Source: Lachnospiraceae bacterium
GTDB lineage: Bacteria > Bacillota > Clostridia > Lachnospirales > Lachnospiraceae
DNA: 64,000 nucleotides
Direction: 5' to 3'
NCBI GenBank assembly: GCA_017453065.1
Contig: JAFTKW010000004.1
Span: 62,001-126,000, forward strand
Shown: one piece after another, positions 1-64,000 of the stretch
Layout: the number at the start of each line of letters is the position of its first letter
Numbering within the stretch: position 1 is the first letter of the stretch
Translations under genes and position numbers: made by a program
Notes under the pieces: model-generated
Databases searched by the model: none
The model's input: the letters and a program-made list of their open reading frames with translations, nothing else
What the model was told of the DNA's origin: nothing

Positions 1-728
1 GCTACCGTCTTTCCGGCGAAGGCGCACAGGACCTTAAGGTTGGCGATGCTATCACTGTAGAAGGTCAGTTTACAAACTACAAAGGAACTATCGAATTTAA
101 CAAAGGTTGTGTACTCGTTGGTTATGGCGAATTCGTTGACCAGAGCGCTCTCTTAGAAGCTGCATTTGCTTTGGGCGAGGGAGATTCCATGGATGAAGTT
201 TCCATTTTGACAGGTGTTATTTCTGAGATTCCTACAGCATGGAGTGATGAGTATCAGAACATCACTGTAAATTTGGACTTCGATGGAAAGACACTTCAGT
301 GCTATCGTCTCTCTGGCGAAGGTGCAAAGGATTTGGTAGTAGGCCAGACAATCACTGTTGTTGGTACTATCAAAAACTACAAGGGTCTTATCGAGTTTGA
401 CAAAGGATGTAAACTGGTTCCTAACGATGCATATCATTCTGTAAAGAACGCTATTGGCGCTTATAAGTTGCAGGATGGCGAAGCACAGGAAGTTGCTAAG
501 ACTATTACAGGTACAATTTCTACCATCGATACAGCATGGAGCGATGAGTATCAGAACATCACTGTTACTATCGTTGTTGCTGGCTTAGAAGATTACCCAA
601 TCATGTGCTACCGTCTCTCTGGCGAAGGCGCAAAGGATTTGGCAGTAGGTGATGTGATCACTGTTACTGGTATCATTAAAAACTACAAAGGTACAATCGA
701 ATTTGATAAAGGATGTACACTTAACTAG
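1..728 (+). CDS. C-terminal part of OB-fold-like tandem-repeat protein (5' end outside window)
   Basis: The reading frame is already open at base 3 and runs to TAA/TAG at 726-728, so the start lies upstream of the window. The visible part holds the tail of one repeat and two full repeats, each about 100 residues. Shared blocks are AWSDEYQNITV, CYRLSGEGAKDL and NYKGTIEFDKGC. Equivalent Tyr codons fall at 3, 303 and 609, giving periods of 300 and 306 bases. The beta-rich pattern (ITGTIS..., VGDVITVTG.IKNYKG) resembles small OB-fold domains. The last repeat runs straight to the stop with no LPXTG, SLH or membrane anchor. Near-identical DNA between repeats points to recent duplication or gene conversion. 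The function is unknown; a surface or secreted binding protein is a guess. Confidence 0.6.
   Translation, partial: YRLSGEGAQDLKVGDAITVEGQFTNYKGTIEFNKGCVLVGYGEFVDQSALLEAAFALGEGDSMDEVSILTGVISEIPTAWSDEYQNITVNLDFDGKTLQCYRLSGEGAKDLVVGQTITVVGTIKNYKGLIEFDKGCKLVPNDAYHSVKNAIGAYKLQDGEAQEVAKTITGTISTIDTAWSDEYQNITVTIVVAGLEDYPIMCYRLSGEGAKDLAVGDVITVTGIIKNYKGTIEFDKGCTLN
201..725 (+). repeat. Two ~300-bp in-gene tandem repeats (plus a truncated third at 3-119)
   Basis: Bases 234-265 and 531-562 (GCATGGAG.GATGAGTATC and on) match at nearly every position, 297 bases apart. Bases 303-330 and 609-636 also match closely. The repeats encode the ~100-residue domain of the surrounding gene. Confidence 0.8.
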
Positions 729-753
729 TTCTTTAGGAACTTAATAAGTAAAT

Positions 754-786
754 AAAAGACCGTATCGTAAGATACGGTCTTTTTTG
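754..786. terminator. Bidirectional intrinsic terminator
   Basis: Perfect 13-bp stem AAAAGACCGTATC / GATACGGTCTTTT with a GTAA loop. It has a T-run on the plus strand and, because of the leading A-run, also on the minus strand. It separates the repeat protein from the convergent surE operon. Confidence 0.9.
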
Positions 787-830
787 ATGCGTATTAGTTG
801 GCATATTGCCGAAATTAATTTTTTTTGAAA

Positions 831-1553
831 TTATTTATTGAGTGCAGAAAGTTCTTCGTACACATCGATGCAAGTCTTGTTGGTAGTCAATGGAGAGATG
901 GAAATATATCCATGGAAGGTTGCATCTGTGTCCAAGGTATCATCATTTCTATCTGTCCAGATAGAATAACCGTGTGGACGGTACATATTATCACCAATTG
1001 GAATGAAATCATCCGTGTAATATGGACCTCCCTGCCTTGTAATCTTTATTCCTTTTGGAGAAGCGGGAATGTTGATGTTGTAGATATCGTTCTTTTCTAA
1101 CAATTGATGCTTGAAAACATATTCAAAAATGTAATCTAACTGTCTTGTGGCAAAGTCATAGGCCTCTGGTGGAGTAGACAAAGAGATGGCTTTAAGGCCT
1201 AGGTTAACAGCCTCTAAGGCTGCCCCGACAGTGCCTGAGTACATCATATCTACGCCCACATTTAATCCTTTATTGACACCAGAAATAACAAGATCGAATT
1301 CCATTTTAAGCCCCAGGACAGCAAAGCGAACGCAATCTGCTGGAGTAGAGTCTACAGCCCAAACCTTGATGCCAGGTTCTAACTCTATTTCTTTGGCTTC
1401 AAAAGGCTTGTGTATTTCAATGCCATGGCTTTTGCCACTTTGTTCAAACTTTGGAACTGCAGTTGTGACAGTGCCTAATTTATTACACCATTTAATCAAT
1501 GGTAGAAGTTGAGAGGCATTCATGCCATCATCATTTACAATCAATATTCTCAT
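831..1553 (-). CDS. surE: 5'/3'-nucleotidase SurE
   Basis: A 240-residue SurE-family metal-dependent phosphatase, which dephosphorylates nucleoside 5'- and 3'-monophosphates in the cytoplasm. The metal-site residues are visible: Asp8-Asp9 in IVNDDG, Ser39 in EQSGKS and Asn94 in ISGVNKG. The start is placed at 1553 so that the protein begins MRILIVNDDG as in the family. An in-frame ATG at 1565 would add four residues, but GAGG lies only one base from it. The start is 2 bases past the stop of the upstream DHH gene. It is the last gene of a four-gene minus-strand operon. Confidence 0.93.
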   Translation of the reverse strand: MRILIVNDDGMNASQLLPLIKWCNKLGTVTTAVPKFEQSGKSHGIEIHKPFEAKEIELEPGIKVWAVDSTPADCVRFAVLGLKMEFDLVISGVNKGLNVGVDMMYSGTVGAALEAVNLGLKAISLSTPPEAYDFATRQLDYIFEYVFKHQLLEKNDIYNINIPASPKGIKITRQGGPYYTDDFIPIGDNMYRPHGYSIWTDRNDDTLDTDATFHGYISISPLTTNKTCIDVYEELSALNK

Positions 1554-1555
1554 AT

Positions 1556-2542
1556 TTATAGCCATTCCTCATGAGTTTCTTTATATTCTTTTATTAAGGT
1601 GTCTGCATCATGAAGCAGTGCATCTACTTCCTCTCTGCTATATACAGTGGCGCCACTGGCACAAGCGTGTCCGCCGCCATTATATTTTTCTGCAATAGAA
1701 TTGATATGTACAAAGCGAGAACGAAGACGTACACGAATGCTCCCTTTTTCGTCACCGGTTTCGATGAAGGCTAGCCAACTGATGCAACCACGGATGGAAT
1801 CCAAATTTCCTATGCAAGCACTGGCTTGCTCCAAGGAAAGGTTGAATTCTTCTTGCATTGCTCTGTCTATGTAAATATAGGCAACGCCATTAGGAGTGAT
1901 TTGCATACGCTGGTAAATGTGCGCTTTGAATTTCAGATATTCGTAAGCCTCTAAATATAAACGGGCATATAAGATATCTGTATCTACACCTATATCCAGT
2001 AAGATAGCAGCATTGCGTAAAGTATCACCATTTACACCGCTATATTTGAAACGTCCTGTGTCAGTCACCATGCCAGTATACAGGTGAGTGGCACCTAAGG
2101 AATCAAGCTCAAGCTGATCTTTAAATGTATTGTAAAAATGTACTATCATTTCACAGCAAGAAGCACGCTCTTCTTCAACCCACGCATAGTCGCCGTAGTT
2201 TTCAAGAGGAATATGGTGATCGATTTTGATGAGTTCTTTGCAAAGCTTGTATTTCTGGTTTGAGATACGTGACTCAGAGGCAGTGTCGAGTACAATGCCA
2301 AGGGACTGCTTGTAAACATCATCTGCTACATCATCGTCATCTGGGCCCATAAAGTCTAAATATCTCACAACCTCATCATCAATCAAATAGACCTTCTTTT
2401 GAGGCCAAGAGAGTTCGATGATGCGCTTAAATCCTTTGGTAGCACCTATACAGTCTCCATCACTACGGATATGACGAAAGAGCATAATGCTGTCATATTC
2501 CTTTATTTTTTGGAGAATTGTTTCCATAATTTTTGTATTCAT
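1556..2542 (-). CDS. DHH-family phosphoesterase, NrnA-like (copy 2)
   Basis: 328 residues. The N-terminal DHH domain has RSDGD (about 27-30) and the DHH triplet at 108-110 (KIDHHIP). The C-terminal DHHA1 domain has YNGGGHACASG. NrnA proteins degrade short oligoribonucleotides (nanoRNA) and often hydrolyse pAp to AMP, so this is probably an exonuclease/phosphatase of RNA turnover. It follows a paralogue by one base; its ribosome site TTAGGAG lies inside the last codons of that gene, so translation is probably coupled. Whether it prefers nanoRNA, pAp or a cyclic dinucleotide cannot be read from sequence. Confidence 0.85.
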   Translation of the reverse strand: MNTKIMETILQKIKEYDSIMLFRHIRSDGDCIGATKGFKRIIELSWPQKKVYLIDDEVVRYLDFMGPDDDDVADDVYKQSLGIVLDTASESRISNQKYKLCKELIKIDHHIPLENYGDYAWVEEERASCCEMIVHFYNTFKDQLELDSLGATHLYTGMVTDTGRFKYSGVNGDTLRNAAILLDIGVDTDILYARLYLEAYEYLKFKAHIYQRMQITPNGVAYIYIDRAMQEEFNLSLEQASACIGNLDSIRGCISWLAFIETGDEKGSIRVRLRSRFVHINSIAEKYNGGGHACASGATVYSREEVDALLHDADTLIKEYKETHEEWL

Positions 2543-2543
2543 T

Positions 2544-3479
2544 TTAATCTCCTAACATTTGATCAAGATCATGTAACATTGCCATAGCAGTTTCTCTGTC
2601 AGGGACAGTGGCGCCGCTTGCCTTGGCATGTCCACCACCACCATATTTCACAGCAATTGGGTTGATGTTTAAGTCGTTGGAACGCAGCTCACAAAGAACA
2701 CCTTCCTCAGTTTCGGTGAAGTTTACCCAGATGCTGGTACCTTTGATGTCTGACATGGTATTGACCATACCACGAGATACAGTGAATGCACTTAAGTTTA
2801 GTGCCTCACGTTCTGCAATAGTGGTATATATGTAAGCAACTCTATGCTCAGTGAACTGAGTCTTGAGCAAAAACTGTGCTTTCACTTTCTTGTTTTCAAA
2901 ATCGTCAGCATAAAGATCGCGGAAAATGGCCTCTGTATCAAATTTCTGTTCCATTAAAAATGCTGCAAGACGAAAAGTGTTGGCAGAGGTTTTGTCATAG
3001 CGGAAGCGCCCAGAATCTGTCACCATGCCTATGTAGAGAGACTTGGCAGCGATGGGAGTTAACTTCCAACCAGATTCCATTGCCATCATGGCAATCAGAC
3101 CAGCGCAGCTTTCGTAATCACAGTCGATGACTTCAACATCCGCAAATTGTCCAGTAAAAAGATGGTGGTCGATTCGCACAGTTTTGGCTGCTAAACTATA
3201 ACGTGTGTCACTAACCATATTAGCACCACCACAGTCCAATATGATGGACAAGGAACCATTGAAGGTGCTATCTGAGATAGTATCCATGTTAGAATCTTCC
3301 ATAAATGCAAAACTTTCCGCTTCATCGCCAACGGTGTATATTTTTTTGTTGGGGAAATTAACCTGCAAAAGATGCTTTAAACCGATTTGGCTACCTATGG
3401 CATCTCCATCTGGTCTGGAATGTCTATGGATAATGATAGTATCATATGCTTGTATTTCTTTTATAATGGGTTCAAACAT
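2544..3479 (-). CDS. DHH-family phosphoesterase, NrnA-like (copy 1)
   Basis: 311 residues with the same layout as its downstream neighbour: HRHSRPDGD near 18-26, DHH at 104-106 (RIDHHLF) and the DHHA1 motif KYGGGGHAKASG near the C terminus. All metal-binding motifs are intact in both copies. Outside the motifs the two proteins differ widely, so this is an old duplication that may have split substrates. It starts with an AAAGGAAAAG-type site just upstream and lies 41 bases after the dGTPase-like gene, in the same operon. Confidence 0.85.
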   Translation of the reverse strand: MFEPIIKEIQAYDTIIIHRHSRPDGDAIGSQIGLKHLLQVNFPNKKIYTVGDEAESFAFMEDSNMDTISDSTFNGSLSIILDCGGANMVSDTRYSLAAKTVRIDHHLFTGQFADVEVIDCDYESCAGLIAMMAMESGWKLTPIAAKSLYIGMVTDSGRFRYDKTSANTFRLAAFLMEQKFDTEAIFRDLYADDFENKKVKAQFLLKTQFTEHRVAYIYTTIAEREALNLSAFTVSRGMVNTMSDIKGTSIWVNFTETEEGVLCELRSNDLNINPIAVKYGGGGHAKASGATVPDRETAMAMLHDLDQMLGD

Positions 3480-3520
3480 AACTTTTCCTTTCTAGGTTGT
3501 AATTTCAAACACAACTTTAC

Positions 3521-4723
3521 TTAATTATCAAAATATCCAACATAGTTTACCTTGTAGCAGCTGTCAGGGAACAGATGGCGATGCAATTCAATCATGTAAT
3601 CGTCGGTCATACTGGCTATGTAATCTACTACAATCTGATGAGGATCTGAATCTAAATAAGGCTTCTTTCTTGTGTAATGACTTTTGTTAACATAGTCAAT
3701 GTGGTGGCAGAAGATAGGGGACTTGGTGTTGTTTTGACGTAAATCCTCTAGCATCCGATAATAGATTTCTTCCATCATGGGTTTGACAGTGGTATGTAAA
3801 CTGGACCATGAAGCGGCATTTATATAGATGCGAGATACATTTTCGTCTCGTGCAGTCTTGAGGGCTTCGAAATGTTCCTGGTCCATGCGTATATACGGTT
3901 TGCCATAACTGTTTTCAATAATATTTACCACCAGATTGTTGATGAATTCTGCATTGATAGATCCTATTAGGGTTTGATCATAATCAGCCTCGTCTATTTT
4001 GTTAACTCTGGCGGCATCTTGTCGGTCTTTACCTACATATGCAATGACATCTGAAATTCGAACAACGGCGCCTTCTAAAGTGGAAGGTTTAAGGTTCTGA
4101 ATATGATTTTTGTCTATGTAAGAAGCTTCAATCATTGCATCGAAATCAGTGAAATCCGTGATAGTACTAGCGTGACATTGATCAAGAACTACTTCTCCGT
4201 TGTGACAGGCGATACCATCCAATACCTGGAGACTTATGTTCATTGGGAAAATTTCGTCTAGTACGCGAACAGAATGGATGTTATGGCTGAAATGTCTGCC
4301 TGTGTTAGAGAAGTACAGTTCATCTAACACTGTTTCGCCATAATGTGCAAATGGAGGATGACCAATGTCATGTCCTAATGCAATAGCTTCAATCAAATCT
4401 AGATTTAGATTTAAGGCAGAGCCTATAGTTCTGGCAATTCGAGAAACCAATTGAACATGAAGGCTTCTACGGGAGATATCATCATTTCTAATCAGGGAGA
4501 AAACTTGTGTTTTATCACTGTATCGGTTGTAATATGGGCAATGAATTATTTTGTCTATATCATGCACAAAAGCAGGGCGCCAAATAGTTGCATGGTCTGA
4601 AGAAACAGTATGTCTACGAATAATTTTGTGGTCGTCGAAACCTACTCTGGCATAGTTTCCATTTGCTTTTTCTTCTGATATTTGGCGGGTAAGTTCTTGT
4701 GAAAGAACCTCATAGTGCGGCAT
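3521..4723 (-). CDS. dgt: dGTPase-like HD-domain triphosphohydrolase
   Basis: 400 residues. The N-terminal part has RRHTVSSDHATIWRPAF followed by RYSDKTQVF. The HD metal site LGHDIGHPPFAHYGE follows at about 117-130, and a second half is typical of deoxyguanosinetriphosphate triphosphohydrolase-like proteins. The family cleaves dNTPs to deoxynucleosides and triphosphate. The start at 4723 is chosen for MPHYEVLSQ and the AGAGGA site 9 bases upstream; the longer frame has a hydrophobic, non-family N terminus. It heads the operon with two NrnA-like genes and surE, which together would take dNTPs and short RNAs to nucleosides. Confidence 0.85.
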   Translation of the reverse strand: MPHYEVLSQELTRQISEEKANGNYARVGFDDHKIIRRHTVSSDHATIWRPAFVHDIDKIIHCPYYNRYSDKTQVFSLIRNDDISRRSLHVQLVSRIARTIGSALNLNLDLIEAIALGHDIGHPPFAHYGETVLDELYFSNTGRHFSHNIHSVRVLDEIFPMNISLQVLDGIACHNGEVVLDQCHASTITDFTDFDAMIEASYIDKNHIQNLKPSTLEGAVVRISDVIAYVGKDRQDAARVNKIDEADYDQTLIGSINAEFINNLVVNIIENSYGKPYIRMDQEHFEALKTARDENVSRIYINAASWSSLHTTVKPMMEEIYYRMLEDLRQNNTKSPIFCHHIDYVNKSHYTRKKPYLDSDPHQIVVDYIASMTDDYMIELHRHLFPDSCYKVNYVGYFDN

Positions 4724-4761
4724 AATTAATCCTCTTTTCGTTTTAGAGTTGGTAACTATAT

Positions 4762-4790
4762 ATTTTACCGTAAATAGGAGCAAAAAGCAA
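4762..4790 (-). promoter_or_regulatory. Promoter of the dgt-nrnA-nrnA-surE operon
   Basis: On the minus strand, TTGCTT (4785-4790), a 17-base spacer and TAAAAT (4762-4767). It lies about 40 bases before the dgt start. Confidence 0.65.
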
Positions 4791-4849
4791 CATATCAGAA
4801 AGGCGAACAACTCGAGTAGAGAGGAGTTGTAACAAATATATTAATAACG

Positions 4850-4881
4850 CAAAAACAGAAAAGCCTAATGGCTTTTCTGTT
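4850..4881 (-). terminator. Terminator overlapping the end of the diguanylate cyclase gene
   Basis: Perfect 12-bp stem AACAGAAAAGCC / GGCTTTTCTGTT with a four-base loop, followed on the minus strand by TTTTTGC. The upstream arm encodes the last residues (EQKSH) and the loop contains the stop codon. Confidence 0.85.
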
Positions 4882-6565
4882 CTTCTTTTTTATGGTACAT
4901 TTCTGCATCGGCGCGTTTCATGGTGTCATGCAAATCCTTGTCCAAGGAAGGATCAAACGCGGCATAACCGGAAGCAATTGCCATTTGGAGTGAGGTGGTA
5001 TGGTCATCAGCTCTGGTCAAATTTTGAGCACGCATCTGCGTATCCATGGATGTGCAGAGTACTTTGAATTGCCCTTCTGTCAGGTTCTTGGCTATGACAC
5101 AGAATTCGTCTCCACCAATTCGATATACCAATCCAAAAGGTGAAAAAACTTCGTTGATAATCTGGCTGGCAGTGATGATGTAGGAGTCACCCACGTCATG
5201 CCCTCTTTGGTCGTTGAACTGCTTCAAGTTATTTAAATCTAGCATAATGATGCTGCGAGTGGACAAGTGTTTTTTCTTGGAACTTCTGACGATTTCTTTT
5301 TCAAAACTAGCACGGTTACCTAATTTGGTCATAGGGTCGGTGCTGGCTTCTTCGCTGATAATGGCAGCTTGTTGCCCCATCTTTAGTAGGTAGACAAAAT
5401 CGAGGAAGATGCCAAGTGACATGATAGTTACATATATGATATCTGCGATTCGACTAAACTGTGCTATGTCAGGCGAATTGGTAGTGTAGTAGCGAACCAT
5501 ATCAACGATTGAAAATACTACAATTATGATAGTTGCTAGAAGTTGCATCAAATAACTATAGTGTTTTCTGACTGTAAAAAGCTTGGTCTCTTTACGAAGT
5601 TTTAAAAAGGTACGAACCACATCTGCACAAGTATATACACCAGCCACTAACAAAAGGGCATGGGTGATAACTACAGTATCAGCGAAATCTGCAACGCCAA
5701 AGAACTGGTGGACAAATGTCAAAAAGAATTCGCCAATGGAGCATATAGTAAGTATGCGCAGGAATTTGTTTTTGCCGTTGTGGAAATTTTCATTTAAAAA
5801 ATGCAGATACAATGCAACTGCGGTTTTTAAACTCATGTAGGACATATGACTAACAAGTAGCAACCTTGTTTCCACAAAGAAGGAATAAGTATTTCCTTCG
5901 ATATAGCTCCAAATACCACGGAATAGTGCAAAAAGAGCAAGCCATTTTAGAGAATCGCCAAGGAGGATGCTGTTTCTTTTCAGCATATGGAAGATCAACA
6001 AAAGTACACCTACAAACATCATGGCAATACTTAGATAGGTGCTTGGCAATTCTTTGGATAAATAGTTAAGCATGATGCCTGTCTGAGTTCCATAATAAAT
6101 GGTAGGAATAGTGATCTTTCCTTCACCGTAGCATTGATAAATATGTATAGTTAGAGTTTTGCCGTTGGCAGAAGCATCTAAAGGAAGGAAATTCCACCTA
6201 TTTCCTGGAGTCTCACTTTTGACATAGGGAGCAGGAACAAAACTGTAGACTTCTTCTCCATCAAGATACATATTGACTTGTTGCTGGAAGGAAAAGAAAC
6301 CTATGCAGTCATCGTTTGTAACGTCGCTTAATTGTTTGCTAAGCCAAATGTCTTTCCCATTATTTGCCACCGGGCAGAACGTAGGGAGCGTGTCATAATA
6401 AAAGGCTGAAGTGTGGTCATCGGCCACCCACCCATTTGTATATTCCACACAATCTCGTAAATTAGAAATTCGATTAGTTTCATTCTTGGGTACAAAAAGA
6501 GCAATAGCAACAATGTATATTATGAAAAAAACAATTTGTAGATATATGGCGTAGCCTTTTTTCAT
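4865..6565 (-). CDS. Membrane-bound diguanylate cyclase (7TM-type sensor + GGDEF)
   Basis: 566 residues. The order is one N-terminal membrane helix (about 7-24), an extracytoplasmic beta-rich domain (about 25-185, 7TMR-DISM-like layout), roughly seven membrane helices (about 185-415) and a C-terminal GGDEF domain. The active motif RIGGDEF is intact at 484-488, preceded by NDQRGHDVGD. It should make cyclic di-GMP from two GTP at the inner face of the membrane in response to an external ligand. No RxxD inhibitory site is seen before GGDEF, so product feedback is probably absent. The start at 6565 has GGAGAG seven bases upstream. It is monocistronic, with its terminator inside its own 3' end. 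Confidence 0.88.
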   Translation of the reverse strand: MKKGYAIYLQIVFFIIYIVAIALFVPKNETNRISNLRDCVEYTNGWVADDHTSAFYYDTLPTFCPVANNGKDIWLSKQLSDVTNDDCIGFFSFQQQVNMYLDGEEVYSFVPAPYVKSETPGNRWNFLPLDASANGKTLTIHIYQCYGEGKITIPTIYYGTQTGIMLNYLSKELPSTYLSIAMMFVGVLLLIFHMLKRNSILLGDSLKWLALFALFRGIWSYIEGNTYSFFVETRLLLVSHMSYMSLKTAVALYLHFLNENFHNGKNKFLRILTICSIGEFFLTFVHQFFGVADFADTVVITHALLLVAGVYTCADVVRTFLKLRKETKLFTVRKHYSYLMQLLATIIIVVFSIVDMVRYYTTNSPDIAQFSRIADIIYVTIMSLGIFLDFVYLLKMGQQAAIISEEASTDPMTKLGNRASFEKEIVRSSKKKHLSTRSIIMLDLNNLKQFNDQRGHDVGDSYIITASQIINEVFSPFGLVYRIGGDEFCVIAKNLTEGQFKVLCTSMDTQMRAQNLTRADDHTTSLQMAIASGYAAFDPSLDKDLHDTMKRADAEMYHKKEEQKSH

Positions 6566-6611
6566 ATAAAATCTCTCCATCATGTTTATAAAAAGACAAA
6601 ATTTCAAAGTT

Positions 6612-6644
6612 ATTATAACATATAAATTTAAAAAATGGGAAAAA
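6612..6644 (-). promoter_or_regulatory. Extended -10 promoter of the diguanylate cyclase gene
   Basis: On the minus strand, TTTTTCCCATT, 11 bases, then TATGTTATAAT (extended -10 TGTTATAAT). The same two blocks at the same spacing precede dinB (50831-50863). Confidence 0.6.
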
Positions 6645-6686
6645 TTTCCTATATGAAAAAATGAATATGAATAGCAAAAGAATTGG

Positions 6687-6715
6687 TTGGAAAGAGACTT
6701 GCAAGGATATATAAT
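6687..6715 (+). promoter_or_regulatory. Promoter of the TPR-DUF4037 gene
   Basis: TTGGAA (6687-6692), 17 bases, TATAAT (6710-6715), giving an untranslated leader of about 70 bases. Confidence 0.75.
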
Positions 6716-6789
6716 CATTTTTATAAGATGTGGTTTATAGAACGAACATCTAAAAGAAGTAGGCCAACATAAGTATTAGGAGATTTTGT

Positions 6790-9276
6790 ATGGATATAAG
6801 AAGCATATTAGCAGAATACGATGAAATGTTTGGCAAAGTTCCTTTGCCACAGATAGAAGAATTTTTATATGGAAAAATATGCGAAGCAGTACAGGTAGGA
6901 GACGATGGCGCAATCATTACACTTCTCAATGAGATGATTGGCTTGTGCCGTGATACCTCACAAAAAGAAAAAGCCCTTGCCTATGCGGAGCAGCTGAAAA
7001 ACTTACTGGATAGGATGGACCTTGCAGGGACAGAAAGCTATGCCACCTCTATGCAAAACATAGCCAATGCATATAGAGCATTTGGACTGTGGGATGAGGC
7101 ACTTAAATCCTTTGAATTAATAGAAAAAACCTATCAGCAGTATCTTGAGAAAGATAATATATTGTGGCCTAGTTTGTACAACAACTGGGGGCTTTTATAT
7201 CAGGAACAGCAGGAGCATGAAAAAGCGGTACAGACTTTGAAAAAGGCTCTTTCTCTGATTGAGCAGATTGCGGGAACAGAGATTAAGCAGGCAATTACCA
7301 AAGGGAATCTGGCAAACTCCTTGTTGCAGTTATGCAAGGAAAGACACAAAAAGGGAGCAGACGTCGAGCCAGAACTTGCAGAAGCCTATAACCACATCAG
7401 ACAGGCACTAGATATTTATGAGGCGGATGGTGAAAGAGATTTTCACTATGGGGCAGCATTGGCCGCTATGGGTGATTATCTGGTAGCCAAGCAGACGTAT
7501 CTGCCAAAGGAATCTATGGATTTATGGAAGAAAGCCCAAGACTATTATAAAAAAGGCTTGGTAGAAATCCTCATTCGTACTGGAATTACAGAAGGTTATC
7601 AGCGTGTGCTTGAAAAATATAAGATGACGGAAGAAAAGATTGCGGCGCTTTCGTCTAATCTCTGGGTAAGTAATTTGCAGCGCAGCAAAGAGTTTTACTT
7701 GAAATTTGGCGTTTCTATGATTCATGAAAAGTTCTCTCAGTATGAGGACCGTATCACAGTAGGTCTGGTAGGCGAAGGCTCAGACTGCTTTGGCTTTGAC
7801 GATGAGATATCCACAGATCATGACTATGAAGTGGGCTTTTGCATGTGGCTTACCGCGGAAGACTATAAAAAGATAGGGCAGGAACTGCAAGATGCCTATA
7901 AGAAGTTAGTAAAAGAGCATGTGCTGGAAAAAGAGAAGGATAATCTAACTGAAAAAGGAAGTCACAATTCCCGACAAAAAAGTAATAACAACCTTCATGG
8001 CAGAAGAGGCGTATTTGAAATTTCGTCATTTTATCAAGAAAGTATCTTGAAGCAGCAGTATACTAAGGTAGAAGAGTCTAAACTAGCAGAACTGGTAAAC
8101 GGTGAGGTTTTCCGAGATGACTTAGGCCTTTTTACAGCGGAAAGAGAAAAATTATTAAGCTATTATCCAGAGGAAATCTGGCGAAGGAAGTTGGCAACCT
8201 TACTCCATGAGTTTGCACAGTTCGGGCAGAGTAATTACGCTCGCATGATGGCACGAGAAGACTATGTAACTGCCACTCTTTGCATAAGTAAAACTATAGA
8301 GAGCGCAATGGATATTGCGTATGTACTTCTAAGAAAGTATGCTCCTTACTATAAATGGAAGCGCAAAGGGTTGGAGAGCATAGCAAAGGGCAGGAAGGAT
8401 GCACTGCGGAAGGGCGGTGCTAGCGAATTGCAAATCAGCGACAGCTTTATCAGACCCCTTCTATGGGTTTGCGAGGAACTTGCGCAGCTACCTTGTCAAA
8501 AGAAAGCATGGAAAGATGTTCCATACGATGCAACGCAGCTAAATATTAATGACAAGGCGGTAGTGCTTGTTGAACTGCTAGCAAAACTTCTTTTGAAGGA
8601 GATGATGGAGCAAAATCTAGTAAGGGGCAAAGATACCTTTTTGGAGGTTTATATGACACAGATATTGGAAGAAAAGAAGAATCTGGTAGACCAAATCGTA
8701 CAGCTAGAATGGCAGCAGTTCGACAAGGTAAAGAACGAGGGCGGAAGAGCAGATTGTCAAGATAACTTTCCAACTTTTTCAATCATGCGGAAGAGTCAGT
8801 ATCTAACCTGGGATGAGCAGTTGCTTCGAAGCTACCTGACAGATCTTGAAAGAGCCCAGAGAGATGGCTGGAATTTGATTACTGAAAAATACGCTCGTAT
8901 GATGAAGAGTACCGCTCCTGAGAAGTATGCAGAGATGGAAAAAGATTTGCCTGTTCGAAGCGCAGAGCGTCAGGCGATAGCAGAAGAAATCATCAAGATT
9001 CAAGTGGCGTGGATGGAGGAATTTGCGAGCAAGTATCCCAAGATGGCAGGCAATGCCAGAAGTATTCACACTTACGAGGACACTGCTTTCAACACCTCTT
9101 ATGAAACCTATCTTAGAGGGGAACTTGGAACCTATAGCGAAGAGACATTCGTGCTCTATGGCAGGTTTATTACAGAACTTTTGAAAACGGGAATCAATCT
9201 GGCGTATGAAACTATGAGCCAGACAGCGAGACTGTACGGCTACAAATCTGTGGAGGATGCAGAAAACAGATTGTAG
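6790..9276 (+). CDS. TPR protein with DUF4037 nucleotidyltransferase-like domain
   Basis: 828 residues. About 40-220 are tetratricopeptide-like helical repeats (SLYNNWGLLYQEQQEHEKAV is typical). About 290-560 is a DUF4037-type domain with a minimal nucleotidyltransferase signature: GEGSDCF at 328-334 followed by D338 and D343-H-D345, the pattern of the metal-binding carboxylates. The rest is alpha-helical with no family I recognise. It has no signal peptide or membrane helix, so it is cytoplasmic. TAGGAG precedes the ATG. A HAD protein follows after 41 bases, probably in the same transcript. The substrate is unknown; the TPR part could recruit a protein or peptide to be nucleotidylated. Confidence 0.7.
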   Translation: MDIRSILAEYDEMFGKVPLPQIEEFLYGKICEAVQVGDDGAIITLLNEMIGLCRDTSQKEKALAYAEQLKNLLDRMDLAGTESYATSMQNIANAYRAFGLWDEALKSFELIEKTYQQYLEKDNILWPSLYNNWGLLYQEQQEHEKAVQTLKKALSLIEQIAGTEIKQAITKGNLANSLLQLCKERHKKGADVEPELAEAYNHIRQALDIYEADGERDFHYGAALAAMGDYLVAKQTYLPKESMDLWKKAQDYYKKGLVEILIRTGITEGYQRVLEKYKMTEEKIAALSSNLWVSNLQRSKEFYLKFGVSMIHEKFSQYEDRITVGLVGEGSDCFGFDDEISTDHDYEVGFCMWLTAEDYKKIGQELQDAYKKLVKEHVLEKEKDNLTEKGSHNSRQKSNNNLHGRRGVFEISSFYQESILKQQYTKVEESKLAELVNGEVFRDDLGLFTAEREKLLSYYPEEIWRRKLATLLHEFAQFGQSNYARMMAREDYVTATLCISKTIESAMDIAYVLLRKYAPYYKWKRKGLESIAKGRKDALRKGGASELQISDSFIRPLLWVCEELAQLPCQKKAWKDVPYDATQLNINDKAVVLVELLAKLLLKEMMEQNLVRGKDTFLEVYMTQILEEKKNLVDQIVQLEWQQFDKVKNEGGRADCQDNFPTFSIMRKSQYLTWDEQLLRSYLTDLERAQRDGWNLITEKYARMMKSTAPEKYAEMEKDLPVRSAERQAIAEEIIKIQVAWMEEFASKYPKMAGNARSIHTYEDTAFNTSYETYLRGELGTYSEETFVLYGRFITELLKTGINLAYETMSQTARLYGYKSVEDAENRL

Positions 9277-9317
9277 GAGAGAATGGGGTTTGCGTTAAAA
9301 ACGAGGGGGATTTTGGC

Positions 9318-10046
9318 ATGACACAAAAGATTAAGAAACCGAAAATGATTTTGTTTGACTATGGTCAAACCTTGGGGAATGAAACCTTTAGCGGGATTAG
9401 AGGTACGGAAGCCGTACTGAAATATGCAATCCAAAATAAGTACAACTTGACACCCCAGCAGGTGCAGGATGAAGCAGAAGCCATCAACCAGGAACTTGGT
9501 AGATTTGATCCATTAAAGAGACATCAGATGCAGGTAGAAATACCCAATTACATGTTTACATCCTATCTTTATCAGTCCTTAGGGATTCAGTTAGCGCTAT
9601 CTTCCAAGGAGATAGATAAGGTGTTTTGGGATGCTGCAGCACCTGCGGTGCCAACAGAGGGAATCGAAGACTTTTTGGAATTCTTGCATCAGCAGGGGAT
9701 TCGCACTGGGGTCATCAGCAATATTACCTATGATGGGGATATCGTAAAAGAGCGTATTAACAACTTGCTGCCAAATCACCATTTTGAGTTTATTATTGCC
9801 ACTAGCGATTATTTGTTTCGAAAGCCCAACAAGAGGATATTCCTGTTTGCTTTAGAAAAAGCACAGCTAGAGCCAGGGGATGTTTGGTACGTTGGGGATC
9901 AGTATGAGGCAGACGTGGTGGGCTCCTCAGGCGCAGGCCTTTTTCCTGTGTGGTATCAGGGGGCAATAGATTTGCCATTCACACCAAAGGAAGATGTGCT
10001 AACCATTCAAAGTTGGGCGCAGCTACAAGGACTTCTGGAGGATTAA
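9318..10046 (+). CDS. HAD-superfamily protein with altered motif I
   Basis: 242 residues with a Rossmann-like HAD layout: motif I FDYGQTL at 13-19, motif II ISN near 135, motif III FRKPNK near 170 and motif IV WYVGDQYEAD near 195. Motif I keeps the nucleophile Asp14, but the usual second Asp (DxD) is Gly16. Classic phosphatases use that Asp as general acid/base, so the chemistry may be slower, altered or absent. GGGGGA-like ribosome site before the ATG. It follows the DUF4037 gene closely and is probably co-expressed, so the pair may act on a shared substrate. Confidence 0.8.
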   Translation: MTQKIKKPKMILFDYGQTLGNETFSGIRGTEAVLKYAIQNKYNLTPQQVQDEAEAINQELGRFDPLKRHQMQVEIPNYMFTSYLYQSLGIQLALSSKEIDKVFWDAAAPAVPTEGIEDFLEFLHQQGIRTGVISNITYDGDIVKERINNLLPNHHFEFIIATSDYLFRKPNKRIFLFALEKAQLEPGDVWYVGDQYEADVVGSSGAGLFPVWYQGAIDLPFTPKEDVLTIQSWAQLQGLLED

Positions 10047-10086
10047 GGACCAATCCTTTGGAGAGCATTATGCCAAATTTTTTATA

Positions 10087-10115
10087 TTTACAAAAGGAAA
10101 AAATCGTGCCATAAT
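10087..10115 (+). promoter_or_regulatory. Promoter of the preQ1-regulated transporter gene
   Basis: TTTACA (10087-10092), 17 bases, CATAAT (10110-10115). Transcription would begin just before the riboswitch aptamer. Confidence 0.75.
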
Positions 10116-10128
10116 ATCAAAGCAATAC

Positions 10129-10169
10129 AGACAGTTCGAAACCATCCTGTCTTTAAACAAAACTATGGG
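10129..10169 (+). promoter_or_regulatory. preQ1-I riboswitch aptamer
   Basis: The stem AGACAG / CTGTCT (10129-10134, 10147-10152) closes a 12-base loop. It is followed by the A-rich tail TTAAACAAAACTATGGG, close to known class-I preQ1 aptamers. CCAU in the loop (10142-10145) pairs with AUGG in the tail (10165-10168) to make the pseudoknot. Tail bases 10163-10170 can instead pair with 10192-10199 (7 of 8 positions) and open the following terminator. So ligand should turn the gene off. It sits upstream of a queuosine-precursor transporter, which fits the ligand. Confidence 0.9.
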
Positions 10170-10189
10170 CAAGTATCTACAGAGAAAGT

Positions 10190-10212
10190 GCGCCCCTAGT
10201 GGGCGCTTTTTT
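10190..10212 (+). terminator. Riboswitch-controlled terminator
   Basis: GCGCCC / GGGCGC stem (10190-10195, 10201-10206) with a CTAGT loop and a T6 tract. Its upstream arm is the partner of the preQ1 aptamer tail in the alternative fold. Confidence 0.88.
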
Positions 10213-10281
10213 GTTTTATAGGGTTTACTATGAAGCAAAACACTCCGCAGAGAGTTTGTCCTCGGAAAGGAAATAAAAGAA

Positions 10282-10989
10282 ATGAAAAATGAATTGTTGC
10301 TATTGGGTTCTGTGATTTTAATCTACGGAACAGTGTTGGTGGCGTATCGTTTGTTTCGCAAGAATGGTCTATATGTAATGACAGCCATCGCTACGATTCT
10401 TGCCAACATTGAAGTGCTACTCTTGGTAGATGGCTTTGGCATGGAGCAGACGCTTGGAAACGTTATGTTTGCATCCACATATTTGATCACTGACATTCTT
10501 AGTGAAAATGAAGGCAAAAAGGAAGCAACCAAAGCAGTGTGGCTTGGCGTGTTTACTTCTGTAGTGATGCTACTGTTTACCCAGTATTGGATGCTATATG
10601 AGCCTGCTTCAACGGATTGGGCGTCTGAACATATCCGCGCAATCTTTAGCACTACACCACGTTTACTGTTGGCAAGCTTTTTAGGATACATTGTGTCTCA
10701 AAGATTTGATGTATGGCTGTATCACAAACTGTGGGATTATACCACCAAAAAGACAGGAGAGCGCAAGGGCTTTCTCTGGCTTCGCAATAATCTAGCAACT
10801 TTGATTTCGCAGATTGTCAATACGGTGATTTTTACCACAGTTGCGTTTGCGGGCTGGTATGATACTAAGACCCTTTTGTCTGTCATGATGTCTAGCTATG
10901 TGGTTTACATTTTCACAAGCCTTTTAGACACACCAGCCGTATACCTTGCAAGATGGATGAAAAGAAATGGTAAAATAAGAGAATCCTAA
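10282..10989 (+). CDS. Queuosine precursor transporter (YhhQ/DUF165 family)
   Basis: 235 residues, strongly hydrophobic with about six membrane helices. It has family blocks such as ASTYLITDILSE near 73-84, NNLATLISQIVNT near 167-180 and DTPAVYLARW near the C terminus. YhhQ-type transporters import preQ0/preQ1 (or queuine) for queuosine modification of tRNA. The preQ1-I riboswitch in the leader supports this independently. AAAGGAAAT precedes the ATG. The next gene begins 80 bases downstream behind a hairpin. Confidence 0.92.
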   Translation: MKNELLLLGSVILIYGTVLVAYRLFRKNGLYVMTAIATILANIEVLLLVDGFGMEQTLGNVMFASTYLITDILSENEGKKEATKAVWLGVFTSVVMLLFTQYWMLYEPASTDWASEHIRAIFSTTPRLLLASFLGYIVSQRFDVWLYHKLWDYTTKKTGERKGFLWLRNNLATLISQIVNTVIFTTVAFAGWYDTKTLLSVMMSSYVVYIFTSLLDTPAVYLARWMKRNGKIRES

Positions 10990-11037
10990 GAAAACCCAAA
11001 AGGTTTGTTAATAAGAAAATAAGAAGTTTTGGCTATG

Positions 11038-11069
11038 ATACTCCTATCAATGCAGATAGGAGTATTTTT
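11038..11069 (+). terminator. Terminator-like hairpin that also covers the next ribosome site
   Basis: Perfect 11-bp stem ATACTCCTATC / GATAGGAGTAT with a six-base loop and T5. The 3' arm contains AGGAG (11058-11062), the only ribosome site for the ATG at 11070. Confidence 0.8.
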
Positions 11070-11855
11070 ATGAGGAAAAAGCAGAGCAGAAAGATTTTAA
11101 GAAGTTTGCTGACGGAGTTGGTACTGGTTACGTTTTTACTTATTTTGATTGCAGCAGGTGTGAAACTATACGATGCGGTGAAGCAGGGGGATAGCGGGCT
11201 GGTTGCGGTAGCAGATGGCGGGCAAAAGGAGAATGGGGAGATTCCAAAGGAGTTGCTTGCCTTGGCAGAGGAAAACCCGGAAATAAAAGACTTTGTCATG
11301 AGTTATCCTCAAAAAAAGGATAAGGAATTTGAAATAGATTTAAGTGAGTACAAGGATTGTGATGAAGTTCCGCTTTTTTTACAGTGGGACGAGCGCTGGG
11401 GGTATTCCTATTATGGAGATAATGTGATGGGAATATCTGGATGTGGGCCGACTTGCCTTTCTATGGTGTGTGTATATTTGCTAGGTGATGTCGACCTGCA
11501 CCCCAGATACGTGGCTGAGTTTAGCGAAGAAAAAGGATATTATGTATCGGGTAGTGGCAGTTCATGGTCTCTTATCTTTGAGGGGGGAAAAGAACTTGGA
11601 CTTGATGTGACGGAGATTACGCCAGATGAAGATAGGGTTATGCGTAATTTAGAACTGGGAAATCCTATCATCTGTTCCATGAGACCAGGGGATTTTACAT
11701 CCACAGGACATTTTGTTGTGCTGGTAGGATGTGAGGATGGAAAAATCAAGATTAATGATCCAAATAGTATGATTCGTTCAGAGCAACTATGGAATTTTGA
11801 AGACATCAAATATCAGATTAAGAATTTGTGGGTATGCCGCAAAGGGGAGAATTGA
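11070..11855 (+). CDS. Membrane-anchored C39-like cysteine peptidase
   Basis: 261 residues. One membrane helix at about 13-32 and a linker precede a papain-like C39_2 domain (about 95-258). The catalytic set is visible: Cys125 in SGCGPTC, His in TGHFVV near 213 and Asp in INDPN. It should be an extracytoplasmic, membrane-tethered cysteine peptidase; no ABC-transporter partner or bacteriocin precursor is next to it, so its substrate is unknown. No alternative ATG exists before the membrane helix, so the start is forced onto the hairpin-buried AGGAG. It ends at its own terminator before blaI. Confidence 0.85.
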   Translation: MRKKQSRKILRSLLTELVLVTFLLILIAAGVKLYDAVKQGDSGLVAVADGGQKENGEIPKELLALAEENPEIKDFVMSYPQKKDKEFEIDLSEYKDCDEVPLFLQWDERWGYSYYGDNVMGISGCGPTCLSMVCVYLLGDVDLHPRYVAEFSEEKGYYVSGSGSSWSLIFEGGKELGLDVTEITPDEDRVMRNLELGNPIICSMRPGDFTSTGHFVVLVGCEDGKIKINDPNSMIRSEQLWNFEDIKYQIKNLWVCRKGEN

Positions 11856-11864
11856 TTGGCGTGA

Positions 11865-11893
11865 AAACTCGGGAAAATATTCCTGAGTTTTTT
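11865..11893 (+). terminator. Intrinsic terminator
   Basis: Stem AAACTCGGGAA / TTCCTGAGTTT (one G-U) with an AATA loop and T6, just after the C39-like gene. Confidence 0.88.
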
Positions 11894-11894
11894 C

Positions 11895-11923
11895 TTGACA
11901 AAAGTGTCTATAGCCTATAGACT
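11895..11923 (+). promoter_or_regulatory. Promoter of the blaI-blaR-type operon
   Basis: TTGACA (11895-11900), 17 bases, TAGACT (11918-11923). A palindromic operator fills the spacer and -10. Confidence 0.75.
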
Positions 11924-11947
11924 AAAATTGTCTACAAGAAGTAGACA
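11906..11947 (+). promoter_or_regulatory. Two BlaI-type operators
   Basis: O1 is GTCTATAG-C-CTATAGAC (11906-11922, perfect). O2 is TGTCTAC-AAGAA-GTAGACA (11929-11947, perfect arms). Both share GTCTA...TAGAC with centres about 24 bases apart. O1 overlaps the promoter and O2 the start region, as expected for autorepression by a BlaI/MecI dimer. Confidence 0.8.
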
Positions 11948-12014
11948 GTGTAAAGTAGATGAAAGTATGGGGACTACTTTTAGAATGCAAAGATAGAAGG
12001 CAAGGAGAATTGAT

Positions 12015-12386
12015 ATGGGAGAAATGAAATTAGGAGCGGTGGAGTCCAAATTTGCAGATATCATCTGGAAAAACGCGCCGTTAACAACTAGAGAATTGGT
12101 AGATATTTGTGACAAGGAATTAGGATGGAAACGCACCACTACATATACCGTTCTAAAAAAACTTTGTGAGAGAGGTATTTTCCAGACAGAGGACAGCGTG
12201 GTGACTGTCAAAATGACTAAGGAAGAGTTTTTTCACAACGTTACCAAGGATTTTGTAGAAACCACATATGATGGATCTTTGCCAGCGTTTCTCGTGGGTT
12301 ATGCTTTTTCCAAGAAGTTTACCAAAAGTGAAGCAGACGAACTGAGACGCATTATTGATTCTTTTGAGGAGAAAGAGGATGAGTGA
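12015..12386 (+). CDS. BlaI/MecI/CopY-family repressor
   Basis: 123 residues. The N-terminal winged helix (about 1-75) has the family block LGAVESKFADIIW and the recognition helix region GWKRTTTYTVLKKL. The C-terminal dimerisation part (about 80-120) carries the segment cleaved in family members. It probably represses its own operon through the two inverted repeats at 11906-11947. AAGGAG lies seven bases before the ATG. Its last codons overlap the start of the BlaR-type gene by eight bases, so the two are translationally coupled. Confidence 0.92.
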   Translation: MGEMKLGAVESKFADIIWKNAPLTTRELVDICDKELGWKRTTTYTVLKKLCERGIFQTEDSVVTVKMTKEEFFHNVTKDFVETTYDGSLPAFLVGYAFSKKFTKSEADELRRIIDSFEEKEDE

Positions 12387-14649
12387 TATTTTTCTTGCCA
12401 TTTTAAATATGAGTTTTTCGGCCAGCATCTTAATCTCTGTGATATTACTACTGCGAGTGGTACTTAAGAAGATGCCTAGATATATAGTTTGCGTTTTGTG
12501 GGCATTAGTTGCCGTCAGGCTGGTTTGCCCTTTTAACTTGGAAAGTGCTCTAAGTTTGGTACCTAGTGCAGAGCCAATACCTTCAGATATTGGATATATG
12601 AAAGAGCCAATGATCAATAGCGGCGTTCACTTTGTAGACGAAGCACTGAATCCTATCATTGTGGAAAGTTTTGCGCCGAAGACTGTGGTGAACAGTGTGA
12701 ATCCTATCCAACTTTGGATTGCAATAGGGGCCAATATTTGGATACTAGGAATGACTTTGATGTGCATTTATACGCTAATAAGTTATTTGCGTCTCCGCAA
12801 AAAAGTGAGCGCATCTGTTTGCAGGGAAGGCGATGTATATGTGTGTGATGACATTGATTCACCCTTTATCTTTGGAGTGCTGAAACCTCGAATTTATCTG
12901 CCCTCTTTTTTGAATGAGGAACAGATTGGTCATGTGCTTGCGCATGAGAATGCCCATCTAAAGAGACTGGATTATCTCTGGAAACCGTTGGGATTTCTGC
13001 TTTTAACTATCTATTGGTTCAATCCGTTGATGTGGATTTCTTATATTGCGCTTAGTAAAGATATCGAGCTTGCTTGTGATGAAAAAGTAGTGAAGACCAT
13101 GGGATTGCAAGACAAAAAGGCATACTCGCATACTCTCGTAGAGTGTAGTGTGTCCAGAAAAAGTATTTCAGCATGTCCAATAGCCTTTGGAGAAGTGGGG
13201 GTTAAGGACAGAGTGATAAGAGTGCTGAATTACAAAAAGCCATCTTTTTGGATATTGATGATTTCTGTTGTGGCAGTTTGCGTGGTGGCAGTGTGCTTTA
13301 TGACCAATCCTAAGGAGGAGACGGGAGCTAATTCGGGTGTTAAGCAGGATCAGTCTCAGGATATTGAGATTGGAAATGAGCAGACCGAACATCAGGACAA
13401 CACTGGTATACCAGAGCAAGTGGGTGGTCAGGGCCAGCCGGGGCCAGAGGAAAATGGCGATACAGGATATGCGCCAGAGTCTAATAATAGCAAAGAAAAT
13501 GAGGGAACTAGCAACATTGTAGACAGCGCTGAAATCGAAAGAGTCATAAACCGTGTTTGCGCTGCGAAGTTTTTTGGCGGGGCAATCCCTTTCGTGAATA
13601 AAGAGATAATGCCTACAGGAGACCAACTGTACTTTCTAGATGCGACTGAGGATGGAACCATTGAATTGTACGGAATTCATAGTGACGAGTATGGCTATTG
13701 TGGTTTGATGCTAAACTATATCATAGACGGCGAACCTAACTGGAATTACTATGTGGATATGAATTCCTGGATAGGTTATGAACTGCCAGATTTGGTTGAG
13801 ACAGAGGATGGGCTATTTCTGATATGTTGTGGTGCTGGTGGGAGCGGCTGTCACAATGACAAACTTTACTATCTTGAGGCCTATGAGACAGGAACCGTGT
13901 CGGCAGAAGAGATTACAGATATCATAGTGAGTCAGCTGTCGCAGGTAGCAGAAGTGCGCTTAGATGAGGCAGAAGAAAAAGTGCTGATTTATTCTAAGGA
14001 AGATGGGAAGGAAACTCTTGTTGGAAGCATACCGTTCACACCGGATCTAAAGAGAGAAGAGGTGGTTATTCTAAACGCAGGTTTTAACCTAAATCAGGTT
14101 AAGTTTGTAACAAGAGACGGCTTGCAGATGTCTGTGGGCGCTGGAGTGTTCGTGGAGGATGCCAACTTGCCAGAAGATGTGGTGTCTCTGCTTTTCAATA
14201 TCAACGCGTCAGATGATTCGGCTGGTCATTTTGTGGTAGATGGAACGAGGATTCATGTGATTCTTTGTGGAACAGAAGAAGCGCAGACGAGGAATGAAAC
14301 CGAAGAAAAAGACAAACTGGAAACAGAAATTCAATCCTTAATTGAGGAAGTGGAAGCGATTAAGATGTTACAAGAGCAGCTAATTCTTGCATATGAAAAC
14401 ACCTACGGCAAGTATATTCCATCAGATGTAGAGCCTGTGGGGGCTGTGGATGATTCAGTGTATCTGGCGTACACCATTCCAAGACTTCAGGTTAGCGAGG
14501 AAACAGATGAATATTATGTGATTCCTGTCATCTGGGATTTCCGCGTCTACAAAGAGACTGGGAAGATTACTAAGTATTACAATGGTATAGACCCATTGGA
14601 GACTGACTTCGACCCTATGGCAGAAGGAGCACTTGGGTTTGCTGGGTAA
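12379..14649 (+). CDS. BlaR1/MecR1-type M56 sensor protease with non-penicillin-binding sensor
   Basis: 756 residues. Residues 1-305 form the M56 membrane protease, with helices at about 8-28, 35-50, 112-135 and 288-306, a zinc motif HENAH at 189-193 and downstream ELACDE. Beyond the last helix a Pro/Gly/Glu-rich linker (about 310-375) leads to an external region of about 380 residues, ending with a coiled-coil stretch (about 645-680). That region lacks SxxK, SxN and KTG motifs, so it is not a beta-lactam sensor. By analogy, ligand binding outside would trigger cleavage of the BlaI-type repressor. GAGGAG lies seven bases before the ATG at 12379. Confidence 0.85.
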   Translation: MSDIFLAILNMSFSASILISVILLLRVVLKKMPRYIVCVLWALVAVRLVCPFNLESALSLVPSAEPIPSDIGYMKEPMINSGVHFVDEALNPIIVESFAPKTVVNSVNPIQLWIAIGANIWILGMTLMCIYTLISYLRLRKKVSASVCREGDVYVCDDIDSPFIFGVLKPRIYLPSFLNEEQIGHVLAHENAHLKRLDYLWKPLGFLLLTIYWFNPLMWISYIALSKDIELACDEKVVKTMGLQDKKAYSHTLVECSVSRKSISACPIAFGEVGVKDRVIRVLNYKKPSFWILMISVVAVCVVAVCFMTNPKEETGANSGVKQDQSQDIEIGNEQTEHQDNTGIPEQVGGQGQPGPEENGDTGYAPESNNSKENEGTSNIVDSAEIERVINRVCAAKFFGGAIPFVNKEIMPTGDQLYFLDATEDGTIELYGIHSDEYGYCGLMLNYIIDGEPNWNYYVDMNSWIGYELPDLVETEDGLFLICCGAGGSGCHNDKLYYLEAYETGTVSAEEITDIIVSQLSQVAEVRLDEAEEKVLIYSKEDGKETLVGSIPFTPDLKREEVVILNAGFNLNQVKFVTRDGLQMSVGAGVFVEDANLPEDVVSLLFNINASDDSAGHFVVDGTRIHVILCGTEEAQTRNETEEKDKLETEIQSLIEEVEAIKMLQEQLILAYENTYGKYIPSDVEPVGAVDDSVYLAYTIPRLQVSEETDEYYVIPVIWDFRVYKETGKITKYYNGIDPLETDFDPMAEGALGFAG

Positions 14650-14666
14650 GGGTAATATGCTATGAT

Positions 14667-14716
14667 AAGAGAATGAAAACACCGCAAAAGCGGAAAGGTT
14701 TTCATTCTCTTTTTTG
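14667..14716 (+). terminator. Intrinsic terminator
   Basis: Long stem AAGAGAATGAAAAC / GTTTTCATTCTCTT with an inner CCGC-AAAA-GCGG hairpin and T6, after the BlaR-type gene. Confidence 0.88.
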
Positions 14717-14760
14717 TTATGTTATGTGTGTAGCTACAATACAAAGAAAGGAGCAGGAAC

Positions 14761-16056
14761 GTGTACAAAGAACTGATACAGAAAAGTTTGGACTACATTG
14801 AGGACAATCTGAAAACTGAAATTCAGGCGCAGGAGCTTTGTCAGCTGGCGGGATTTTCGCTTTTTCATTATTACAGATTGTTCCAGATGGCAGTTGGTAT
14901 GCCTGTGATGCAGTATGTGCTGCGTAGGAAGTTATTAAATGCTATCTACGAAATCAGCCTTGGAGACAAGATGATTGATGTGGCACTTGCATATGGGTTT
15001 GAAACACATGCAGGGTTCTATAAGGCCTTTAACAGAGAGTTTGGCATGACTCCAACACAGTTCCTTAAATCCTATAAGGTGAAAAAACCTTACCGAATTG
15101 ATATTTTGAAGGAGGAACATATTATGGTCACACACAAAAAGGTAACAGAATTATTAAAAAACTGGGGCTTAGAAAAAGAGAAAGTCACAGACATTATCTA
15201 TGAAGAGACAGGGAACAGAAGCGACAGCGCTTGCTATGTGGGAGAAGAATATGTGATGAAATTCTCTCCGAACCTTGGCAAAATCACAACCAATATTACG
15301 ATATCTCGAAAACTGGACGAAATGGGGCTTCTGGTCTCGCTTCCAGTGAATACGTTGGCGGAAGAAGAGTTCATTATGGACGGGGAGTTATACTTTTGTC
15401 TTTATCGCCGAATCAAAGGAAGACAGCTTAAAGTAAGTAGTTTGTATGAAGAGGACATTCAGAGTAAAGCTCGATTTATTGGCGAAGTCATCGGACATTT
15501 GGACGAGGCACTTCGTGAAGTGGATGCATTGGTGGAAGCCCCCAATCTGTATGAGAGTGTAATTCATTGGGCACTGCCTAGTTTGAAGGATAGCATGCTA
15601 ATTTTAGAAACGTGGATAAAGGAGTACAAAGAGGTTTTTGGCAAGGTATATGCACAACTTCCTAAACAGGTTATTCACAGAGATCCCAATCCAGGCAATA
15701 TGATTATGGATGGGGATAAATGGGGTTTTATAGATTTTGAATTGAGCGAAAGAAATCTTCGTATTTTTGATCCATGTTATGCTGCGACAGCTATTCTTTC
15801 GGAAAGTTTTGTTCAAGGGGATAAAGAAAAAGGGGACAAATGGCTTCAGATATACCACAATATCATCCAAGGCTATGGAGACGTATTGAAGTTGTCAAAG
15901 GAAGAGAAAGTAGCAATCCCTTATGTGGTGATGTCCAATCAGTTAATTGCACTTGCATGGTTTGCAGGACAGGAAAAATACAAAGATATCTATGAGACAA
16001 ATAAGAAGATGACGATTTGGCTACTTAATAGATTTGATGAATTGAAAGTGGAATAA
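14761..16056 (+). CDS. AraC-type DNA-binding domain fused to an aminoglycoside-phosphotransferase-like kinase
   Basis: 431 residues beginning at GTG with AAGGAG seven bases upstream. Residues 1-108 are a complete AraC double helix-turn-helix, ending in the family signature GFYKAFNREFGMTPTQF. Residues 120-431 are an APH/choline-kinase fold: likely ATP Lys167 (EEYVMKFS), catalytic loop HRDPNPGN at 306-313 and metal Asp325 in GFIDFE. All key kinase residues are present. The arrangement suggests a regulator whose DNA binding responds to, or is coupled to, phosphorylation of a small molecule. Resistance to an aminoglycoside cannot be claimed. The following bases are a CapA remnant. Confidence 0.85.
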   Translation: MYKELIQKSLDYIEDNLKTEIQAQELCQLAGFSLFHYYRLFQMAVGMPVMQYVLRRKLLNAIYEISLGDKMIDVALAYGFETHAGFYKAFNREFGMTPTQFLKSYKVKKPYRIDILKEEHIMVTHKKVTELLKNWGLEKEKVTDIIYEETGNRSDSACYVGEEYVMKFSPNLGKITTNITISRKLDEMGLLVSLPVNTLAEEEFIMDGELYFCLYRRIKGRQLKVSSLYEEDIQSKARFIGEVIGHLDEALREVDALVEAPNLYESVIHWALPSLKDSMLILETWIKEYKEVFGKVYAQLPKQVIHRDPNPGNMIMDGDKWGFIDFELSERNLRIFDPCYAATAILSESFVQGDKEKGDKWLQIYHNIIQGYGDVLKLSKEEKVAIPYVVMSNQLIALAWFAGQEKYKDIYETNKKMTIWLLNRFDELKVE

Positions 16057-16205
16057 TGCTCCTTGGCTGTCATCCACATTTGCCCCAAGAAATTGAGTGC
16101 TACAAGGATAGATATATTGTGTATAGCATGGTGATTTTTGCTATGGTAGCGAGCGAATGCCGTCAATAAAACAATAACACTTTATTCCAGCAGATTGTAG
16201 TGAGA
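16056..16205 (+). pseudogene. Decayed fragment of a CapA-type (PGA_cap) protein
   Basis: Frame 16056-16169 reads LGCHPHLPQEIECYKDRYIVYS, matching the CapA motif region (xxxHPHxxQxIExYKxxxIVYSLGNF). The next codons lose the match. Adding one base near 16128-16133 restores MGDFCYGSERMPS, the expected continuation. A second shift restores NNTLFQQ around 16170-16190. The fragment begins exactly at the stop of the AraC-kinase gene, has no 5' half and has two frameshifts, so it is a dead remnant of a larger gene once next to it. Confidence 0.7.
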
Positions 16206-16231
16206 AAAAATTAAGTTAATTTTTAAGTTGC

Positions 16232-16259
16232 TTGACAAATAACGAAATAATGATAAAAT
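16232..16259 (+). promoter_or_regulatory. Promoter of the tetR-type gene
   Basis: TTGACA (16232-16237), 16 bases, TAAAAT (16254-16259). The operator-like palindrome follows at once. Confidence 0.75.
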
Positions 16260-16268
16260 GTATTCAAT

Positions 16269-16305
16269 CACGATAAACAAGTTTACCGTAAATGCGTTTA
16301 TCGTG
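16269..16305 (+). promoter_or_regulatory. 37-bp nested palindrome, likely TetR operator
   Basis: Perfect outer arms CACGATAAAC / GTTTATCGTG enclose a second inverted repeat TTTAC-C-GTAAA at the exact centre. It covers the transcription start region of the TetR-type gene. In RNA it would also form a strong leader hairpin. Confidence 0.75.
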
Positions 16306-16338
16306 GCGGGGAGTTTTATATTTGAAGGAGGAAGAGAA

Positions 16339-16914
16339 ATGCCAAGTTCACCTAAGATTTCCAAACAGCTGATGCTTAAGACGGCGTTTGAGATGTTGTG
16401 CGAAGAAGGATATTCCGCTATCAACATTAAGACGCTTGCCAAGAAAATAGGTTGTTCTACACAGCCTATTTCAAGACATTTTGGTAGCATGGATGGTCTT
16501 AGAAAAGAATTGCTAGATTACTGCATTGGCTTTCTCGAATCTTTCTTTCAGATTGAGGGGGATACGGCGTTTGATATTGTAATGGGAATATCTAGAGGCT
16601 ATATAGAAGTCGCATTCCAGTATCCGAATTTGTATAAATATTTTTATATGAGCGAGCAGGACGGAGAACGAATGAGTATGATAGCTCAGACGCTCAGATT
16701 GACCAATTATAATAAATTGATAGAGCGACTTGAGAAGGAGCATCAGATTGGTACAAAGGAAGCGGCCCAGTTTGTAGACAATATGACTTTTTATGTTCAT
16801 GGCATTGCTTCTTACGTGGCAGTAGACTTTGGATCCTACACAAAGGAAGAGATGTGTAAGCGCATTGAAAAGGCAGGAGAAAGCTTTCTGACTCAAGCAA
16901 AATCTATCAACTAA
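16339..16914 (+). CDS. TetR/AcrR-family transcriptional regulator
   Basis: 191 residues. The N-terminal helix-turn-helix (about 5-50) reads SAINIKTLAKKIGCSTQPISRHFGSMDGL, a TetR signature with QPISRHF in place of the commoner GxLYxxF. The C-terminal ligand domain is all-helical with no specific family. The ATG at 16339 is chosen over an upstream in-frame ATG at 16258 because AGGAGG lies about eight bases before it and 16258 overlaps the -10 box. The palindrome in its leader suggests autorepression. A chemoreceptor follows after 41 bases, probably co-transcribed. Confidence 0.88.
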   Translation: MPSSPKISKQLMLKTAFEMLCEEGYSAINIKTLAKKIGCSTQPISRHFGSMDGLRKELLDYCIGFLESFFQIEGDTAFDIVMGISRGYIEVAFQYPNLYKYFYMSEQDGERMSMIAQTLRLTNYNKLIERLEKEHQIGTKEAAQFVDNMTFYVHGIASYVAVDFGSYTKEEMCKRIEKAGESFLTQAKSIN

Positions 16915-16955
16915 GAAACCTTAAATACACGATACTTGCAGAGAGGAGAACGTAA

Positions 16956-18332
16956 ATGAAACTGTTGAAAAATGTTAGTATTAAGTGGAAATTATTAGTT
17001 CCAATTATGGTGTTAGCTTTCCTGTTTTTAATTACATGTATTCAATCAAATATAGCTACAGGAATGATGATTGATTATTCCGAGCAGATTGCACAGCATC
17101 TGACAGAAAAAAGTCCGGAAGTAGAAGAGCTTCTTGAAAAACAGGCAGCGTTAAATGCTGGAATGAGCAGTTCCAATACAACCAAAATCGTGATGGCTGT
17201 AGTAGCAACCTTTTTGACGATTATGGTAGCGGCTATGGGTGTAATTCAGCCGTTGGTTGCCATGAATCGCAAGTTAAAAGACATTATTAGCGGTATTGAA
17301 TCTGGAAACGGAGACTTGACTCAGAGAGTGAAGGTGAAAGGCAAAGACGAGATTGGCCAGTTGGCAGTAGGCATCAATGCGTTCATAGAGTCTTTGCAGG
17401 AAGTGATGGTCGAGGTTACAGATAGTTCTGACAAGTTGGAAAATGTTGTAAACAATGTAGTAGACAAGGTTGGAACCGTTAATCGAGAGGCTACAGACAT
17501 TTCCGCAGTGATGCAGGAACTGGCAGCCACCATGGAGGAAATTTCTGCTTCTACCATCAATATTCGAGAGAATACACAGGGGGCAAGCGATGGAGTAAAC
17601 GTGCTTGCTGGTGCTAGCGAAGACTTAGTGGCTTATGCAGACTCTATGAATCAGAGAGCGTCTGAATTGGAAAGCAAAGCAGAAGAGAACAAACAGACTA
17701 CCAGTACGGTGGTGGGTGAGAATATCTCCAAATTGGAACGGGCAATGGAGGACAGCCGAAAGGTTGAACAGATCAATGAATTGACCAACCAGATTTTGTC
17801 CATATCCAGCCAGACCAACTTACTTGCACTAAATGCGTCTATTGAGGCGGCTAGAGCAGGCGAAGCGGGAAGAGGCTTTGCGGTTGTAGCAGAAGAGATT
17901 CGACAGCTGGCAGATTCTAGTAAGGCAACAGCTGACAATATCCAGGAGATTAACCAGTTTGTTATTGCAGCGGTTAAAGAACTGATAGAGAGTTCTAAGG
18001 TAATCGTTGATTACATCAACAAGGTTATTTTGCCAGATTATGATGGATTCGTAGATTCTGGTAAGCAGTACAACGAAGATGCAGCTCATGTAAAAGAAAT
18101 CGTTACTCAGTTCAATGAGATGGCAGCAAAACTGCAGGGTTTGGTTGACAGCGTAACTCACATGGTGGGTGAAATCACGATTGCTATTGAAGATAGCACT
18201 AAGAGTGTGACCGAAGTTACAGAAAGTGCTACTGTTCTTGCAGAAGAGATAGATGTGGTAGCAGATGAAATGAAGGACAATAAGGCAGTAGCAGATGCCC
18301 TTCATGCTCAGACAGTTAAATTCACAAGTTAA
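16956..18332 (+). CDS. Methyl-accepting chemotaxis protein with a very short external loop
   Basis: 458 residues. Membrane helices at about 12-30 and 78-98 flank an external segment of only ~45 residues, too small for the usual ligand domain. A HAMP domain (about 100-150) and a signalling helical hairpin follow. The hairpin tip [19 protein letters not shown] and [16 protein letters not shown] are intact, so it should couple to CheA/CheW. AGAGGAG precedes the ATG. It is downstream of a TetR regulator, so this receptor may be made only under the condition that regulator senses. It ends at a strong terminator. Confidence 0.9.
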
Positions 18333-18366
18333 TCGGGGTGGGAGATTGAAATACATCTTTCCAATC

Positions 18367-18404
18367 AAAGAAGTGTCAAGACTATGCTTGACACTTCTTT
18401 TTTT
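18367..18404 (+). terminator. Intrinsic terminator
   Basis: Perfect 14-bp stem AAAGAAGTGTCAAG / CTTGACACTTCTTT with a six-base loop and a T-run, after the chemoreceptor. Confidence 0.92.
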
Positions 18405-18605
18405 CGGTGCTAGAATGGCTCAAACAAGATTGGAAAGTTTTTTCAATCGAATATATATGACGAGGTACCGTATTATGTTCAATCATCAGTTGGCCAAACT
18501 GAATAGGGACGACGATAGGTAGCGTTTGTATCTGTGTGAATTCATAGGTACAAGCGCTAATTGTGTTGTGCCTATGTGGAATATATATATACATTTTGTA
18601 GATAG

Positions 18606-18652
18606 CCACATTGGTAAAGTTTAAAAATATACTTTGCTCATGTGGTTTTTTT
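18606..18652 (+). terminator. Terminator-like hairpin 1 in the aspS2 leader
   Basis: CCACAT / ATGTGG outer stem, AAAGT / ACTTT inner stem, then T7. It lies only about 10 bases after the predicted transcription start, so it may act as an attenuator. Confidence 0.6.
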
Positions 18653-18660
18653 GTTGCTGA

Positions 18661-18699
18661 AGCGGCGGAGACCATATAGGGAACCGTCGCTATTTTTTT
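18661..18699 (+). terminator. Terminator-like hairpin 2 in the aspS2 leader
   Basis: AGCGGCGG / CCGTCGCT (one G-U) with a 15-base loop, then A and T7. Confidence 0.65.
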
Positions 18700-18842
18700 C
18701 TCATGAGCATTTGAAAGAGGGTGATCTTGTGGGACATAAAGACGATGTTCTGATGGATGGAAAATTGTGCATGGCGGAATGATCGCAAAGGTAAGCACAA
18801 AGGAATGAACAAGGAAAAAGAAGATAAGAAAGGGATCGTAAT

Positions 18843-20225
18843 ATGATGAATAAAGAGACGATAAATAGAGAAATAGTGAATAGAAAAACGATGATGAATG
18901 AAAGCACCATGACTACAGAAGAACTTGCAAAATATATAGGTGAGATAGTACACATACATGGAAGTATTTATAAGATTCGAAAAATGAAAGGCTTTTCTTT
19001 TGTGCTACTTCGAACTGGCAGGGAGGTTGTGCAGTGCGTAGCAGAGCAGGGCATAGAATTGCCTTTAGAGGAAAGCTGCGTAGAGATGGAGGCCGAGGTG
19101 GTTTCGGAGGAGAGAAGTAAGCTGGGCTTTGAACTTCACATACAGGCAATTCGGGTCCTCAGTAGTCCTGCCGCACCGTCGCCAATCGTAATCAATCAGA
19201 AGTTGGTGGAAGCATCGCTGGAGAATCAACTTGATTTTAGACCTATTACACTCCGCAATCAAAAACAGAGAGCAATCTTTAAACTGCAGGAAGGTATATG
19301 CAGAGGCTTTCGAGAATTTCTGTATAATCATAGTTTTACAGAAATTCATACGCCTAAATTGGTGAAAGAAGGGGCTGAGGGCGGCGCCAATATATTTGGA
19401 CTCAATTATTTTGGGCAGCAGGCTTATCTCGCACAAAGTCCTCAGTTTTACAAGCAGATGATGGTAGGCGTATTTGAGAGGGTGTTTGAGATAGGTCCTG
19501 TATTTCGAGCAGAAAAACATGACACTTCCAGACACTTAAATGAATATACCAGTGTGGATTTTGAGATGGGATATATTCAATCCTTTGAAGAGATTATGAA
19601 GATGGAAGAGGAGATGCTGAAATATACATTTACTTTTTTACAGGAGCACTATAGACAAGAATTGGAAATTTTGCAGATTGCTTTGCCGGTGATACAATCC
19701 ATACCATCTATTTCATTTCGCGAAGCCAAGAGGAAGATTTCGAAGGCTTACAATCGCCCAATCAAGGATTGGGAGGACTTTGAACCGGAAGAAGAAAGGC
19801 TTCTGTATGAGTTGTTTGTCAAAGAAACAGGAAGCGAGTTTGTATTTGTGACCCATTATCCTAGTGCCAAAAGACCCTTTTACGCAATGGATTCGGAAGG
19901 GAATGGTGGGAATGGAACAAGTGAGGCGGGTCAGGTTGAGAAACTAGGCTCTGTGACAGAAAGTTTCGACCTTCTTTTTAGAGGACTTGAGATTACGACC
20001 GGTGGTCAAAGAATTCATGAGTATGGAAAACAGCTTGCTAAGATGAAAGCCAGAAACATGAATCCGGAGCAATTTGAAAGTTATTTGATGATGCACAAGC
20101 ATGGCATGCCACCTCATGGAGGCTTGGGACTGGGCCTGGAACGCTTTACCTGCAAATTGCTTGGATATGAGAATGTCAGATACACAACCCTTTTCCCAAG
20201 AGACATCAACCGCCTTGTGCCATAA
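18843..20225 (+). CDS. aspS2: Archaeal-type, probably non-discriminating aspartyl-tRNA synthetase
   Basis: 460 residues. An N-terminal OB-fold anticodon domain (about 20-110) is followed by a class II catalytic core. Motif 2 is FEIGPVFRAEKHDTSRHLNE and motif 3 is GLGLGLERF. Its length and the absence of the ~100-residue bacterial insertion domain mark it as the archaeal/eukaryal AspRS type. Such second enzymes in Clostridia often charge both tRNA-Asp and tRNA-Asn, feeding amidation by GatCAB. The ATG at 18843 has the best upstream site (AAAGGGA); several Met codons follow within 25 residues, so the true start could be 48-66 bases later. The leader suggests attenuation control. Confidence 0.88.
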   Translation: MMNKETINREIVNRKTMMNESTMTTEELAKYIGEIVHIHGSIYKIRKMKGFSFVLLRTGREVVQCVAEQGIELPLEESCVEMEAEVVSEERSKLGFELHIQAIRVLSSPAAPSPIVINQKLVEASLENQLDFRPITLRNQKQRAIFKLQEGICRGFREFLYNHSFTEIHTPKLVKEGAEGGANIFGLNYFGQQAYLAQSPQFYKQMMVGVFERVFEIGPVFRAEKHDTSRHLNEYTSVDFEMGYIQSFEEIMKMEEEMLKYTFTFLQEHYRQELEILQIALPVIQSIPSISFREAKRKISKAYNRPIKDWEDFEPEEERLLYELFVKETGSEFVFVTHYPSAKRPFYAMDSEGNGGNGTSEAGQVEKLGSVTESFDLLFRGLEITTGGQRIHEYGKQLAKMKARNMNPEQFESYLMMHKHGMPPHGGLGLGLERFTCKLLGYENVRYTTLFPRDINRLVP

Positions 20226-20299
20226 AGGATGGGCGATTGCTTAGCACCGAGAAGGAGATGCGGATGAGCTTGTGGTGTGATGAAAAATGAAAATGATGA

Positions 20300-20328
20300 T
20301 TTCAATTTAGGAAGACAGATGGTAAAAT
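20300..20328 (+). promoter_or_regulatory. Possible promoter of the GH13 gene
   Basis: TTTCAA, 17 bases, TAAAAT (20323-20328). The -35 is weak. Confidence 0.45.
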
Positions 20329-20370
20329 GGGAGAGAGATGCAAGATTAAGCTAGTTAGGAGAACTATAAG

Positions 20371-22260
20371 ATGACTTTTACAACGAATGAGGCCTCAAAG
20401 GGGAAACACCCATGGTATGAGGAGGCCATCTTTTATCACATTTATCCACTGGGACTAACAGGCGCGCCCACAGAGAATGCCTACGGCAAGCCAGAGCACA
20501 GGCTTTTGGAACTGTTGCCATGGGTTTCTCATATCGCAAAACTAGGGTTCACCGGTCTTTATATTGGACCGCTTTTTGAGTCGGTGGGACATGGATATGA
20601 GACCACAGACTATCGTAAGTTAGATAGCAGGTTGGGGACTAACGAGGATTTGAAACAGTTTGTTTCTGCTTGCCATGAGCAAGGGATCAGAGTGATTTTG
20701 GACGGAGTGTTTAATCATACTGGTCGAGACTTTTTTGCTTTTCAGGATCTCAAGGCCAACCGAGAGAATTCCCGTTACAAGGATTGGTACTGCAATGTAA
20801 ACTTTGGCGGAAACAATTCCTATGGCGATGGTTTTTCCTACGAGAACTGGGGCGGCTATGACTTGCTGGTAAAACTCAATCAGCGAAATCCAGAAGTAAG
20901 GGACTATATCTGTGATGTAATGGAATTCTGGGTGAGTGAGTTCGATATTGACGGGATTAGGCTGGATGCAGCAGATGTACTTGATTTTGAGTTTATGAAA
21001 GCGCTTCGCCAAAAAGCTGATATGGTAAAGCCAGACTTTTGGCTGATGGGAGAGGTGATTCACGGAGATTACACCAGATGGGTAAATCAGCAGACTCTGC
21101 ATTCTGTCACCAACTACCAGCTTCACAAAGCTCTTTATTCAGGCCACAACGATCACAACTATTTTGAAATTGCACATACCGTGAAGTATTTGCAGGAGAA
21201 ATTTGCGGGGAGATTGCAGGATTTTCATTTGTACAATTTTGTGGATAATCACGACGTGGAGCGCATATATACGAAGCTTACAGACAAGGCTCATATGACA
21301 CCAGTGCATATCCTTCTTTATACACTTCCAGGGGTTCCATCAGTGTATTATGGCTCGGAGTTCGGCATTGAGGGCAAGAAGGAAAGATTTTCCGATGCAT
21401 CCTTGCGCCCAGCGCTTTGTTTAAAGGATTTTGAAGAGGCTTTGAATGGATATGGCCAGATGGGGCAATTGGTTCGTTTGATTGCTAGATTGGGCGAGGT
21501 GCGAAAGAGTGTGAAAGCCTTGTCCTTTGGAGATTTTAAGGAGCTTATGTTGACCAATCGCCAGTATGCGTTTCGCAGGGATTATATGGGTGAGTCGGTG
21601 ATAGTGGCAGTGAACAATGATGCGGGAAGCGTAGGTGTGAGACTACCAGTACCTTCTCAAGGGGTATCTTCTAAAGGGAACTCTGTAGCACAATATGAAG
21701 GAACATCTTTGTCAGCTGAGCAGGAATCATTCCATGGCATGCGATATGTTGGCGTCTTGTCAGGAAAGATGGTAGATGTGTACGATGGCCATATAGAAGT
21801 AGAGATTCCAGGAAATGGTGGCGAAGTCTGGGTGCCTTGCGACGTAGAGCGATGGGAGTTAGAGACTGAGGCTGTCGCAGTAGAAACATGGAGCCAGACA
21901 GTTCCCGAGGCTCCTCTTGTGGAGGAGGCTAATGCCGAAGAAACTGCGACCGCAGAACCCGTTGCTACCGAGGTTTCTGTGCTACAAGAACCTGTGACTG
22001 AGCCGCATGATGAGAAATCTCTTGCTTACGAATTTGTAGCAGGAGAATTTGAGGAAGAGAATTCTTCCGCTGAGAGTTCTACTGCCGAAGATGATATTCC
22101 TTGGCACAAATTCTACGAAGAAATGACTGTGGAAGAATTGCAGCGTGTCATCTATGCTAAGATGAAAGCCAATGGACCTGTCACAGATCGAATGTATCAA
22201 GATATCGTTGAAAATGTGTACCATGATTCTTTGGTGAATTGGGCAAAGAGCTTTCGCTAA
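20371..22260 (+). CDS. GH13 alpha-amylase-family enzyme with C-terminal extension
   Basis: 629 residues and no signal peptide, so intracellular. The GH13 barrel (about 15-400) has region I DGVFNHTG, nucleophile Asp199 in GIRLDAAD, acid/base Glu228 in GEVIH and Asp295 in VDNHD. A beta-sandwich domain follows to about 500. Residues 510-570 are an acidic Glu/Ala/Thr-rich linker, and 570-629 a small helical domain (MTVEELQRVIYAKMKANGP) that I do not recognise. It should hydrolyse alpha-1,4 glucans or maltodextrins; exact specificity is open. It is monocistronic, ending at a strong terminator. Confidence 0.88.
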   Translation: MTFTTNEASKGKHPWYEEAIFYHIYPLGLTGAPTENAYGKPEHRLLELLPWVSHIAKLGFTGLYIGPLFESVGHGYETTDYRKLDSRLGTNEDLKQFVSACHEQGIRVILDGVFNHTGRDFFAFQDLKANRENSRYKDWYCNVNFGGNNSYGDGFSYENWGGYDLLVKLNQRNPEVRDYICDVMEFWVSEFDIDGIRLDAADVLDFEFMKALRQKADMVKPDFWLMGEVIHGDYTRWVNQQTLHSVTNYQLHKALYSGHNDHNYFEIAHTVKYLQEKFAGRLQDFHLYNFVDNHDVERIYTKLTDKAHMTPVHILLYTLPGVPSVYYGSEFGIEGKKERFSDASLRPALCLKDFEEALNGYGQMGQLVRLIARLGEVRKSVKALSFGDFKELMLTNRQYAFRRDYMGESVIVAVNNDAGSVGVRLPVPSQGVSSKGNSVAQYEGTSLSAEQESFHGMRYVGVLSGKMVDVYDGHIEVEIPGNGGEVWVPCDVERWELETEAVAVETWSQTVPEAPLVEEANAEETATAEPVATEVSVLQEPVTEPHDEKSLAYEFVAGEFEEENSSAESSTAEDDIPWHKFYEEMTVEELQRVIYAKMKANGPVTDRMYQDIVENVYHDSLVNWAKSFR

Positions 22261-22286
22261 AGCGGTGGTATCATAAAAATCGTTTG

Positions 22287-22314
22287 AAAAGGAGGATTGC
22301 TATCCTCCTTTTTT
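22287..22314 (+). terminator. Intrinsic terminator
   Basis: Perfect stem AAAAGGAGGAT / ATCCTCCTTTT with a TGCT loop and T-run, after the GH13 gene. Confidence 0.92.
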
Positions 22315-22332
22315 GCATATAGGGCAAACTGA

Positions 22333-22362
22333 AAAAAACAAACCAATCTAAAAAACAAACCA
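22333..22362 (+). promoter_or_regulatory. 13-bp direct repeat before the GH3 lipoprotein gene
   Basis: AAAAAACAAACCA occurs at 22333-22345 and 22350-22362, 17 bases apart. It could be a regulator binding site; the A-richness makes chance possible. Confidence 0.4.
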
Positions 22363-22432
22363 TTTTTGTGCTAGAAAGAAATGCTTACAATAAACGCAAA
22401 GAAATGATTTCGAAAGGATATTGAGGCAGAAA

Positions 22433-24943
22433 ATGAAAAAGGGAAAAGAAATCCACAGAAAAATCAAATCAGTAGTGGCTATGGTGTTACTGCTGGCAAT
22501 GGTATGCACAGGCTGTGCGGGAACAAATAATCCAACGACAGGAGAGATACAAGAGCAGCCTATTAGCAATGCAGAAGAATCGAAACAAACAGAGAGTCAG
22601 CAGAAGGATGAATCCTCGGTAGATAAATCGGTCTATATGGACCCAACGAAAAGTGTGGAGGAGAGGGTAGAGGCTCTGCTTGCACAGATGACCTTGGAAG
22701 AGAAAGTGGCTCAGATGGTACAACCTGAACAGAATGGCATTTCTCTAAGTGATATCACCAAGTATGGCGTTGGCTCTGTGCTCAGTGGTGGAGGCTCCGC
22801 ACCATCTACAGGAAACGATGCGGAAGATTGGCAGAAGCATATTAACAAGATCAAGCAGGCAGCGCTAAATAGCCGTCTTGGTATTCCACTAATCTATGGT
22901 GTAGATGCAGTCCATGGACACAGTAATATCTACGGAGCAACCGTATTTCCTCACAACATAGGTCTTGGTGCAGCAGACGACGAAGACTTGATGATGCGCA
23001 TGGGTGCTATCGTTGCCGCAGAGGTAAGGGCGACTGGAATTCAGTGGACTTTTGCGCCTACATTGGCAAATCCACAGAATGAATTGTGGGGTAGAACCTA
23101 TGAAGGCTTCGGAGAAGAGGAAGAATTAGTGGCAAGACTTGGTGCTGCCTTTGTAAAGGGTGCTCAGGGGGAATTGGGAACAGAAGACTTTTTGGCAGAC
23201 AGACACGTGGTCGCAACTGCCAAACACTATATTGGTGAAGGCTATACAGTGGCAGGAACTAACCAGGGTGATGTTCAAATGTCAGCGGAAGAGTTTGATG
23301 CACTTTTACACGATACCCTCCTTATACCATACAAGGCAGCAGTGGATGCAGGAGTGCAGACTGTTATGGCATCCTTTAACAGTGTAAACGGACTGAAATG
23401 CCATGAAAATAAATATCTCCTTACAGATGTATTAAAGGGCGAGCTTGGATTTGAGGGATTTGTTGTTGGAGACTACAATGGAGCCCAGCAGGTTAGTGGT
23501 GCCAATTACAAAGAGCAGATTGTAAACTGTGTAAATGCTGGCGTAGATATGTTGATGGAGCCATACTCCTGGAAGGATGTAATCAAGCATTTGACTAAGG
23601 CTGTAGAAGAGGGGCTGGTTTCTCAAGAAAGAATTGATGATGCTGTGCGCCGTATATTGACAGTAAAATTTGAGGCTGGTCTTTTTGAAGAGGAAATAGG
23701 TGGAGCAACAGAACTGGAACTTCTCTCACAGTTTGGCGCTGATGAGCATAGAGAAGTCGCCCGCGAGGCAGTGCGCAAATCTATGGTGTTACTTAAAAAT
23801 GACGAAGTGAATGGAAAGACAGCCATGGAGGCACTTCAAAATAGCACCAATATCTTGGTGGTGGGCTCCAAAGCAGATGATATCGGAGCTCAGTGTGGAG
23901 GATGGACCATTTCTTGGCAGGGTAGCACAGGCAATATAACAGAAGGTACGACGATACTTAAAGGTCTGCAGAATGCAGCAGGCTCCAGAAATATCAGTTA
24001 CAGTGCAGATGGACAGATTGACGGTGATGAGGACGCTATTCTTGTAGTGGTGGGAGAGTCACCATACGCAGAGACTAGCGGCGACAGAAGCACATCTACC
24101 TTGACCATTACCAATGATGACAAGGCGCTATTAAAGGATATGGAGGAATCTATAAAAGACGCTAAAGCAAAAGGCATTCCTGTTATTATGATGCTTCTCA
24201 GCGGAAGACCATTGACCATTGCTGACTATGTGGATCAGTTTGATGCTATTGTGGCAGCATGGCTTCCAGGCAGTGAAGGCGACGGCGTAGCAGATGTACT
24301 GCTTGGCGAGTATGACTTTACAGGAACTTTGACTTATACCTGGCCATGGTATGCATCGGATATCGATACGAAATTTGATGAGGAAAAAGAAGCAAATATT
24401 CTGTTTAAATATGGAACTGGCTTAACCAAGAACGGAACTTCTTTGAAGGCAGAGGGAACGGTGACAATTGGACTAAAGCCAGAAAAGACAGAAGAAGAGA
24501 TTGCGGCTATCAAGGCAGGAAGTATTGATCTGGAGTCTACAGAGTATGTGCTGGAGGCGGAAAACTACAATTCCAATTCCTATTTGGTTACCACAGGAAA
24601 TGAGAACAACATTACCTTTGTGGAAAACTGGGGTACCGAGTGGGCCAATGCGAAATGGGATGTTTGGATTCCGCAAGCAGGCAATTATACCTTGCACTTT
24701 TATATTGCGGCAGCGAAAGACAGCAACAGCGTATCCATTTACTATGCGTCTCCAAATATTACAGATGATGGAAATGCCAACAGAACCGTAGTGCCAATGA
24801 CCAAGACAGCGGATATGATGACCTATGAAGATTTTACCTTGGATGTTTATTTGGACAAAGGTAGCTATGAATTCAAATTTATGACGGACCGAAAGAATGG
24901 GGCCGATTTTAGACTGGACCGCATCTGGTTTGAATACAAGTAA
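22433..24943 (+). CDS. GH3 beta-glucosidase / exo-beta-glucanase lipoprotein with C-terminal CBM-like domain
   Basis: 836 residues from the ATG at 22433 (GAGG eight bases upstream; the longer frame starts at a TTG). The signal peptide ends in MVCTGC, a slightly unusual lipobox with Cys28. The GH3 barrel (about 60-390) carries the nucleophile Asp347 in FVVGDYNG and substrate motifs GVDAVHGH and AKHYIGEG. The GH3 C domain (about 420-680) and a CBM6/35-like domain beginning LEAENY (about 705-836) follow. The layout matches exo-1,3/1,4-beta-glucanases. It is anchored outside the membrane, where it would release glucose from beta-glucans or cello-oligosaccharides. Confidence 0.9.
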   Translation: MKKGKEIHRKIKSVVAMVLLLAMVCTGCAGTNNPTTGEIQEQPISNAEESKQTESQQKDESSVDKSVYMDPTKSVEERVEALLAQMTLEEKVAQMVQPEQNGISLSDITKYGVGSVLSGGGSAPSTGNDAEDWQKHINKIKQAALNSRLGIPLIYGVDAVHGHSNIYGATVFPHNIGLGAADDEDLMMRMGAIVAAEVRATGIQWTFAPTLANPQNELWGRTYEGFGEEEELVARLGAAFVKGAQGELGTEDFLADRHVVATAKHYIGEGYTVAGTNQGDVQMSAEEFDALLHDTLLIPYKAAVDAGVQTVMASFNSVNGLKCHENKYLLTDVLKGELGFEGFVVGDYNGAQQVSGANYKEQIVNCVNAGVDMLMEPYSWKDVIKHLTKAVEEGLVSQERIDDAVRRILTVKFEAGLFEEEIGGATELELLSQFGADEHREVAREAVRKSMVLLKNDEVNGKTAMEALQNSTNILVVGSKADDIGAQCGGWTISWQGSTGNITEGTTILKGLQNAAGSRNISYSADGQIDGDEDAILVVVGESPYAETSGDRSTSTLTITNDDKALLKDMEESIKDAKAKGIPVIMMLLSGRPLTIADYVDQFDAIVAAWLPGSEGDGVADVLLGEYDFTGTLTYTWPWYASDIDTKFDEEKEANILFKYGTGLTKNGTSLKAEGTVTIGLKPEKTEEEIAAIKAGSIDLESTEYVLEAENYNSNSYLVTTGNENNITFVENWGTEWANAKWDVWIPQAGNYTLHFYIAAAKDSNSVSIYYASPNITDDGNANRTVVPMTKTADMMTYEDFTLDVYLDKGSYEFKFMTDRKNGADFRLDRIWFEYK

Positions 24944-25026
24944 ATAGAAAATTTGCAGAGACAAATCCCAGCACAAATGGACAGACTGTGGGCATATGAT
25001 AAAGAAAAATAATCTTTGAGGAAAAT

Positions 25027-25527
25027 ATGTCAGAAGATGCTTTTTTAAATGGAATATCTCAGCCCACTAAGCGTCCCATTGCCCAAGCTATACTCAAGGG
25101 TAGTCCTCAGTTTCCAGAGGTAAACGGGACGGTACAGTTCTTCCAAATGGGGCAAGCTGTCCTAGTAATGGCAGAGGTATTTGGTTTGCCAGATGGCAAG
25201 GTTAGGCCTTGTCAGCAACCAGTTTTTGCATTTCACATTCATGAAGGAGGCAGTTGCTCCGGAAATAGGATGGATTATTTTGCAAACGCAAAGAATCATT
25301 ACAATCCAGGTGGTTGTATGCATCCGTTTCACGCAGGAGATATGCCTCCTCTTTTTGGTGTTCAGGGATATGCTTTTATGCAGTTTTTGACAGATCGTTT
25401 CACTGTCAGAGAAGTCTTAGGAAAAACGGTGATCGTTCATGAGGGAGTAGACGACTTTACAACACAGCCTTCGGGAAATGCTGGAGCCAAAATAGCCTGC
25501 GGTGTCATTGAGAGGTTACGCAACTAA
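25027..25527 (+). CDS. Cu/Zn superoxide dismutase family protein, cytoplasmic
   Basis: 166 residues and no signal peptide. The ligand set is complete: His70 and His72 (FHIHEGG), bridging His91 (HYNPG), His99, His102 and Asp105 (HPFHAGD), and His138 (VHEGVDD). The disulfide pair is Cys77 and Cys158. The zinc loop is very short, with two residues between His99 and His102. The guiding Arg of the active-site channel is Lys155 (NAGAKIACG). It should dismutate superoxide, helping an anaerobe survive oxygen. GAGG precedes the ATG. It lies between two GH3 genes without a clear functional link. Confidence 0.9.
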   Translation: MSEDAFLNGISQPTKRPIAQAILKGSPQFPEVNGTVQFFQMGQAVLVMAEVFGLPDGKVRPCQQPVFAFHIHEGGSCSGNRMDYFANAKNHYNPGGCMHPFHAGDMPPLFGVQGYAFMQFLTDRFTVREVLGKTVIVHEGVDDFTTQPSGNAGAKIACGVIERLRN

Positions 25528-25536
25528 TGGTATAAT
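25508..25536 (+). promoter_or_regulatory. Promoter of the second GH3 gene
   Basis: TTGAGA (25508-25513), 17 bases, TATAAT (25531-25536). The -35 box lies in the last codons of the SOD gene. Confidence 0.7.
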
Positions 25537-25578
25537 AAAACCAACGATACACTGCATTTTATTGCGAAGGAGAAATCT

Positions 25579-27996
25579 ATGGGTAAAATCAAGAAAACCA
25601 CAGACAAATTGCTTCAGATAGTGATTGATCAGGTCATGGGAAATGGCTTGATGCAGGAAGAGACTGTAGCGGTAGGAGAAAAACACATCACCCCTGGGAT
25701 GCCAGAACTTGCTATGGAGTGTGCGGCAGAGGGAGTTGTTTTGCTACGCAACAATGAGCGAACTCTGCCGCTGTCAGCACAGGAGAAGGTGGCTGTCTTT
25801 GGCCGCTGCCAACTGGATTGGTTTTATGTAGGGTACGGAAGTGGAGGAAATGTACATCCGCCATACCAAGTATCCCTGATGGAAGGCTTGCGAAATCAAG
25901 GCGTGAAATATGACCAACTTTTGGCAGATATTTATGATGAATGGTGCCACAAATCCCAAAATGAAGCAGACCACGGATGGTGGGGACATTGGCCTTATTT
26001 TCATCCTGAGATGCCTTTGGGAAAAGAACTTGTACAGCAGGCTGCAAACAGATGCGGTAGTGCTTTGGTGGTGCTTGGTCGAGCTGCAGGTGAGGATAGA
26101 GAGAATAAGCTGGAGCCAGGTAGCTATTATCTGACAAAGGAAGAAAAACAGATGCTTCAGCTGGTGCAGGAGCATTTTAGCAAGATTGTGCTACTGTTAA
26201 ACTGTGGCAATATCATAGATTTAGAATGGTTGGAACACTATCCTGCGCAAGCCGTGCTTTATGCGTGGAATTTGGGACAGGAGAGCGGAAATGCTATAGG
26301 AAAGATTCTGACAGGTGAAATTAACCCATCTGGAAGATTGGCAGACAGTGTGGCCAAGAAATATGAGGATTACCCAAGTGCAGCGTACTTTGGTGGGAAA
26401 GAATTCAATAATTATACAGAAGATATCTTTGTGGGATATCGCTATTTTGAAACCTTCCATCCAGAGAAGGTGCTATATCCCTTTGGCTTCGGACTTTCCT
26501 ACACATCTTTTGAGATGAAAGGAGAGTTGCTTGGCAGCACAGAAGGAAAAGTTTCCGTTTCAGTGACAGTAGCCAATACGGGGGCAGCAGCAGGCAAACA
26601 AGTGGTGCAGATTTACGTCACACCACCACAGGGGAAACTTCCAAAAGAGAAAAAGAGATTGGTGGCTTTTTCTAAAACAAAACTGCTGGCACCAGGCGAA
26701 AGCCAAACGCTTACTTTTGAACTTAAGGATATGGATTTGGCATCCTACGATGATAGCGGCGTGACAGGATACAAAGATGCCTTTGTGTTAGAAGCGGGCA
26801 GTTATGAAATTTTGATTGGAGCAAATAGCAGAGAAACAGTCAAAGTGGGAGCAGTTGTCAAATCGGAAACTGTCCTGACATTACAGTGCAGCGATATTTG
26901 TGTGCCAAATGAGAAAACCCCATTTATGGTGCTTTCGCAGGAAGGGATGCAGCCAGCTCATTTGGGAGGAAGAGATCTTCGCAAGCGTATTTTGGACCAA
27001 ATGCCTGTGGAGATTCCAGTTACCGGGGATAAGGGCATAAAACTGACAGATGTAAAAGCAGGAAAGTATACCTTAGAAGAGTTTGTGGCGCAGTTGACAG
27101 ACAAAGAATTGTCCGATTTAACCCATGGTGAGGGTGCCATGAATTCGCCCCTTGGAGTTTCGGGAAATGCAGGGATATTTGCAGGTATTACACCACAACT
27201 TAGAGAGAAGGGAATTCCAGTGGTGGTGACAGCGGATGGACCTGCAGGCTTGCGTCTGAATACCTATACAACTCTGCTTCCATGTGGAACAGCCGTAGCC
27301 TGTACTTGGAATCAGGAACTGGTGGAGCGAATCTTTGTGAAGATGGGAGAGGAGTGCCAATATTTTGGGGTGGATGTGCTTCTTTCTCCTGGAATGAATA
27401 TACATAGAAATCCACTTTGTGGAAGAAATTTTGAATACTATTCGGAGGACCCTATCCTCAGTGGGAAGATTGCAGCAGCAGCCGTACGAGGTATCCAGAG
27501 AAAGGGTGCCAGTGCTTGTCCAAAACATTTCGCCTGCAACAATCAGGAGGTAAATCGAAATCACAATGATAGCCGTTTGAGTCAAAGAGCATTGCGCGAA
27601 ATCTATTTAAAGAACTTTGAGATTTGTGTCAAAGAAGGCAAGCCATTAAATTTGATGACCAGTTACAACAAGATCAATGGTGTGTGGGCGCATTACAACT
27701 ATGATTTGGTAACCACAGTGCTCCGAAAGGAATGGGGATATGAAGGAAATGTGGTCACTGACTGGTGGATGCGCAAGTCTGTCAGCCCAGAGTTTCCGTT
27801 GCTGCGTGACAACGCCTATCGTGTCAGAGCACAGGTGGATGTATTGATGCCAGGAAACGGCTTTTATACCGAAAAAGGGTACAAGTTTGACAAGGCCCAG
27901 CTTAAGTCCTTAGGAAAGCCAGATGGAATTCAGAGAACAGAGCTTCAAAGATGTGCCATGAATGTACTTCGCTTTGCGCTTACGCGCTTGATTTAG
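25579..27996 (+). CDS. GH3 beta-glucosidase with permuted domain order
   Basis: 805 residues, no signal peptide, so intracellular. The GH3 alpha/beta C domain comes first (about 40-300, ECAAEGVVLLRN). A fibronectin-III-like domain follows (about 310-420, ANTGAAAGKQVVQIYV), and the GH3 barrel is last (about 490-805). The nucleophile is Asp728 in VVTDWW; sugar-site motifs GPAGLR, GRNFEYYSEDP and CPKHFACNNQE are present. This reversed order is known from rumen beta-glucosidases. It would hydrolyse imported cellobiose or other beta-glucosides. AAGGAG precedes the ATG and it has its own promoter. Confidence 0.9.
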   Translation: MGKIKKTTDKLLQIVIDQVMGNGLMQEETVAVGEKHITPGMPELAMECAAEGVVLLRNNERTLPLSAQEKVAVFGRCQLDWFYVGYGSGGNVHPPYQVSLMEGLRNQGVKYDQLLADIYDEWCHKSQNEADHGWWGHWPYFHPEMPLGKELVQQAANRCGSALVVLGRAAGEDRENKLEPGSYYLTKEEKQMLQLVQEHFSKIVLLLNCGNIIDLEWLEHYPAQAVLYAWNLGQESGNAIGKILTGEINPSGRLADSVAKKYEDYPSAAYFGGKEFNNYTEDIFVGYRYFETFHPEKVLYPFGFGLSYTSFEMKGELLGSTEGKVSVSVTVANTGAAAGKQVVQIYVTPPQGKLPKEKKRLVAFSKTKLLAPGESQTLTFELKDMDLASYDDSGVTGYKDAFVLEAGSYEILIGANSRETVKVGAVVKSETVLTLQCSDICVPNEKTPFMVLSQEGMQPAHLGGRDLRKRILDQMPVEIPVTGDKGIKLTDVKAGKYTLEEFVAQLTDKELSDLTHGEGAMNSPLGVSGNAGIFAGITPQLREKGIPVVVTADGPAGLRLNTYTTLLPCGTAVACTWNQELVERIFVKMGEECQYFGVDVLLSPGMNIHRNPLCGRNFEYYSEDPILSGKIAAAAVRGIQRKGASACPKHFACNNQEVNRNHNDSRLSQRALREIYLKNFEICVKEGKPLNLMTSYNKINGVWAHYNYDLVTTVLRKEWGYEGNVVTDWWMRKSVSPEFPLLRDNAYRVRAQVDVLMPGNGFYTEKGYKFDKAQLKSLGKPDGIQRTELQRCAMNVLRFALTRLI

Positions 27997-28158
27997 AAGT
28001 TGTTTTAGTGTTTTTTTTTGACTTGGATTATTTTGTCCAAAATGGAAAAACATATTGCAATAGTAGGAGAGATTCACGTATACTGATATCTGGTGTGGTT
28101 TCGGTATAGAAGGGAAACTACAATAGAAAAGATGTAGAAGAAAGGTAGGAAGTAACGT

Positions 28159-29667
28159 ATGTACGCAACTTTCTGGGCGCTCCTTCCGCCCATTATCGCA
28201 ATTGCATTGGCACTTATCACCAAAGAAGTATACAGTTCGTTGTTTATAGGTATTTTGGTTGGTGGATTGTTCTATGCAGGTTTTAATTTAGAAGGAACAT
28301 TGACACACATTGTAAACGAGGGATTCATTACAGTTCTCTCTGATTCATGGAATGTAGGTATTCTGATTTTCCTTGTTATCTTGGGTGCTATGGTTAGCAT
28401 GATGAACAAGGTAGGTGGTTCTGCGGCATTTGGTCAGTGGGCACAGAAACATATCAAGAGTGCAGTGGGAGCACAGCTTGCAACTGTCGCACTTGGAGTT
28501 TTGATTTTTGTAGACGACTATTTCAACTGCCTTACTGTAGGTAGTGTTATGAAGCCTGTAACAGACAAGCACAACGTTTCCAGAACGAAATTGGCTTACA
28601 TCATTGACGCTACAGCAGCGCCAGTTTGTATTATTGCACCAATCTCTTCCTGGGCAGCAGCTGTGACTGGATTTGTAGATGGCGCAGATGGACTTAATTT
28701 GTTTGTAAGCTCTATTCCTTATAACTATTATGCAATACTTACATTGGTATTCATGATTGCGTCTATATTGATGAAAGTAGATTTGGGTTCTATGGGGGAC
28801 TATGAGCGTTTGGCAAAGCGCATGGGATCTACGGCTGGATGTGCAGTGGAAAACGCAGTTTCAGATGAAAAAGATGAGCAGGGTAAGGGTACAGTAATTG
28901 ATTTGGTACTGCCTATCATTGTTTTGATTGTTTCCTGCGTAATCGGTATGATTTATACAGGTGGTTTCTTCGAGGGTGTTGACTTTATCACTTCTTTCTC
29001 TGATAGTGATGCTTCTCTCGGATTGGTGCTGGGATCATCTATCGCACTGATTATCACCATTTTGTTCTATCTGGTTCGTGGTAGACTTCCATTTAGAAAG
29101 ATGATGGAAGCGATTCCGGATGGTTTTAAGGCAATGGTTCCAGCAATATTGATTTTGACTTTTGCTTGGACTTTGAAAGCTATGACAGATAGTCTTGGTG
29201 CAGCAGTTTATGTTGAGACTATGGTTAAGACGTACGCATCAGGGTTTACAATGTTTATTCCAGCAATCATCTTTGTGGTAGCTTGCCTGCTTGCGTTTGC
29301 AACAGGTACATCATGGGGAACATTCGGTATCCTGATTCCAATCGTAGTAGGTATCTTCTCTCAGACAGATTATACTATGATGATTATTTCCATTTCTGCT
29401 TGTATGGCAGGTGCTGTTTGCGGTGATCATTGTTCACCTATCTCAGATACTACCATCATGGCGTCCGCTGGGGCACAGTGTGACCATGTAAAGCATGTAA
29501 GCACTCAAATGCCATATGCCGTAGTTGTGGCAATTATATCTTTTGTCACCTATATTGTGGCAGGCTTCCTTAAGAATCCGGTGGTTTGTTTGCTGATTGG
29601 TATCGCATTGTCCATCGGAACCTTGCTTGCAGTCAAGATTATTTATGCTGACAAAGCTACAGACTAA
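28159..29667 (+). CDS. nhaC: NhaC-family Na+/H+ antiporter
   Basis: 502 residues with about 11-12 membrane helices. Family blocks are ALLPPIIAIALALITKEVYSS at the N terminus, FVDDYFNCL near 112-120, GTSWGTFGILIP near 385 and CGDHCSPISDTTIM near 425. It should exchange Na+ for H+, or a related substrate, since NhaC relatives also include organic anion and amine exchangers. AAGGTAGGAAG precedes the ATG. The upstream 160 bases contain a T-tract and a weak promoter I could not place with confidence. Confidence 0.9.
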   Translation: MYATFWALLPPIIAIALALITKEVYSSLFIGILVGGLFYAGFNLEGTLTHIVNEGFITVLSDSWNVGILIFLVILGAMVSMMNKVGGSAAFGQWAQKHIKSAVGAQLATVALGVLIFVDDYFNCLTVGSVMKPVTDKHNVSRTKLAYIIDATAAPVCIIAPISSWAAAVTGFVDGADGLNLFVSSIPYNYYAILTLVFMIASILMKVDLGSMGDYERLAKRMGSTAGCAVENAVSDEKDEQGKGTVIDLVLPIIVLIVSCVIGMIYTGGFFEGVDFITSFSDSDASLGLVLGSSIALIITILFYLVRGRLPFRKMMEAIPDGFKAMVPAILILTFAWTLKAMTDSLGAAVYVETMVKTYASGFTMFIPAIIFVVACLLAFATGTSWGTFGILIPIVVGIFSQTDYTMMIISISACMAGAVCGDHCSPISDTTIMASAGAQCDHVKHVSTQMPYAVVVAIISFVTYIVAGFLKNPVVCLLIGIALSIGTLLAVKIIYADKATD

Positions 29668-29770
29668 GTAAAATTGGGGTTAAATTAGCTGTAGGGATGT
29701 AAATAACAGCTTTGGCTGTAAGGAAGAAATTGAACTGTGGGGACAGTCAATCGTTTAGGAGGTTTTATAA

Positions 29771-31162
29771 GTGTTTTTCAAAAAACAAAAAAGCAATGTA
29801 TTGAGCGAGGACAAAAATTTACTACTCGAAGCAATGGAACGGGCCATTGCAGGGGATTATTCTCCAATTGATGCTACTTCTTTTCACGATCCGGAGGTGG
29901 CAGAAAAGTACAATGAAGTGCTGAGAGCGACCGTGAAGAACTACAATTATCTGGTGATGCGACTGAATGATTCTATGACTAGAATCGGTGATAGTTCTTG
30001 CGTGAAAAACATGATTGAGGAAGTGAATTCCCAATCTTTTGCAATCAATGACATGAGAGGTGCCAGTCAGGATTTGGGGGACTCCATTCAGAACATTCAG
30101 ACTGCAGTGCAGGATATTCAGCAGAATACGCACAAGGTAATGCAGGCTTCCGAAGAGAGCCTGGAAGATATGGAAGAGTGTGTAACTATTGTAGATGATT
30201 CCGTAGCCCAGGTTCAGAGCATCAACGAACAGATTTTGTCTTTCAAGGATAAGGCAGAAAAAATTCATGAAATTATAGATATGGTAAAGAAGGTAGCTTC
30301 TAAGAGTGGATTATTGGCTCTTAATGCATCCATTGAAGCGGCTCGAGCTGGTGAAGCAGGAAGAAGTTTTGCTGTGGTTGCAAACCAGATTAAAGATTTG
30401 TCTGCAAATACTTCTGCATCCGCAGATGATGTTGAGAAATATGTAGTAGAATTGATGAGTGGAATTGATGCACTGACAGAGGCTGTTGGTGAGACCACAG
30501 GTAAGTTGCAGACAGGACATGAAAGCGTTCACAAGACCATCGACTATATTACAGAGATGAATAGCCAGCTTGGCAGTGTGGGCGAAGATATTGACCGAAT
30601 TTACGAGGAAATCAATACACAGTCTGCGCTGACTCAGAATTTTGTGGCAGCCATTGATTCCATGGCAGACAGTTATGAGAATTTGTCTCAGGATTGTTTT
30701 GACACAGGAGCTCATTTATACCGTATTTCCCGTGATGTGGACAAGTCTAGAAGTGACTTGGCCCGCAAGGGTGCGATACTTACAACCATGGATTGGCTTA
30801 CTGTATTTGAGATTGATCACTTTATCTTTACATGGCGTCTGTACAACAATCTGATTGGATTTGAGAGTTTGACTTTGCAGCAGCTTAACAATCCGAAGGG
30901 CTGTAAACTGGGCAAATGGCTTGGCGCTCAGACAGACAAAAATGTGACAAGTACACCTGAGTTTAAGGCTGTTGTAGAAGCGCATGAAAAAATACATACT
31001 TATGCAGTTGAGTCTTGGCATGCCAAGGACAGAGATGACAGAGAAGCTGCTCTTGCAAACTTCAATCTGGCGTACGATGCATATGAGAAATTTACAAAGA
31101 CTATGAAATCTCTTCGTGGAGTATTTCAGAGATTGGGAGATACGGACGCGACAGTGATTTAA
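29771..31162 (+). CDS. Soluble chemoreceptor with C-terminal CZB zinc domain
   Basis: 463 residues from GTG, with GGAGG eight bases upstream. No membrane helix, so it is cytoplasmic. Residues ~100-310 form the signalling hairpin, with tip [19 protein letters not shown]. The C-terminal CZB domain (about 340-455) has the zinc ligands His in DHFIFTWRLYN, Cys in GCKLGKWL and HxxxH in AHEKIH. CZB chemoreceptors sense zinc and, through the zinc-bound Cys, oxidants such as hypochlorite. It may serve redox or zinc taxis. It follows the NhaC gene without a terminator. Confidence 0.9.
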   Translation: MFFKKQKSNVLSEDKNLLLEAMERAIAGDYSPIDATSFHDPEVAEKYNEVLRATVKNYNYLVMRLNDSMTRIGDSSCVKNMIEEVNSQSFAINDMRGASQDLGDSIQNIQTAVQDIQQNTHKVMQASEESLEDMEECVTIVDDSVAQVQSINEQILSFKDKAEKIHEIIDMVKKVASKSGLLALNASIEAARAGEAGRSFAVVANQIKDLSANTSASADDVEKYVVELMSGIDALTEAVGETTGKLQTGHESVHKTIDYITEMNSQLGSVGEDIDRIYEEINTQSALTQNFVAAIDSMADSYENLSQDCFDTGAHLYRISRDVDKSRSDLARKGAILTTMDWLTVFEIDHFIFTWRLYNNLIGFESLTLQQLNNPKGCKLGKWLGAQTDKNVTSTPEFKAVVEAHEKIHTYAVESWHAKDRDDREAALANFNLAYDAYEKFTKTMKSLRGVFQRLGDTDATVI

Positions 31163-31192
31163 TAGAAGTCTAATTTCATAGAAACAAATAAG

Positions 31193-31225
31193 AAAAGGAG
31201 CAAATCTTTGGATTTGCTCCTTTTT
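31193..31225 (+). terminator. Intrinsic terminator
   Basis: Perfect 14-bp stem AAAAGGAGCAAATC / GATTTGCTCCTTTT with a TTTG loop and T-run, after the CZB receptor. Confidence 0.92.
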
Positions 31226-31282
31226 GAATATATATGTGAGCAATCGGTAGTTATGTATATCAAGGGAAAACAATAGACTGTC

Positions 31283-31311
31283 TTGCTTCACATATATACC
31301 TCTGTTAAAAT
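31283..31311 (+). promoter_or_regulatory. Promoter of the NlpC/P60 lipoprotein gene
   Basis: TTGCTT (31283-31288), 17 bases, TAAAAT (31306-31311). About 108 bases of leader follow. Confidence 0.65.
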
Positions 31312-31425
31312 AAATTCAGTAGCGGAAGGCTGCCAAAAGAAATTGGAAGGGACAGGTTAGGTTACAAGCTTGGCAGAAAGAGTGTCAAATAGATAAGTCC
31401 TTTTAGGCATGAAAAGGAAAAGACA

Positions 31426-32406
31426 GTGAATATACATAGAGGGATGACCAAATTAAAGTTAATAGGATGTGTGATATTGTTGGGGATGACCTGTTATGGC
31501 TGTGCACAAAAAGAGGAAGCATTAGGCCCATTGGACCAGTTAGACCAAATGGAAGAAAAGAAGCAAAACCAGATGGAACAGGGCGATGACCATGAGTTTT
31601 CAGATGAAGGCAACATGGGGGACAAAAAAGCGGATAGCCAGACGGATGGGGATTTTACCTGGGAAGATTATGCTTGGGAGATGATTCCCGGAGATCTTAC
31701 CATGGAAAATCTGCTGGTAACGGCTCTTAGTCCCGTGGGACAGACCATGTATATCTGGGGTGGAGGCTGGAACGAAGAAGACACAGGGGCAGGTATAGAT
31801 GCACGAACCTTGGGGTTAAGTCCCAGATGGGCAGAGTTTGCGGCTGTGCAGACCAAAGAATATGACTATTATGATTACAAATACCAGATTCATGACGGAC
31901 TGGATTGCTCAGGATACATAGGGTGGCTGGTCTACAATCTTTTTGAAACCGAAGATGGGAAAGAAGGCTATGTGATGAAGTCCAGTGAGATGGCGGAGGA
32001 TTTTGCCAAGCGAGGCTGGGGAACCTTTACCCCTGCAGAGCAAGTGACAGACTGGGAACTGGGAGATGTCATGAGCATGAAAGGACATGTTTGGCTTTGT
32101 CTTGGCATGTGTCAGGATGGAAGCGTACTGATTCTGCATTCCAGTGTAACAGGGGTCAGCGTCTGTGGAACCAACCTGCCTGAGGGTGAGGAAAGTGAGG
32201 CAGTGAGATTGGCCAAAGACTTTATGAGTACCTGCTATCCGGAGTGGTATGAAAGATATCCAAATTGTGGTAGATCACATGACTATCTAGTGAAATCCGG
32301 ACAGTTTCGCTGGAGTGATGAAATCCTCAAAGACAGCTGGAAGCTAAAGGCGTATTCAGCGGCGGATTTGCTGGCTTCATTGAAGAAAAAGCTCCTTGCG
32401 AATTAG
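31426..32406 (+). CDS. NlpC/P60-type cell-wall hydrolase lipoprotein
   Basis: 326 residues. The lipoprotein signal peptide ends LLGMTCYGC. A charged linker follows to about 80, then an NlpC/P60-like papain fold with catalytic Cys in LDCSGYIGW near 164 and His in GHVWLCLG near 221. Such enzymes cut peptide stems of peptidoglycan; here the spacing between Cys and His is longer than in classic members, so it is a divergent member. The start is GTG at 31426 (AAAGGAAAA upstream); ATG at 31444 is possible, but its purine run touches the codon. Confidence 0.8.
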   Translation: MNIHRGMTKLKLIGCVILLGMTCYGCAQKEEALGPLDQLDQMEEKKQNQMEQGDDHEFSDEGNMGDKKADSQTDGDFTWEDYAWEMIPGDLTMENLLVTALSPVGQTMYIWGGGWNEEDTGAGIDARTLGLSPRWAEFAAVQTKEYDYYDYKYQIHDGLDCSGYIGWLVYNLFETEDGKEGYVMKSSEMAEDFAKRGWGTFTPAEQVTDWELGDVMSMKGHVWLCLGMCQDGSVLILHSSVTGVSVCGTNLPEGEESEAVRLAKDFMSTCYPEWYERYPNCGRSHDYLVKSGQFRWSDEILKDSWKLKAYSAADLLASLKKKLLAN

Positions 32407-32424
32407 TCTGCTATAAACTATAAT
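32396..32424 (+). promoter_or_regulatory. Promoter of the zinc-ribbon membrane protein gene
   Basis: TTGCGA (32396-32401), 17 bases, TATAAT (32419-32424), overlapping the end of the preceding gene. Confidence 0.7.
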
Positions 32425-32463
32425 GAAGAAGTATAAATAATTCAAATGAGGAGGGTTTTTTTA

Positions 32464-32943
32464 ATGAAAACATGTACTAAATGTGGCGCTTCATTAGAAG
32501 ATGCAGCAGCTTTTTGCAACGTATGCGGACAGCCAACAGGCGCACCAGCAACACCTGGAGTAGCTCCAGCACCTGCACCTGCAGTTCCAGCGTTTGATCC
32601 TTACGATCACACTCACGAGTTTGACGCAAAGGATATCTCTGACAACAAAGTGATTGCAATGTTGGTTTATCTGATGGGAATTATTGGTGTAATCATTGCA
32701 TTGCTTGCTAGTTCTACATCTCCATATGCGGCATTCCACGTAAGACAGAGTCTTAAGTTTACAGTAGTTGAAACATTGTTAGGATTGGTGTCCATCCTTC
32801 TTTGCTGGACGATTATCGTTCCTATCGCTGTGGCTGTGTTCTGTGTGGTGCTCTTTGTATGTAAGATTATTTGCTTCTTTTCTATTTGCAAAGGAAAAGC
32901 GAAGGAAGCTCCAATTATCTGTAAATTGAATTTCCTCAGATAA
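32464..32943 (+). CDS. Zinc-ribbon DUF4870-like membrane protein
   Basis: 159 residues from ATG 32464 (GAGGAGGG upstream; an in-frame ATG at 32446 lies inside that site). An N-terminal zinc ribbon has CTKCG and CNVCG. An Ala/Pro linker (about 28-48) follows, then three membrane helices (about 68-150) of DUF4870 type with HVRQSLKF. The family function is unknown; the ribbon may bind a protein partner at the membrane. It ends in a perfect terminator. Confidence 0.8.
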   Translation: MKTCTKCGASLEDAAAFCNVCGQPTGAPATPGVAPAPAPAVPAFDPYDHTHEFDAKDISDNKVIAMLVYLMGIIGVIIALLASSTSPYAAFHVRQSLKFTVVETLLGLVSILLCWTIIVPIAVAVFCVVLFVCKIICFFSICKGKAKEAPIICKLNFLR

Positions 32944-32957
32944 TTACTTGTGAATTC

Positions 32958-32990
32958 ATGACCCGTGGACTTCTTTCCACGGGTCATTTT
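32958..32990 (+). terminator. Intrinsic terminator
   Basis: Perfect 12-bp stem ATGACCCGTGGA / TCCACGGGTCAT with a CTTCTT loop and a short T-tract. Confidence 0.88.
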
Positions 32991-33098
32991 GTGATGGCGA
33001 CGAGGCAAGCGCTATCGTGCTTGCACAAAATAGCATTTGCCGACCGCTCATCAGAGCGAGATTCGCGGAGCGTATCTCGTCTCTGTGATGGCGACGAG
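32991..33098 (+). repeat. Dispersed intergenic repeat, composite copy A
   Basis: It begins GTGATGGCGACGAGGCAAGC (32991-33010), followed by a GCAAGC...GCTTGC stem. It then has GAGATTCGCGGAGCGTATCT (33058-33077) and a second GTGATGGCGACGAG (33085-33098). The first block recurs at 55511 and the second at 47068. Confidence 0.7.
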
Positions 33099-33117
33099 AA
33101 AATCTGAAGAGGTGTCT

Positions 33118-33858
33118 ATGAAAACAAACTTTAAAATGTTGATTAGTTATGACGGGACCAGATATCAAGGCTGGGAGAGACAAAAGAATACAGAAATGAC
33201 CATTCAGGGAAAACTGGAGTCCGTATTGTCTCTGATGACAGGAAGTCTTGTGGAAGTGATTGGCTCTGGACGAACAGATGCGGGTGTACATGCCAAGGGT
33301 CAGGTGGCCAATGCGCATCTTGAAACCGACAAAAGACCAGAGGAAATAAAAGACTATTTAAACCAGTACCTTCCAGAAGATATTTGTGTTAGAGAAGTAA
33401 AAGTAGCGTCAGAGCGTTTTCATAGTAGATACAATGCTCTTGGAAAGACCTATAAGTATACCTGTTACATTGGCAATGGGAAGCCTGTCTTTGACCGCAA
33501 ATATGTATATGTGGTAGATGAGTATCTGGATATAGACAAGATGAGAGATGCGGCAAAAGCACTTGTTGGCACTCATGATTTTGCTAGTTTTTGTAGCAAT
33601 CCCAAGATGAAGAAATCTACCGTCCGACAGGTGGACAGGATTTCCATAGACCAGGAAGGTGATTATCTGATTTTTACTTATCATGGAAATGGTTTTTTGC
33701 ATCATATGGTGCGTATATTGACAGGAACCTTGCTTGAGGTTGGTATGGGCAAACGAAGTGCGGATTCTATGGGAGAATTAATAGAGGCGAAAAAGCGATC
33801 CTTGGCTGGATTTACCGTTCCGGCGCAGGGCCTTTGTATGATAGAAGTGGATTACTAG
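33118..33858 (+). CDS. truA: tRNA pseudouridine synthase A
   Basis: 246 residues, the usual TruA length. The catalytic Asp54 lies in SGRTDAGVHAKGQ. Other family blocks are YDGTRYQGW near 11-19 and SFCSNPKMKKSTVR. It converts uridine to pseudouridine at positions 38-40 in the anticodon arm of many tRNAs. The start at 33118 fits the family N terminus and has AGAGG five bases upstream. The frame runs open further upstream through the dispersed repeat, which I do not count as coding. deoB follows after 55 bases. Confidence 0.95.
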   Translation: MKTNFKMLISYDGTRYQGWERQKNTEMTIQGKLESVLSLMTGSLVEVIGSGRTDAGVHAKGQVANAHLETDKRPEEIKDYLNQYLPEDICVREVKVASERFHSRYNALGKTYKYTCYIGNGKPVFDRKYVYVVDEYLDIDKMRDAAKALVGTHDFASFCSNPKMKKSTVRQVDRISIDQEGDYLIFTYHGNGFLHHMVRILTGTLLEVGMGKRSADSMGELIEAKKRSLAGFTVPAQGLCMIEVDY

Positions 33859-33913
33859 GAAACAATATTGGACCTAGGGAGATTATACATTCATAAAAAG
33901 GAGATGTAGTGCT

Positions 33914-35107
33914 ATGTACAAAAAATATAAAAGAATTTTTACCATAGTGATAGATTCTATGGGAATAGGTGCAATGCCTGATGCGGCAGAGTATGGAGAT
34001 TATGATGTAGATACTCTGGGACATATTGCAGATTCCAGAGAAACCTTTCAGATTCCCAATCTGCAGAAATTAGGGTTAGCCAATTTGCATCCATTAAAGC
34101 AGGTTCAGGCGGTAAGTCAGCCTATGGCTTACTTCGGAGCACTTCGAGAAAAAAGTACAGGAAAAGATACAATGACAGGACACTGGGAGATGATGGGGCT
34201 TCATGTAACCACACCTTTCAAGACCTTTACAGAAACTGGGTTCCCACCAGAATTGATATCAAAGCTGGAAGAATTGACTGGACGCCATATTATTGGCAAC
34301 AAGAGTGCCAGTGGAACAGAAATTCTGGAGGAGTTGGCTGAACGCGAGATTCAAAATGGAGAACTGATTGTATATACTTCTGCGGACTCCGTGCTTCAGA
34401 TTTGTGGCAACGAGGAGACCATGGGATTAGAAACCCTCTATAAATATTGCGAGATGGCAAGAGAACTTACCATGAAAGATGAATGGAAGGTAGGCCGTGT
34501 CATTGCCAGACCTTATGTGGGTAAGAAGAAGGGAGAGTTTAAGCGAACCTCCAACAGACACGACTATGCACTAAAACCATTTGGGGAGACTGCATTGGAT
34601 GCGCTGCAGGATGCGGGATTGGAGGTAATCTCCATCGGCAAGATTCAGGACATTTTTGATGGAGAGGGAATCACTAAAGCACACAAATCCAAATCTTCCG
34701 TACATGGAATGGAACAGACCATCGAAGTGGCAGGAGAAGATTTCACAGGTTTGTGTTTTGTCAATCTGGTTGATTTTGATGCACTGTGGGGTCACCGTAG
34801 AGACCCTATCGGCTATGGTGATGAAATAGAACGTTTCGATGTGAAACTGGGGCAGCTTCTACCGCTACTCAAAGAAGATGATTTGCTAATCATCACGGCA
34901 GACCATGGCAATGACCCAACCTATACAGGGACAGATCACACTAGAGAAAAGGTTCCATTCCTGGCTTATTCACCATCCATGAGTGGAAACGGGATGTTGC
35001 CAGAACAGGATACCTTTGCGGTAATAGGAGCAACCATAGCTGACAACTTTGGCATCAAGATGCCAGAGGGGACTATCGGAGTTTCCTTGCTTGATCTACT
35101 AAAGTAG
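33914..35107 (+). CDS. deoB: Phosphopentomutase
   Basis: 397 residues of the alkaline-phosphatase superfamily. The first metal site is [13 protein letters not shown] near 12-24 and the second [16 protein letters not shown] near 325-340. The catalytic Thr region [13 protein letters not shown] is near 80. It interconverts ribose-1-phosphate or deoxyribose-1-phosphate and the 5-phosphates, linking nucleoside breakdown to the pentose pathway. AAAGGAGATG precedes the ATG. No nucleoside phosphorylase is next to it. Confidence 0.95.
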
Positions 35108-35123
35108 GAAGACCATAAAGTGA

Positions 35124-35146
35124 CAAGGTGCCTTGGATGCACCTTG
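35124..35146 (+). other. Intergenic stem-loop
   Basis: CAAGGTGC / GCACCTTG (8 bp) without a T-run. It may slow decay or weakly attenuate read-through from deoB into the membrane-protein pair. Confidence 0.4.
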
Positions 35147-35180
35147 AAATACATAAAATGAATTTACAAAGGAGGAAATC

Positions 35181-35912
35181 ATGCAATTCAATCCAAACAG
35201 TCTGATTTTGTTTTTACTTGCTGGAGCAGTTATTGTTTTTGTAATTGCGCAGTCACTCTTTTTCCTGATTCGCTCTTGGCGTAAAGGAAAGGAGCTGGGA
35301 ATCGATGTGAGTAAGATGAAGAAAACCATTATTTCTACCGCTGTCTTTACCATAGCTCCAGCGGTGTCTATCCTGTTGGGGGTCATCACACTTTCCAAGT
35401 TCTTGGGCTTGCCACTTCCTTGGGTTAGACTTAGCGTAATCGGTGCAATTACCTACGAACTTCCAGCGGCGACTTCCACAGCGAATGCCCTTGGTGTTTC
35501 ACTGTCAGAAACAGTGACAGATCCAAAGGTGTATACTGCTATTTGCTGGGTTATGACACTAGGAATATTCCCGGGACTTATCTGGGTTCCCCTGTTTATC
35601 AAAAAGATACAGGGCGGTCTGATGAAGATGAAGGGCAAGGATGAAAAGTGGGGCAATATTTTGATGGATGGTTTGTTCCTAGGAATGATTTCTGCCTTTA
35701 TGGGAATGGTGTTTGCTGATATTCGAAGTGGACTTGCAGGATGGATTCCTATTTTTGTCTTGCTGTTCTCTGCTCTGCTCATGGCAATTGTGGGTGGTCT
35801 TTTAGTAAAAAAATGTGGCATTAAATGGCTGCAGGATTATGCGATTCCTATCAGCTTGCTAGGTGGAATGGCATTTGCGGCTGTGATTACACCAATGATA
35901 GGAGGGCTGTAA
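35181..35912 (+). CDS. DUF5058-like integral membrane protein
   Basis: 243 residues with about six to seven membrane helices. The N-terminal helix (about 7-30) is followed by a basic loop (RSWRKGKELG). A polar motif within membrane, AITYELPAATSTANALGVS (about 91-109), looks like a re-entrant or substrate-site segment. I associate it with DUF5058, a family with no assigned function. AAAGGAGG precedes the ATG. One base separates its stop from the next membrane-protein gene, so the two are surely co-translated and probably form one complex. Confidence 0.65.
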   Translation: MQFNPNSLILFLLAGAVIVFVIAQSLFFLIRSWRKGKELGIDVSKMKKTIISTAVFTIAPAVSILLGVITLSKFLGLPLPWVRLSVIGAITYELPAATSTANALGVSLSETVTDPKVYTAICWVMTLGIFPGLIWVPLFIKKIQGGLMKMKGKDEKWGNILMDGLFLGMISAFMGMVFADIRSGLAGWIPIFVLLFSALLMAIVGGLLVKKCGIKWLQDYAIPISLLGGMAFAAVITPMIGGL

Positions 35913-35913
35913 G

Positions 35914-36570
35914 ATGAAGAAATCATATGAAGAAATGACTCATGTTTATGGACGCATTTGGATTCTCAGTGCGTTAGGCATGATTTTTGCTTATCCTATC
36001 GTGGCTTGTATTATTTATGATGCATGGCCAGGCTGGATGCCTGTACTGAAAGGACTTTTGGGCGTAGCGCCTATTTTCTGGACCGTTGGCTTAATTGAAG
36101 TAATCACTTTTGTACCAATGCTTGGAACGGCCGGCTCCTATTTGGCCTTTGTGACAGGCAATTTGACCAATCTGAAGGTTCCGGCTGCTCTTACGGCAAT
36201 GGACAATGCAGAGGTCAAATCAGGGACAGAAGAAGGAGAAGTGATATCCACCATCGCAGTGGCGACTTCTTCTATTGTGACCACGATTATTATTGCTTTA
36301 GGAGTGGCCCTTTTGGTGCCGCTCACCCCAATTTTGGACAACCCAGTTGTGAAACCAGCCTTCGACAATATCCTGCCAGCTTTGTTTGGCGGATTGGCTG
36401 TGGTTTATATCAGTAAGAATCCAAAGCTGTCTATCACACCACTTATATTTATGGTGCTTCTGTTCCTGCTTTTCCCAGGACTATCTGGTTCGGTAGGAGT
36501 GCTCGTTCCTGTGGGTGCTATCATCACCATTGCAGCAGGACGTGTGATGTACAAAAAAGGTATGCTTTAA
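35914..36570 (+). CDS. Small integral membrane protein, partner of the DUF5058-like protein
   Basis: 218 residues and about five to six membrane helices. It has a polar segment PMLGTAGSYLAFVTGNLTN (about 69-87), followed by KVPAALTAMDNAEV and an acidic loop before the next helix. I do not recognise a named family. The similar size, hydrophobicity and polar intramembrane motif in both members suggest a two-subunit transporter. An M20 peptidase follows after 31 bases. Confidence 0.6.
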   Translation: MKKSYEEMTHVYGRIWILSALGMIFAYPIVACIIYDAWPGWMPVLKGLLGVAPIFWTVGLIEVITFVPMLGTAGSYLAFVTGNLTNLKVPAALTAMDNAEVKSGTEEGEVISTIAVATSSIVTTIIIALGVALLVPLTPILDNPVVKPAFDNILPALFGGLAVVYISKNPKLSITPLIFMVLLFLLFPGLSGSVGVLVPVGAIITIAAGRVMYKKGML

Positions 36571-36601
36571 GTGTTTTGCATTTACAAAAGAGGGAAATGA
36601 A

Positions 36602-38044
36602 ATGGGATATGCAATTTTAGGGTTAATATTAGGACTACTAGTGCTTTTTCTAGCCGTGATACTAGTGAGAGCAGCCTTGTTTCAACCAAGGGAGGAACTG
36701 GTGGCTTCGGGTGACCAGGTTACTCTCAATGAAAAAAAGATTGTAGAAGATATGCAGGAACTGATTCGCTGCAAGACCGTATCATACAATGATGAAAGCC
36801 TGGTAGATCAGGCGGAATTCGAAAAATTTCAGCAGCTTTTGCCCAAACTTTATCCTAAGGTACATGAGGTTTGCACGCTCCATCACATCGGAGTCAATGG
36901 ACTTTTATATCACTGGAAAGGCCAGCAGGAGGGAGACCCAACGGTACTCATGGCGCACTATGATGTAGTGCCTGTGGAAGAGGGAGAATGGGAGAGAGAC
37001 CCATTTGCTGCAGAGCTGATTGATGGTGAACTTTGGGGTAGAGGAACCTTGGACACAAAGGGAACTCTGTGCGGAATTTTGGAAGCGGCAGAAAAACTGA
37101 TATGCGAAGGATATCAGCCAAAGAAGGATGTTTACTTGGCGTTTTCGGGACAGGAAGAAATCAATGGCCCAACCTGTCCAGCCATGGTGAAATGGTTTAA
37201 GGATCAGGGCATTCGCCCGGCCATGGTGGTAGATGAAGGCGGCGCTGTAGTGGAAAATGTATTCCCGGGAGTTTCTGGAGAATGTGCATTGATTGGCATT
37301 GCAGAAAAGGGCTTTACCAACATTGAACTAAAAGAAAAGAGTCGTGGAGGACATGCGTCTATGCCGCCTATGCACACCATAGTGGGCGAATTGGCACAGG
37401 CGGTAGTTGATATAGAGGGACACCCATTTAAGCGACAATTGACCAAGCCTGTGAAAGAGATGCTGGATACTTTGGGAAGGCGTTCCACCTTTGCTTACAA
37501 GATTTTGTTTGCCAATATGTGGTGTTTTGAGGGACTCTTTGACATGGTCTGCAAGATGAGTGGTGGAGAGTTAAATGCTATGATGCGTACCACCTGCGCT
37601 GTAACCAAGATGGAAGGCAGCAAAGCCTTCAACGTGATACCGCCAAAGGCCAGTGTAGGTATGAATCTGCGTCTGATGGGCAAGGATACCTATGACTCTG
37701 CCAAAGCCTACCTTGAAAAAGTAATTCACAATCCAAATATAGAGGTGTCTGTGTATGAGGGAAGAAATCCTAGCATAGAATCTGACACCAGCTGCCAGGA
37801 GTGGAAAAATCTAAATCAGGTTATTAAGGATACTTGGCCTGATTCCATCGTGTCGCCCTATTTGATGATGGCATGTAGTGATTCCTGGCACTATTGCGAT
37901 ATTACGGATCGCATCTACAAGTTCTCAGCCATGAAACTCTCCAAGGAAGAGAGAGGCATGATTCACGGCAATAATGAACGTGTACCAGTGAAGACTTTGG
38001 TGAGAACTGTAGAGTTTTATGTGCGTCTGATGAAAGTCTGTTAG
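36602..38044 (+). CDS. Membrane-anchored M20 metallopeptidase
   Basis: 480 residues. An N-terminal membrane helix (about 4-25) precedes an M20 catalytic domain with a dimerisation insert (about 225-360). Zinc ligands are visible: His in LMAHYDVVP, Asp in GTLDTKGT, Glu pair in SGQEEING, Asp in VDEGG and His in SDSWHYCD. It resembles the carboxypeptidase S/PM20D1 branch, which cleaves or makes N-acyl amino acids and small peptides. Context suggests that it processes what the two upstream membrane proteins carry. It ends face to face with the ATPase gene: stops are adjacent. Confidence 0.88.
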   Translation: MGYAILGLILGLLVLFLAVILVRAALFQPREELVASGDQVTLNEKKIVEDMQELIRCKTVSYNDESLVDQAEFEKFQQLLPKLYPKVHEVCTLHHIGVNGLLYHWKGQQEGDPTVLMAHYDVVPVEEGEWERDPFAAELIDGELWGRGTLDTKGTLCGILEAAEKLICEGYQPKKDVYLAFSGQEEINGPTCPAMVKWFKDQGIRPAMVVDEGGAVVENVFPGVSGECALIGIAEKGFTNIELKEKSRGGHASMPPMHTIVGELAQAVVDIEGHPFKRQLTKPVKEMLDTLGRRSTFAYKILFANMWCFEGLFDMVCKMSGGELNAMMRTTCAVTKMEGSKAFNVIPPKASVGMNLRLMGKDTYDSAKAYLEKVIHNPNIEVSVYEGRNPSIESDTSCQEWKNLNQVIKDTWPDSIVSPYLMMACSDSWHYCDITDRIYKFSAMKLSKEERGMIHGNNERVPVKTLVRTVEFYVRLMKVC

Positions 38045-40585
38045 TTAGTGGGAGGTGCCTTGAAAGGCGCCTCCTATTTTGTTTAGTATGACACCTAATT
38101 CGTGGAACAACAGAGGCACTGCAGACCAGGCGATCAAAAGAATCCACTCTCTGGAATTTAGCACACAGGTGCCGAAGGCATTTACCAAAAATGGAATATG
38201 TGTAACGGCAACCTGTAAGCCGATGCCTACCACCAGTGCTACCAACATAAGTTTGTTGGCAAAGTGATTCATGGCAAAGATAGAACGTTTGATATCTCGC
38301 ATGCCGATGGCGTGGAATAGTTGAGAGATACCTAACGTTGTGAAGGCGTAGGTCTGCGCGTGTGTAAGCACAACAGGTAGCTTAAGCACGCCTGATAAAG
38401 CATCAAGAGTAATTGGCGTTTTTTGATGAATCAGTATCACCATGGGCAGAAAGAGAAAGGCACCAATACTCAGTAATCCAATCAAAATACCATAAAAGAC
38501 GGTGACAACGAGGCCGCCATGGGCAAAGAGAGTTTCTTCTTTGTCTCTTGGGGGTCTTTTCATATGTCTTTTTGGGTCATCCATGTCTACACCCAAGGCC
38601 AGAGCTGGAAGGGAATCTGTGATGAGATTTACCCATAGGATATGACTGGGCTTTAGTGGGGAGATAAGCCCCATCAAAATGGCGGAAAGCATGGTGATGA
38701 TTTCTCCAAAGTTGGAGGAGAGCAAAAACAAAACAGCCTTTTTGATGTTAGCGTAGATGCACCGGCCCTGTGCCATGGCTTTGGCAATTGTGGCAAAGTT
38801 GTCGTCAGTAAGCACCATATCAGCAGCGTTTTTAGCTACATCTGTTCCTGTCATGCCCATAGCAATTCCAACGTCTGCCACCTTTAGAGAAGGGGCGTCG
38901 TTTACACCATCTCCCGTCATAGCGACGATGGCACCTGAACTTTTAAGCCCTTTAACGATGCGTACCTTGTGTTCAGGGGAAACTTGACAGAAAACCTGAG
39001 TGTTTTTCAGAGATGCGACAAAGGCATCCTCAGACATTTGGTTGATTTCAGGACCGCTGAGACACTGTTTTTTGTCTTGTACTAAGCCTAAGGACTTACC
39101 GATGGCAAAAGCAGTATCTTTTTGGTCTCCTGTAATCATGATGGTACGAACGCCGGCCTCTCGGAAAGCTGCCACAGCAGGCGCTGCTTCGGGACGAAGA
39201 GGGTCCTGCATTCCCACGAGACCTAAGAAGGTGAGACCAGATTCTAAGTTGTCGCGGCTACTGGTTTGCTTCATGCCTAAGGCTAGCACGCGAAGCGCCT
39301 GTGAGGACATTTCGCTGGCGGCTTCCTGAATCTGCTTTTTATATGGAGCAGTAAGGGGCTGTAGCCTTCCGTCAAGGTAGATACTATTGCATTTAGTTAG
39401 AAGTACAGAAGGGGCGCCTTTGGTATAAGAGACAAGAGTGCTACTACCGGATTTGAGGTGCTGTGTGGTCATACATTTGCGATCTGAGTCAAAGGAAATC
39501 TCAAAGACTCTGGGACAGCGCTTTTCCAAAACATCTTTGTCTAGGTGGTATTGTAACCCCAATTGAAGAAGAGCTATCTCTGTAGGGTCGCCTACATCCA
39601 AAGAAGCATCGTTGCAAAGGACGAAGCCTTCCAAAAATAGGGGGTAGGATGAAAGAGTGGAATCGCCTGCTTCATAGAGTTTTCCACCTGTGTAGCACTT
39701 GGTGACAGTCATTTTGTTTTGTGTAAGAGTGCCTGTTTTGTCGGAACAAACCACACTGACGCAGCCTAAGGTTTCCACGCTGGGGAGCCTTCGAATAATA
39801 GTGTTTACTTTCACCATGCGAGTAACGCTGAGGGCAAGCACCATGGTTACAATAGCAGGCAAGCCTTCTGGCACAGCTGCCACAGCGAGGGAGATGGCTG
39901 TAATCAGCATTTCTGGAAGGTTGCGATGCTGAAGCATAGCCACCACGAATAAGACGGCACAGAGTAAAATGGAGATAACACTGAGGAGTTTGCCTAAATC
40001 TCCCAACCTCTTTTGGAGAGGAGTTGCGCCGGCCGGCGCCTCGTTGATCATTTGGGCAATTTTTCCAATCTGAGTATCCATGCCGATGGCATCCACTCTG
40101 CCAATGCCTCTACCATAGGTTACGTTTGTGGACATAAAAGCCTGATTGTGTGTATGTAAATCTTTTTCTGTGGGAACGGATTCGCCGGTAAGAGCACTTT
40201 CCTCTATTTTGAGGGAATGGCATTCTACTAAGGTCAGGTCTGCGGGCACCTGTCTGCCGGCATCCAGAACTACCAAATCGCCTGGAATCAGGTCTTTGGC
40301 GGGGATTTCCACAGGGACACCATGTTCTAAGATTACAGCCTTGGGGCTGGTTAATTTTTTGAGGGCTTCCAAAGCCTTTCTAGCTCTGCCTTCCTGTATG
40401 ACACCGGTGGTGGCATTGAGCACAATGACGGTCAAGATGATGGCAGAGTCAGAGAATTCGCCCAACAGCATGGAAATAGCAGCGGCCACAAATAATATAA
40501 AGATTAGAGGGTCATTCAATTGCTCCAAAAAAAGAGCCAGTGGAGTTTTGGGAGGGGCTTCCCGTAAGATATTTTGTCCGCGCAT
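38045..40585 (-). CDS. P-type calcium-transporting ATPase lacking the N-terminal domain
   Basis: 846 residues. The phosphorylated Asp282 is in CSDKTGTLT. Actuator motif LTGESVP, hinge TGDGVNDAPS and transport-site motifs AVPEGLP (helix 4) and NLITDSLPA (helix 6) indicate the SERCA/PMR1-like calcium type. Ten membrane helices can be placed. The protein begins MRGQNILREAPPKTPL, equivalent to the end of the usual cation-ATPase N domain, so the first 50 or so family residues are missing. No coding match for them lies upstream. AAAGGTG lies about nine bases before 40585. It probably exports calcium if active. Confidence 0.88.
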   Translation of the reverse strand: MRGQNILREAPPKTPLALFLEQLNDPLIFILFVAAAISMLLGEFSDSAIILTVIVLNATTGVIQEGRARKALEALKKLTSPKAVILEHGVPVEIPAKDLIPGDLVVLDAGRQVPADLTLVECHSLKIEESALTGESVPTEKDLHTHNQAFMSTNVTYGRGIGRVDAIGMDTQIGKIAQMINEAPAGATPLQKRLGDLGKLLSVISILLCAVLFVVAMLQHRNLPEMLITAISLAVAAVPEGLPAIVTMVLALSVTRMVKVNTIIRRLPSVETLGCVSVVCSDKTGTLTQNKMTVTKCYTGGKLYEAGDSTLSSYPLFLEGFVLCNDASLDVGDPTEIALLQLGLQYHLDKDVLEKRCPRVFEISFDSDRKCMTTQHLKSGSSTLVSYTKGAPSVLLTKCNSIYLDGRLQPLTAPYKKQIQEAASEMSSQALRVLALGMKQTSSRDNLESGLTFLGLVGMQDPLRPEAAPAVAAFREAGVRTIMITGDQKDTAFAIGKSLGLVQDKKQCLSGPEINQMSEDAFVASLKNTQVFCQVSPEHKVRIVKGLKSSGAIVAMTGDGVNDAPSLKVADVGIAMGMTGTDVAKNAADMVLTDDNFATIAKAMAQGRCIYANIKKAVLFLLSSNFGEIITMLSAILMGLISPLKPSHILWVNLITDSLPALALGVDMDDPKRHMKRPPRDKEETLFAHGGLVVTVFYGILIGLLSIGAFLFLPMVILIHQKTPITLDALSGVLKLPVVLTHAQTYAFTTLGISQLFHAIGMRDIKRSIFAMNHFANKLMLVALVVGIGLQVAVTHIPFLVNAFGTCVLNSREWILLIAWSAVPLLFHELGVILNKIGGAFQGTSH
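38051..38080 (+). terminator. Terminator for the M20 gene, inside the ATPase 3' end
   Basis: GGAGGTGCC / GGCGCCTCC (one G-U) with a TTGAAA loop, then TATTTTGTTT. These bases also encode the last residues of the convergent ATPase. Confidence 0.8.
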
Positions 40586-40659
40586 AAAATGATACACCTT
40601 TGATTCATTTACAAAGTAAGATATGACGAAAATGAGCAATATATGCAAAGCTTACTGCC

Positions 40660-40688
40660 TTGCAAGAATCCCCAAGTCTTAGTATACT
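40660..40688 (+). promoter_or_regulatory. Promoter of the UDP-HexNAc pyrophosphorylase gene
   Basis: TTGCAA (40660-40665), 17 bases, TATACT (40683-40688). A CCCCAAGT...ACTTAGGGG inverted repeat lies across spacer and -10. Confidence 0.65.
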
Positions 40689-40736
40689 TAGGGGCATAAA
40701 GGACGTTCATATTGTAAAGAGAGGAAGTATAAAGGT

Positions 40737-41963
40737 ATGACTTATGTTGAGGCTTTAGAGAAGTTGGAAAAATGGGGACAGACCCATGTACTACAGTATT
40801 TCGATGAACTGACACAGGACAAACAGCAGGAATTGCTCACACAGATTGAAGAGACAGATTTTAGTGTGGTAGAATCCTGCAAGCACAAAGAGGAACTGAA
40901 CAAAAAGGGTGTAATTTCTCCTTTGGCAGCTATGGAGCTTCCTGAGATTCAGGCGTGTGCAGACTCCTTTAGGGAGACTGGACTTGAGGCTATCAAAGCA
41001 GGCAAGGTTGGTGCGGTGCTATTGGCTGGTGGTATGGGAACCAGACTTGGCTCAGATGACCCAAAGGGTATGTACAATATTGGACTTACCAAAGATGTAT
41101 ACATCTTTGAGAGATTGATTGTAAATTTGATGGAAGTTGTGAAACAGGCTGAAGCCTGGGTGCCACTTTTCATCATGACTAGTGACAAGAATAAAGAAGC
41201 AACAGAGAAGTTTTTGAAGGAGCATGATTTCTTTGGCTACAACAAAGAATTCGTTTGGTTCTTTAAACAGGATATGGCACCAGCTTCTGATTACGAAGGC
41301 AAGGTGTATATGGAAGAAAAGTGGAAGATGTCCACTTCTCCAAATGGAAATGGTGGATGGTATTCCTCCATGGAAAAAGGCGGAATCAACCAGATTGTGC
41401 ATGAAAAAGGAATTGAATGGCTCAATGTATTTGCTGTGGACAATGTGCTTCAGCGAATTGCAGATCCAGTGTTTGTGGGTGCCACTATTCAGAAAAAGTG
41501 TGCAGTAGGTGCGAAGGTAGTGCGCAAGAATGCTCCGGATGAAAAAGTGGGCGTAATGTGTCTGGAAGATGGCAGACCTTCCATCGTAGAGTACTACGAG
41601 CTTACAGAAGAACTGATGAATGCCAAGGATGAAAAAGGAGAGCCAGCCTATAACTTTGGCGTAATCTTAAACTACCTCTTTAGAGAGGCAGACCTGAAGG
41701 CAATGTTGGATAAGAAGCTTCCACTCCATGTAGTTGAAAAGAAAATTCCATACATAAATCAGGATTTGGAATATGTGAAACCAGAGGAGCCAAACGGTTA
41801 TAAATTTGAAGGCTTGGTACTGGATATGATTCATCAGATGGATAGTTGTCTTCCTTTCGAAGTGGTTCGTGAAAAAGAATTTGCACCTATCAAGAACAAG
41901 ACTGGAGTAGACTCCGTGGAAAGCGCAAGAGCTCTGCTTGCTGCCAATGGAGTCCAGCTTTAA
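40737..41963 (+). CDS. UDP-N-acetylhexosamine pyrophosphorylase (UAP/UDPGP family)
   Basis: 408 residues of the eukaryote-like UDPGP fold. The nucleotide loop is LLAGGMGTRLGSDDPKGMY near 96-114, and the FAVDNVLQRIADPVFVG block near 230-246 matches UDP-GlcNAc/GalNAc pyrophosphorylases. It makes a UDP-sugar from UTP and a hexosamine- (or hexose-) 1-phosphate; glucose-1-phosphate cannot be excluded. AGAGAGGAAG precedes the ATG. galE follows after 131 bases, so the two fit a shared UDP-sugar supply for wall or capsule polymers. Confidence 0.85.
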   Translation: MTYVEALEKLEKWGQTHVLQYFDELTQDKQQELLTQIEETDFSVVESCKHKEELNKKGVISPLAAMELPEIQACADSFRETGLEAIKAGKVGAVLLAGGMGTRLGSDDPKGMYNIGLTKDVYIFERLIVNLMEVVKQAEAWVPLFIMTSDKNKEATEKFLKEHDFFGYNKEFVWFFKQDMAPASDYEGKVYMEEKWKMSTSPNGNGGWYSSMEKGGINQIVHEKGIEWLNVFAVDNVLQRIADPVFVGATIQKKCAVGAKVVRKNAPDEKVGVMCLEDGRPSIVEYYELTEELMNAKDEKGEPAYNFGVILNYLFREADLKAMLDKKLPLHVVEKKIPYINQDLEYVKPEEPNGYKFEGLVLDMIHQMDSCLPFEVVREKEFAPIKNKTGVDSVESARALLAANGVQL

Positions 41964-42094
41964 AATGCTGTATTTAACATTTTGACTGCTTTTCGTAACA
42001 TATCAGTATTGTAGAATGTGCCTAAACTGAATAAACTTAGGGCGTAAACAAAAGTGCTGGATGTTTAGACAGAAGACATAAATGGAGGTATATT

Positions 42095-43111
42095 ATGGCT
42101 ATTTTAGTAACTGGTGGTGCAGGATATATTGGAAGCCACACTGTGGTGGAACTGCAGAATGCAGGATATGATGTAGTGGTATTAGATAACTTAAGTAATT
42201 CCAGTGAGAAATCTTTGGAGCGCGTGGAAAAGATTACAGGTAAGAAGGTGACTTTTTACAAAGCAGATATCTTGGATCGCGAAGCGCTGGAAGAAATTTT
42301 TAATAAAGAGCAGATTGAATGTGTCATTCATTTTGCAGGACTGAAGGCGGTGGGTGAGTCTGTAGCGAAGCCTTGGGAGTACTATCAGAACAATGTTGCA
42401 GGTACTTTGATTTTGGTGGATGTAATGAGACAACATGGCGTGAAGAATATTATTTTCTCTTCTTCTTCCACTGTTTATGGTATGCCAGATGCTATCCCTG
42501 TGACAGAAAAGTCTCCTAAAAAGGATTGCACCAACCCATACGGTTGGACCAAGTCTATGCTTGAGCAGATTTTGTCCGATATTCAGAAAGCAGATCCAGA
42601 GTGGAATGTAATCTTGCTCAGATATTTTAACCCAATCGGTGCGCATCAGAGTGGTACTATCGGTGAAAATCCAAATGGCATCCCAAACAACCTGATGCCT
42701 TATATTACACAGGTTGCAGTGGGCAAGCGTCCTGAACTGGGTATTTTTGGAAATGATTACAATACTCCTGATGGTACTGGTGTAAGAGACTATATTCATG
42801 TAGTAGATTTGGCAGATGGCCATGTGAAAGCACTGAAAAAGGTACAGGAGAATGCTGGCCTTTGCATTTATAATCTTGGCACAGGCGTAGGATACAGTGT
42901 GCTTGATTTGGTAAAGACTTTTGAAGAGACTACAGGCGTAAAGATACCTTATTCCATCAAGGAACGTCGAGCTGGAGATATTGATGCAAACTATGCAGAT
43001 GCAACCAAAGCGAAAGAAGAACTTGGCTGGGAAGCAAAGTATGGTGTAAAAGAGATGTGTGCTGACTCTTGGAGATGGCAGAGCCAGAATCCAAACGGAT
43101 ACGAAGACTAG
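42095..43111 (+). CDS. galE: UDP-glucose 4-epimerase
   Basis: 338 residues, the full GalE length. The NAD-binding loop is [12 protein letters not shown]. The catalytic set is SSSSTVYG and YGWTK (YxxxK), with the sugar-site block YFNPIGAH. It interconverts UDP-glucose and UDP-galactose, and often the N-acetyl forms. TGGAGG precedes the ATG. It ends at a hairpin shared with the opposite-strand gene. Its neighbour, a UDP-HexNAc pyrophosphorylase, suggests amino-sugar substrates too. Confidence 0.95.
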
Positions 43112-43140
43112 TTTGTGATAGAGATATAAATTCATAAGAA

Positions 43141-43170
43141 AAGCCTCAGGTGCGTTGGCACTTGAGGCTT
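43141..43170. terminator. Bidirectional terminator between galE and the PAQR gene
   Basis: AAGCCTCAGGTGC / GCACTTGAGGCTT (one G-U) with a GTTG loop. The minus strand continues TTTTCTT; the plus-strand T-tract is weaker. Confidence 0.75.
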
Positions 43171-43214
43171 CGTTTATTCTTGGGATATGACTGGCTCCAT
43201 GAAGGAGTCCTTAG

Positions 43215-43865
43215 TTATGCCACATAGTTGTACATAAAGATAAAATGACAAATGCTTCCAGCCATAACAAAAACATGGAATAATTCGTGAGAACCAAAGA
43301 ACTTGAACCTGGAATTAAACACTGGTAGCTTCAGGGCGTAGATGACTCCACCTATGGTATAGATGATGCCACCAATCAGTAGCCAGAGAAAAGCAACTCT
43401 TGGCAGTGTATTCCAAAGGGGACCAAACACAGGGATGCACACCCAGCCCATGGCGATATAGATGATAGAAGAGAACCATTTAGGGCATGTAATCCAGCAG
43501 GCCTTGATGATGATGCCAAAAGCTGCTATACCCCAAACCAAGCCAAGTAATGGATAGCCTAGGCTGCCATCCAATACGATGAGACAAACGGGTGTATAGG
43601 AGCCAGCAATTAAAACAAAAATCATCATATGATCAATCTTGCGAAAAACCTTCAAAGCTTTTCCCGTCAAGTTTACTGTATGATAGGTAGCACTAGCACC
43701 GTACAAAAGAATCATGCTGGTCATGAAGATGGCCATGGCGATGAAGGATGTAGGACCGGAAGTGATACCAGCTTTCGTAAGAAGAGGAATGGAAGCGAAT
43801 ACTGCCAACATCATAGCGATGTAATGGGTCAGAGCACTGCCAGGTTCTCGAATAGTAATTTGCAT
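43215..43865 (-). CDS. Hemolysin III / PAQR-family membrane protein
   Basis: 216 residues with seven membrane helices. The conserved PAQR metal-site residues are present: ASATYH near 58-63, Asp in RKIDH near 76 and HELFHVFVMAG with a last His in ICHF near the C terminus. Bacterial members probably act as metal-dependent lipid hydrolases or in membrane homeostasis; the hemolysin name is historical. GGAGG lies nine bases before the ATG. A palindrome follows its promoter, so it is likely under a dedicated regulator. Confidence 0.88.
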   Translation of the reverse strand: MQITIREPGSALTHYIAMMLAVFASIPLLTKAGITSGPTSFIAMAIFMTSMILLYGASATYHTVNLTGKALKVFRKIDHMMIFVLIAGSYTPVCLIVLDGSLGYPLLGLVWGIAAFGIIIKACWITCPKWFSSIIYIAMGWVCIPVFGPLWNTLPRVAFLWLLIGGIIYTIGGVIYALKLPVFNSRFKFFGSHELFHVFVMAGSICHFIFMYNYVA

Positions 43866-43913
43866 AAGTCTGTACCTCCCTTTGCAACGAAATAAAACGT
43901 TAAATCACAACAA

Positions 43914-43930
43914 GTAGTTTTCGAAACTAC
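43914..43930 (-). promoter_or_regulatory. Operator-like palindrome for the PAQR gene
   Basis: GTAGTTT-TCG-AAACTAC, perfect arms, at about +10 to +25 of the predicted transcript. Confidence 0.6.
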
Positions 43931-43945
43931 ATCATTTATAGTTTA

Positions 43946-43974
43946 ATACTACTCCTTGCGTTTTATTCTGTCAA
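43946..43974 (-). promoter_or_regulatory. Promoter of the PAQR gene
   Basis: On the minus strand TTGACA (43969-43974), 17 bases, TAGTAT (43946-43951). Confidence 0.75.
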
Positions 43975-43987
43975 CAAGAAAAGAAGG

Positions 43988-44016
43988 GATTTCTAAGGCT
44001 TGTTTGGTTAGAAATC
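43988..44016. other. Inverted repeat
   Basis: GATTTCTAA / TTAGAAATC, perfect 9-bp arms with an 11-base loop, in the non-coding stretch between the PAQR promoter and the 44.1 kb promoter. It has no clear T-run on either strand; role unknown. Confidence 0.45.
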
Positions 44017-44101
44017 TTTGTCATTCGAAACCATAAAGCGCGTACAATTTAGTTGGAATAATTAAATTTACAAAAAATATTAAAAATATTTCAAAAATGT
44101 C

Positions 44102-44130
44102 TTTACAAATAAAAAGTTATCGTATATAAT
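44102..44130 (+). promoter_or_regulatory. Strong orphan promoter
   Basis: TTTACA (44102-44107), 17 bases, TATAAT (44125-44130), preceded by an A/T-rich tract like an UP element. No plus-strand gene follows before 46392. Confidence 0.8.
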
Positions 44131-44136
44131 GAACTT

Positions 44137-44320
44137 ACAAAGAAGGAGAAACAAAATAAAACAGAATAGAAAAATCAAAGAAAGGAAGGTACGGACCACC
44201 AAAACATTAAAGTACTACCCTAACAACTAAACTAATGAATACGGAGGTAGAAACCATTGGATAGCATATTTTAAAATGGGCGCATTGATTAGACGATCGG
44301 TGTGCTCATTTTATTTTGTC
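44137..44320 (+). ncRNA. Candidate short transcript (small RNA or micro-peptide mRNA)
   Basis: Bounded by the strong promoter at 44102-44130 and a terminator-like hairpin at 44273-44312, this would give a ~180-base RNA with no adjacent gene to serve. It has two ribosome-site-like sequences, AGAAGGAG (44141-44148) and GGAGG (44243-44247), but no ATG at the right distance. After the first, a basic 24-codon frame opens at ATA 44156 and ends TAA 44228-44230. After the second, TTG 44257 gives a five-residue frame. The match to a known RNA family is not evident. Confidence 0.5.
44273..44318 (+). terminator. Terminator of the orphan transcript
   Basis: AAAATGGGCGCA / TGTGCTCATTTT (two G-U) with a 16-base loop, then ATTTTGTC. 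Confidence 0.7.
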
Positions 44321-44356
44321 TATTTTTAATGATTTATATTGAAATTCTGTGTAAAT

Positions 44357-44390
44357 AAAAATACTCCAGAGTCTTCTGGAGTATTTTTTA
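44357..44390. terminator. Bidirectional terminator after the chemoreceptor
   Basis: Perfect 14-bp stem AAAAATACTCCAGA / TCTGGAGTATTTTT with a four-base loop. It ends the minus-strand chemoreceptor gene. Confidence 0.9.
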
Positions 44391-44405
44391 TGTTTAGATT
44401 AGTGA

Positions 44406-45893
44406 TTAAGCATCTATTTTTTCGAGGTCTTGCTGGGACAATTCCATCATGGTTTCGGATAGCGCCTGTAGGTGCTTGCTGTCCTCAATAACCTGTGTCA
44501 ATTGTTGTGTATATACATGCATTGCTTCTGCGATTGCCTGAACGGACATTTGGTTCTCTTCGGAGTAAGAACTCATTTCGTCCACCTGACCGCGAAGCCC
44601 TGCAAAAATATCATTTACTTCGCGAATACCGGTATTCTGGGCTTCAATGTTGCTGTAGAGTTCTTGGAACTGGTTGCCCATTACCTCAAAACCATCGCTT
44701 AAGTTCTCCAGAGAACCTAGACTGATATCCAATGCAGAAATACTTTCTATAAGCTGTTGGGAAGTCTCAGCGATTTGAACCTTCATAGAATTGACTACTT
44801 CTGCCACTTCATTGGCGCATGCGGTACTATCGACTGCAAGGCCTTGGACCTTGGTGGCGACCACGGAAAAACCTGCGCCTGCAGCGCCCGCTCTGGCTGC
44901 TTCGATGGAGGCGTTCAGTGCCAGCATAGTGGTGCTGGAGGAAATTTTGTTTAATTGTTCTGTCACTTCTGTAATCGCCAGCATCTGCTGCTCCAAAGTA
45001 TGGAAGACTTCATTGGCATGTTCAACAGCTGCCTTGGTACTTTCCATCTGAGCGCTCATGGCATTCACGTTGCGCTGGTTGGAGGCTAGCGTATTTTCAA
45101 AAGTTCTAATTTCATTGTTTAATGCGCCGATATGACCTTCGGTAGTTTGAATTTTAAACTGTACTTCTTCGCACGCTTCGGCAACCATGTTGGCTTCTGC
45201 AGAGATGTTTGTAGAGCCTCGTTCCAATTCTTCTGCGTGATTGGTCAACTGCTCGTTGGCCTCGTTCATGGAATCTGTAAGCTTGGCAGAGGTCTGCAGG
45301 CTTTCGCCCAGCTCGGTACCTAGTTCGCCAAGTGATTTCAATAAAGCTTCGGCATCTTCGGCTTTTGCTTCGTTTGCTATGATGAACTGGTGACCTCTAT
45401 GGATGCACAGATAAATCATAGCACCCGCCAAAGCGAAGGTAAGCATACACATAATAAACTGCCCAAGAGGATCTGCTTTGTGAGGGAATATAATAAATTG
45501 CACAACCATCAATATCATAGAAGCAACGAGCTGCCATTTGGTATAGTTGGGGCGAAGGTAAAGCCCAGTGAGTCCAAGAGCTGCCAAATACATGGCATAG
45601 TCATCGCTGTAATAGTTTCCTGAGCCCAATGAAATAAAGAAGATGAGAACAACTAGTCCAATGGAAACAATGAAACGTTTGCGATCTTTGGAAACCTTTA
45701 AGGCCTTCATAACTGCTAGAATGATGGAAAAGGCTCCGAGACAACCAGCAATAAGTAAAGCACCAGTGATTTCTCCGCCAGCCAAATCCTTAACAAGGAA
45801 AAAGGCAGAAACGATGTAACAAAGATAAATCATGATACGGTATATAGCATCTCTGGTTAAAGGCGCCTTGCGTCCAGTTTGTTTGTTGATCAT
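44406..45893 (-). CDS. Chemoreceptor with six membrane helices and no external domain
   Basis: 495 residues. Six membrane helices fill about 18-172 with only short loops. The signalling region follows directly, without a clear HAMP domain. The hairpin tip reads [22 protein letters not shown] with GFSVVATKVQGLA, intact for kinase coupling. The sensing part is probably the membrane bundle itself, as proposed for receptors of membrane energetics or small hydrophobic signals. GGAGGAAC precedes the ATG. It is monocistronic. Confidence 0.88.
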   Translation of the reverse strand: MINKQTGRKAPLTRDAIYRIMIYLCYIVSAFFLVKDLAGGEITGALLIAGCLGAFSIILAVMKALKVSKDRKRFIVSIGLVVLIFFISLGSGNYYSDDYAMYLAALGLTGLYLRPNYTKWQLVASMILMVVQFIIFPHKADPLGQFIMCMLTFALAGAMIYLCIHRGHQFIIANEAKAEDAEALLKSLGELGTELGESLQTSAKLTDSMNEANEQLTNHAEELERGSTNISAEANMVAEACEEVQFKIQTTEGHIGALNNEIRTFENTLASNQRNVNAMSAQMESTKAAVEHANEVFHTLEQQMLAITEVTEQLNKISSSTTMLALNASIEAARAGAAGAGFSVVATKVQGLAVDSTACANEVAEVVNSMKVQIAETSQQLIESISALDISLGSLENLSDGFEVMGNQFQELYSNIEAQNTGIREVNDIFAGLRGQVDEMSSYSEENQMSVQAIAEAMHVYTQQLTQVIEDSKHLQALSETMMELSQQDLEKIDA

Positions 45894-45933
45894 GTTGTGT
45901 TCCTCCTGTGTGAATTAACATACATCAACTTAT

Positions 45934-45962
45934 ATTTTAACGTATATTGCGCAACAACACAA
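45934..45962 (-). promoter_or_regulatory. Promoter of the six-helix chemoreceptor gene
   Basis: On the minus strand TTGTGT (45957-45962), 17 bases, TAAAAT (45934-45939). An 8-bp palindrome TTGCGCAA sits in the spacer. Confidence 0.6.
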
Positions 45963-45980
45963 GCATATTTGGCTGAATTA

Positions 45981-46247
45981 TTAGTCTTCTTCGATGACTT
46001 GGATTTCAAGATAGTCAAAATCAATCTGTTCTATGAAGTTGTCCTGTCGAAACTTGGCCTTCGCATGGCGTTTGAATTCGGTGACAGTAGAGTCAAGCCA
46101 GATGGGTTTGCCTAAATCAAACTGATAGCAAACTTCATCTAATGCATGGAAAACTTTGTGCGTACGCGTATCTTGCCTGGAGTCCTCGATGACGGTATCT
46201 TTTACCAGATGATTATCTTTAAATATTTTAGCCCACAAACGAAACAT
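45981..46247 (-). CDS. Small conserved protein of unknown function
   Basis: 88 residues beginning MFRLWAKIFKDN and ending in an acidic tail. It is soluble, with mixed alpha/beta character and no recognised motif. GAGG lies eight bases before the ATG. It has its own intergenic space on both sides and diverges from the RelQ-type gene. The N terminus seems familiar from other Lachnospiraceae small proteins, but I cannot assign a role. Confidence 0.7.
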   Translation of the reverse strand: MFRLWAKIFKDNHLVKDTVIEDSRQDTRTHKVFHALDEVCYQFDLGKPIWLDSTVTEFKRHAKAKFRQDNFIEQIDFDYLEIQVIEED

Positions 46248-46391
46248 GTGAAATACCTCTTATTTTGTATTTTATAGTAATAATTCATAAATTCTTTGCC
46301 ACTTTACTAGACTATATTAGTATAGCATCCAAACCTCAATTATGGTATACTATTTTTGAGGCGTGGCGCTAAAGAAAGGAGTCAGGCGACA

Positions 46392-47039
46392 GTGGAATTA
46401 AAGAACAACAGAGACAACGAAGTAGATAGCTGGACCGAGGTCAACTTAATATACAACGCAGCATTGAGACAGATTCAAACCAAGATGGAAATTCTGAATG
46501 ATGAGTTTCAACATGTACACAGATACAACCCAATTGAACATATTAAGGCACGTATCAAAACCCCTGAAAGCATAGTTAAGAAACTAAAGAGAAATGGATA
46601 TGAGTCTACCATTTCCAATATGATAGACTACGTCAATGATATAGCAGGTATTCGTATTATTTGTTCCTTTACTTCTGATATTTTTCGTATTGCAGAGATG
46701 ATTGCAGAGATGAAGGATATCAAAGTGGTATCCGTAAAGGATTACATCACATACCCAAAGCCAAGTGGATACAAGAGCTACCACATGCTAGTTACGGTAC
46801 CAGTATATTTGTCTGATCGTACCGTAGAGACCAAGGTGGAGATTCAGATACGTACAGTAGCGATGGATTTCTGGGCTAGTTTGGAGCACAAGATGCATTA
46901 CAAATTCGAAGGAGATGCGCCAGAACACATCAAGGAGGAACTCATTGAGTGTGCAAAACTGGTGGCAGATCTTGATGATAGAATGCTTACATTAAATGAA
47001 GAGATTCTCGCCATGAGTGGTGAAAAAGAAGAAGCGTAG
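46392..47039 (+). CDS. Small alarmone synthetase (RelQ/YjbM type)
   Basis: 215 residues. A single RelA/SpoT synthetase domain covers most of the protein: YNPIEHIKARIKTPESI near 44-60, DIAGIRIICSF near 83-93, YPKPSGYKSYH near 127-137 and EIQIRT near 153-158. There is no HD hydrolase, TGS or ACT domain, which defines small synthetases that make (p)ppGpp from ATP and GDP/GTP. The start is GTG 46392 with AAGGAG ten bases upstream; an in-frame TTG at 46356 has no ribosome site. Its terminator starts at the stop codon. Confidence 0.92.
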   Translation: MELKNNRDNEVDSWTEVNLIYNAALRQIQTKMEILNDEFQHVHRYNPIEHIKARIKTPESIVKKLKRNGYESTISNMIDYVNDIAGIRIICSFTSDIFRIAEMIAEMKDIKVVSVKDYITYPKPSGYKSYHMLVTVPVYLSDRTVETKVEIQIRTVAMDFWASLEHKMHYKFEGDAPEHIKEELIECAKLVADLDDRMLTLNEEILAMSGEKEEA

Positions 47040-47059
47040 CAATCGGCTACGCTTTTTTT
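47032..47059 (+). terminator. Terminator overlapping the relQ-type stop
   Basis: Perfect AAGCGTAGC / GCTACGCTT with an AATCG loop and T7. The first arm holds the last codon and stop. Confidence 0.92.
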
Positions 47060-47067
47060 ATGGAGAT

Positions 47068-47095
47068 GAGATTCGCAAAGCACATCTTATCTGTG
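47068..47095 (+). repeat. Dispersed intergenic repeat, copy C (partial)
   Basis: GAGATTCGCAAAGCACATCT then TATCTGTG. It matches 33058-33087 except for paired changes, and also folds as a short hairpin. Confidence 0.6.
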
Positions 47096-47260
47096 TTTGT
47101 GAAAATGTAATTCGAATATAAGCAAAAATACCCCCAAAAATGAGGAGTGCCCTGATGCTTTTTGCACCAGGGCTATTATGAAAAAATTCATATGTGTTTG
47201 TGCCTAAAAAAGTAACAATCACATCACTTTTTCGGATAGATAAAGTTTACCAAAGAAATA

Positions 47261-47288
47261 TGAACAAATTGTGAACAAACTATGAACA
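47261..47288 (+). promoter_or_regulatory. Three helically phased TGAACA boxes
   Basis: TGAACA at 47261, 47272 and 47283, 11 bases apart, so all face the same side of the helix. They lie about 95-120 bases upstream of the -35 box. Confidence 0.5.
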
Positions 47289-47330
47289 GTTAGTAAAAGT
47301 TACAAAGAAGTAAAAAAACTGGCTTAAAAA

Positions 47331-47347
47331 TTGTGCAAATTGCACAA
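47331..47347 (+). promoter_or_regulatory. Palindromic operator-like site
   Basis: TTGTGCAA-A-TTGCACAA, perfect 8-bp arms, ending 33 bases before the -35 box: an activator-like position. Confidence 0.6.
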
Positions 47348-47380
47348 TAGATGCCAAGGCGAAAAAGACAAGCGTTTTTG

Positions 47381-47409
47381 TTGTCAAGTAGCAGTAAAAA
47401 TGATAAAAT
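47381..47409 (+). promoter_or_regulatory. Promoter of the coiled-coil gene
   Basis: TTGTCA (47381-47386), 17 bases, TAAAAT (47404-47409). Confidence 0.7.
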
Positions 47410-47474
47410 ATGAAGCAAGAAAACCCGTTAATACAAAAGAAAGCGGTAGGGGAGTTATGTTTGGAGGAAGATGG

Positions 47475-48044
47475 ATGGACACTTTTATTGACAAATTGGC
47501 CCATAAGTTGACTGCACAGGAGATGATTAAGGCTAATTCTGCTGCGGATGCAGCAGAATTGCAACGCACCAAGACTCAATTGGCGAAGTACGAAGAACTC
47601 TTGAGAGAACTTCGTGAAGTGGGACGTTTGAATGCGGAGTCTGCAAAGCAGGTTAGAGACTTGACTGCAGAAGGCGTTGCAAAGCTTGAAGATACACAGA
47701 AAGTGAATCAGTTGATTGACGAAGCAATCGCCAAGATTCAAGACATGCAGAAATCAGAGATGGACATGGAGGCTTTGGAGGCGAAGCTGGAAGAAATGAA
47801 AGCCAGCATTCAGCCGATGCTTGACCAGCTTTCCGAGCATGTACACAAGGAAAACGTAAAGGTATATCGTAACGTTCAGGCTGTTGTGGTAGATGAAACT
47901 GCTAAGACTACAGATATCCTTGGCAAAAGTATCAAGAGTCTGTCTGGCAAATTGACAGCGGTGTTAGCGATTTCCATTGTTGCACTTCTTGCTTCTGCAG
48001 CGGGCTTGGTATTCCAGATCTTGGTGTATTTAAATATTATCTAG
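47475..48044 (+). CDS. Coiled-coil protein with C-terminal membrane anchor
   Basis: 189 residues. Residues ~15-125 are long, charged amphipathic helices of coiled-coil type, rich in Glu, Lys and Ala. A single hydrophobic helix lies at about 163-187, next to the C terminus, so it is likely tail-anchored. No enzyme motif. The ATG at 47475 has GGAGG seven bases upstream; the ATG at 47457 has its purine run too close. The flavin reductase gene follows after 16 bases. Function unknown; the shape suits a scaffold or membrane-curvature protein. Confidence 0.7.
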   Translation: MDTFIDKLAHKLTAQEMIKANSAADAAELQRTKTQLAKYEELLRELREVGRLNAESAKQVRDLTAEGVAKLEDTQKVNQLIDEAIAKIQDMQKSEMDMEALEAKLEEMKASIQPMLDQLSEHVHKENVKVYRNVQAVVVDETAKTTDILGKSIKSLSGKLTAVLAISIVALLASAAGLVFQILVYLNII

Positions 48045-48060
48045 GAAATAGAGGATAGTT

Positions 48061-48627
48061 ATGGCAAAGCAAATTTGGCGACCAGGAAATATGCTATACC
48101 CACTTCCAGTCGTAATGGTGAGTGTAGCTGACAAGGCAGGCAATGCCAACATTATCACAGTAGCATGGGCGGGCACTATTTGTAGTGATCCAGCGATGGT
48201 TTCTATCTCTGTTAGACCAGAGAGACATTCTCATCAGATGCTCATGGAGACTGGCGAGTTTGTAATCAATCTAACCACTAAGGATTTGGCGTATGCAACA
48301 GACTATTGTGGTGTTAAGAGCGGCAGAGATATAGACAAATTTAAAGAGATGAAGCTTACCGCCTTACCTGCCAGTCAGGTGAGTGCACCTTTGATTGGTG
48401 AAAGCCCAGTCAATATTGAATGTAAAGTGACAGAAGTTAGGAAACTTGGCAGTCATGACATGTTTATGGCAGAGGTAGTAGCTGTTCATGCAGACGAAAA
48501 GTACATGGACGACAAGGGCAAATTTCACTTGGAGTGGGCAGAGCCAATTGTATACTCCCATGGCACTTATTTCGCGTGTGGAAAGCAGATTGGTACTTTT
48601 GGTTACAGTGTTAAAAAGAAAAAATAA
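48061..48627 (+). CDS. Flavin reductase-like domain protein
   Basis: 188 residues of the FMN-binding split-barrel flavin reductase type. It has PLPVVMVSV near 17-25, NIITVAWAGTICSDPAMVSISVRP (positions about 32-55) and GEFVINL near 66-72. Members bind FMN and reduce it with NAD(P)H or act as electron-transfer flavoproteins, common in anaerobes. GGATAG-like site before the ATG. It ends at a strong terminator. Confidence 0.88.
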   Translation: MAKQIWRPGNMLYPLPVVMVSVADKAGNANIITVAWAGTICSDPAMVSISVRPERHSHQMLMETGEFVINLTTKDLAYATDYCGVKSGRDIDKFKEMKLTALPASQVSAPLIGESPVNIECKVTEVRKLGSHDMFMAEVVAVHADEKYMDDKGKFHLEWAEPIVYSHGTYFACGKQIGTFGYSVKKKK

Positions 48628-48632
48628 AAATG

Positions 48633-48666
48633 AAAGGGACAACTTCATGCGGAGTTGTCCCTTTTT
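48633..48666 (+). terminator. Intrinsic terminator
   Basis: Perfect AAAGGGACAACT / AGTTGTCCCTTT with an eight-base loop and T-run. Confidence 0.92.
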
Positions 48667-48676
48667 ATGCAGAAAA

Positions 48677-49564
48677 CTAGTTGGTCGCCTCTTTTTTGAG
48701 AAAGCGAATTTCTTTGGTGGATTTGACAATCATCACTATCGCCATAACTAGAATGATAACAATAATGGCACCACCTGATGAAGCAATCATGATGCGACGG
48801 AAATTTTCCTGTCCTGGTTCGCCAAAAACGGTCAACATTGCCGTTTCCAAAGTGAGCATGGATACCATGGCGGAGGCCAAGCTGATTACTTTGGCAGCAG
48901 AGAATACAGGACTTTGATATTTGCGATATTTCACCAGACTTACGATGGCTTTGGTGAGAGAAAAAAAGGTATAGGCTGCCATGGCAATGGTGGTGATTGG
49001 GTGGTGTACAAAGCCCCTGTTCTGCCAAACAATATAAAATACGATGGCGGATAGGGCTGTATGGAGCAGTACCAAGAGCATACCGCAAAAACGGTAGATT
49101 AAAAGTTCTAGCACTCGGTCCGCACCAGCCACATGGTTTCTGGTGTGCTTTAATAGGAAGAAACGCATTACCGCCAACAGGACATAGTAGGCGGATAAGG
49201 AATAATACCAAATAGTATTGTGGTAAAAGCCGAGGCCTAACTGAAGCAGGGCGTAGGCTGTGTTGATAAATAGCGTAGTATATAGAGAAACATTGATACG
49301 AAGCGTAGCATCAGAAAAATACCGCTTTAAATATTGGTTCTCTTTTTTGAAGTCCATACAAAAACGAATGATGGCAGGTGTCCTGACAGAAACAATGGTC
49401 AGGGTATATGCAGATATAAAATAGGCAAGATAACTAAAAATGTGTTCCGTGCCTACATATACAAAGGCATAAATAAGCATGCAAATAGCGATGGGGACCA
49501 AAATGATGACCAATGCTATGGGTGGAAAAAGGATTGCTTTTGCTATTTTCTTTAGTGTTTCCAT
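48677..49564 (-). CDS. Polytopic membrane protein of unknown function
   Basis: 295 residues with about seven to eight membrane helices; a basic cytoplasmic C terminus (KSTKEIRFLKKE). No recognised family motif. The start has TAGGAG upstream, lying in the 9-base gap after dinB, so the two are probably co-transcribed. Nothing visible links it to DNA damage tolerance, and the pairing may be incidental. Confidence 0.65.
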   Translation of the reverse strand: METLKKIAKAILFPPIALVIILVPIAICMLIYAFVYVGTEHIFSYLAYFISAYTLTIVSVRTPAIIRFCMDFKKENQYLKRYFSDATLRINVSLYTTLFINTAYALLQLGLGFYHNTIWYYSLSAYYVLLAVMRFFLLKHTRNHVAGADRVLELLIYRFCGMLLVLLHTALSAIVFYIVWQNRGFVHHPITTIAMAAYTFFSLTKAIVSLVKYRKYQSPVFSAAKVISLASAMVSMLTLETAMLTVFGEPGQENFRRIMIASSGGAIIVIILVMAIVMIVKSTKEIRFLKKEATN

Positions 49565-49573
49565 AAAAGTCTC

Positions 49574-50794
49574 CTAAGTTTCGTGTTTGGAAGATGTGGG
49601 TTTGCTAAGCAAACTGCCACGCATTACTGCGCCCTGCCCAAATTTGCTTCGGATACTGTCAAGGGCAGCGTCTAGTTTTTCTTGTTTTGGAGAAATGGTC
49701 TGCTCCGGTAGGTCAAAAAGGTTTAACTGGACTGGTTCTCCAGCAGGAACTAACTTTGAGGTGCGAATTCCGAGCAATCTAATGGGGCGCGTATCCCACA
49801 GTTCATCAAAAAGAGTGGTTGCTGTCTGATAAATTTGTTCGTCGGATGCAGTAGGTGTGTTAAGTACCATTTGATGGGATACAGACTGAAAATCATTGTA
49901 TTTAATTTCCGTGCATATCACATAGGCCTGTTCTTTAGAATGGCGAAGCCTTTGACCCACTGATTCGGAAAGACTGAGAAGTACTTTACAGGCCTCCTCT
50001 CTGGTAACGACATCCTGACTTAAGGTGGTGGAATTTCCAACTCCCTTTGGCCTTGCTTTTTGGGTGTGTACTTCACTGTCGTCTATGCCGTTGGCATATT
50101 CCCAAAGTGTAGTTCCATGACTCTTTAGATTGGTCTTCAATATATTGAGGTCACAAGTGGCCAAATCGCCAATAGTCAGAATGCCAAGGTTTCGCAGCGC
50201 CTGAACGCTGGATTTGCCACACATAAATAAGGAAGAAACAGGAAGCGGCCACATCTTGCTTTGGATTTCGTGTGTATACAAGGTGTGGACCAGATTTGGC
50301 TTTTTAAAGTCGGAAGCCATCTTTGCCAAGACTTTTTTGTCGGAGATGCCAACGTTTACGGTAAAGCCAAAACGCCTAAATATTTCATCCTTAATCTGAT
50401 GAGCCGCGGCCTCGGGTGATTCATAAAGATGAGCAATTCCTGTGAAATCCATATAACATTCATCAATGCTGGCCTGTTCAATATCGGGGCACAGACTTTG
50501 TAGGTAAGAGACGAACTGTTTGCTGCGCCTAGAGTACATGTTGTGGTCAGGGGATGCCATGATTAGATTCGGGTATTTGCGATAGGCGTTTACCACTGGT
50601 TCCCCTGTAACTATCTGGTAAGTTTTGGCAGGCACAGATTTGGCTAAAACTACACCATGTCTTTTTTCGGTATCGCCACCTATGATGGAAGGGACAAGAC
50701 GAAGATCGATTTCTGAGCCTTCCTCCAGTAATTGAAGCGCAGTCCAGCTTAGGAATGCAGAATTGACATCTATATGAAAAATAATACGTTCCAT
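49574..50794 (-). CDS. dinB: DNA polymerase IV (Y family)
   Basis: 406 residues. Catalytic residues are Asp9 in HIDVNSAF and Asp111-Glu112 in SIDECYMD. The palm/fingers, thumb (helix-hairpin-helix region near 200) and little-finger domains fit the family. The clamp-binding motif QLNLFD is near 372. It carries out error-prone translesion synthesis. GGAGG precedes the ATG. No LexA-type box is evident near its promoter; the promoter architecture is instead shared with the diguanylate cyclase gene. Confidence 0.92.
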   Translation of the reverse strand: MERIIFHIDVNSAFLSWTALQLLEEGSEIDLRLVPSIIGGDTEKRHGVVLAKSVPAKTYQIVTGEPVVNAYRKYPNLIMASPDHNMYSRRSKQFVSYLQSLCPDIEQASIDECYMDFTGIAHLYESPEAAAHQIKDEIFRRFGFTVNVGISDKKVLAKMASDFKKPNLVHTLYTHEIQSKMWPLPVSSLFMCGKSSVQALRNLGILTIGDLATCDLNILKTNLKSHGTTLWEYANGIDDSEVHTQKARPKGVGNSTTLSQDVVTREEACKVLLSLSESVGQRLRHSKEQAYVICTEIKYNDFQSVSHQMVLNTPTASDEQIYQTATTLFDELWDTRPIRLLGIRTSKLVPAGEPVQLNLFDLPEQTISPKQEKLDAALDSIRSKFGQGAVMRGSLLSKPTSSKHET

Positions 50795-50830
50795 GAACTG
50801 CCCTCCTTTACAACTTTTTCTATAAAATAA

Positions 50831-50863
50831 AGTATAACATAGAAAAAGAAAGAATGGGAAAAA
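50831..50863 (-). promoter_or_regulatory. Extended -10 promoter of dinB
   Basis: On the minus strand TTTTTCCCATT, 11 bases, TATGTTATACT. It has the same layout as at 6612-6644. Confidence 0.6.
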
Positions 50864-50868
50864 TACTG

Positions 50869-50897
50869 TTTACAAGAGGATATTTTGCTGATAGAAT
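50869..50897 (+). promoter_or_regulatory. Promoter of the M23 peptidase gene
   Basis: TTTACA (50869-50874), 17 bases, TAGAAT (50892-50897), divergent from dinB. Confidence 0.7.
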
Positions 50898-50936
50898 TAG
50901 TTTGTTACAAAATTGTTAACTATTAGGGAAAGAAAC

Positions 50937-52535
50937 ATGCTTAGATATTTTACGAGACATCATAAGCGTCTTCGCTTTACATATATTAAGGTTGCAACTG
51001 CGGTTATTATGCTGGCAGCTTTCTTTTTGCCCAATCTGCCAGAACTTGAGCAGACAGGGGACAACTTCTTTACCATCTTTTTAAATGGACAGCAGGTGGG
51101 TGTTGTGGCAGATGCCTCCGAGGCTGAGGACTGGGTATGGGATGTGCGACGTGAACTTGCATCCCAGCGTTCAGAACTTATGTTTACAGAAGTAGACCTT
51201 AAGGTAGAAGGTCAGGAAGTTTTGTTCGGAGAAGTGGAAGAACCAGAAACTGTAATTGCCCGTATGTACAAGGTGATGGAAGACAGCATTCAGCAGTCCA
51301 TGCAGAGGGCGTATGTAGTAAAGGTAAATGATTATTTGGTTAGCCTTGCCAGCGAGGAAGAGGCAGAGGCGCTACTTCAGGCTGCCATCAGGCAGTATGA
51401 TACAGAGGGAACTTTTGGCGTTGAATTGGTGAGAGACACCGAGCGAGAGTTCAATGTGCTGACAGCACAGATTGCAAAAGTCAGCCAGGAAGAGGCAGAG
51501 GAAACCCCAGTGGTGGTTTATTCTTCCAATGTTAGTACGGAAGGCGGAATCCAGAGTAAACTGTTTTCTATGTTTGAGGATGTAGAGCCAGCCGGAGAGA
51601 AAAGCTTTGAAGATTATGAGTATGGTTTGATGAGTATGTCCTTCACGGAAGAGGTGGAGATTGCTGAGGCCTACATCAACGGACTTGAGGTTACTCCACT
51701 GGATGTTGCCATAGAACAGGTGACTAAGGAACAGGAAGTAAACCAGATTTACGAAGTGGTTTCAGGAGATACTCTTTCCGAGATTTCTATCAAGGTTAAT
51801 ATTCCGATGGACAAGTTGATAGAAATGAATGACAGCCTCAAGGATGAGAAGACGATTCTTCGAATTGGACAAGAACTGATTATTACTGTGCCTGAACCAG
51901 AACTGTCGGTGGAACGCACAGAGCAGGTATATATTGAAGAGGTATACGATGCAGATGTCATTTATCTAGACAGAGATGATTGGTATACCACTAAGACCAA
52001 TGTGGTGCAGGAGCCTTCAGCAGGATTTCGAAAGATTGTGGCTCAGGTGACTTATCGCAATGACAAAGAAGTGAGCAGAGAGATCATTGTAGAAGAAGTG
52101 GTGATGGAGGCGGTTCCAAAGATTGTGGAACGAGGCACCAAGGTACCACCTAAGTTCATCAGACCTATCAATGGTGGTAGATTGACTTCTAAATTTGGTA
52201 AGCGTAGTGCACCTACCAAGGGAGCAAGTACTTACCATCAGGGCGTTGACTGGGCGATTGCTTCAGGGTCCAAGGTTGTAGCGGCTGCTTCTGGTACTGT
52301 TACCAAGGCTGGTTGGACCAAGAGCGGTGGTTATTGCGTATATATCAACCACGGAGATGGAAAGGAAACCAGATACAAGCACCTAAGCAAGATTCTGGTT
52401 AAAGTAGGACAGAAGGTTACACAAGGCCAGCAGATAGCCAAGAGTGGTAATACGGGCGTAAGTACGGGACCACATCTACATTTTGAAATCAGGTTAAACG
52501 GAACGGCTGTCAACCCGTTGAAATATATAGATTAG
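50937..52535 (+). CDS. M23 murein endopeptidase with LysM and G5 domains
   Basis: 532 residues from ATG 50937 (AGGGAAAG upstream). The order is a membrane helix (about 16-34), an extracytoplasmic region (about 40-265), LysM (about 270-318, VVSGDTLSEIS), G5 (about 325-405) and an M23 domain (about 415-532). Zinc ligands lie in YHQGVDWA and GPHLHFE. LysM and G5 bind peptidoglycan and sugars; M23 cuts peptide crosslinks, as in cell separation or spore-wall remodelling. murA follows, so this is a cell-wall neighbourhood. Confidence 0.92.
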   Translation: MLRYFTRHHKRLRFTYIKVATAVIMLAAFFLPNLPELEQTGDNFFTIFLNGQQVGVVADASEAEDWVWDVRRELASQRSELMFTEVDLKVEGQEVLFGEVEEPETVIARMYKVMEDSIQQSMQRAYVVKVNDYLVSLASEEEAEALLQAAIRQYDTEGTFGVELVRDTEREFNVLTAQIAKVSQEEAEETPVVVYSSNVSTEGGIQSKLFSMFEDVEPAGEKSFEDYEYGLMSMSFTEEVEIAEAYINGLEVTPLDVAIEQVTKEQEVNQIYEVVSGDTLSEISIKVNIPMDKLIEMNDSLKDEKTILRIGQELIITVPEPELSVERTEQVYIEEVYDADVIYLDRDDWYTTKTNVVQEPSAGFRKIVAQVTYRNDKEVSREIIVEEVVMEAVPKIVERGTKVPPKFIRPINGGRLTSKFGKRSAPTKGASTYHQGVDWAIASGSKVVAAASGTVTKAGWTKSGGYCVYINHGDGKETRYKHLSKILVKVGQKVTQGQQIAKSGNTGVSTGPHLHFEIRLNGTAVNPLKYID

Positions 52536-52572
52536 CCTGAATGAAAAACAGAATTATTGGAATGCTATAGAT

Positions 52573-52602
52573 AGGAATACCTGTGAACAGGTATTCCTAT
52601 TT
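52573..52602 (+). terminator. Intrinsic terminator (weak T-tract)
   Basis: Perfect AGGAATACCTG / CAGGTATTCCT with a TGAA loop, then ATTTA. The next promoter starts inside the tract. Confidence 0.75.
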
Positions 52603-52628
52603 ACAAATTTGGGCAAAAGAGCTATAAT
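52600..52628 (+). promoter_or_regulatory. Promoter of murA
   Basis: TTTACA (52600-52605), 17 bases, TATAAT (52623-52628). Confidence 0.8.
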
Positions 52629-52696
52629 TAATTAGATAAACAGTGGGAACTTAGGGGTTTTGTTAGGTTTTCTCGAAAGTTTAAGAGGTAAAAGAT

Positions 52697-53989
52697 ATGG
52701 AAATATACGCAATTAAGGGCGGAAATCCATTGGTGGGCGAAGTTGAAATTGGAGGAGCAAAGAACGCAGCACTTCCTATCATTGCAGCTTCCTTGATGAC
52801 AGATGAAACAGTTCACATTGACAATGTCCCTGACGTAAGAGACACCAATGTGTTACTTAAATCCATGGAAAGCATGGGCGTTATTGTTGACCGTAACGCA
52901 AGACATAGAGTGACCATCAATGCTTCACATATACATGACTATATTGCAGATGATGACAATATAAAGAAGATTAGAGCATCCTACTATTTGATAGGTGCGA
53001 TGCTTGGCAAATACAAAGAGGCACAGGTAGCCCTTCCTGGTGGATGTAACATCGGAAGTCGTGCCATTGATCAGCACATCAAAGGATTTAAAGCTTTGGG
53101 TGCAGAGGTGACTATCGAATATGGTCTTATCAAAGCCAAAGCAGACAAGCTGGTAGGCAGCCATATTTATATGGACGTTGTTTCCGTTGGCGCGACCATC
53201 AACGTGATGATGGCAGCGGCGTTGGCAGAAGGAACTACCATTATTGAAAACTCTGCCAAAGAGCCTCATGTAGTAGATTTGGCGAACTTCTTAAACAGTA
53301 TGGGTGCCAATATCAAGGGCGCAGGAACAGATGTAATCCGTATCAAGGGCGTTTCAAAGCTTCACGGCTCAGACTATACCATTATCCCGGATCAGATTGA
53401 GGCTGGAACATTTATGTTTGCGGCGGCTATCACCAGAGGAGATGTCACAGTTAAGAACGTCATTCCTAAGCATTTGGAGTCCATCAGTGCGAAACTTTTG
53501 GAGATTGGCTGTGAAATCGAGGAATCGGATGACGCGGTACGCGTGGTTTCCTCCAAGCCACTGATTCATACTCATGTGAAAACATTGCCATATCCTGGAT
53601 TCCCTACGGATATGCAGCCACAGATAGCTGTAGCACTTGCTTTGTCACAGGGAACAAGTATTGTAACAGAGAGTATTTTTGAAAACAGATTTAAATATGT
53701 AGATGAATTGACTCGCATGGGTGCCAATATCAAAGTGGAGGGCAATACTGCTATTATTGATGGCATATCTAAGTACACAGGTGCTAGTTTGATGGCTCCG
53801 GATCTTAGAGCTGGCGCAGCGTTGGTGCTGGCGGCGTTATCCGCAGAGGGCTTTAGTACAGTGGAAGATATTCACTACATTGAAAGAGGATATGAAGATT
53901 TCCCTCTGAAACTTCAGGGATTAGGTGCACAGATTGAAAAAGTGGACTCTGACAGAGAACTTCGCAAGTTCAAACTGAAAATTGGTTAA
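52697..53989 (+). CDS. murA: UDP-N-acetylglucosamine 1-carboxyvinyltransferase
   Basis: 430 residues, two inside-out alpha/beta domains. The catalytic Cys117 lies in LPGGCNIG, the fosfomycin target residue; KNAALP near 22-27 is the substrate lysine region. It transfers enolpyruvate from PEP to UDP-GlcNAc, the first committed step of peptidoglycan synthesis. AAGAGG precedes the ATG. Clostridia often carry two paralogues (MurA and MurZ); which this is cannot be told from the window. Confidence 0.95.
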   Translation: MEIYAIKGGNPLVGEVEIGGAKNAALPIIAASLMTDETVHIDNVPDVRDTNVLLKSMESMGVIVDRNARHRVTINASHIHDYIADDDNIKKIRASYYLIGAMLGKYKEAQVALPGGCNIGSRAIDQHIKGFKALGAEVTIEYGLIKAKADKLVGSHIYMDVVSVGATINVMMAAALAEGTTIIENSAKEPHVVDLANFLNSMGANIKGAGTDVIRIKGVSKLHGSDYTIIPDQIEAGTFMFAAAITRGDVTVKNVIPKHLESISAKLLEIGCEIEESDDAVRVVSSKPLIHTHVKTLPYPGFPTDMQPQIAVALALSQGTSIVTESIFENRFKYVDELTRMGANIKVEGNTAIIDGISKYTGASLMAPDLRAGAALVLAALSAEGFSTVEDIHYIERGYEDFPLKLQGLGAQIEKVDSDRELRKFKLKIG

Positions 53990-53996
53990 TTTCCAG

Positions 53997-54025
53997 TTGA
54001 CAAACACTGCGTAGACGTGTATCTT
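53997..54025 (+). promoter_or_regulatory. Promoter of metK
   Basis: TTGACA (53997-54002), 17 bases, TATCTT (54020-54025). Confidence 0.65.
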
Positions 54026-54058
54026 ATACCGAGGTGACTAAATTAATATAGTAAAGAA

Positions 54059-54160
54059 CTCTTATTCAGAGTGGTGGAGGTACATAGGACCTGTGAAGCC
54101 ACGGCAACCCCGCATGCGGAAGGTGCCAACCTGAGCGATCAAACGAACGAACAATAAGAG
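54059..54160 (+). promoter_or_regulatory. SAM-I (S-box) riboswitch aptamer
   Basis: P1 is CTCTTATT (54059-54066) with AATAAGAG (54153-54160). Inside are the class signatures CAGAGTGGTGGAGG, GAAGCCACGGCAACC and GGTGCCAACCTGAGC. P1 3' bases AATAAG (54153-54158) can alternatively pair with CTTATT (54190-54195) in the terminator, giving the antiterminator. SAM binding should therefore stop transcription of metK. Confidence 0.97.
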
Positions 54161-54181
54161 GATTTGATTAACGTAACTTAT

Positions 54182-54210
54182 CGAGTCCGCTTATTTGCGG
54201 ACTCGTTTTT
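54182..54210 (+). terminator. SAM-riboswitch terminator
   Basis: CGAGTCCGC / GCGGACTCG with a TTATTT loop and T5. Confidence 0.93.
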
Positions 54211-54280
54211 CGTTTAATAACGAGTTGAAAAGTGTAATTTTTGGTAACAAATGATTTGGTTTTCATAAAAGGAGAAACAA

Positions 54281-55468
54281 ATGGAAAAATTATTATTTAC
54301 TTCCGAATCAGTAACAGAAGGACATCCTGACAAAGTATGTGATGCCGTATCCGATGCGATTTTGGATGCCATCATGGAGCAGGATCCAATGGGCCGTGTT
54401 GCTTGTGAAACTGCGGCTTGTACAGGATTTGTATTAGTAACAGGTGAAATTACAACAAAGGCAAACGTAGATATTGCTGGCATTGCACGTCAGACAGTAA
54501 AGGAAATTGGATACACCAGTTCAGAGTATGGATTTGATGGTAATACCTGCGCTGTTATGGTGGCAATCGATGAGCAGTCTCCTGATATTGCTATGGGTGT
54601 TGATAAAGCGCTAGAGGCAAGAGAAAGCAAGATGACTGACGAACAGCTTGAAGCGATTGGTGCTGGCGACCAGGGTATGATGTTTGGCTATGCTACCAAT
54701 GAGACTGAGGAATATATGCCATATCCTATCTCTTTGGCACACAGATTGGCAAAACAGCTTACACAGGTTCGTAAAGACGGAACCCTTTCTTACCTTCGTC
54801 CAGATGGAAAGAGCCAGGTTTCTGTAGAGTATGATGAAGCGGGCAATCCAATTCGTTTGGAAGCAGTCGTTCTTTCTACACAGCACGATCCAGATGTGAC
54901 ACAGGAACAGATTCATGAAGACATCAAGAAGTACGTGTTTGACCCAGTTCTTCCAAAACAGCTTTTGGATGACGAGACCAAATATTTTATCAATCCAACA
55001 GGCCGTTTCGTAATCGGTGGCCCTCATGGAGATGCAGGACTTACAGGTAGAAAGATTATCGTAGATACCTATGGTGGAATGGCACGCCATGGTGGTGGTG
55101 CATTCTCAGGTAAAGACTGTACAAAGGTAGATAGAAGTGCCGCTTATGCAGCGCGTTATGTAGCTAAGAATATCGTAGCTGCAGGTCTTGCTGACAAGTG
55201 TGAAATTCAGCTTTCCTATGCTATCGGTGTGGCACAGCCTACATCTGTACGCGTAGAAACTTTTGGCACTGGTAAGGTAAGTGAACTGGAGTTGGTAGGT
55301 ATTGTTCGTGAGAACTTTGATCTTCGTCCAGCAGGAATCATCAAGATGCTCGACCTTCGTCGTCCAATCTACAAGCAGACGGCTGCTTATGGTCACTTTG
55401 GACGTAATGATTTGGATCTTCCTTGGGAGAGACTTGACAAGGTGGATACACTTAAGAAATATCTGTAA
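54281..55468 (+). CDS. metK: S-adenosylmethionine synthetase
   Basis: 395 residues, full length. Family blocks include [12 protein letters not shown] near 8-19, [12 protein letters not shown] near 126-137 and [16 protein letters not shown] near 270-285. It makes S-adenosylmethionine from methionine and ATP. AAAGGAG precedes the ATG. The SAM-I riboswitch gives product feedback. It ends at a strong terminator followed by a dispersed repeat. Confidence 0.98.
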
Positions 55469-55474
55469 GAGAAG

Positions 55475-55510
55475 AAAAGGAAATGTGGCGTTGCTACATT
55501 TCCTTTTTTT
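55475..55510 (+). terminator. Intrinsic terminator
   Basis: Perfect AAAAGGAAATGT / ACATTTCCTTTT with a nine-base loop and T7. Confidence 0.93.
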
Positions 55511-55569
55511 GTGATAGCGACGAGGCAAGCGCCATTAGCCAAGTGCACATACTTGTGCTTGCATAACAT
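55511..55569 (+). repeat. Dispersed intergenic repeat, copy B
   Basis: GTGATAGCGACGAGGCAAGC then GCCAT (55511-55535), ending GTGCTTGCATAACAT (55555-55569). It matches 32991-33030 at both ends, and GCAAGC / GCTTGC can pair. Confidence 0.7.
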
Positions 55570-55666
55570 TTTTTCATTCCAAAAGTGCCCTGGATGTGAT
55601 AAAGTTATTCTATATGGAATTGCTTGAAATCACATTTGGATAAATTTGAGTTTTAGGAGAAATGGC

Positions 55667-58600
55667 ATGGCTTTTACACATCTTCACGTTCATACAGAAT
55701 ACTCACTGTTAGATGGTTCCAACAAAATAAAAGAATATGTTAAACGTGTGAAAGAACTGGGTATGGATAGTGCCGCTATTACGGACCATGGTGTTATGTA
55801 TGGCGTCATTGATTTTTATCGTGCCTGTAAGGAGGCGGGTATTAAGCCTATTCTTGGCTGTGAAGTTTATGTGGCTCCAAACAGCCGTTTTGACAAGGAA
55901 CTGACTGGCGGAGAAGATAGATATTATCATCTGGTGCTTCTTGCAGAAAACAACGTAGGCTATGCGAACCTAACCAAGATCGTCAGCAAAGGTTTTACCG
56001 AAGGATACTATTACAAGCCTCGAGTAGATATGGAAGTTTTGCAGCAGTACCATGAAGGTATTATTGCGCTGTCTGCCTGTCTGGCAGGTGAAGTGCAGCG
56101 ATACATCACCAAAGGACTGATTGATGAAGCAGAAAAGGCAGCGCTCAGATACGAGGCTTGCTTTGGAAAAGGAAATTACTATCTTGAGTTGCAGGACCAT
56201 GGTATCGCTGAGCAGGCCACAGTGAATATGGAACTTCTGAAGATGAGCAAAAAGTTAAACATCCCACTGGTAGCTACCAACGATGTTCACTATACTTATG
56301 CAGATGATGTGGAATCTCATGATATACTGTTGTGCCTGCAGACAGGAAAGAAACTCTCCGATGAAGACCGTATGCGTTATGAGGGCGGTCAGTACTATGT
56401 AAAGAGCGAAGAGGAAATGAAAGGCCTGTTCCCTTATGCTTGGGAAGCAGTGGAAAATACACAGGTCATTGCAGATAGATGCCATGTGGAAATTGAGTTT
56501 GGCAAAACCAAATTGCCACACTATGATGTCCCAGAAGGCTATGATTCGTGGACCTATTTAAATAAATTGTGCTTTGACGGATTGACAAAGCGCTATGGAG
56601 AGGACCACAGCCAGATGGCTGGTGCCACAGGACAGACGCTAAAGGAGAGATTGGAATACGAGTTGGATGTTATTCGGACCATGGGCTTCGTAGATTATTT
56701 CTTGATTGTTTGGGACTTTATCAACTATGCGAAGCGCAATGGCATTCCAGTAGGACCAGGACGTGGCTCTGCGGCAGGAAGTATTGTCGCTTACTGCTTG
56801 GAGATTACCAATATTGATCCTATCAGATACAGCTTGCTGTTTGAACGTTTCTTAAACCCAGAGCGTGTATCCATGCCTGATATTGACGTGGACTTTTGCT
56901 TCGAGCGAAGACAGGAAGTCATTGATTATGTAGGGCGTAAATATGGAGCGGACAAGGTGGTTCAGATTGTCACTTTTGGTACTATGGCTGCCAAAGGTGT
57001 GATTCGAGATGTTGCCAGAGTAATGGACTTGCCTTATGCCTTTGCAGACAGCATCGCCAAGATGGTTCCAAACGAATTGAATATTACACTGGAAAGAGCC
57101 TTGGAAATCAATCCAGAGTTTCGCAAGATGTATGAGACCGACACACAGGTTCATTACCTGATTGATATGTGCAAGCGCTTGGAGGGACTGCCTAGACATA
57201 CTTCCATGCATGCGGCGGGCGTGGTTATCTGCCCACAGGCGGCGGACGAATTTGTTCCATTATCCAGAGGCTCTGACGGAGCCATCACCACTCAGTTTAC
57301 CATGACGACATTGGAGGAACTGGGTCTACTTAAGATGGACTTTTTGGGCCTTCGCACCTTGACGGTAATCAAGGATGCGGTGGACATGATTGCGAAGAGC
57401 ACTGGAAAACACATTGATATCGACCACATTGACTACGATGACAAAGCTGTACTTGAAAGCATTGGAAGTGGACATACAGAAGGTGTGTTCCAGTTAGAAA
57501 GTGCCGGTATGAAGAGCTTTATGAAGGAGCTAAAGCCAGCCAACTTAGAGGATGTAATTGCAGGTATATCTCTTTACCGTCCGGGCCCTATGGATTTTAT
57601 TCCTCAATACATCAAGGGTAAGACCAACAATGGAGATGTAACCTATCTTTGCCCACAGCTTAAACCAATCCTGGAGCCTACCTATGGCTGTATCGTATAC
57701 CAGGAGCAGGTTATGCAGATTGTGCGAGACTTGGGCGGATATACCCTTGGACGAAGCGACTTAGTTCGACGTGCCATGAGTAAAAAGAAACAGGCTGTCA
57801 TGGAAAAAGAGAGAGCCAACTTTATCTATGGAAACGAAGAGGAACAGGTGCCAGGTTGTGTGGCCCAGGGAATCGACGAAAAAGTGGCGGGACAGATTTA
57901 TGAAAACATGATGGACTTTGCAAAATATGCGTTTAACAAATCTCATGCGGCTTGTTATGCAGTAGTGGCATACCAGACGGCATATTTGAAAAAGTACTAT
58001 CCAGTAGAATTTATGGCGGCACTTATGACTTCTGTCATTGACAACCCAGGAAAGGTTTCGGAGTATATATTGGTGTGCCGCAATATGGGAATTCAGATTC
58101 TTCCTCCGGATATTAATCAGGGCGAGAGTGGATTCTCTGTTTCAGATGGTTCCATTCGCTATGCGCTTACGGCTATCAAAAGTGTAGGCCGTCCTGTGAT
58201 TGAAACTATCGTGGAGGAACGCAGAGAGAGGGGACCCTATACCAATCTCAACGACTTCATCACCAGAGTGGCAGACCGAGATGTCAACAAGCGTGCAGTG
58301 GAGAACTTTATCAAGGCAGGAGCATTGGACAGCCTTGGCGGAACCAGAAAGCAGTTCATGAGCGTATATGTTCAAATCATGGACCACATTCAAAAGGACA
58401 AAAAAAGCAATCTGGCAGGACAGATGTCTTTGTTTGATATTGTATCTGAAGAGGAAAAAGATGATTTTGACGTAAAACTCCCAGATGTGGGTGAATATCC
58501 AAAGGAGATGATTTTAAGCTTCGAAAAGGAAGTTTTGGGTATCTATGTCAGCGGACATCCTCTGCAGGAGTACGAGCAACTTTGGCGCAAAAAGATTACT

Positions 58601-59146
58601 GCTACCACAGCAGATTTTGCATTGGAAGAGGAAACGAATACGGTCAATGTAAAGGATGGAGCCACCGTGGTGATTGGTGGAATGATTTCGGAAAAGACCA
58701 TTAAGTACACCAAGAATGACAAAGTGATGGCTTTCCTGACAGTGGAAGATTTGGTAGGTACAGTAGAGGTCATTGTGTTCCCTAGGGATTATGAGCGCAA
58801 TAGCAGCCTTCTCATAGAAGATTCCAAGGTGTTTATTCAGGGACGCGCGGCAGTGGAAGAAGACAAAGATGGCAAGCTAATCTGCGAAAAGATTACTTCC
58901 TTTGATCAGGTGCCACGCAAATTGTGGATTCGATTCCCAGACAAAGAAGCCTATGCAGCCAGCGAACAGCAACTTATGGCGGCTTTGGCGGACAGCGAAG
59001 GCCATGACAGAGTGGGTATTTTCATAGACAATCCGAAGAGCCAGAAGGAACTTCCACCCAACCAAAACGTACATATAGATGATGCGTTGGTGGACAAATT
59101 ATGTCAGATTTTCGGGAAAGAGCGTGTAAAGGTCACGTTTTTGTGA
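55667..59146 (+). CDS. dnaE: DNA polymerase III alpha subunit (DnaE)
   Basis: 1159 residues. An N-terminal PHP domain (HLHVHTEYSLLDG) precedes a C-family polymerase core with catalytic Asp in MPDIDVDF near 405. A helix-hairpin-helix region, the clamp motif QMSLFD near 928 and an OB fold near 1000-1080 (VVIGGMISEKTIKY) follow. It is the DnaE type, without the exonuclease domain of PolC. In Firmicutes it extends primers during replication. The start at 55667 gives the family N terminus with GGAG upstream; an earlier in-frame Met has no family support. Confidence 0.96.
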   Translation: MAFTHLHVHTEYSLLDGSNKIKEYVKRVKELGMDSAAITDHGVMYGVIDFYRACKEAGIKPILGCEVYVAPNSRFDKELTGGEDRYYHLVLLAENNVGYANLTKIVSKGFTEGYYYKPRVDMEVLQQYHEGIIALSACLAGEVQRYITKGLIDEAEKAALRYEACFGKGNYYLELQDHGIAEQATVNMELLKMSKKLNIPLVATNDVHYTYADDVESHDILLCLQTGKKLSDEDRMRYEGGQYYVKSEEEMKGLFPYAWEAVENTQVIADRCHVEIEFGKTKLPHYDVPEGYDSWTYLNKLCFDGLTKRYGEDHSQMAGATGQTLKERLEYELDVIRTMGFVDYFLIVWDFINYAKRNGIPVGPGRGSAAGSIVAYCLEITNIDPIRYSLLFERFLNPERVSMPDIDVDFCFERRQEVIDYVGRKYGADKVVQIVTFGTMAAKGVIRDVARVMDLPYAFADSIAKMVPNELNITLERALEINPEFRKMYETDTQVHYLIDMCKRLEGLPRHTSMHAAGVVICPQAADEFVPLSRGSDGAITTQFTMTTLEELGLLKMDFLGLRTLTVIKDAVDMIAKSTGKHIDIDHIDYDDKAVLESIGSGHTEGVFQLESAGMKSFMKELKPANLEDVIAGISLYRPGPMDFIPQYIKGKTNNGDVTYLCPQLKPILEPTYGCIVYQEQVMQIVRDLGGYTLGRSDLVRRAMSKKKQAVMEKERANFIYGNEEEQVPGCVAQGIDEKVAGQIYENMMDFAKYAFNKSHAACYAVVAYQTAYLKKYYPVEFMAALMTSVIDNPGKVSEYILVCRNMGIQILPPDINQGESGFSVSDGSIRYALTAIKSVGRPVIETIVEERRERGPYTNLNDFITRVADRDVNKRAVENFIKAGALDSLGGTRKQFMSVYVQIMDHIQKDKKSNLAGQMSLFDIVSEEEKDDFDVKLPDVGEYPKEMILSFEKEVLGIYVSGHPLQEYEQLWRKKITATTADFALEEETNTVNVKDGATVVIGGMISEKTIKYTKNDKVMAFLTVEDLVGTVEVIVFPRDYERNSSLLIEDSKVFIQGRAAVEEDKDGKLICEKITSFDQVPRKLWIRFPDKEAYAASEQQLMAALADSEGHDRVGIFIDNPKSQKELPPNQNVHIDDALVDKLCQIFGKERVKVTFL

Positions 59147-59164
59147 AAAATATATCAAAAAACT

Positions 59165-59194
59165 TATTGAAAAACCGTTAGAAAAGGTATAAAA
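59165..59194 (+). promoter_or_regulatory. Possible promoter of pfkA
   Basis: TTATTG, 18 bases, TATAAA (59189-59194); the -35 assignment is uncertain. Confidence 0.45.
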
Positions 59195-59252
59195 TAGGCT
59201 GGATATCAAGAAATGGGTAAATAAGGAAGTTTGATTATAGGAGGTTTAAACC

Positions 59253-60227
59253 ATGGCCAATCAAGTAAAGACTATTGCGGTTCTTACTAGTGGTGGAGAT
59301 GCACCAGGTATGAACGCTGCCATTCGTGCAGTTGTTAGAACAGCTATTGCAAAAGGGCTGAAGGTTAAAGGAATAGATAGAGGATATATGGGACTCCTCA
59401 ACGAAGAAATCAGAGATATGGTAGCAAGAGACGTATCTGATATCATCCAGAAGGGTGGTACTATTCTTGGTACAGCAAGATGTCCTGAGTTTGCTGAGTT
59501 GGAAGTTCAGAAGCGTGGTGCGGAAATCTGCCGCAAGCACGGTATCGATGGACTTGTAGTAATCGGTGGTGACGGTTCCTATCGTGGTGCGCAGGCATTG
59601 GCTAGACAGGGTATCAATGCAATTGGTATCCCAGGAACTATCGACCTTGATATTGCTTGTACAGATTATACTATCGGTTTTGATACAGCCGTAAATACAG
59701 CTATGGAAGCTATCGATAAGGTTAGAGATACTTCTTCTTCTCATGAGAGATGTAGTGTCATCGAAGTAATGGGTAGACATGCAGGTTACATTGCGCTTTG
59801 GTGTGGTGTTGCCAACGGTGCAGAGGATATCCTTCTTCCAGAAAGATATAACTATGACGAGCAGGCGCTGATCAACAACATTATCGAAAAGCGTAAGATG
59901 GGTAAGAAACATCATATCATTATCAATGCAGAAGGTATTGGACATTCCAACTCCATGGCTAGACGTATTGAAGCTGCTACAGGCGTTGAAACAAGAGCTA
60001 CTATCTTGGGACACATGCAGCGTGGAGGTAGCCCAACTTGTAAGGATCGTTATTATGCTTCCATCATGGGCGCATACGCAGTAGATTTGTTGATCGAAGG
60101 AAAGACCAAACGCGTAGTTGCATACAAGAATGGTGAGTTCGTAGATTACGATATTGAAGAAGCATTGGCAATGAAGAAGGATATTGATGAGTATCATTTC
60201 GATATTTCCAAACTTCTCTCTAAATAA
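59253..60227 (+). CDS. pfkA: 6-phosphofructokinase
   Basis: 324 residues of the group A, ATP-dependent type. The ATP loop is TSGGDAPGMNAAIR, the nucleotide motif GGDGSYRGA (Gly at the ATP-specifying site) and the catalytic segment PGTIDLD at 128-133. The usual Asn after the catalytic Asp131 is Leu132. MGRHAGYIAL and HMQRGGSP are typical. It commits fructose-6-phosphate to glycolysis. TAGGAGG precedes the ATG; it ends at a terminator. Confidence 0.96.
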   Translation: MANQVKTIAVLTSGGDAPGMNAAIRAVVRTAIAKGLKVKGIDRGYMGLLNEEIRDMVARDVSDIIQKGGTILGTARCPEFAELEVQKRGAEICRKHGIDGLVVIGGDGSYRGAQALARQGINAIGIPGTIDLDIACTDYTIGFDTAVNTAMEAIDKVRDTSSSHERCSVIEVMGRHAGYIALWCGVANGAEDILLPERYNYDEQALINNIIEKRKMGKKHHIIINAEGIGHSNSMARRIEAATGVETRATILGHMQRGGSPTCKDRYYASIMGAYAVDLLIEGKTKRVVAYKNGEFVDYDIEEALAMKKDIDEYHFDISKLLSK

Positions 60228-60245
60228 TATAGAAGAAATGCTAAG

Positions 60246-60273
60246 AAAAGGGATGCGTATGCATCCCTTTTGT
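60246..60273 (+). terminator. Intrinsic terminator
   Basis: Perfect AAAAGGGATGC / GCATCCCTTTT with a GTAT loop. Confidence 0.9.
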
Positions 60274-60343
60274 TGATTATCCGAAAAGATATTGTTATAA
60301 TTCAATCAAAGACTTTAGCGTACTAAATTAAAGGAGCGGCGAA

Positions 60344-61147
60344 ATGATAAGTAGTACAGCCAATGGAAAGGTAAAACAAGTGGTGGCGTGGCAGACCAAG
60401 GCCAGGGAGCGCAAAAAGGATGGTGTCTTTATTGTAGAAGGACTCCGTATGTTTGAAGAGGCTCCTCTAGATTGGATTAGTCAGGTCTATGTGTCCAGTA
60501 AATGCCTTGCGGGCCTTGAGAGTGGAAACGGAGACAGAGACAAGGCTATATTGGAAAGACTTGAGATGATTGCTTATGAGGAAGTGACGGATGAGGTGTT
60601 TTCTAAAATGTCAGATACACAGACGCCACAAGGAATCTTAAGTGTTCTTCGCAGGCCAACTTACAGCCTAAGTGATATCTTGGGACAAAACGCTCTTATT
60701 ATGATATTGGAGGATTTGCAGGATCCAGGAAACCTAGGAACCATTCTTAGAACGGGAGAAGGTGCAGGCATAAACGGTGTCATCATGAGTAAGGATACGG
60801 TGGACATATTTAATCCCAAGGTGATTCGAGCTACGATGGGCTCCATCTATCGCATGCCTTTTGTCTATGTCGAGGATTTAAAGGACATCTTAGATACATT
60901 ACATATAGAAGGAATTCAAACCTATGCAGCGCATTTACAGGGAGAGAATTATTATGATTCTTTTGATTTTAGGAACGGGACAGCCTTCTTAATAGGAAAC
61001 GAGGGAAATGGACTAAAGAAAGAAACAGCCGATCAGGCAAAAAGCTACCTAAAGATTCCTATGGAAGGTAAGGTTGAATCTCTGAATGCAGCCATTGCAG
61101 CGTCATTGCTTATGTATGAGGCGCATCGACAGAGGAAAACTAAATAA
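60344..61147 (+). CDS. TrmH/SpoU-family RNA 2'-O-methyltransferase
   Basis: 267 residues. An N-terminal substrate-binding domain (about 1-100) precedes a SPOUT knotted domain. Its motifs are DLQDPGNLGTILRTGEGAG near 128-146, IGNEGNGL near 222-229 and VESLNAAIAASL near 245-256. It uses SAM to methylate a ribose in rRNA or tRNA; 23S rRNA is likely by similarity to RlmB-type enzymes. AAAGGAG precedes the ATG. SAM for it is made by metK 5 kb upstream. Confidence 0.9.
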   Translation: MISSTANGKVKQVVAWQTKARERKKDGVFIVEGLRMFEEAPLDWISQVYVSSKCLAGLESGNGDRDKAILERLEMIAYEEVTDEVFSKMSDTQTPQGILSVLRRPTYSLSDILGQNALIMILEDLQDPGNLGTILRTGEGAGINGVIMSKDTVDIFNPKVIRATMGSIYRMPFVYVEDLKDILDTLHIEGIQTYAAHLQGENYYDSFDFRNGTAFLIGNEGNGLKKETADQAKSYLKIPMEGKVESLNAAIAASLLMYEAHRQRKTK

Positions 61148-61241
61148 CAGATGTTATGCTAAAGCCCAAAAGTCCACTTTATAGTGGGAAATGGCGGAAA
61201 TAAGACCAAAAACAGGCACAGAAAAACGAGGAGAGTAAAAT

Positions 61242-62036
61242 ATGAAAATAGGGTTTGTAGGACTTGGAAATATGGCGAAAGCCATGATGGAAGGAATGTT
61301 AAATCAAGGAGTAGTATCTGCGGATGAGATATATGGAAGCTCCAAAACAAACAAAACAGCAATAGATGTGGCTGCCCGTTTTGGGATTCACACAAGCACC
61401 GATAACAAGGTGGTAGCAAAAGATGCAGATTACCTCTTTTTGGCAGTAAAACCTCAGTTCTTTCCACAGGTGATTGAAGAAATCAAAGATGAGATAAATC
61501 AAGATACAGTAGTAATCAGTATTGCGGCGGGGAAGACTATGTCCTTCATTGAAGAATGTTTTGGGAAAAAGGTAAAACTGATTCGCTGCATGCCAAACAC
61601 TCCTGCTCTGGTAGGAGAGGGCTGTACTGGCTACTGCGTGGGTGAGGGTGTGAAGGAGTCTGAGATAAGCACAGTAGAAAACTGGCTTAACAGTTTTGGC
61701 AAATGCCATCAGGTTCCGGAGAAACTGATGGATGTAGTGGTAGGTGTCAGTGGAAGCTCTCCTGCGTATGTATTTATGTTTATTGAAGCTATGGCAGATC
61801 AGGCGGTTGCCGAAGGAATGCCAAGAGCACAGGCGCTTCAGATGGCGGCACAGTCTGTGCTTGGAAGCGCAAAGATGGTGTTAGAAACGGGCATTCATCC
61901 AGGTCAGCTTAAGGATATGGTTTGCTCACCAGGAGGGACAACTATACAGGCAGTGAAGGTGCTGGAAGAATGTGGAATGAGAGCATCTGTTATGGATGCT
62001 ATGGAAGCTTGTATCGAAAAATCCAGGAGTTTGTAG
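61242..62036 (+). CDS. proC: Pyrroline-5-carboxylate reductase
   Basis: 264 residues. An N-terminal Rossmann fold (GFVGLGNMAKAMMEG) precedes the C-terminal dimer domain with the family signature SPAYVFMFIEAMADQAVAEG near 168 and SPGGTTIQAVKVLEE near 226. It makes proline from pyrroline-5-carboxylate with NAD(P)H. AGGAG precedes the ATG. No other proline genes are adjacent; it may read through from the methylase gene 94 bases upstream. Confidence 0.96.
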   Translation: MKIGFVGLGNMAKAMMEGMLNQGVVSADEIYGSSKTNKTAIDVAARFGIHTSTDNKVVAKDADYLFLAVKPQFFPQVIEEIKDEINQDTVVISIAAGKTMSFIEECFGKKVKLIRCMPNTPALVGEGCTGYCVGEGVKESEISTVENWLNSFGKCHQVPEKLMDVVVGVSGSSPAYVFMFIEAMADQAVAEGMPRAQALQMAAQSVLGSAKMVLETGIHPGQLKDMVCSPGGTTIQAVKVLEECGMRASVMDAMEACIEKSRSL

Positions 62037-62071
62037 CGCAAATTTTGTGCAAAACCACCAAAATGATTGAT

Positions 62072-62100
62072 TTGACAAAAAAGTTTTCTTTTGCTATTAT
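62072..62100 (+). promoter_or_regulatory. Promoter of the cell-wall hydrolase gene
   Basis: TTGACA (62072-62077), 17 bases, TATTAT (62095-62100). Confidence 0.8.
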
Positions 62101-62153
62101 AACCCTCGATGCAAATTGTAATAGTTTTGTAACATTCAACGGAGGTTTATAAC

Positions 62154-63245
62154 ATGGCAAGAAGCAGAAAGCTGCTGATGGCTGTGGTTGGAATCTTGTT
62201 TAGTATGATTCTTTTTACTACCACAGACATAGTTGCAGAAGCGGACAGCAATAGTGATTACTTAGATGCCATGAACAGAGGCGTAGTAGTAATCATTGAT
62301 CCTAGTGTATATGATTCTTCAGAACATATAAACGAGATGGCGGCAGAACTGAACATTTCTCTTGAGTATGAAGTTTTAGATACTGTAATTGAAAGCGATT
62401 TGGTGATGGCCAACGTAAGAAGTGCATTGAATGTACGACAGGAGCCCAACTCAGACGCCAAGAAGGTTGGTAAGCTCTACAAAGATTGTGGCGGAAGAAT
62501 GCTGGAATACGTGGACGGATGGGTAAAAATCAAATCCGGCAACGTGGAAGGCTGGGTTTCCGAAGAATATCTTTTCTTTGGTGAAGAAGCAAAAGCAAAA
62601 GCTGCGGAAGTAGGTACAACCTTTGCGAAGGTTACGGCGGACGTACTGAATGTTCGTATGGAGCCTAATTTAGAGTCTGGTATCTTGGTACAACTTCCAA
62701 TGGACTACGAGATTGAAGTTCAGTCTGTAGGCGAAGATGGCTGGCTTTGTGTGGAATATGACAAGACAGAAGGATATATTCGAGCAGAGTTTGTTGAAAT
62801 CGACTTTGAGGTAGAGGCTGGAGAGACTACAGAGGAAATCAAAGCCCGCCAGAAGAAGGAAGAGGAGAACAAACGATACAAATGGTATGACCCTGTAGAG
62901 GTGGATGAAGATACCTTGATGCTCTTGGCTGCTTTGATTCATTGTGAAGCAGGCGGTGAGCCTTATGAAGGTCAGGTGGCTGTAGGTGCGGTAGTTATGA
63001 ATCGTGTTCGTAGTAGCAGATATCCTAATACCATCCGCGAAGTTATCTATCAGAAGGGCCAGTTTACACCAGCCATGAGTGGCAAAGTAGACAGAATTTT
63101 GGAGTCTGGCAGAACCTATGCTAGCTGTATTAGAGCAGCAGAAGACGTGCTGGCTGGATATTCCAACGTAGGCGATATGGTTTCTTTCCGAAGAAATAGT
63201 GGAAAGAGAAAAGGCCTTGTAATTGGCAATCATGTATTTTTCTAA
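62154..63245 (+). CDS. Secreted SH3-domain cell-wall hydrolase (SleB/Hydrolase_2 type)
   Basis: 363 residues. A signal peptide (about 1-30, cleavage near VAEA) precedes two bacterial SH3 domains (about 82-142 and 153-215, ALNVRQEPN and VLNVRMEPN). A charged linker leads to a SleB-type domain (about 250-363) with the catalytic Glu in LIHCEAGGEPYEGQ. Members are lytic transglycosylases or amidases of spore cortex and vegetative walls. CGGAGG precedes the ATG. It ends at a terminator. Confidence 0.92.
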   Translation: MARSRKLLMAVVGILFSMILFTTTDIVAEADSNSDYLDAMNRGVVVIIDPSVYDSSEHINEMAAELNISLEYEVLDTVIESDLVMANVRSALNVRQEPNSDAKKVGKLYKDCGGRMLEYVDGWVKIKSGNVEGWVSEEYLFFGEEAKAKAAEVGTTFAKVTADVLNVRMEPNLESGILVQLPMDYEIEVQSVGEDGWLCVEYDKTEGYIRAEFVEIDFEVEAGETTEEIKARQKKEEENKRYKWYDPVEVDEDTLMLLAALIHCEAGGEPYEGQVAVGAVVMNRVRSSRYPNTIREVIYQKGQFTPAMSGKVDRILESGRTYASCIRAAEDVLAGYSNVGDMVSFRRNSGKRKGLVIGNHVFF

Positions 63246-63250
63246 GAGAC

Positions 63251-63288
63251 AAAACCACTATCTGAGAATTCTCAGATGGTGGTTTTTT
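63251..63288 (+). terminator. Intrinsic terminator
   Basis: Near-perfect stem AAAACCACTATCTGAGA / TCTCAGATGGTGGTTTT with a very small loop and T-run. Confidence 0.9.
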
Positions 63289-63396
63289 GCACGTTACAGG
63301 AAGGTATAGTGCGCATAAAATGATTGAATGAGAGAAAGGAATATAGTAAGATAGACTTAACAAAAAACGAAGCCAAGAAGAAAAGGGGGGAGAGAG

Positions 63397-63834
63397 ATGA
63401 GCGTTTTTTGGTTGGTGCTTTTAGTGGTTCTAGTGCTAATTGAATTGGCAACCATGGGACTTACCACTGTATGGTTTGCAGGTGGTGCGCTGGTAGCGGC
63501 TTTGATAGCTGTGTTGAATGGTCCAGTGTATGCGCAGTTTGCGGCTTTTGTAGTAGTTTCTTTGTTGCTTTTAATTTTCACCAGACCGATTGCTATGAAG
63601 TATTTCAATGTGGAAAGAACCAAGACGAACACGGAAAGCTTGATTGGTATGCAGGCAATCGTGACACAGCGAATTGACAACCTGAAAGCACAGGGAAGCG
63701 TAGTAGTAAATGGTCTTGAGTGGACAGCAAGAAGTTTCCATCAGGATCAGGAAATCGAAGAAGGCGCAGTGGTAGAAATTAAAGACATTCAGGGCGTGAA
63801 ATTGATTGTAGAGCAGGTAGCTACCCAAGGCTAA
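63397..63834 (+). CDS. NfeD-family membrane protein
   Basis: 145 residues. Two to three membrane helices (about 3-25, 28-45, 48-66) precede a soluble OB-fold domain (about 80-143). NfeD proteins pair with SPFH/stomatin proteins in membrane microdomains. The next gene starts an SPFH protein, which confirms the pair. GGGGGGAGAG precedes the ATG. Confidence 0.9.
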   Translation: MSVFWLVLLVVLVLIELATMGLTTVWFAGGALVAALIAVLNGPVYAQFAAFVVVSLLLLIFTRPIAMKYFNVERTKTNTESLIGMQAIVTQRIDNLKAQGSVVVNGLEWTARSFHQDQEIEEGAVVEIKDIQGVKLIVEQVATQG

Positions 63835-63892
63835 AAGAGTAGTATGGAATTAGTATAAGAGTCATTAGATTAAGAAAAGAGAGGGAAAGAGT

Positions 63893-64000
63893 ATGATTTA
63901 TATCGTAATTTGTTTAATTGTTATTTTGTTATTGATTTTGGCATCCTGTATCAAAATCGTTCCACAGGCACAGTCCTATGTGCTTGAAAGATTGGGAGCA
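63893..64000 (+). CDS. SPFH/band 7 (stomatin-like) protein, 5' end only
   Basis: 36 codons are in the window. An N-terminal membrane helix (about 3-20) is followed by IKIVPQAQSYVLERLGA, the start of a band-7 domain (VPQ..AYVVERLG). GAGGGAAAGAGT precedes the ATG. The adjacent nfeD gene supports the call. The rest lies past the window end. Confidence 0.88.
   Translation, partial: MIYIVICLIVILLLILASCIKIVPQAQSYVLERLGA

Follow-up and report, generated by a model that had tools for sequence, protein, structure and literature searches.

A compact unit on the plus strand

The window, the whole stretch of 64,000 nucleotides analysed here from a Lachnospiraceae bacterium, carries a compact unit on its plus strand (Table 1), placed between a HlyIII-related gene and an MCP-like gene that are both encoded on the minus strand. 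A sugar epimerase gene lies further upstream. An earlier sequence-only reading had singled out this unit as a strong promoter with an A/T-rich, UP-like tract, followed about 180 bases later by a terminator and enclosing no gene, and had proposed it as a candidate for a new small RNA or micro-peptide gene. The elements are all present. The promoter scores 11/12 with a 17-bp spacing and is the top of 28 matches in a scan of positions 40000-50000 on both strands, the UP-like tract has A-rich counterparts in six aligned relatives, and no ORF of at least 60 aa overlaps the unit. The terminator-like hairpin (44272-44313) consists of 19 pairs, and it supplies much of the structure in the predicted fold of 44137-44320, for which z = -3.72. 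A second, near-symmetric terminator-like hairpin at 44357-44388, in the interval that separates the RNA from the MCP-like gene, probably serves the minus-strand gene. Elsewhere in the window, at 54059-54160, there is a SAM riboswitch (78.4 bits).

Table 1. Positions of the promoter, transcript, ribosome-site and terminator features in the window
Feature	Position	Strand	Basis or remark
A/T-rich UP-like tract	44060..44101	+	5' of the -35; A-rich tracts in six aligned relatives too
Promoter TTTACA-17-TATAAT	44102..44130	+	consensus scan; inferred start near 44137
Inferred transcript, ~180 nt	44137..44320	+	-10-to-end length 175 in the window copy
5' module	44177..44210	+	SD-like AAAGAAAGGAAGGT, then GGACCA, CCA at the start-codon place, AAA CAT TAA
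Predicted 5' hairpin GGUAC...GUACUACC	44188..44220	+	single-sequence fold only; same words in L076
Micro-ORF Shine-Dalgarno (SD) GGAGGT	44243..44248	+	16S-tail duplex -11.6 kcal/mol; column conservation
Micro-ORF TTG GAT AGC ATA TTT TAA (MDSIF)	44257..44274	+	5- or 6-codon ORF kept in 142/143 loci
Intrinsic terminator, begins at stop codon	44272..44323	+	stem 44272-44313, then T-rich tail

Taken by themselves, the features of a single sequence would be weak evidence. The promoter scan alone says little, since its 28 matches are close to the mean of 22.7 (sd 5.3) in shuffled sequence. What raises the unit above chance is that relatives have the promoter, the 5' module, the micro-ORF and the terminator as well, often in other genomic places, and it is this comparison that supports the proposal of a small RNA gene.

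Related loci and their genomic neighbours

A DNA search of 41 genomes, comprising that of the window (G000) and those of 40 relatives, turned up loci in the same genus that share the promoter, the 5' part and the 3' part (e.g. in G017 and G003). R1, a covariance model of the 3' module that has a mild bias from being built on seven members with the ORF, matches 152 of 397 family genomes at E <= 0.01 and 51 of 61 genus genomes at E <= 0.1, the weak rows in both counts including bare terminators. One of these, G000:C20 (E 8.7e-5), had been a candidate for a second copy in the window genome, and was rejected as a terminator after a gene with the ORF absent. L006 in G002 was rejected as well, its similarity being promoter-like only. 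R2, a second model of 91 sequences, matches 50 of the 61 genus genomes at E <= 1e-4, among them G007 with the terminator only, and conservation therefore reaches beyond the nearest strain. The 11 genus genomes without an R2 match include five of high quality (G001, G002, G022, G062 and G459).

R2 matches six of 341 class genomes at E <= 1e-5; four belong to the family of the window, its own genome included, and the other two are partial, covering the terminator half of the model. In a sample of the order, 74 of 392 genomes match at E <= 1e-4, and 11 matches fall in other families, eight of which were inspected (G518, G563 and G627 being left out). L212 (G595), which belongs to a different family of the order, looks like a real relative, with three complete ATG minigenes of 4, 7 and 4 codons on one transcript. 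At L215, also from another family (G497), a 5-codon frame (MDGIV) abuts a terminator, with a weaker SD and a best promoter of only 8.5. The layout was absent by eye from G582, G732, G520, G530 and G496, and the match in G031 marks the beginning of a genuine gene. A repeat search at E <= 0.5 covered seven family genomes that had given no match before. The layout appeared in 3/3 genomes of genus g337, though with weak E values (7.6e-4 to 3.6e-3), and was absent from the best rows for G682, G062 and G610 (G064 being left out). The presence counts thus overlook some diverged members and take in some bare terminators.

Among 32 named records with the exact 3' motif, 17 are named as Lachnospiraceae, seven as Acetatifactor, Roseburia, Lachnoclostridium or Hominifimenecus, and eight only as Clostridia or bacterium. 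Against Rfam 15 (4227 families) the window RNA has no match at the gathering score, its near-matches all lying below threshold. The same holds for the RNA at six related loci, where the only hit is a tRNA elsewhere in L222, and a permissive search with five loci gave nothing at E <= 1. Among the titles listed in searches of open-licence PMC papers, none names such an RNA. An origin from plasmids or phages was dismissed after L004, the sole query, matched neither collection. Judged by these comparisons, the window unit is apparently one member of an undescribed small-RNA family of gut Lachnospiraceae.

For closer comparison 143 loci were assembled, consisting of all 53 R1 rows in the genus (E <= 1.9e-8, window included), 88 of 101 other R1 rows in the family (E <= 4.4e-7) and two weaker rows; the 13 family rows skipped include several near contig starts. 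A promoter scoring at least 10.5/12 lies within 620 nt upstream in 124 of 141 members, a count that omits L041 for its short upstream sequence, and 61 of these promoters score 12/12. In downstream control windows the same score is reached in 9 of 137, never 12/12. From the -10 to the end, the 124 members with a scored promoter measure 156-636, eight of them under 230. In the consensus terminator stem, pair-keeping changes on both sides are seen at each of the 16 pairs (91 sequences).

The neighbourhood is not constant. The largest neighbour cluster is a GH3 glycoside hydrolase, found downstream on the same strand at 61 of the 138 loci with at least 700 nt of downstream sequence (28 of 59 in a smaller count), and no neighbour is common to all loci. 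An aspartate kinase gene lies upstream at 41 of the 138 loci with at least 1000 nt on that side. Both were identified from the Pfam families of one example each, and the interval between them looks like the ancestral site. These frequencies would suit a cis-acting attenuator of a downstream gene, ancestrally that for GH3. However, neither neighbour was detected at 75 of 142 loci (some with short flanks), and there is no consistent downstream main ORF of the kind expected for a uORF or leader attenuator. In the window the genes on both sides are on the minus strand and a second terminator follows; without GH3 in its flanks, the RNA here cannot depend on GH3 in cis. Furthermore, a promoter-like GTAGAAA...GTAT, seen by eye between the terminator and GH3 at five loci (L002, L004, L125, L132 and L136), suggests that GH3 has a promoter of its own. 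An attenuator is an unlikely explanation of the family. Two genomes, G020 (L119/L066) and G014 (L120/L059), have two RNA copies about 0.8-1.3 kb apart in opposite directions, while in G404 and G152 two close copies lie on one strand.

The micro-ORF at the terminator

The second of the ribosome sites noted previously was said to lead to a TTG and a frame of five codons. That frame is not only present but appears to be a selected, presumably translated micro-ORF. At 142 of the 143 loci an SD-like site is followed by a micro-ORF that stops directly against the terminator, the sole exception (L187) having no micro-ORF. There are five sense codons at 125 loci and six at 17, and the set comprises 115 distinct ORF sequences from 127 genomes. 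Starts are TTG (83), ATG (57) or GTG (2), and stops TAG (54), TGA (54) or TAA (34). The spacer from the SD-like site to the start is CC plus one base in nearly all loci, with C at -3 in 124/124 and at -2 in 123/124 of the five-codon loci. Twelve further Lachnospiraceae loci, found with R2 and judged by eye, have a 5- or 6-codon ORF in nine cases. Three loci of genus g169 (L222-L224) are unlike the rest of the family, in that the last frame enters the terminator hairpin and runs for 10 codons before a TAG; L222 has three more SD modules upstream.

If the stop position were a mere T-R-R motif of the RNA, 20.5 cases of TGG would be expected there, against none observed (hypergeometric P 4e-16); after thinning to 36 dissimilar sequences the figures are 4.2 and none (P 0.0014). 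Codon 7 is a stop in 17/17 loci where codon 6 is not, and the +1 and +2 frames have no stop at the equivalent codon (0/142 each). Among 141 other terminator-like hairpins in the flanks, just one is abutted by an ORF with an SD. This comparison speaks strongly for selection on the termination of translation at the micro-ORF stop. The arrangement that comparison picks out as kept is a promoter, an SD-like site, a start, four or five further codons, and a stop directly against the hairpin. That there is an RNA family with a selected micro-ORF is, on this sequence comparison, very likely.

The pentapeptide, fM-D/E-x-x-V/F, could itself be the product, as a signal or a ribosome-acting micro-peptide, with the RNA merely its abundant mRNA. 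Codon 2 is GAN in 120 of 125 five-codon ORFs, and 99 of 124 have V or F as residue 5, Val occurring in 87 and being written with all four of its codons, which speaks for selection on amino acids. On the other hand, there is wide variation at positions 3 and 4, the last base of codon 4 is a purine in 122/125 with Ile always written ATA (60/60), which looks like constraint at the nucleotide level, and the loci lack a common neighbour, the GH3 cluster being the largest. The codon content thus indicates a constraint that is partly amino-acid-like and partly nucleotide-like, and the peptide is rather unlikely to be the point of the gene. Far less probable is a minigene of the lambda bar type, which would cause peptidyl-tRNA drop-off and so deplete a tRNA. 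The strong SD and the ATA at codon 4 of 60/125 ORFs would fit, but minigenes of the bar type have two codons, fewer than the 5-6 found here, and the last sense codon of the family varies. Dual-function RNAs such as SR1, RNAIII and SgrS are likewise standalone small RNAs with a short ORF; their ORFs are several-fold longer than those described here and are not fused to the terminator.

Proposed ribosome docking, the 5' modules and the middle domain

Of the two ribosome sites in the sequence-only reading, both exist, but the count fell short, as a third site, AAAGAAAGGAAGGT at 44177-44190, is also present. This site, and not AAGGAG at 44143-44148, is the conserved ribosome-site-like sequence of the 5' part. 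The 24-codon basic frame starting at ATA, to which the first site was said to lead, is indeed open in the window but is not a conserved gene: among 42 transcripts with the exact module GGTACGG[AT]CCACC, a frame of at least 24 codons crosses the module in only 11, and an in-frame ATG, GTG or TTG lies upstream in four. A 24-codon basic peptide was rejected on these grounds.

Words of the type AAGAAAGGAGGTACGG[AT]CCACC lie near the 5' end of the RNA. By a loose pattern, some of whose matches are spurious, 5' modules occur in 90 of 124 transcripts (one in 62, two or three in 28) and are absent from 34. Where an A immediately precedes the start-codon place (102 matches), that place is occupied by CCN in 72 and by ATG in eight; another 22 matches lack the A. 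Of the CCN modules, 49/72 have TAA after CCN and two codons. Tandem pairs of modules precede the minigene at L161, L171 and L182, and a real ATG followed by one or two codons and a stop is found within modules at L125, L132, L136, L042, L050, L054, L077 and L170. The short same-genus forms have GGAGG...ATG TAC TAA in place of the usual module. Complementarity to the anti-SD of at least 8 nt upstream of the micro-ORF start is found in 69 of 124 RNAs against 17.9 expected from shuffles; the 16S tail word used for this is present in 4/31 genomes, occurring four times in the complete genome of G006 (same genus) and being absent from the incomplete G000. For SD-like sites of 6 nt taken together, the enrichment is no more than modest (3.1 vs 1.9 per RNA). 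The SD of the micro-ORF in the window is strong but ordinary, the range for ten nearby genes being -4.0 to -13.3.

The ribosome may not be what recognises the 5' module. As the modules are GGA-rich and repeated, and csrA is present in 50 of the 61 genus genomes, the RNA might be a CsrA sponge. Yet five of 29 high-quality genus genomes are without a csrA match (G011, G018, G023, G451 and G457) and all five carry the RNA, by which a sponge as sole role was rejected. Conversely, all five high-quality genus genomes without an RNA match have csrA, so that csrA does not require the RNA either, and the two show no dependence in their co-occurrence among the 29. A sponge would also leave the constraint on start and stop codons unexplained, and it is a very improbable account.

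A mini-gene that ends right at a terminator suggests that the RNA works by holding a ribosome. The reading preferred here, with a probability of roughly 0.5, is of a standalone, strongly transcribed RNA whose 3' minigene, fused to the terminator, docks a ribosome and acts on or reports ribosome availability. A ribosome would initiate at the micro-ORF, make the penta- or hexapeptide repeatedly and stay on the RNA. Its binding would favour termination and its presence would protect the RNA, as is reported for mccA, and efficient termination would then yield a stable, abundant RNA. On the 3' side of the start codon a start complex takes up some 15-18 nt, much the same as the micro-ORF measures, so that the hairpin could just remain folded beside an initiating ribosome. 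The 5' modules, being strong SDs mostly without a start codon, could offer further docking sites, an idea that fits the excess of 8-nt anti-SD matches. The RNA would be either a ribosome-bound regulator or a titrator of free 30S subunits or ribosomes.

A close known parallel to this layout, on the description in PMC6495379, is mccA of the microcin C operons, where a promoter, a very short ORF and an intrinsic terminator follow one another, ribosome binding induces termination, and the ORF is short enough for reiterative translation, which is possible without ribosome release for ORFs of 2-8 codons. The family shares the short ORF followed by a terminator, though with 5-6 codons where mccA has seven. 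mccA belongs to an antibiotic operon with the adenylating enzyme gene mccB downstream, whereas the RNA described here has GH3 or no constant partner on that side, and an opposite-strand MCP-like gene in the window. The SD modules, and in many members the structured middle domain, are additional to what is described for mccA. Tiny ORFs with a ribosome site are also found in the axe-txe (two codons) and LEE4 leader (six codons) minigenes, as these are presented in PMC8708949, which cites protection of an mRNA by ribosome occupancy at a six-codon minigene with a strong site; those minigenes act in cis on a following gene, while here the RNA ends at the minigene. Finally, conserved start and stop codons, as seen in the family, mark the sORF/uORF candidates of comparative RNA surveys, which are likewise not consistently upstream of a main gene (PMC11109978, PMC8632094). 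The main text of each of these two surveys has 0 occurrences of Lachnospir, Roseburia or Butyrivibrio.

That the RNA could titrate ribosomes had been one of the initial ideas, and ribosome binding is now a leading idea, with titration its boldest reading. In this form the RNA would park 30S subunits or ribosomes and so set the free-ribosome pool, as an RNA counterpart of hibernation factors, using a near-consensus promoter, one or more SD modules, most without a start codon, and a self-terminating minigene. This extension is tentative, and a good deal less probable than docking as such. Not much is known about RNA biology in the Lachnospiraceae, a dominant group of gut bacteria, and this RNA family may represent a new kind of translation regulator. 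With its fixed ORF of 5-6 codons, close to the smallest size that a gene can have, it would, if the reading is true, show translation of such an ORF to be under strong selection outside antibiotic operons, and it makes testable the view that ribosome-controlled termination is a general route to abundant, stable RNAs.

Many members have, in addition, a middle domain of two helices with covariation, which would be an extra payload of a ribosome-docking RNA. Both helices are found in 44 of 101 transcripts of length 240-480, whereas five shuffles gave 1-3 of 101 apiece; the covariation set, 38 sequences chosen for pairing, is 100% paired by construction. The domain is absent from the window copy. 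In same-genus relatives some 180-200 more bases precede the 3' part than in the window, which marks the window copy as a short version, with a 5' module and the minigene. The missing domain, the lack of an aspartate kinase or GH3 neighbour, and a -35 of TTTACA instead of TTGACA might also be taken as signs that the window copy is a decaying, functionless relic of the family. This is quite improbable, as the window copy has kept an intact promoter, 5' module, SD, micro-ORF and terminator, and similarly short forms are found in three species of the same genus (G021, G452 and G462).
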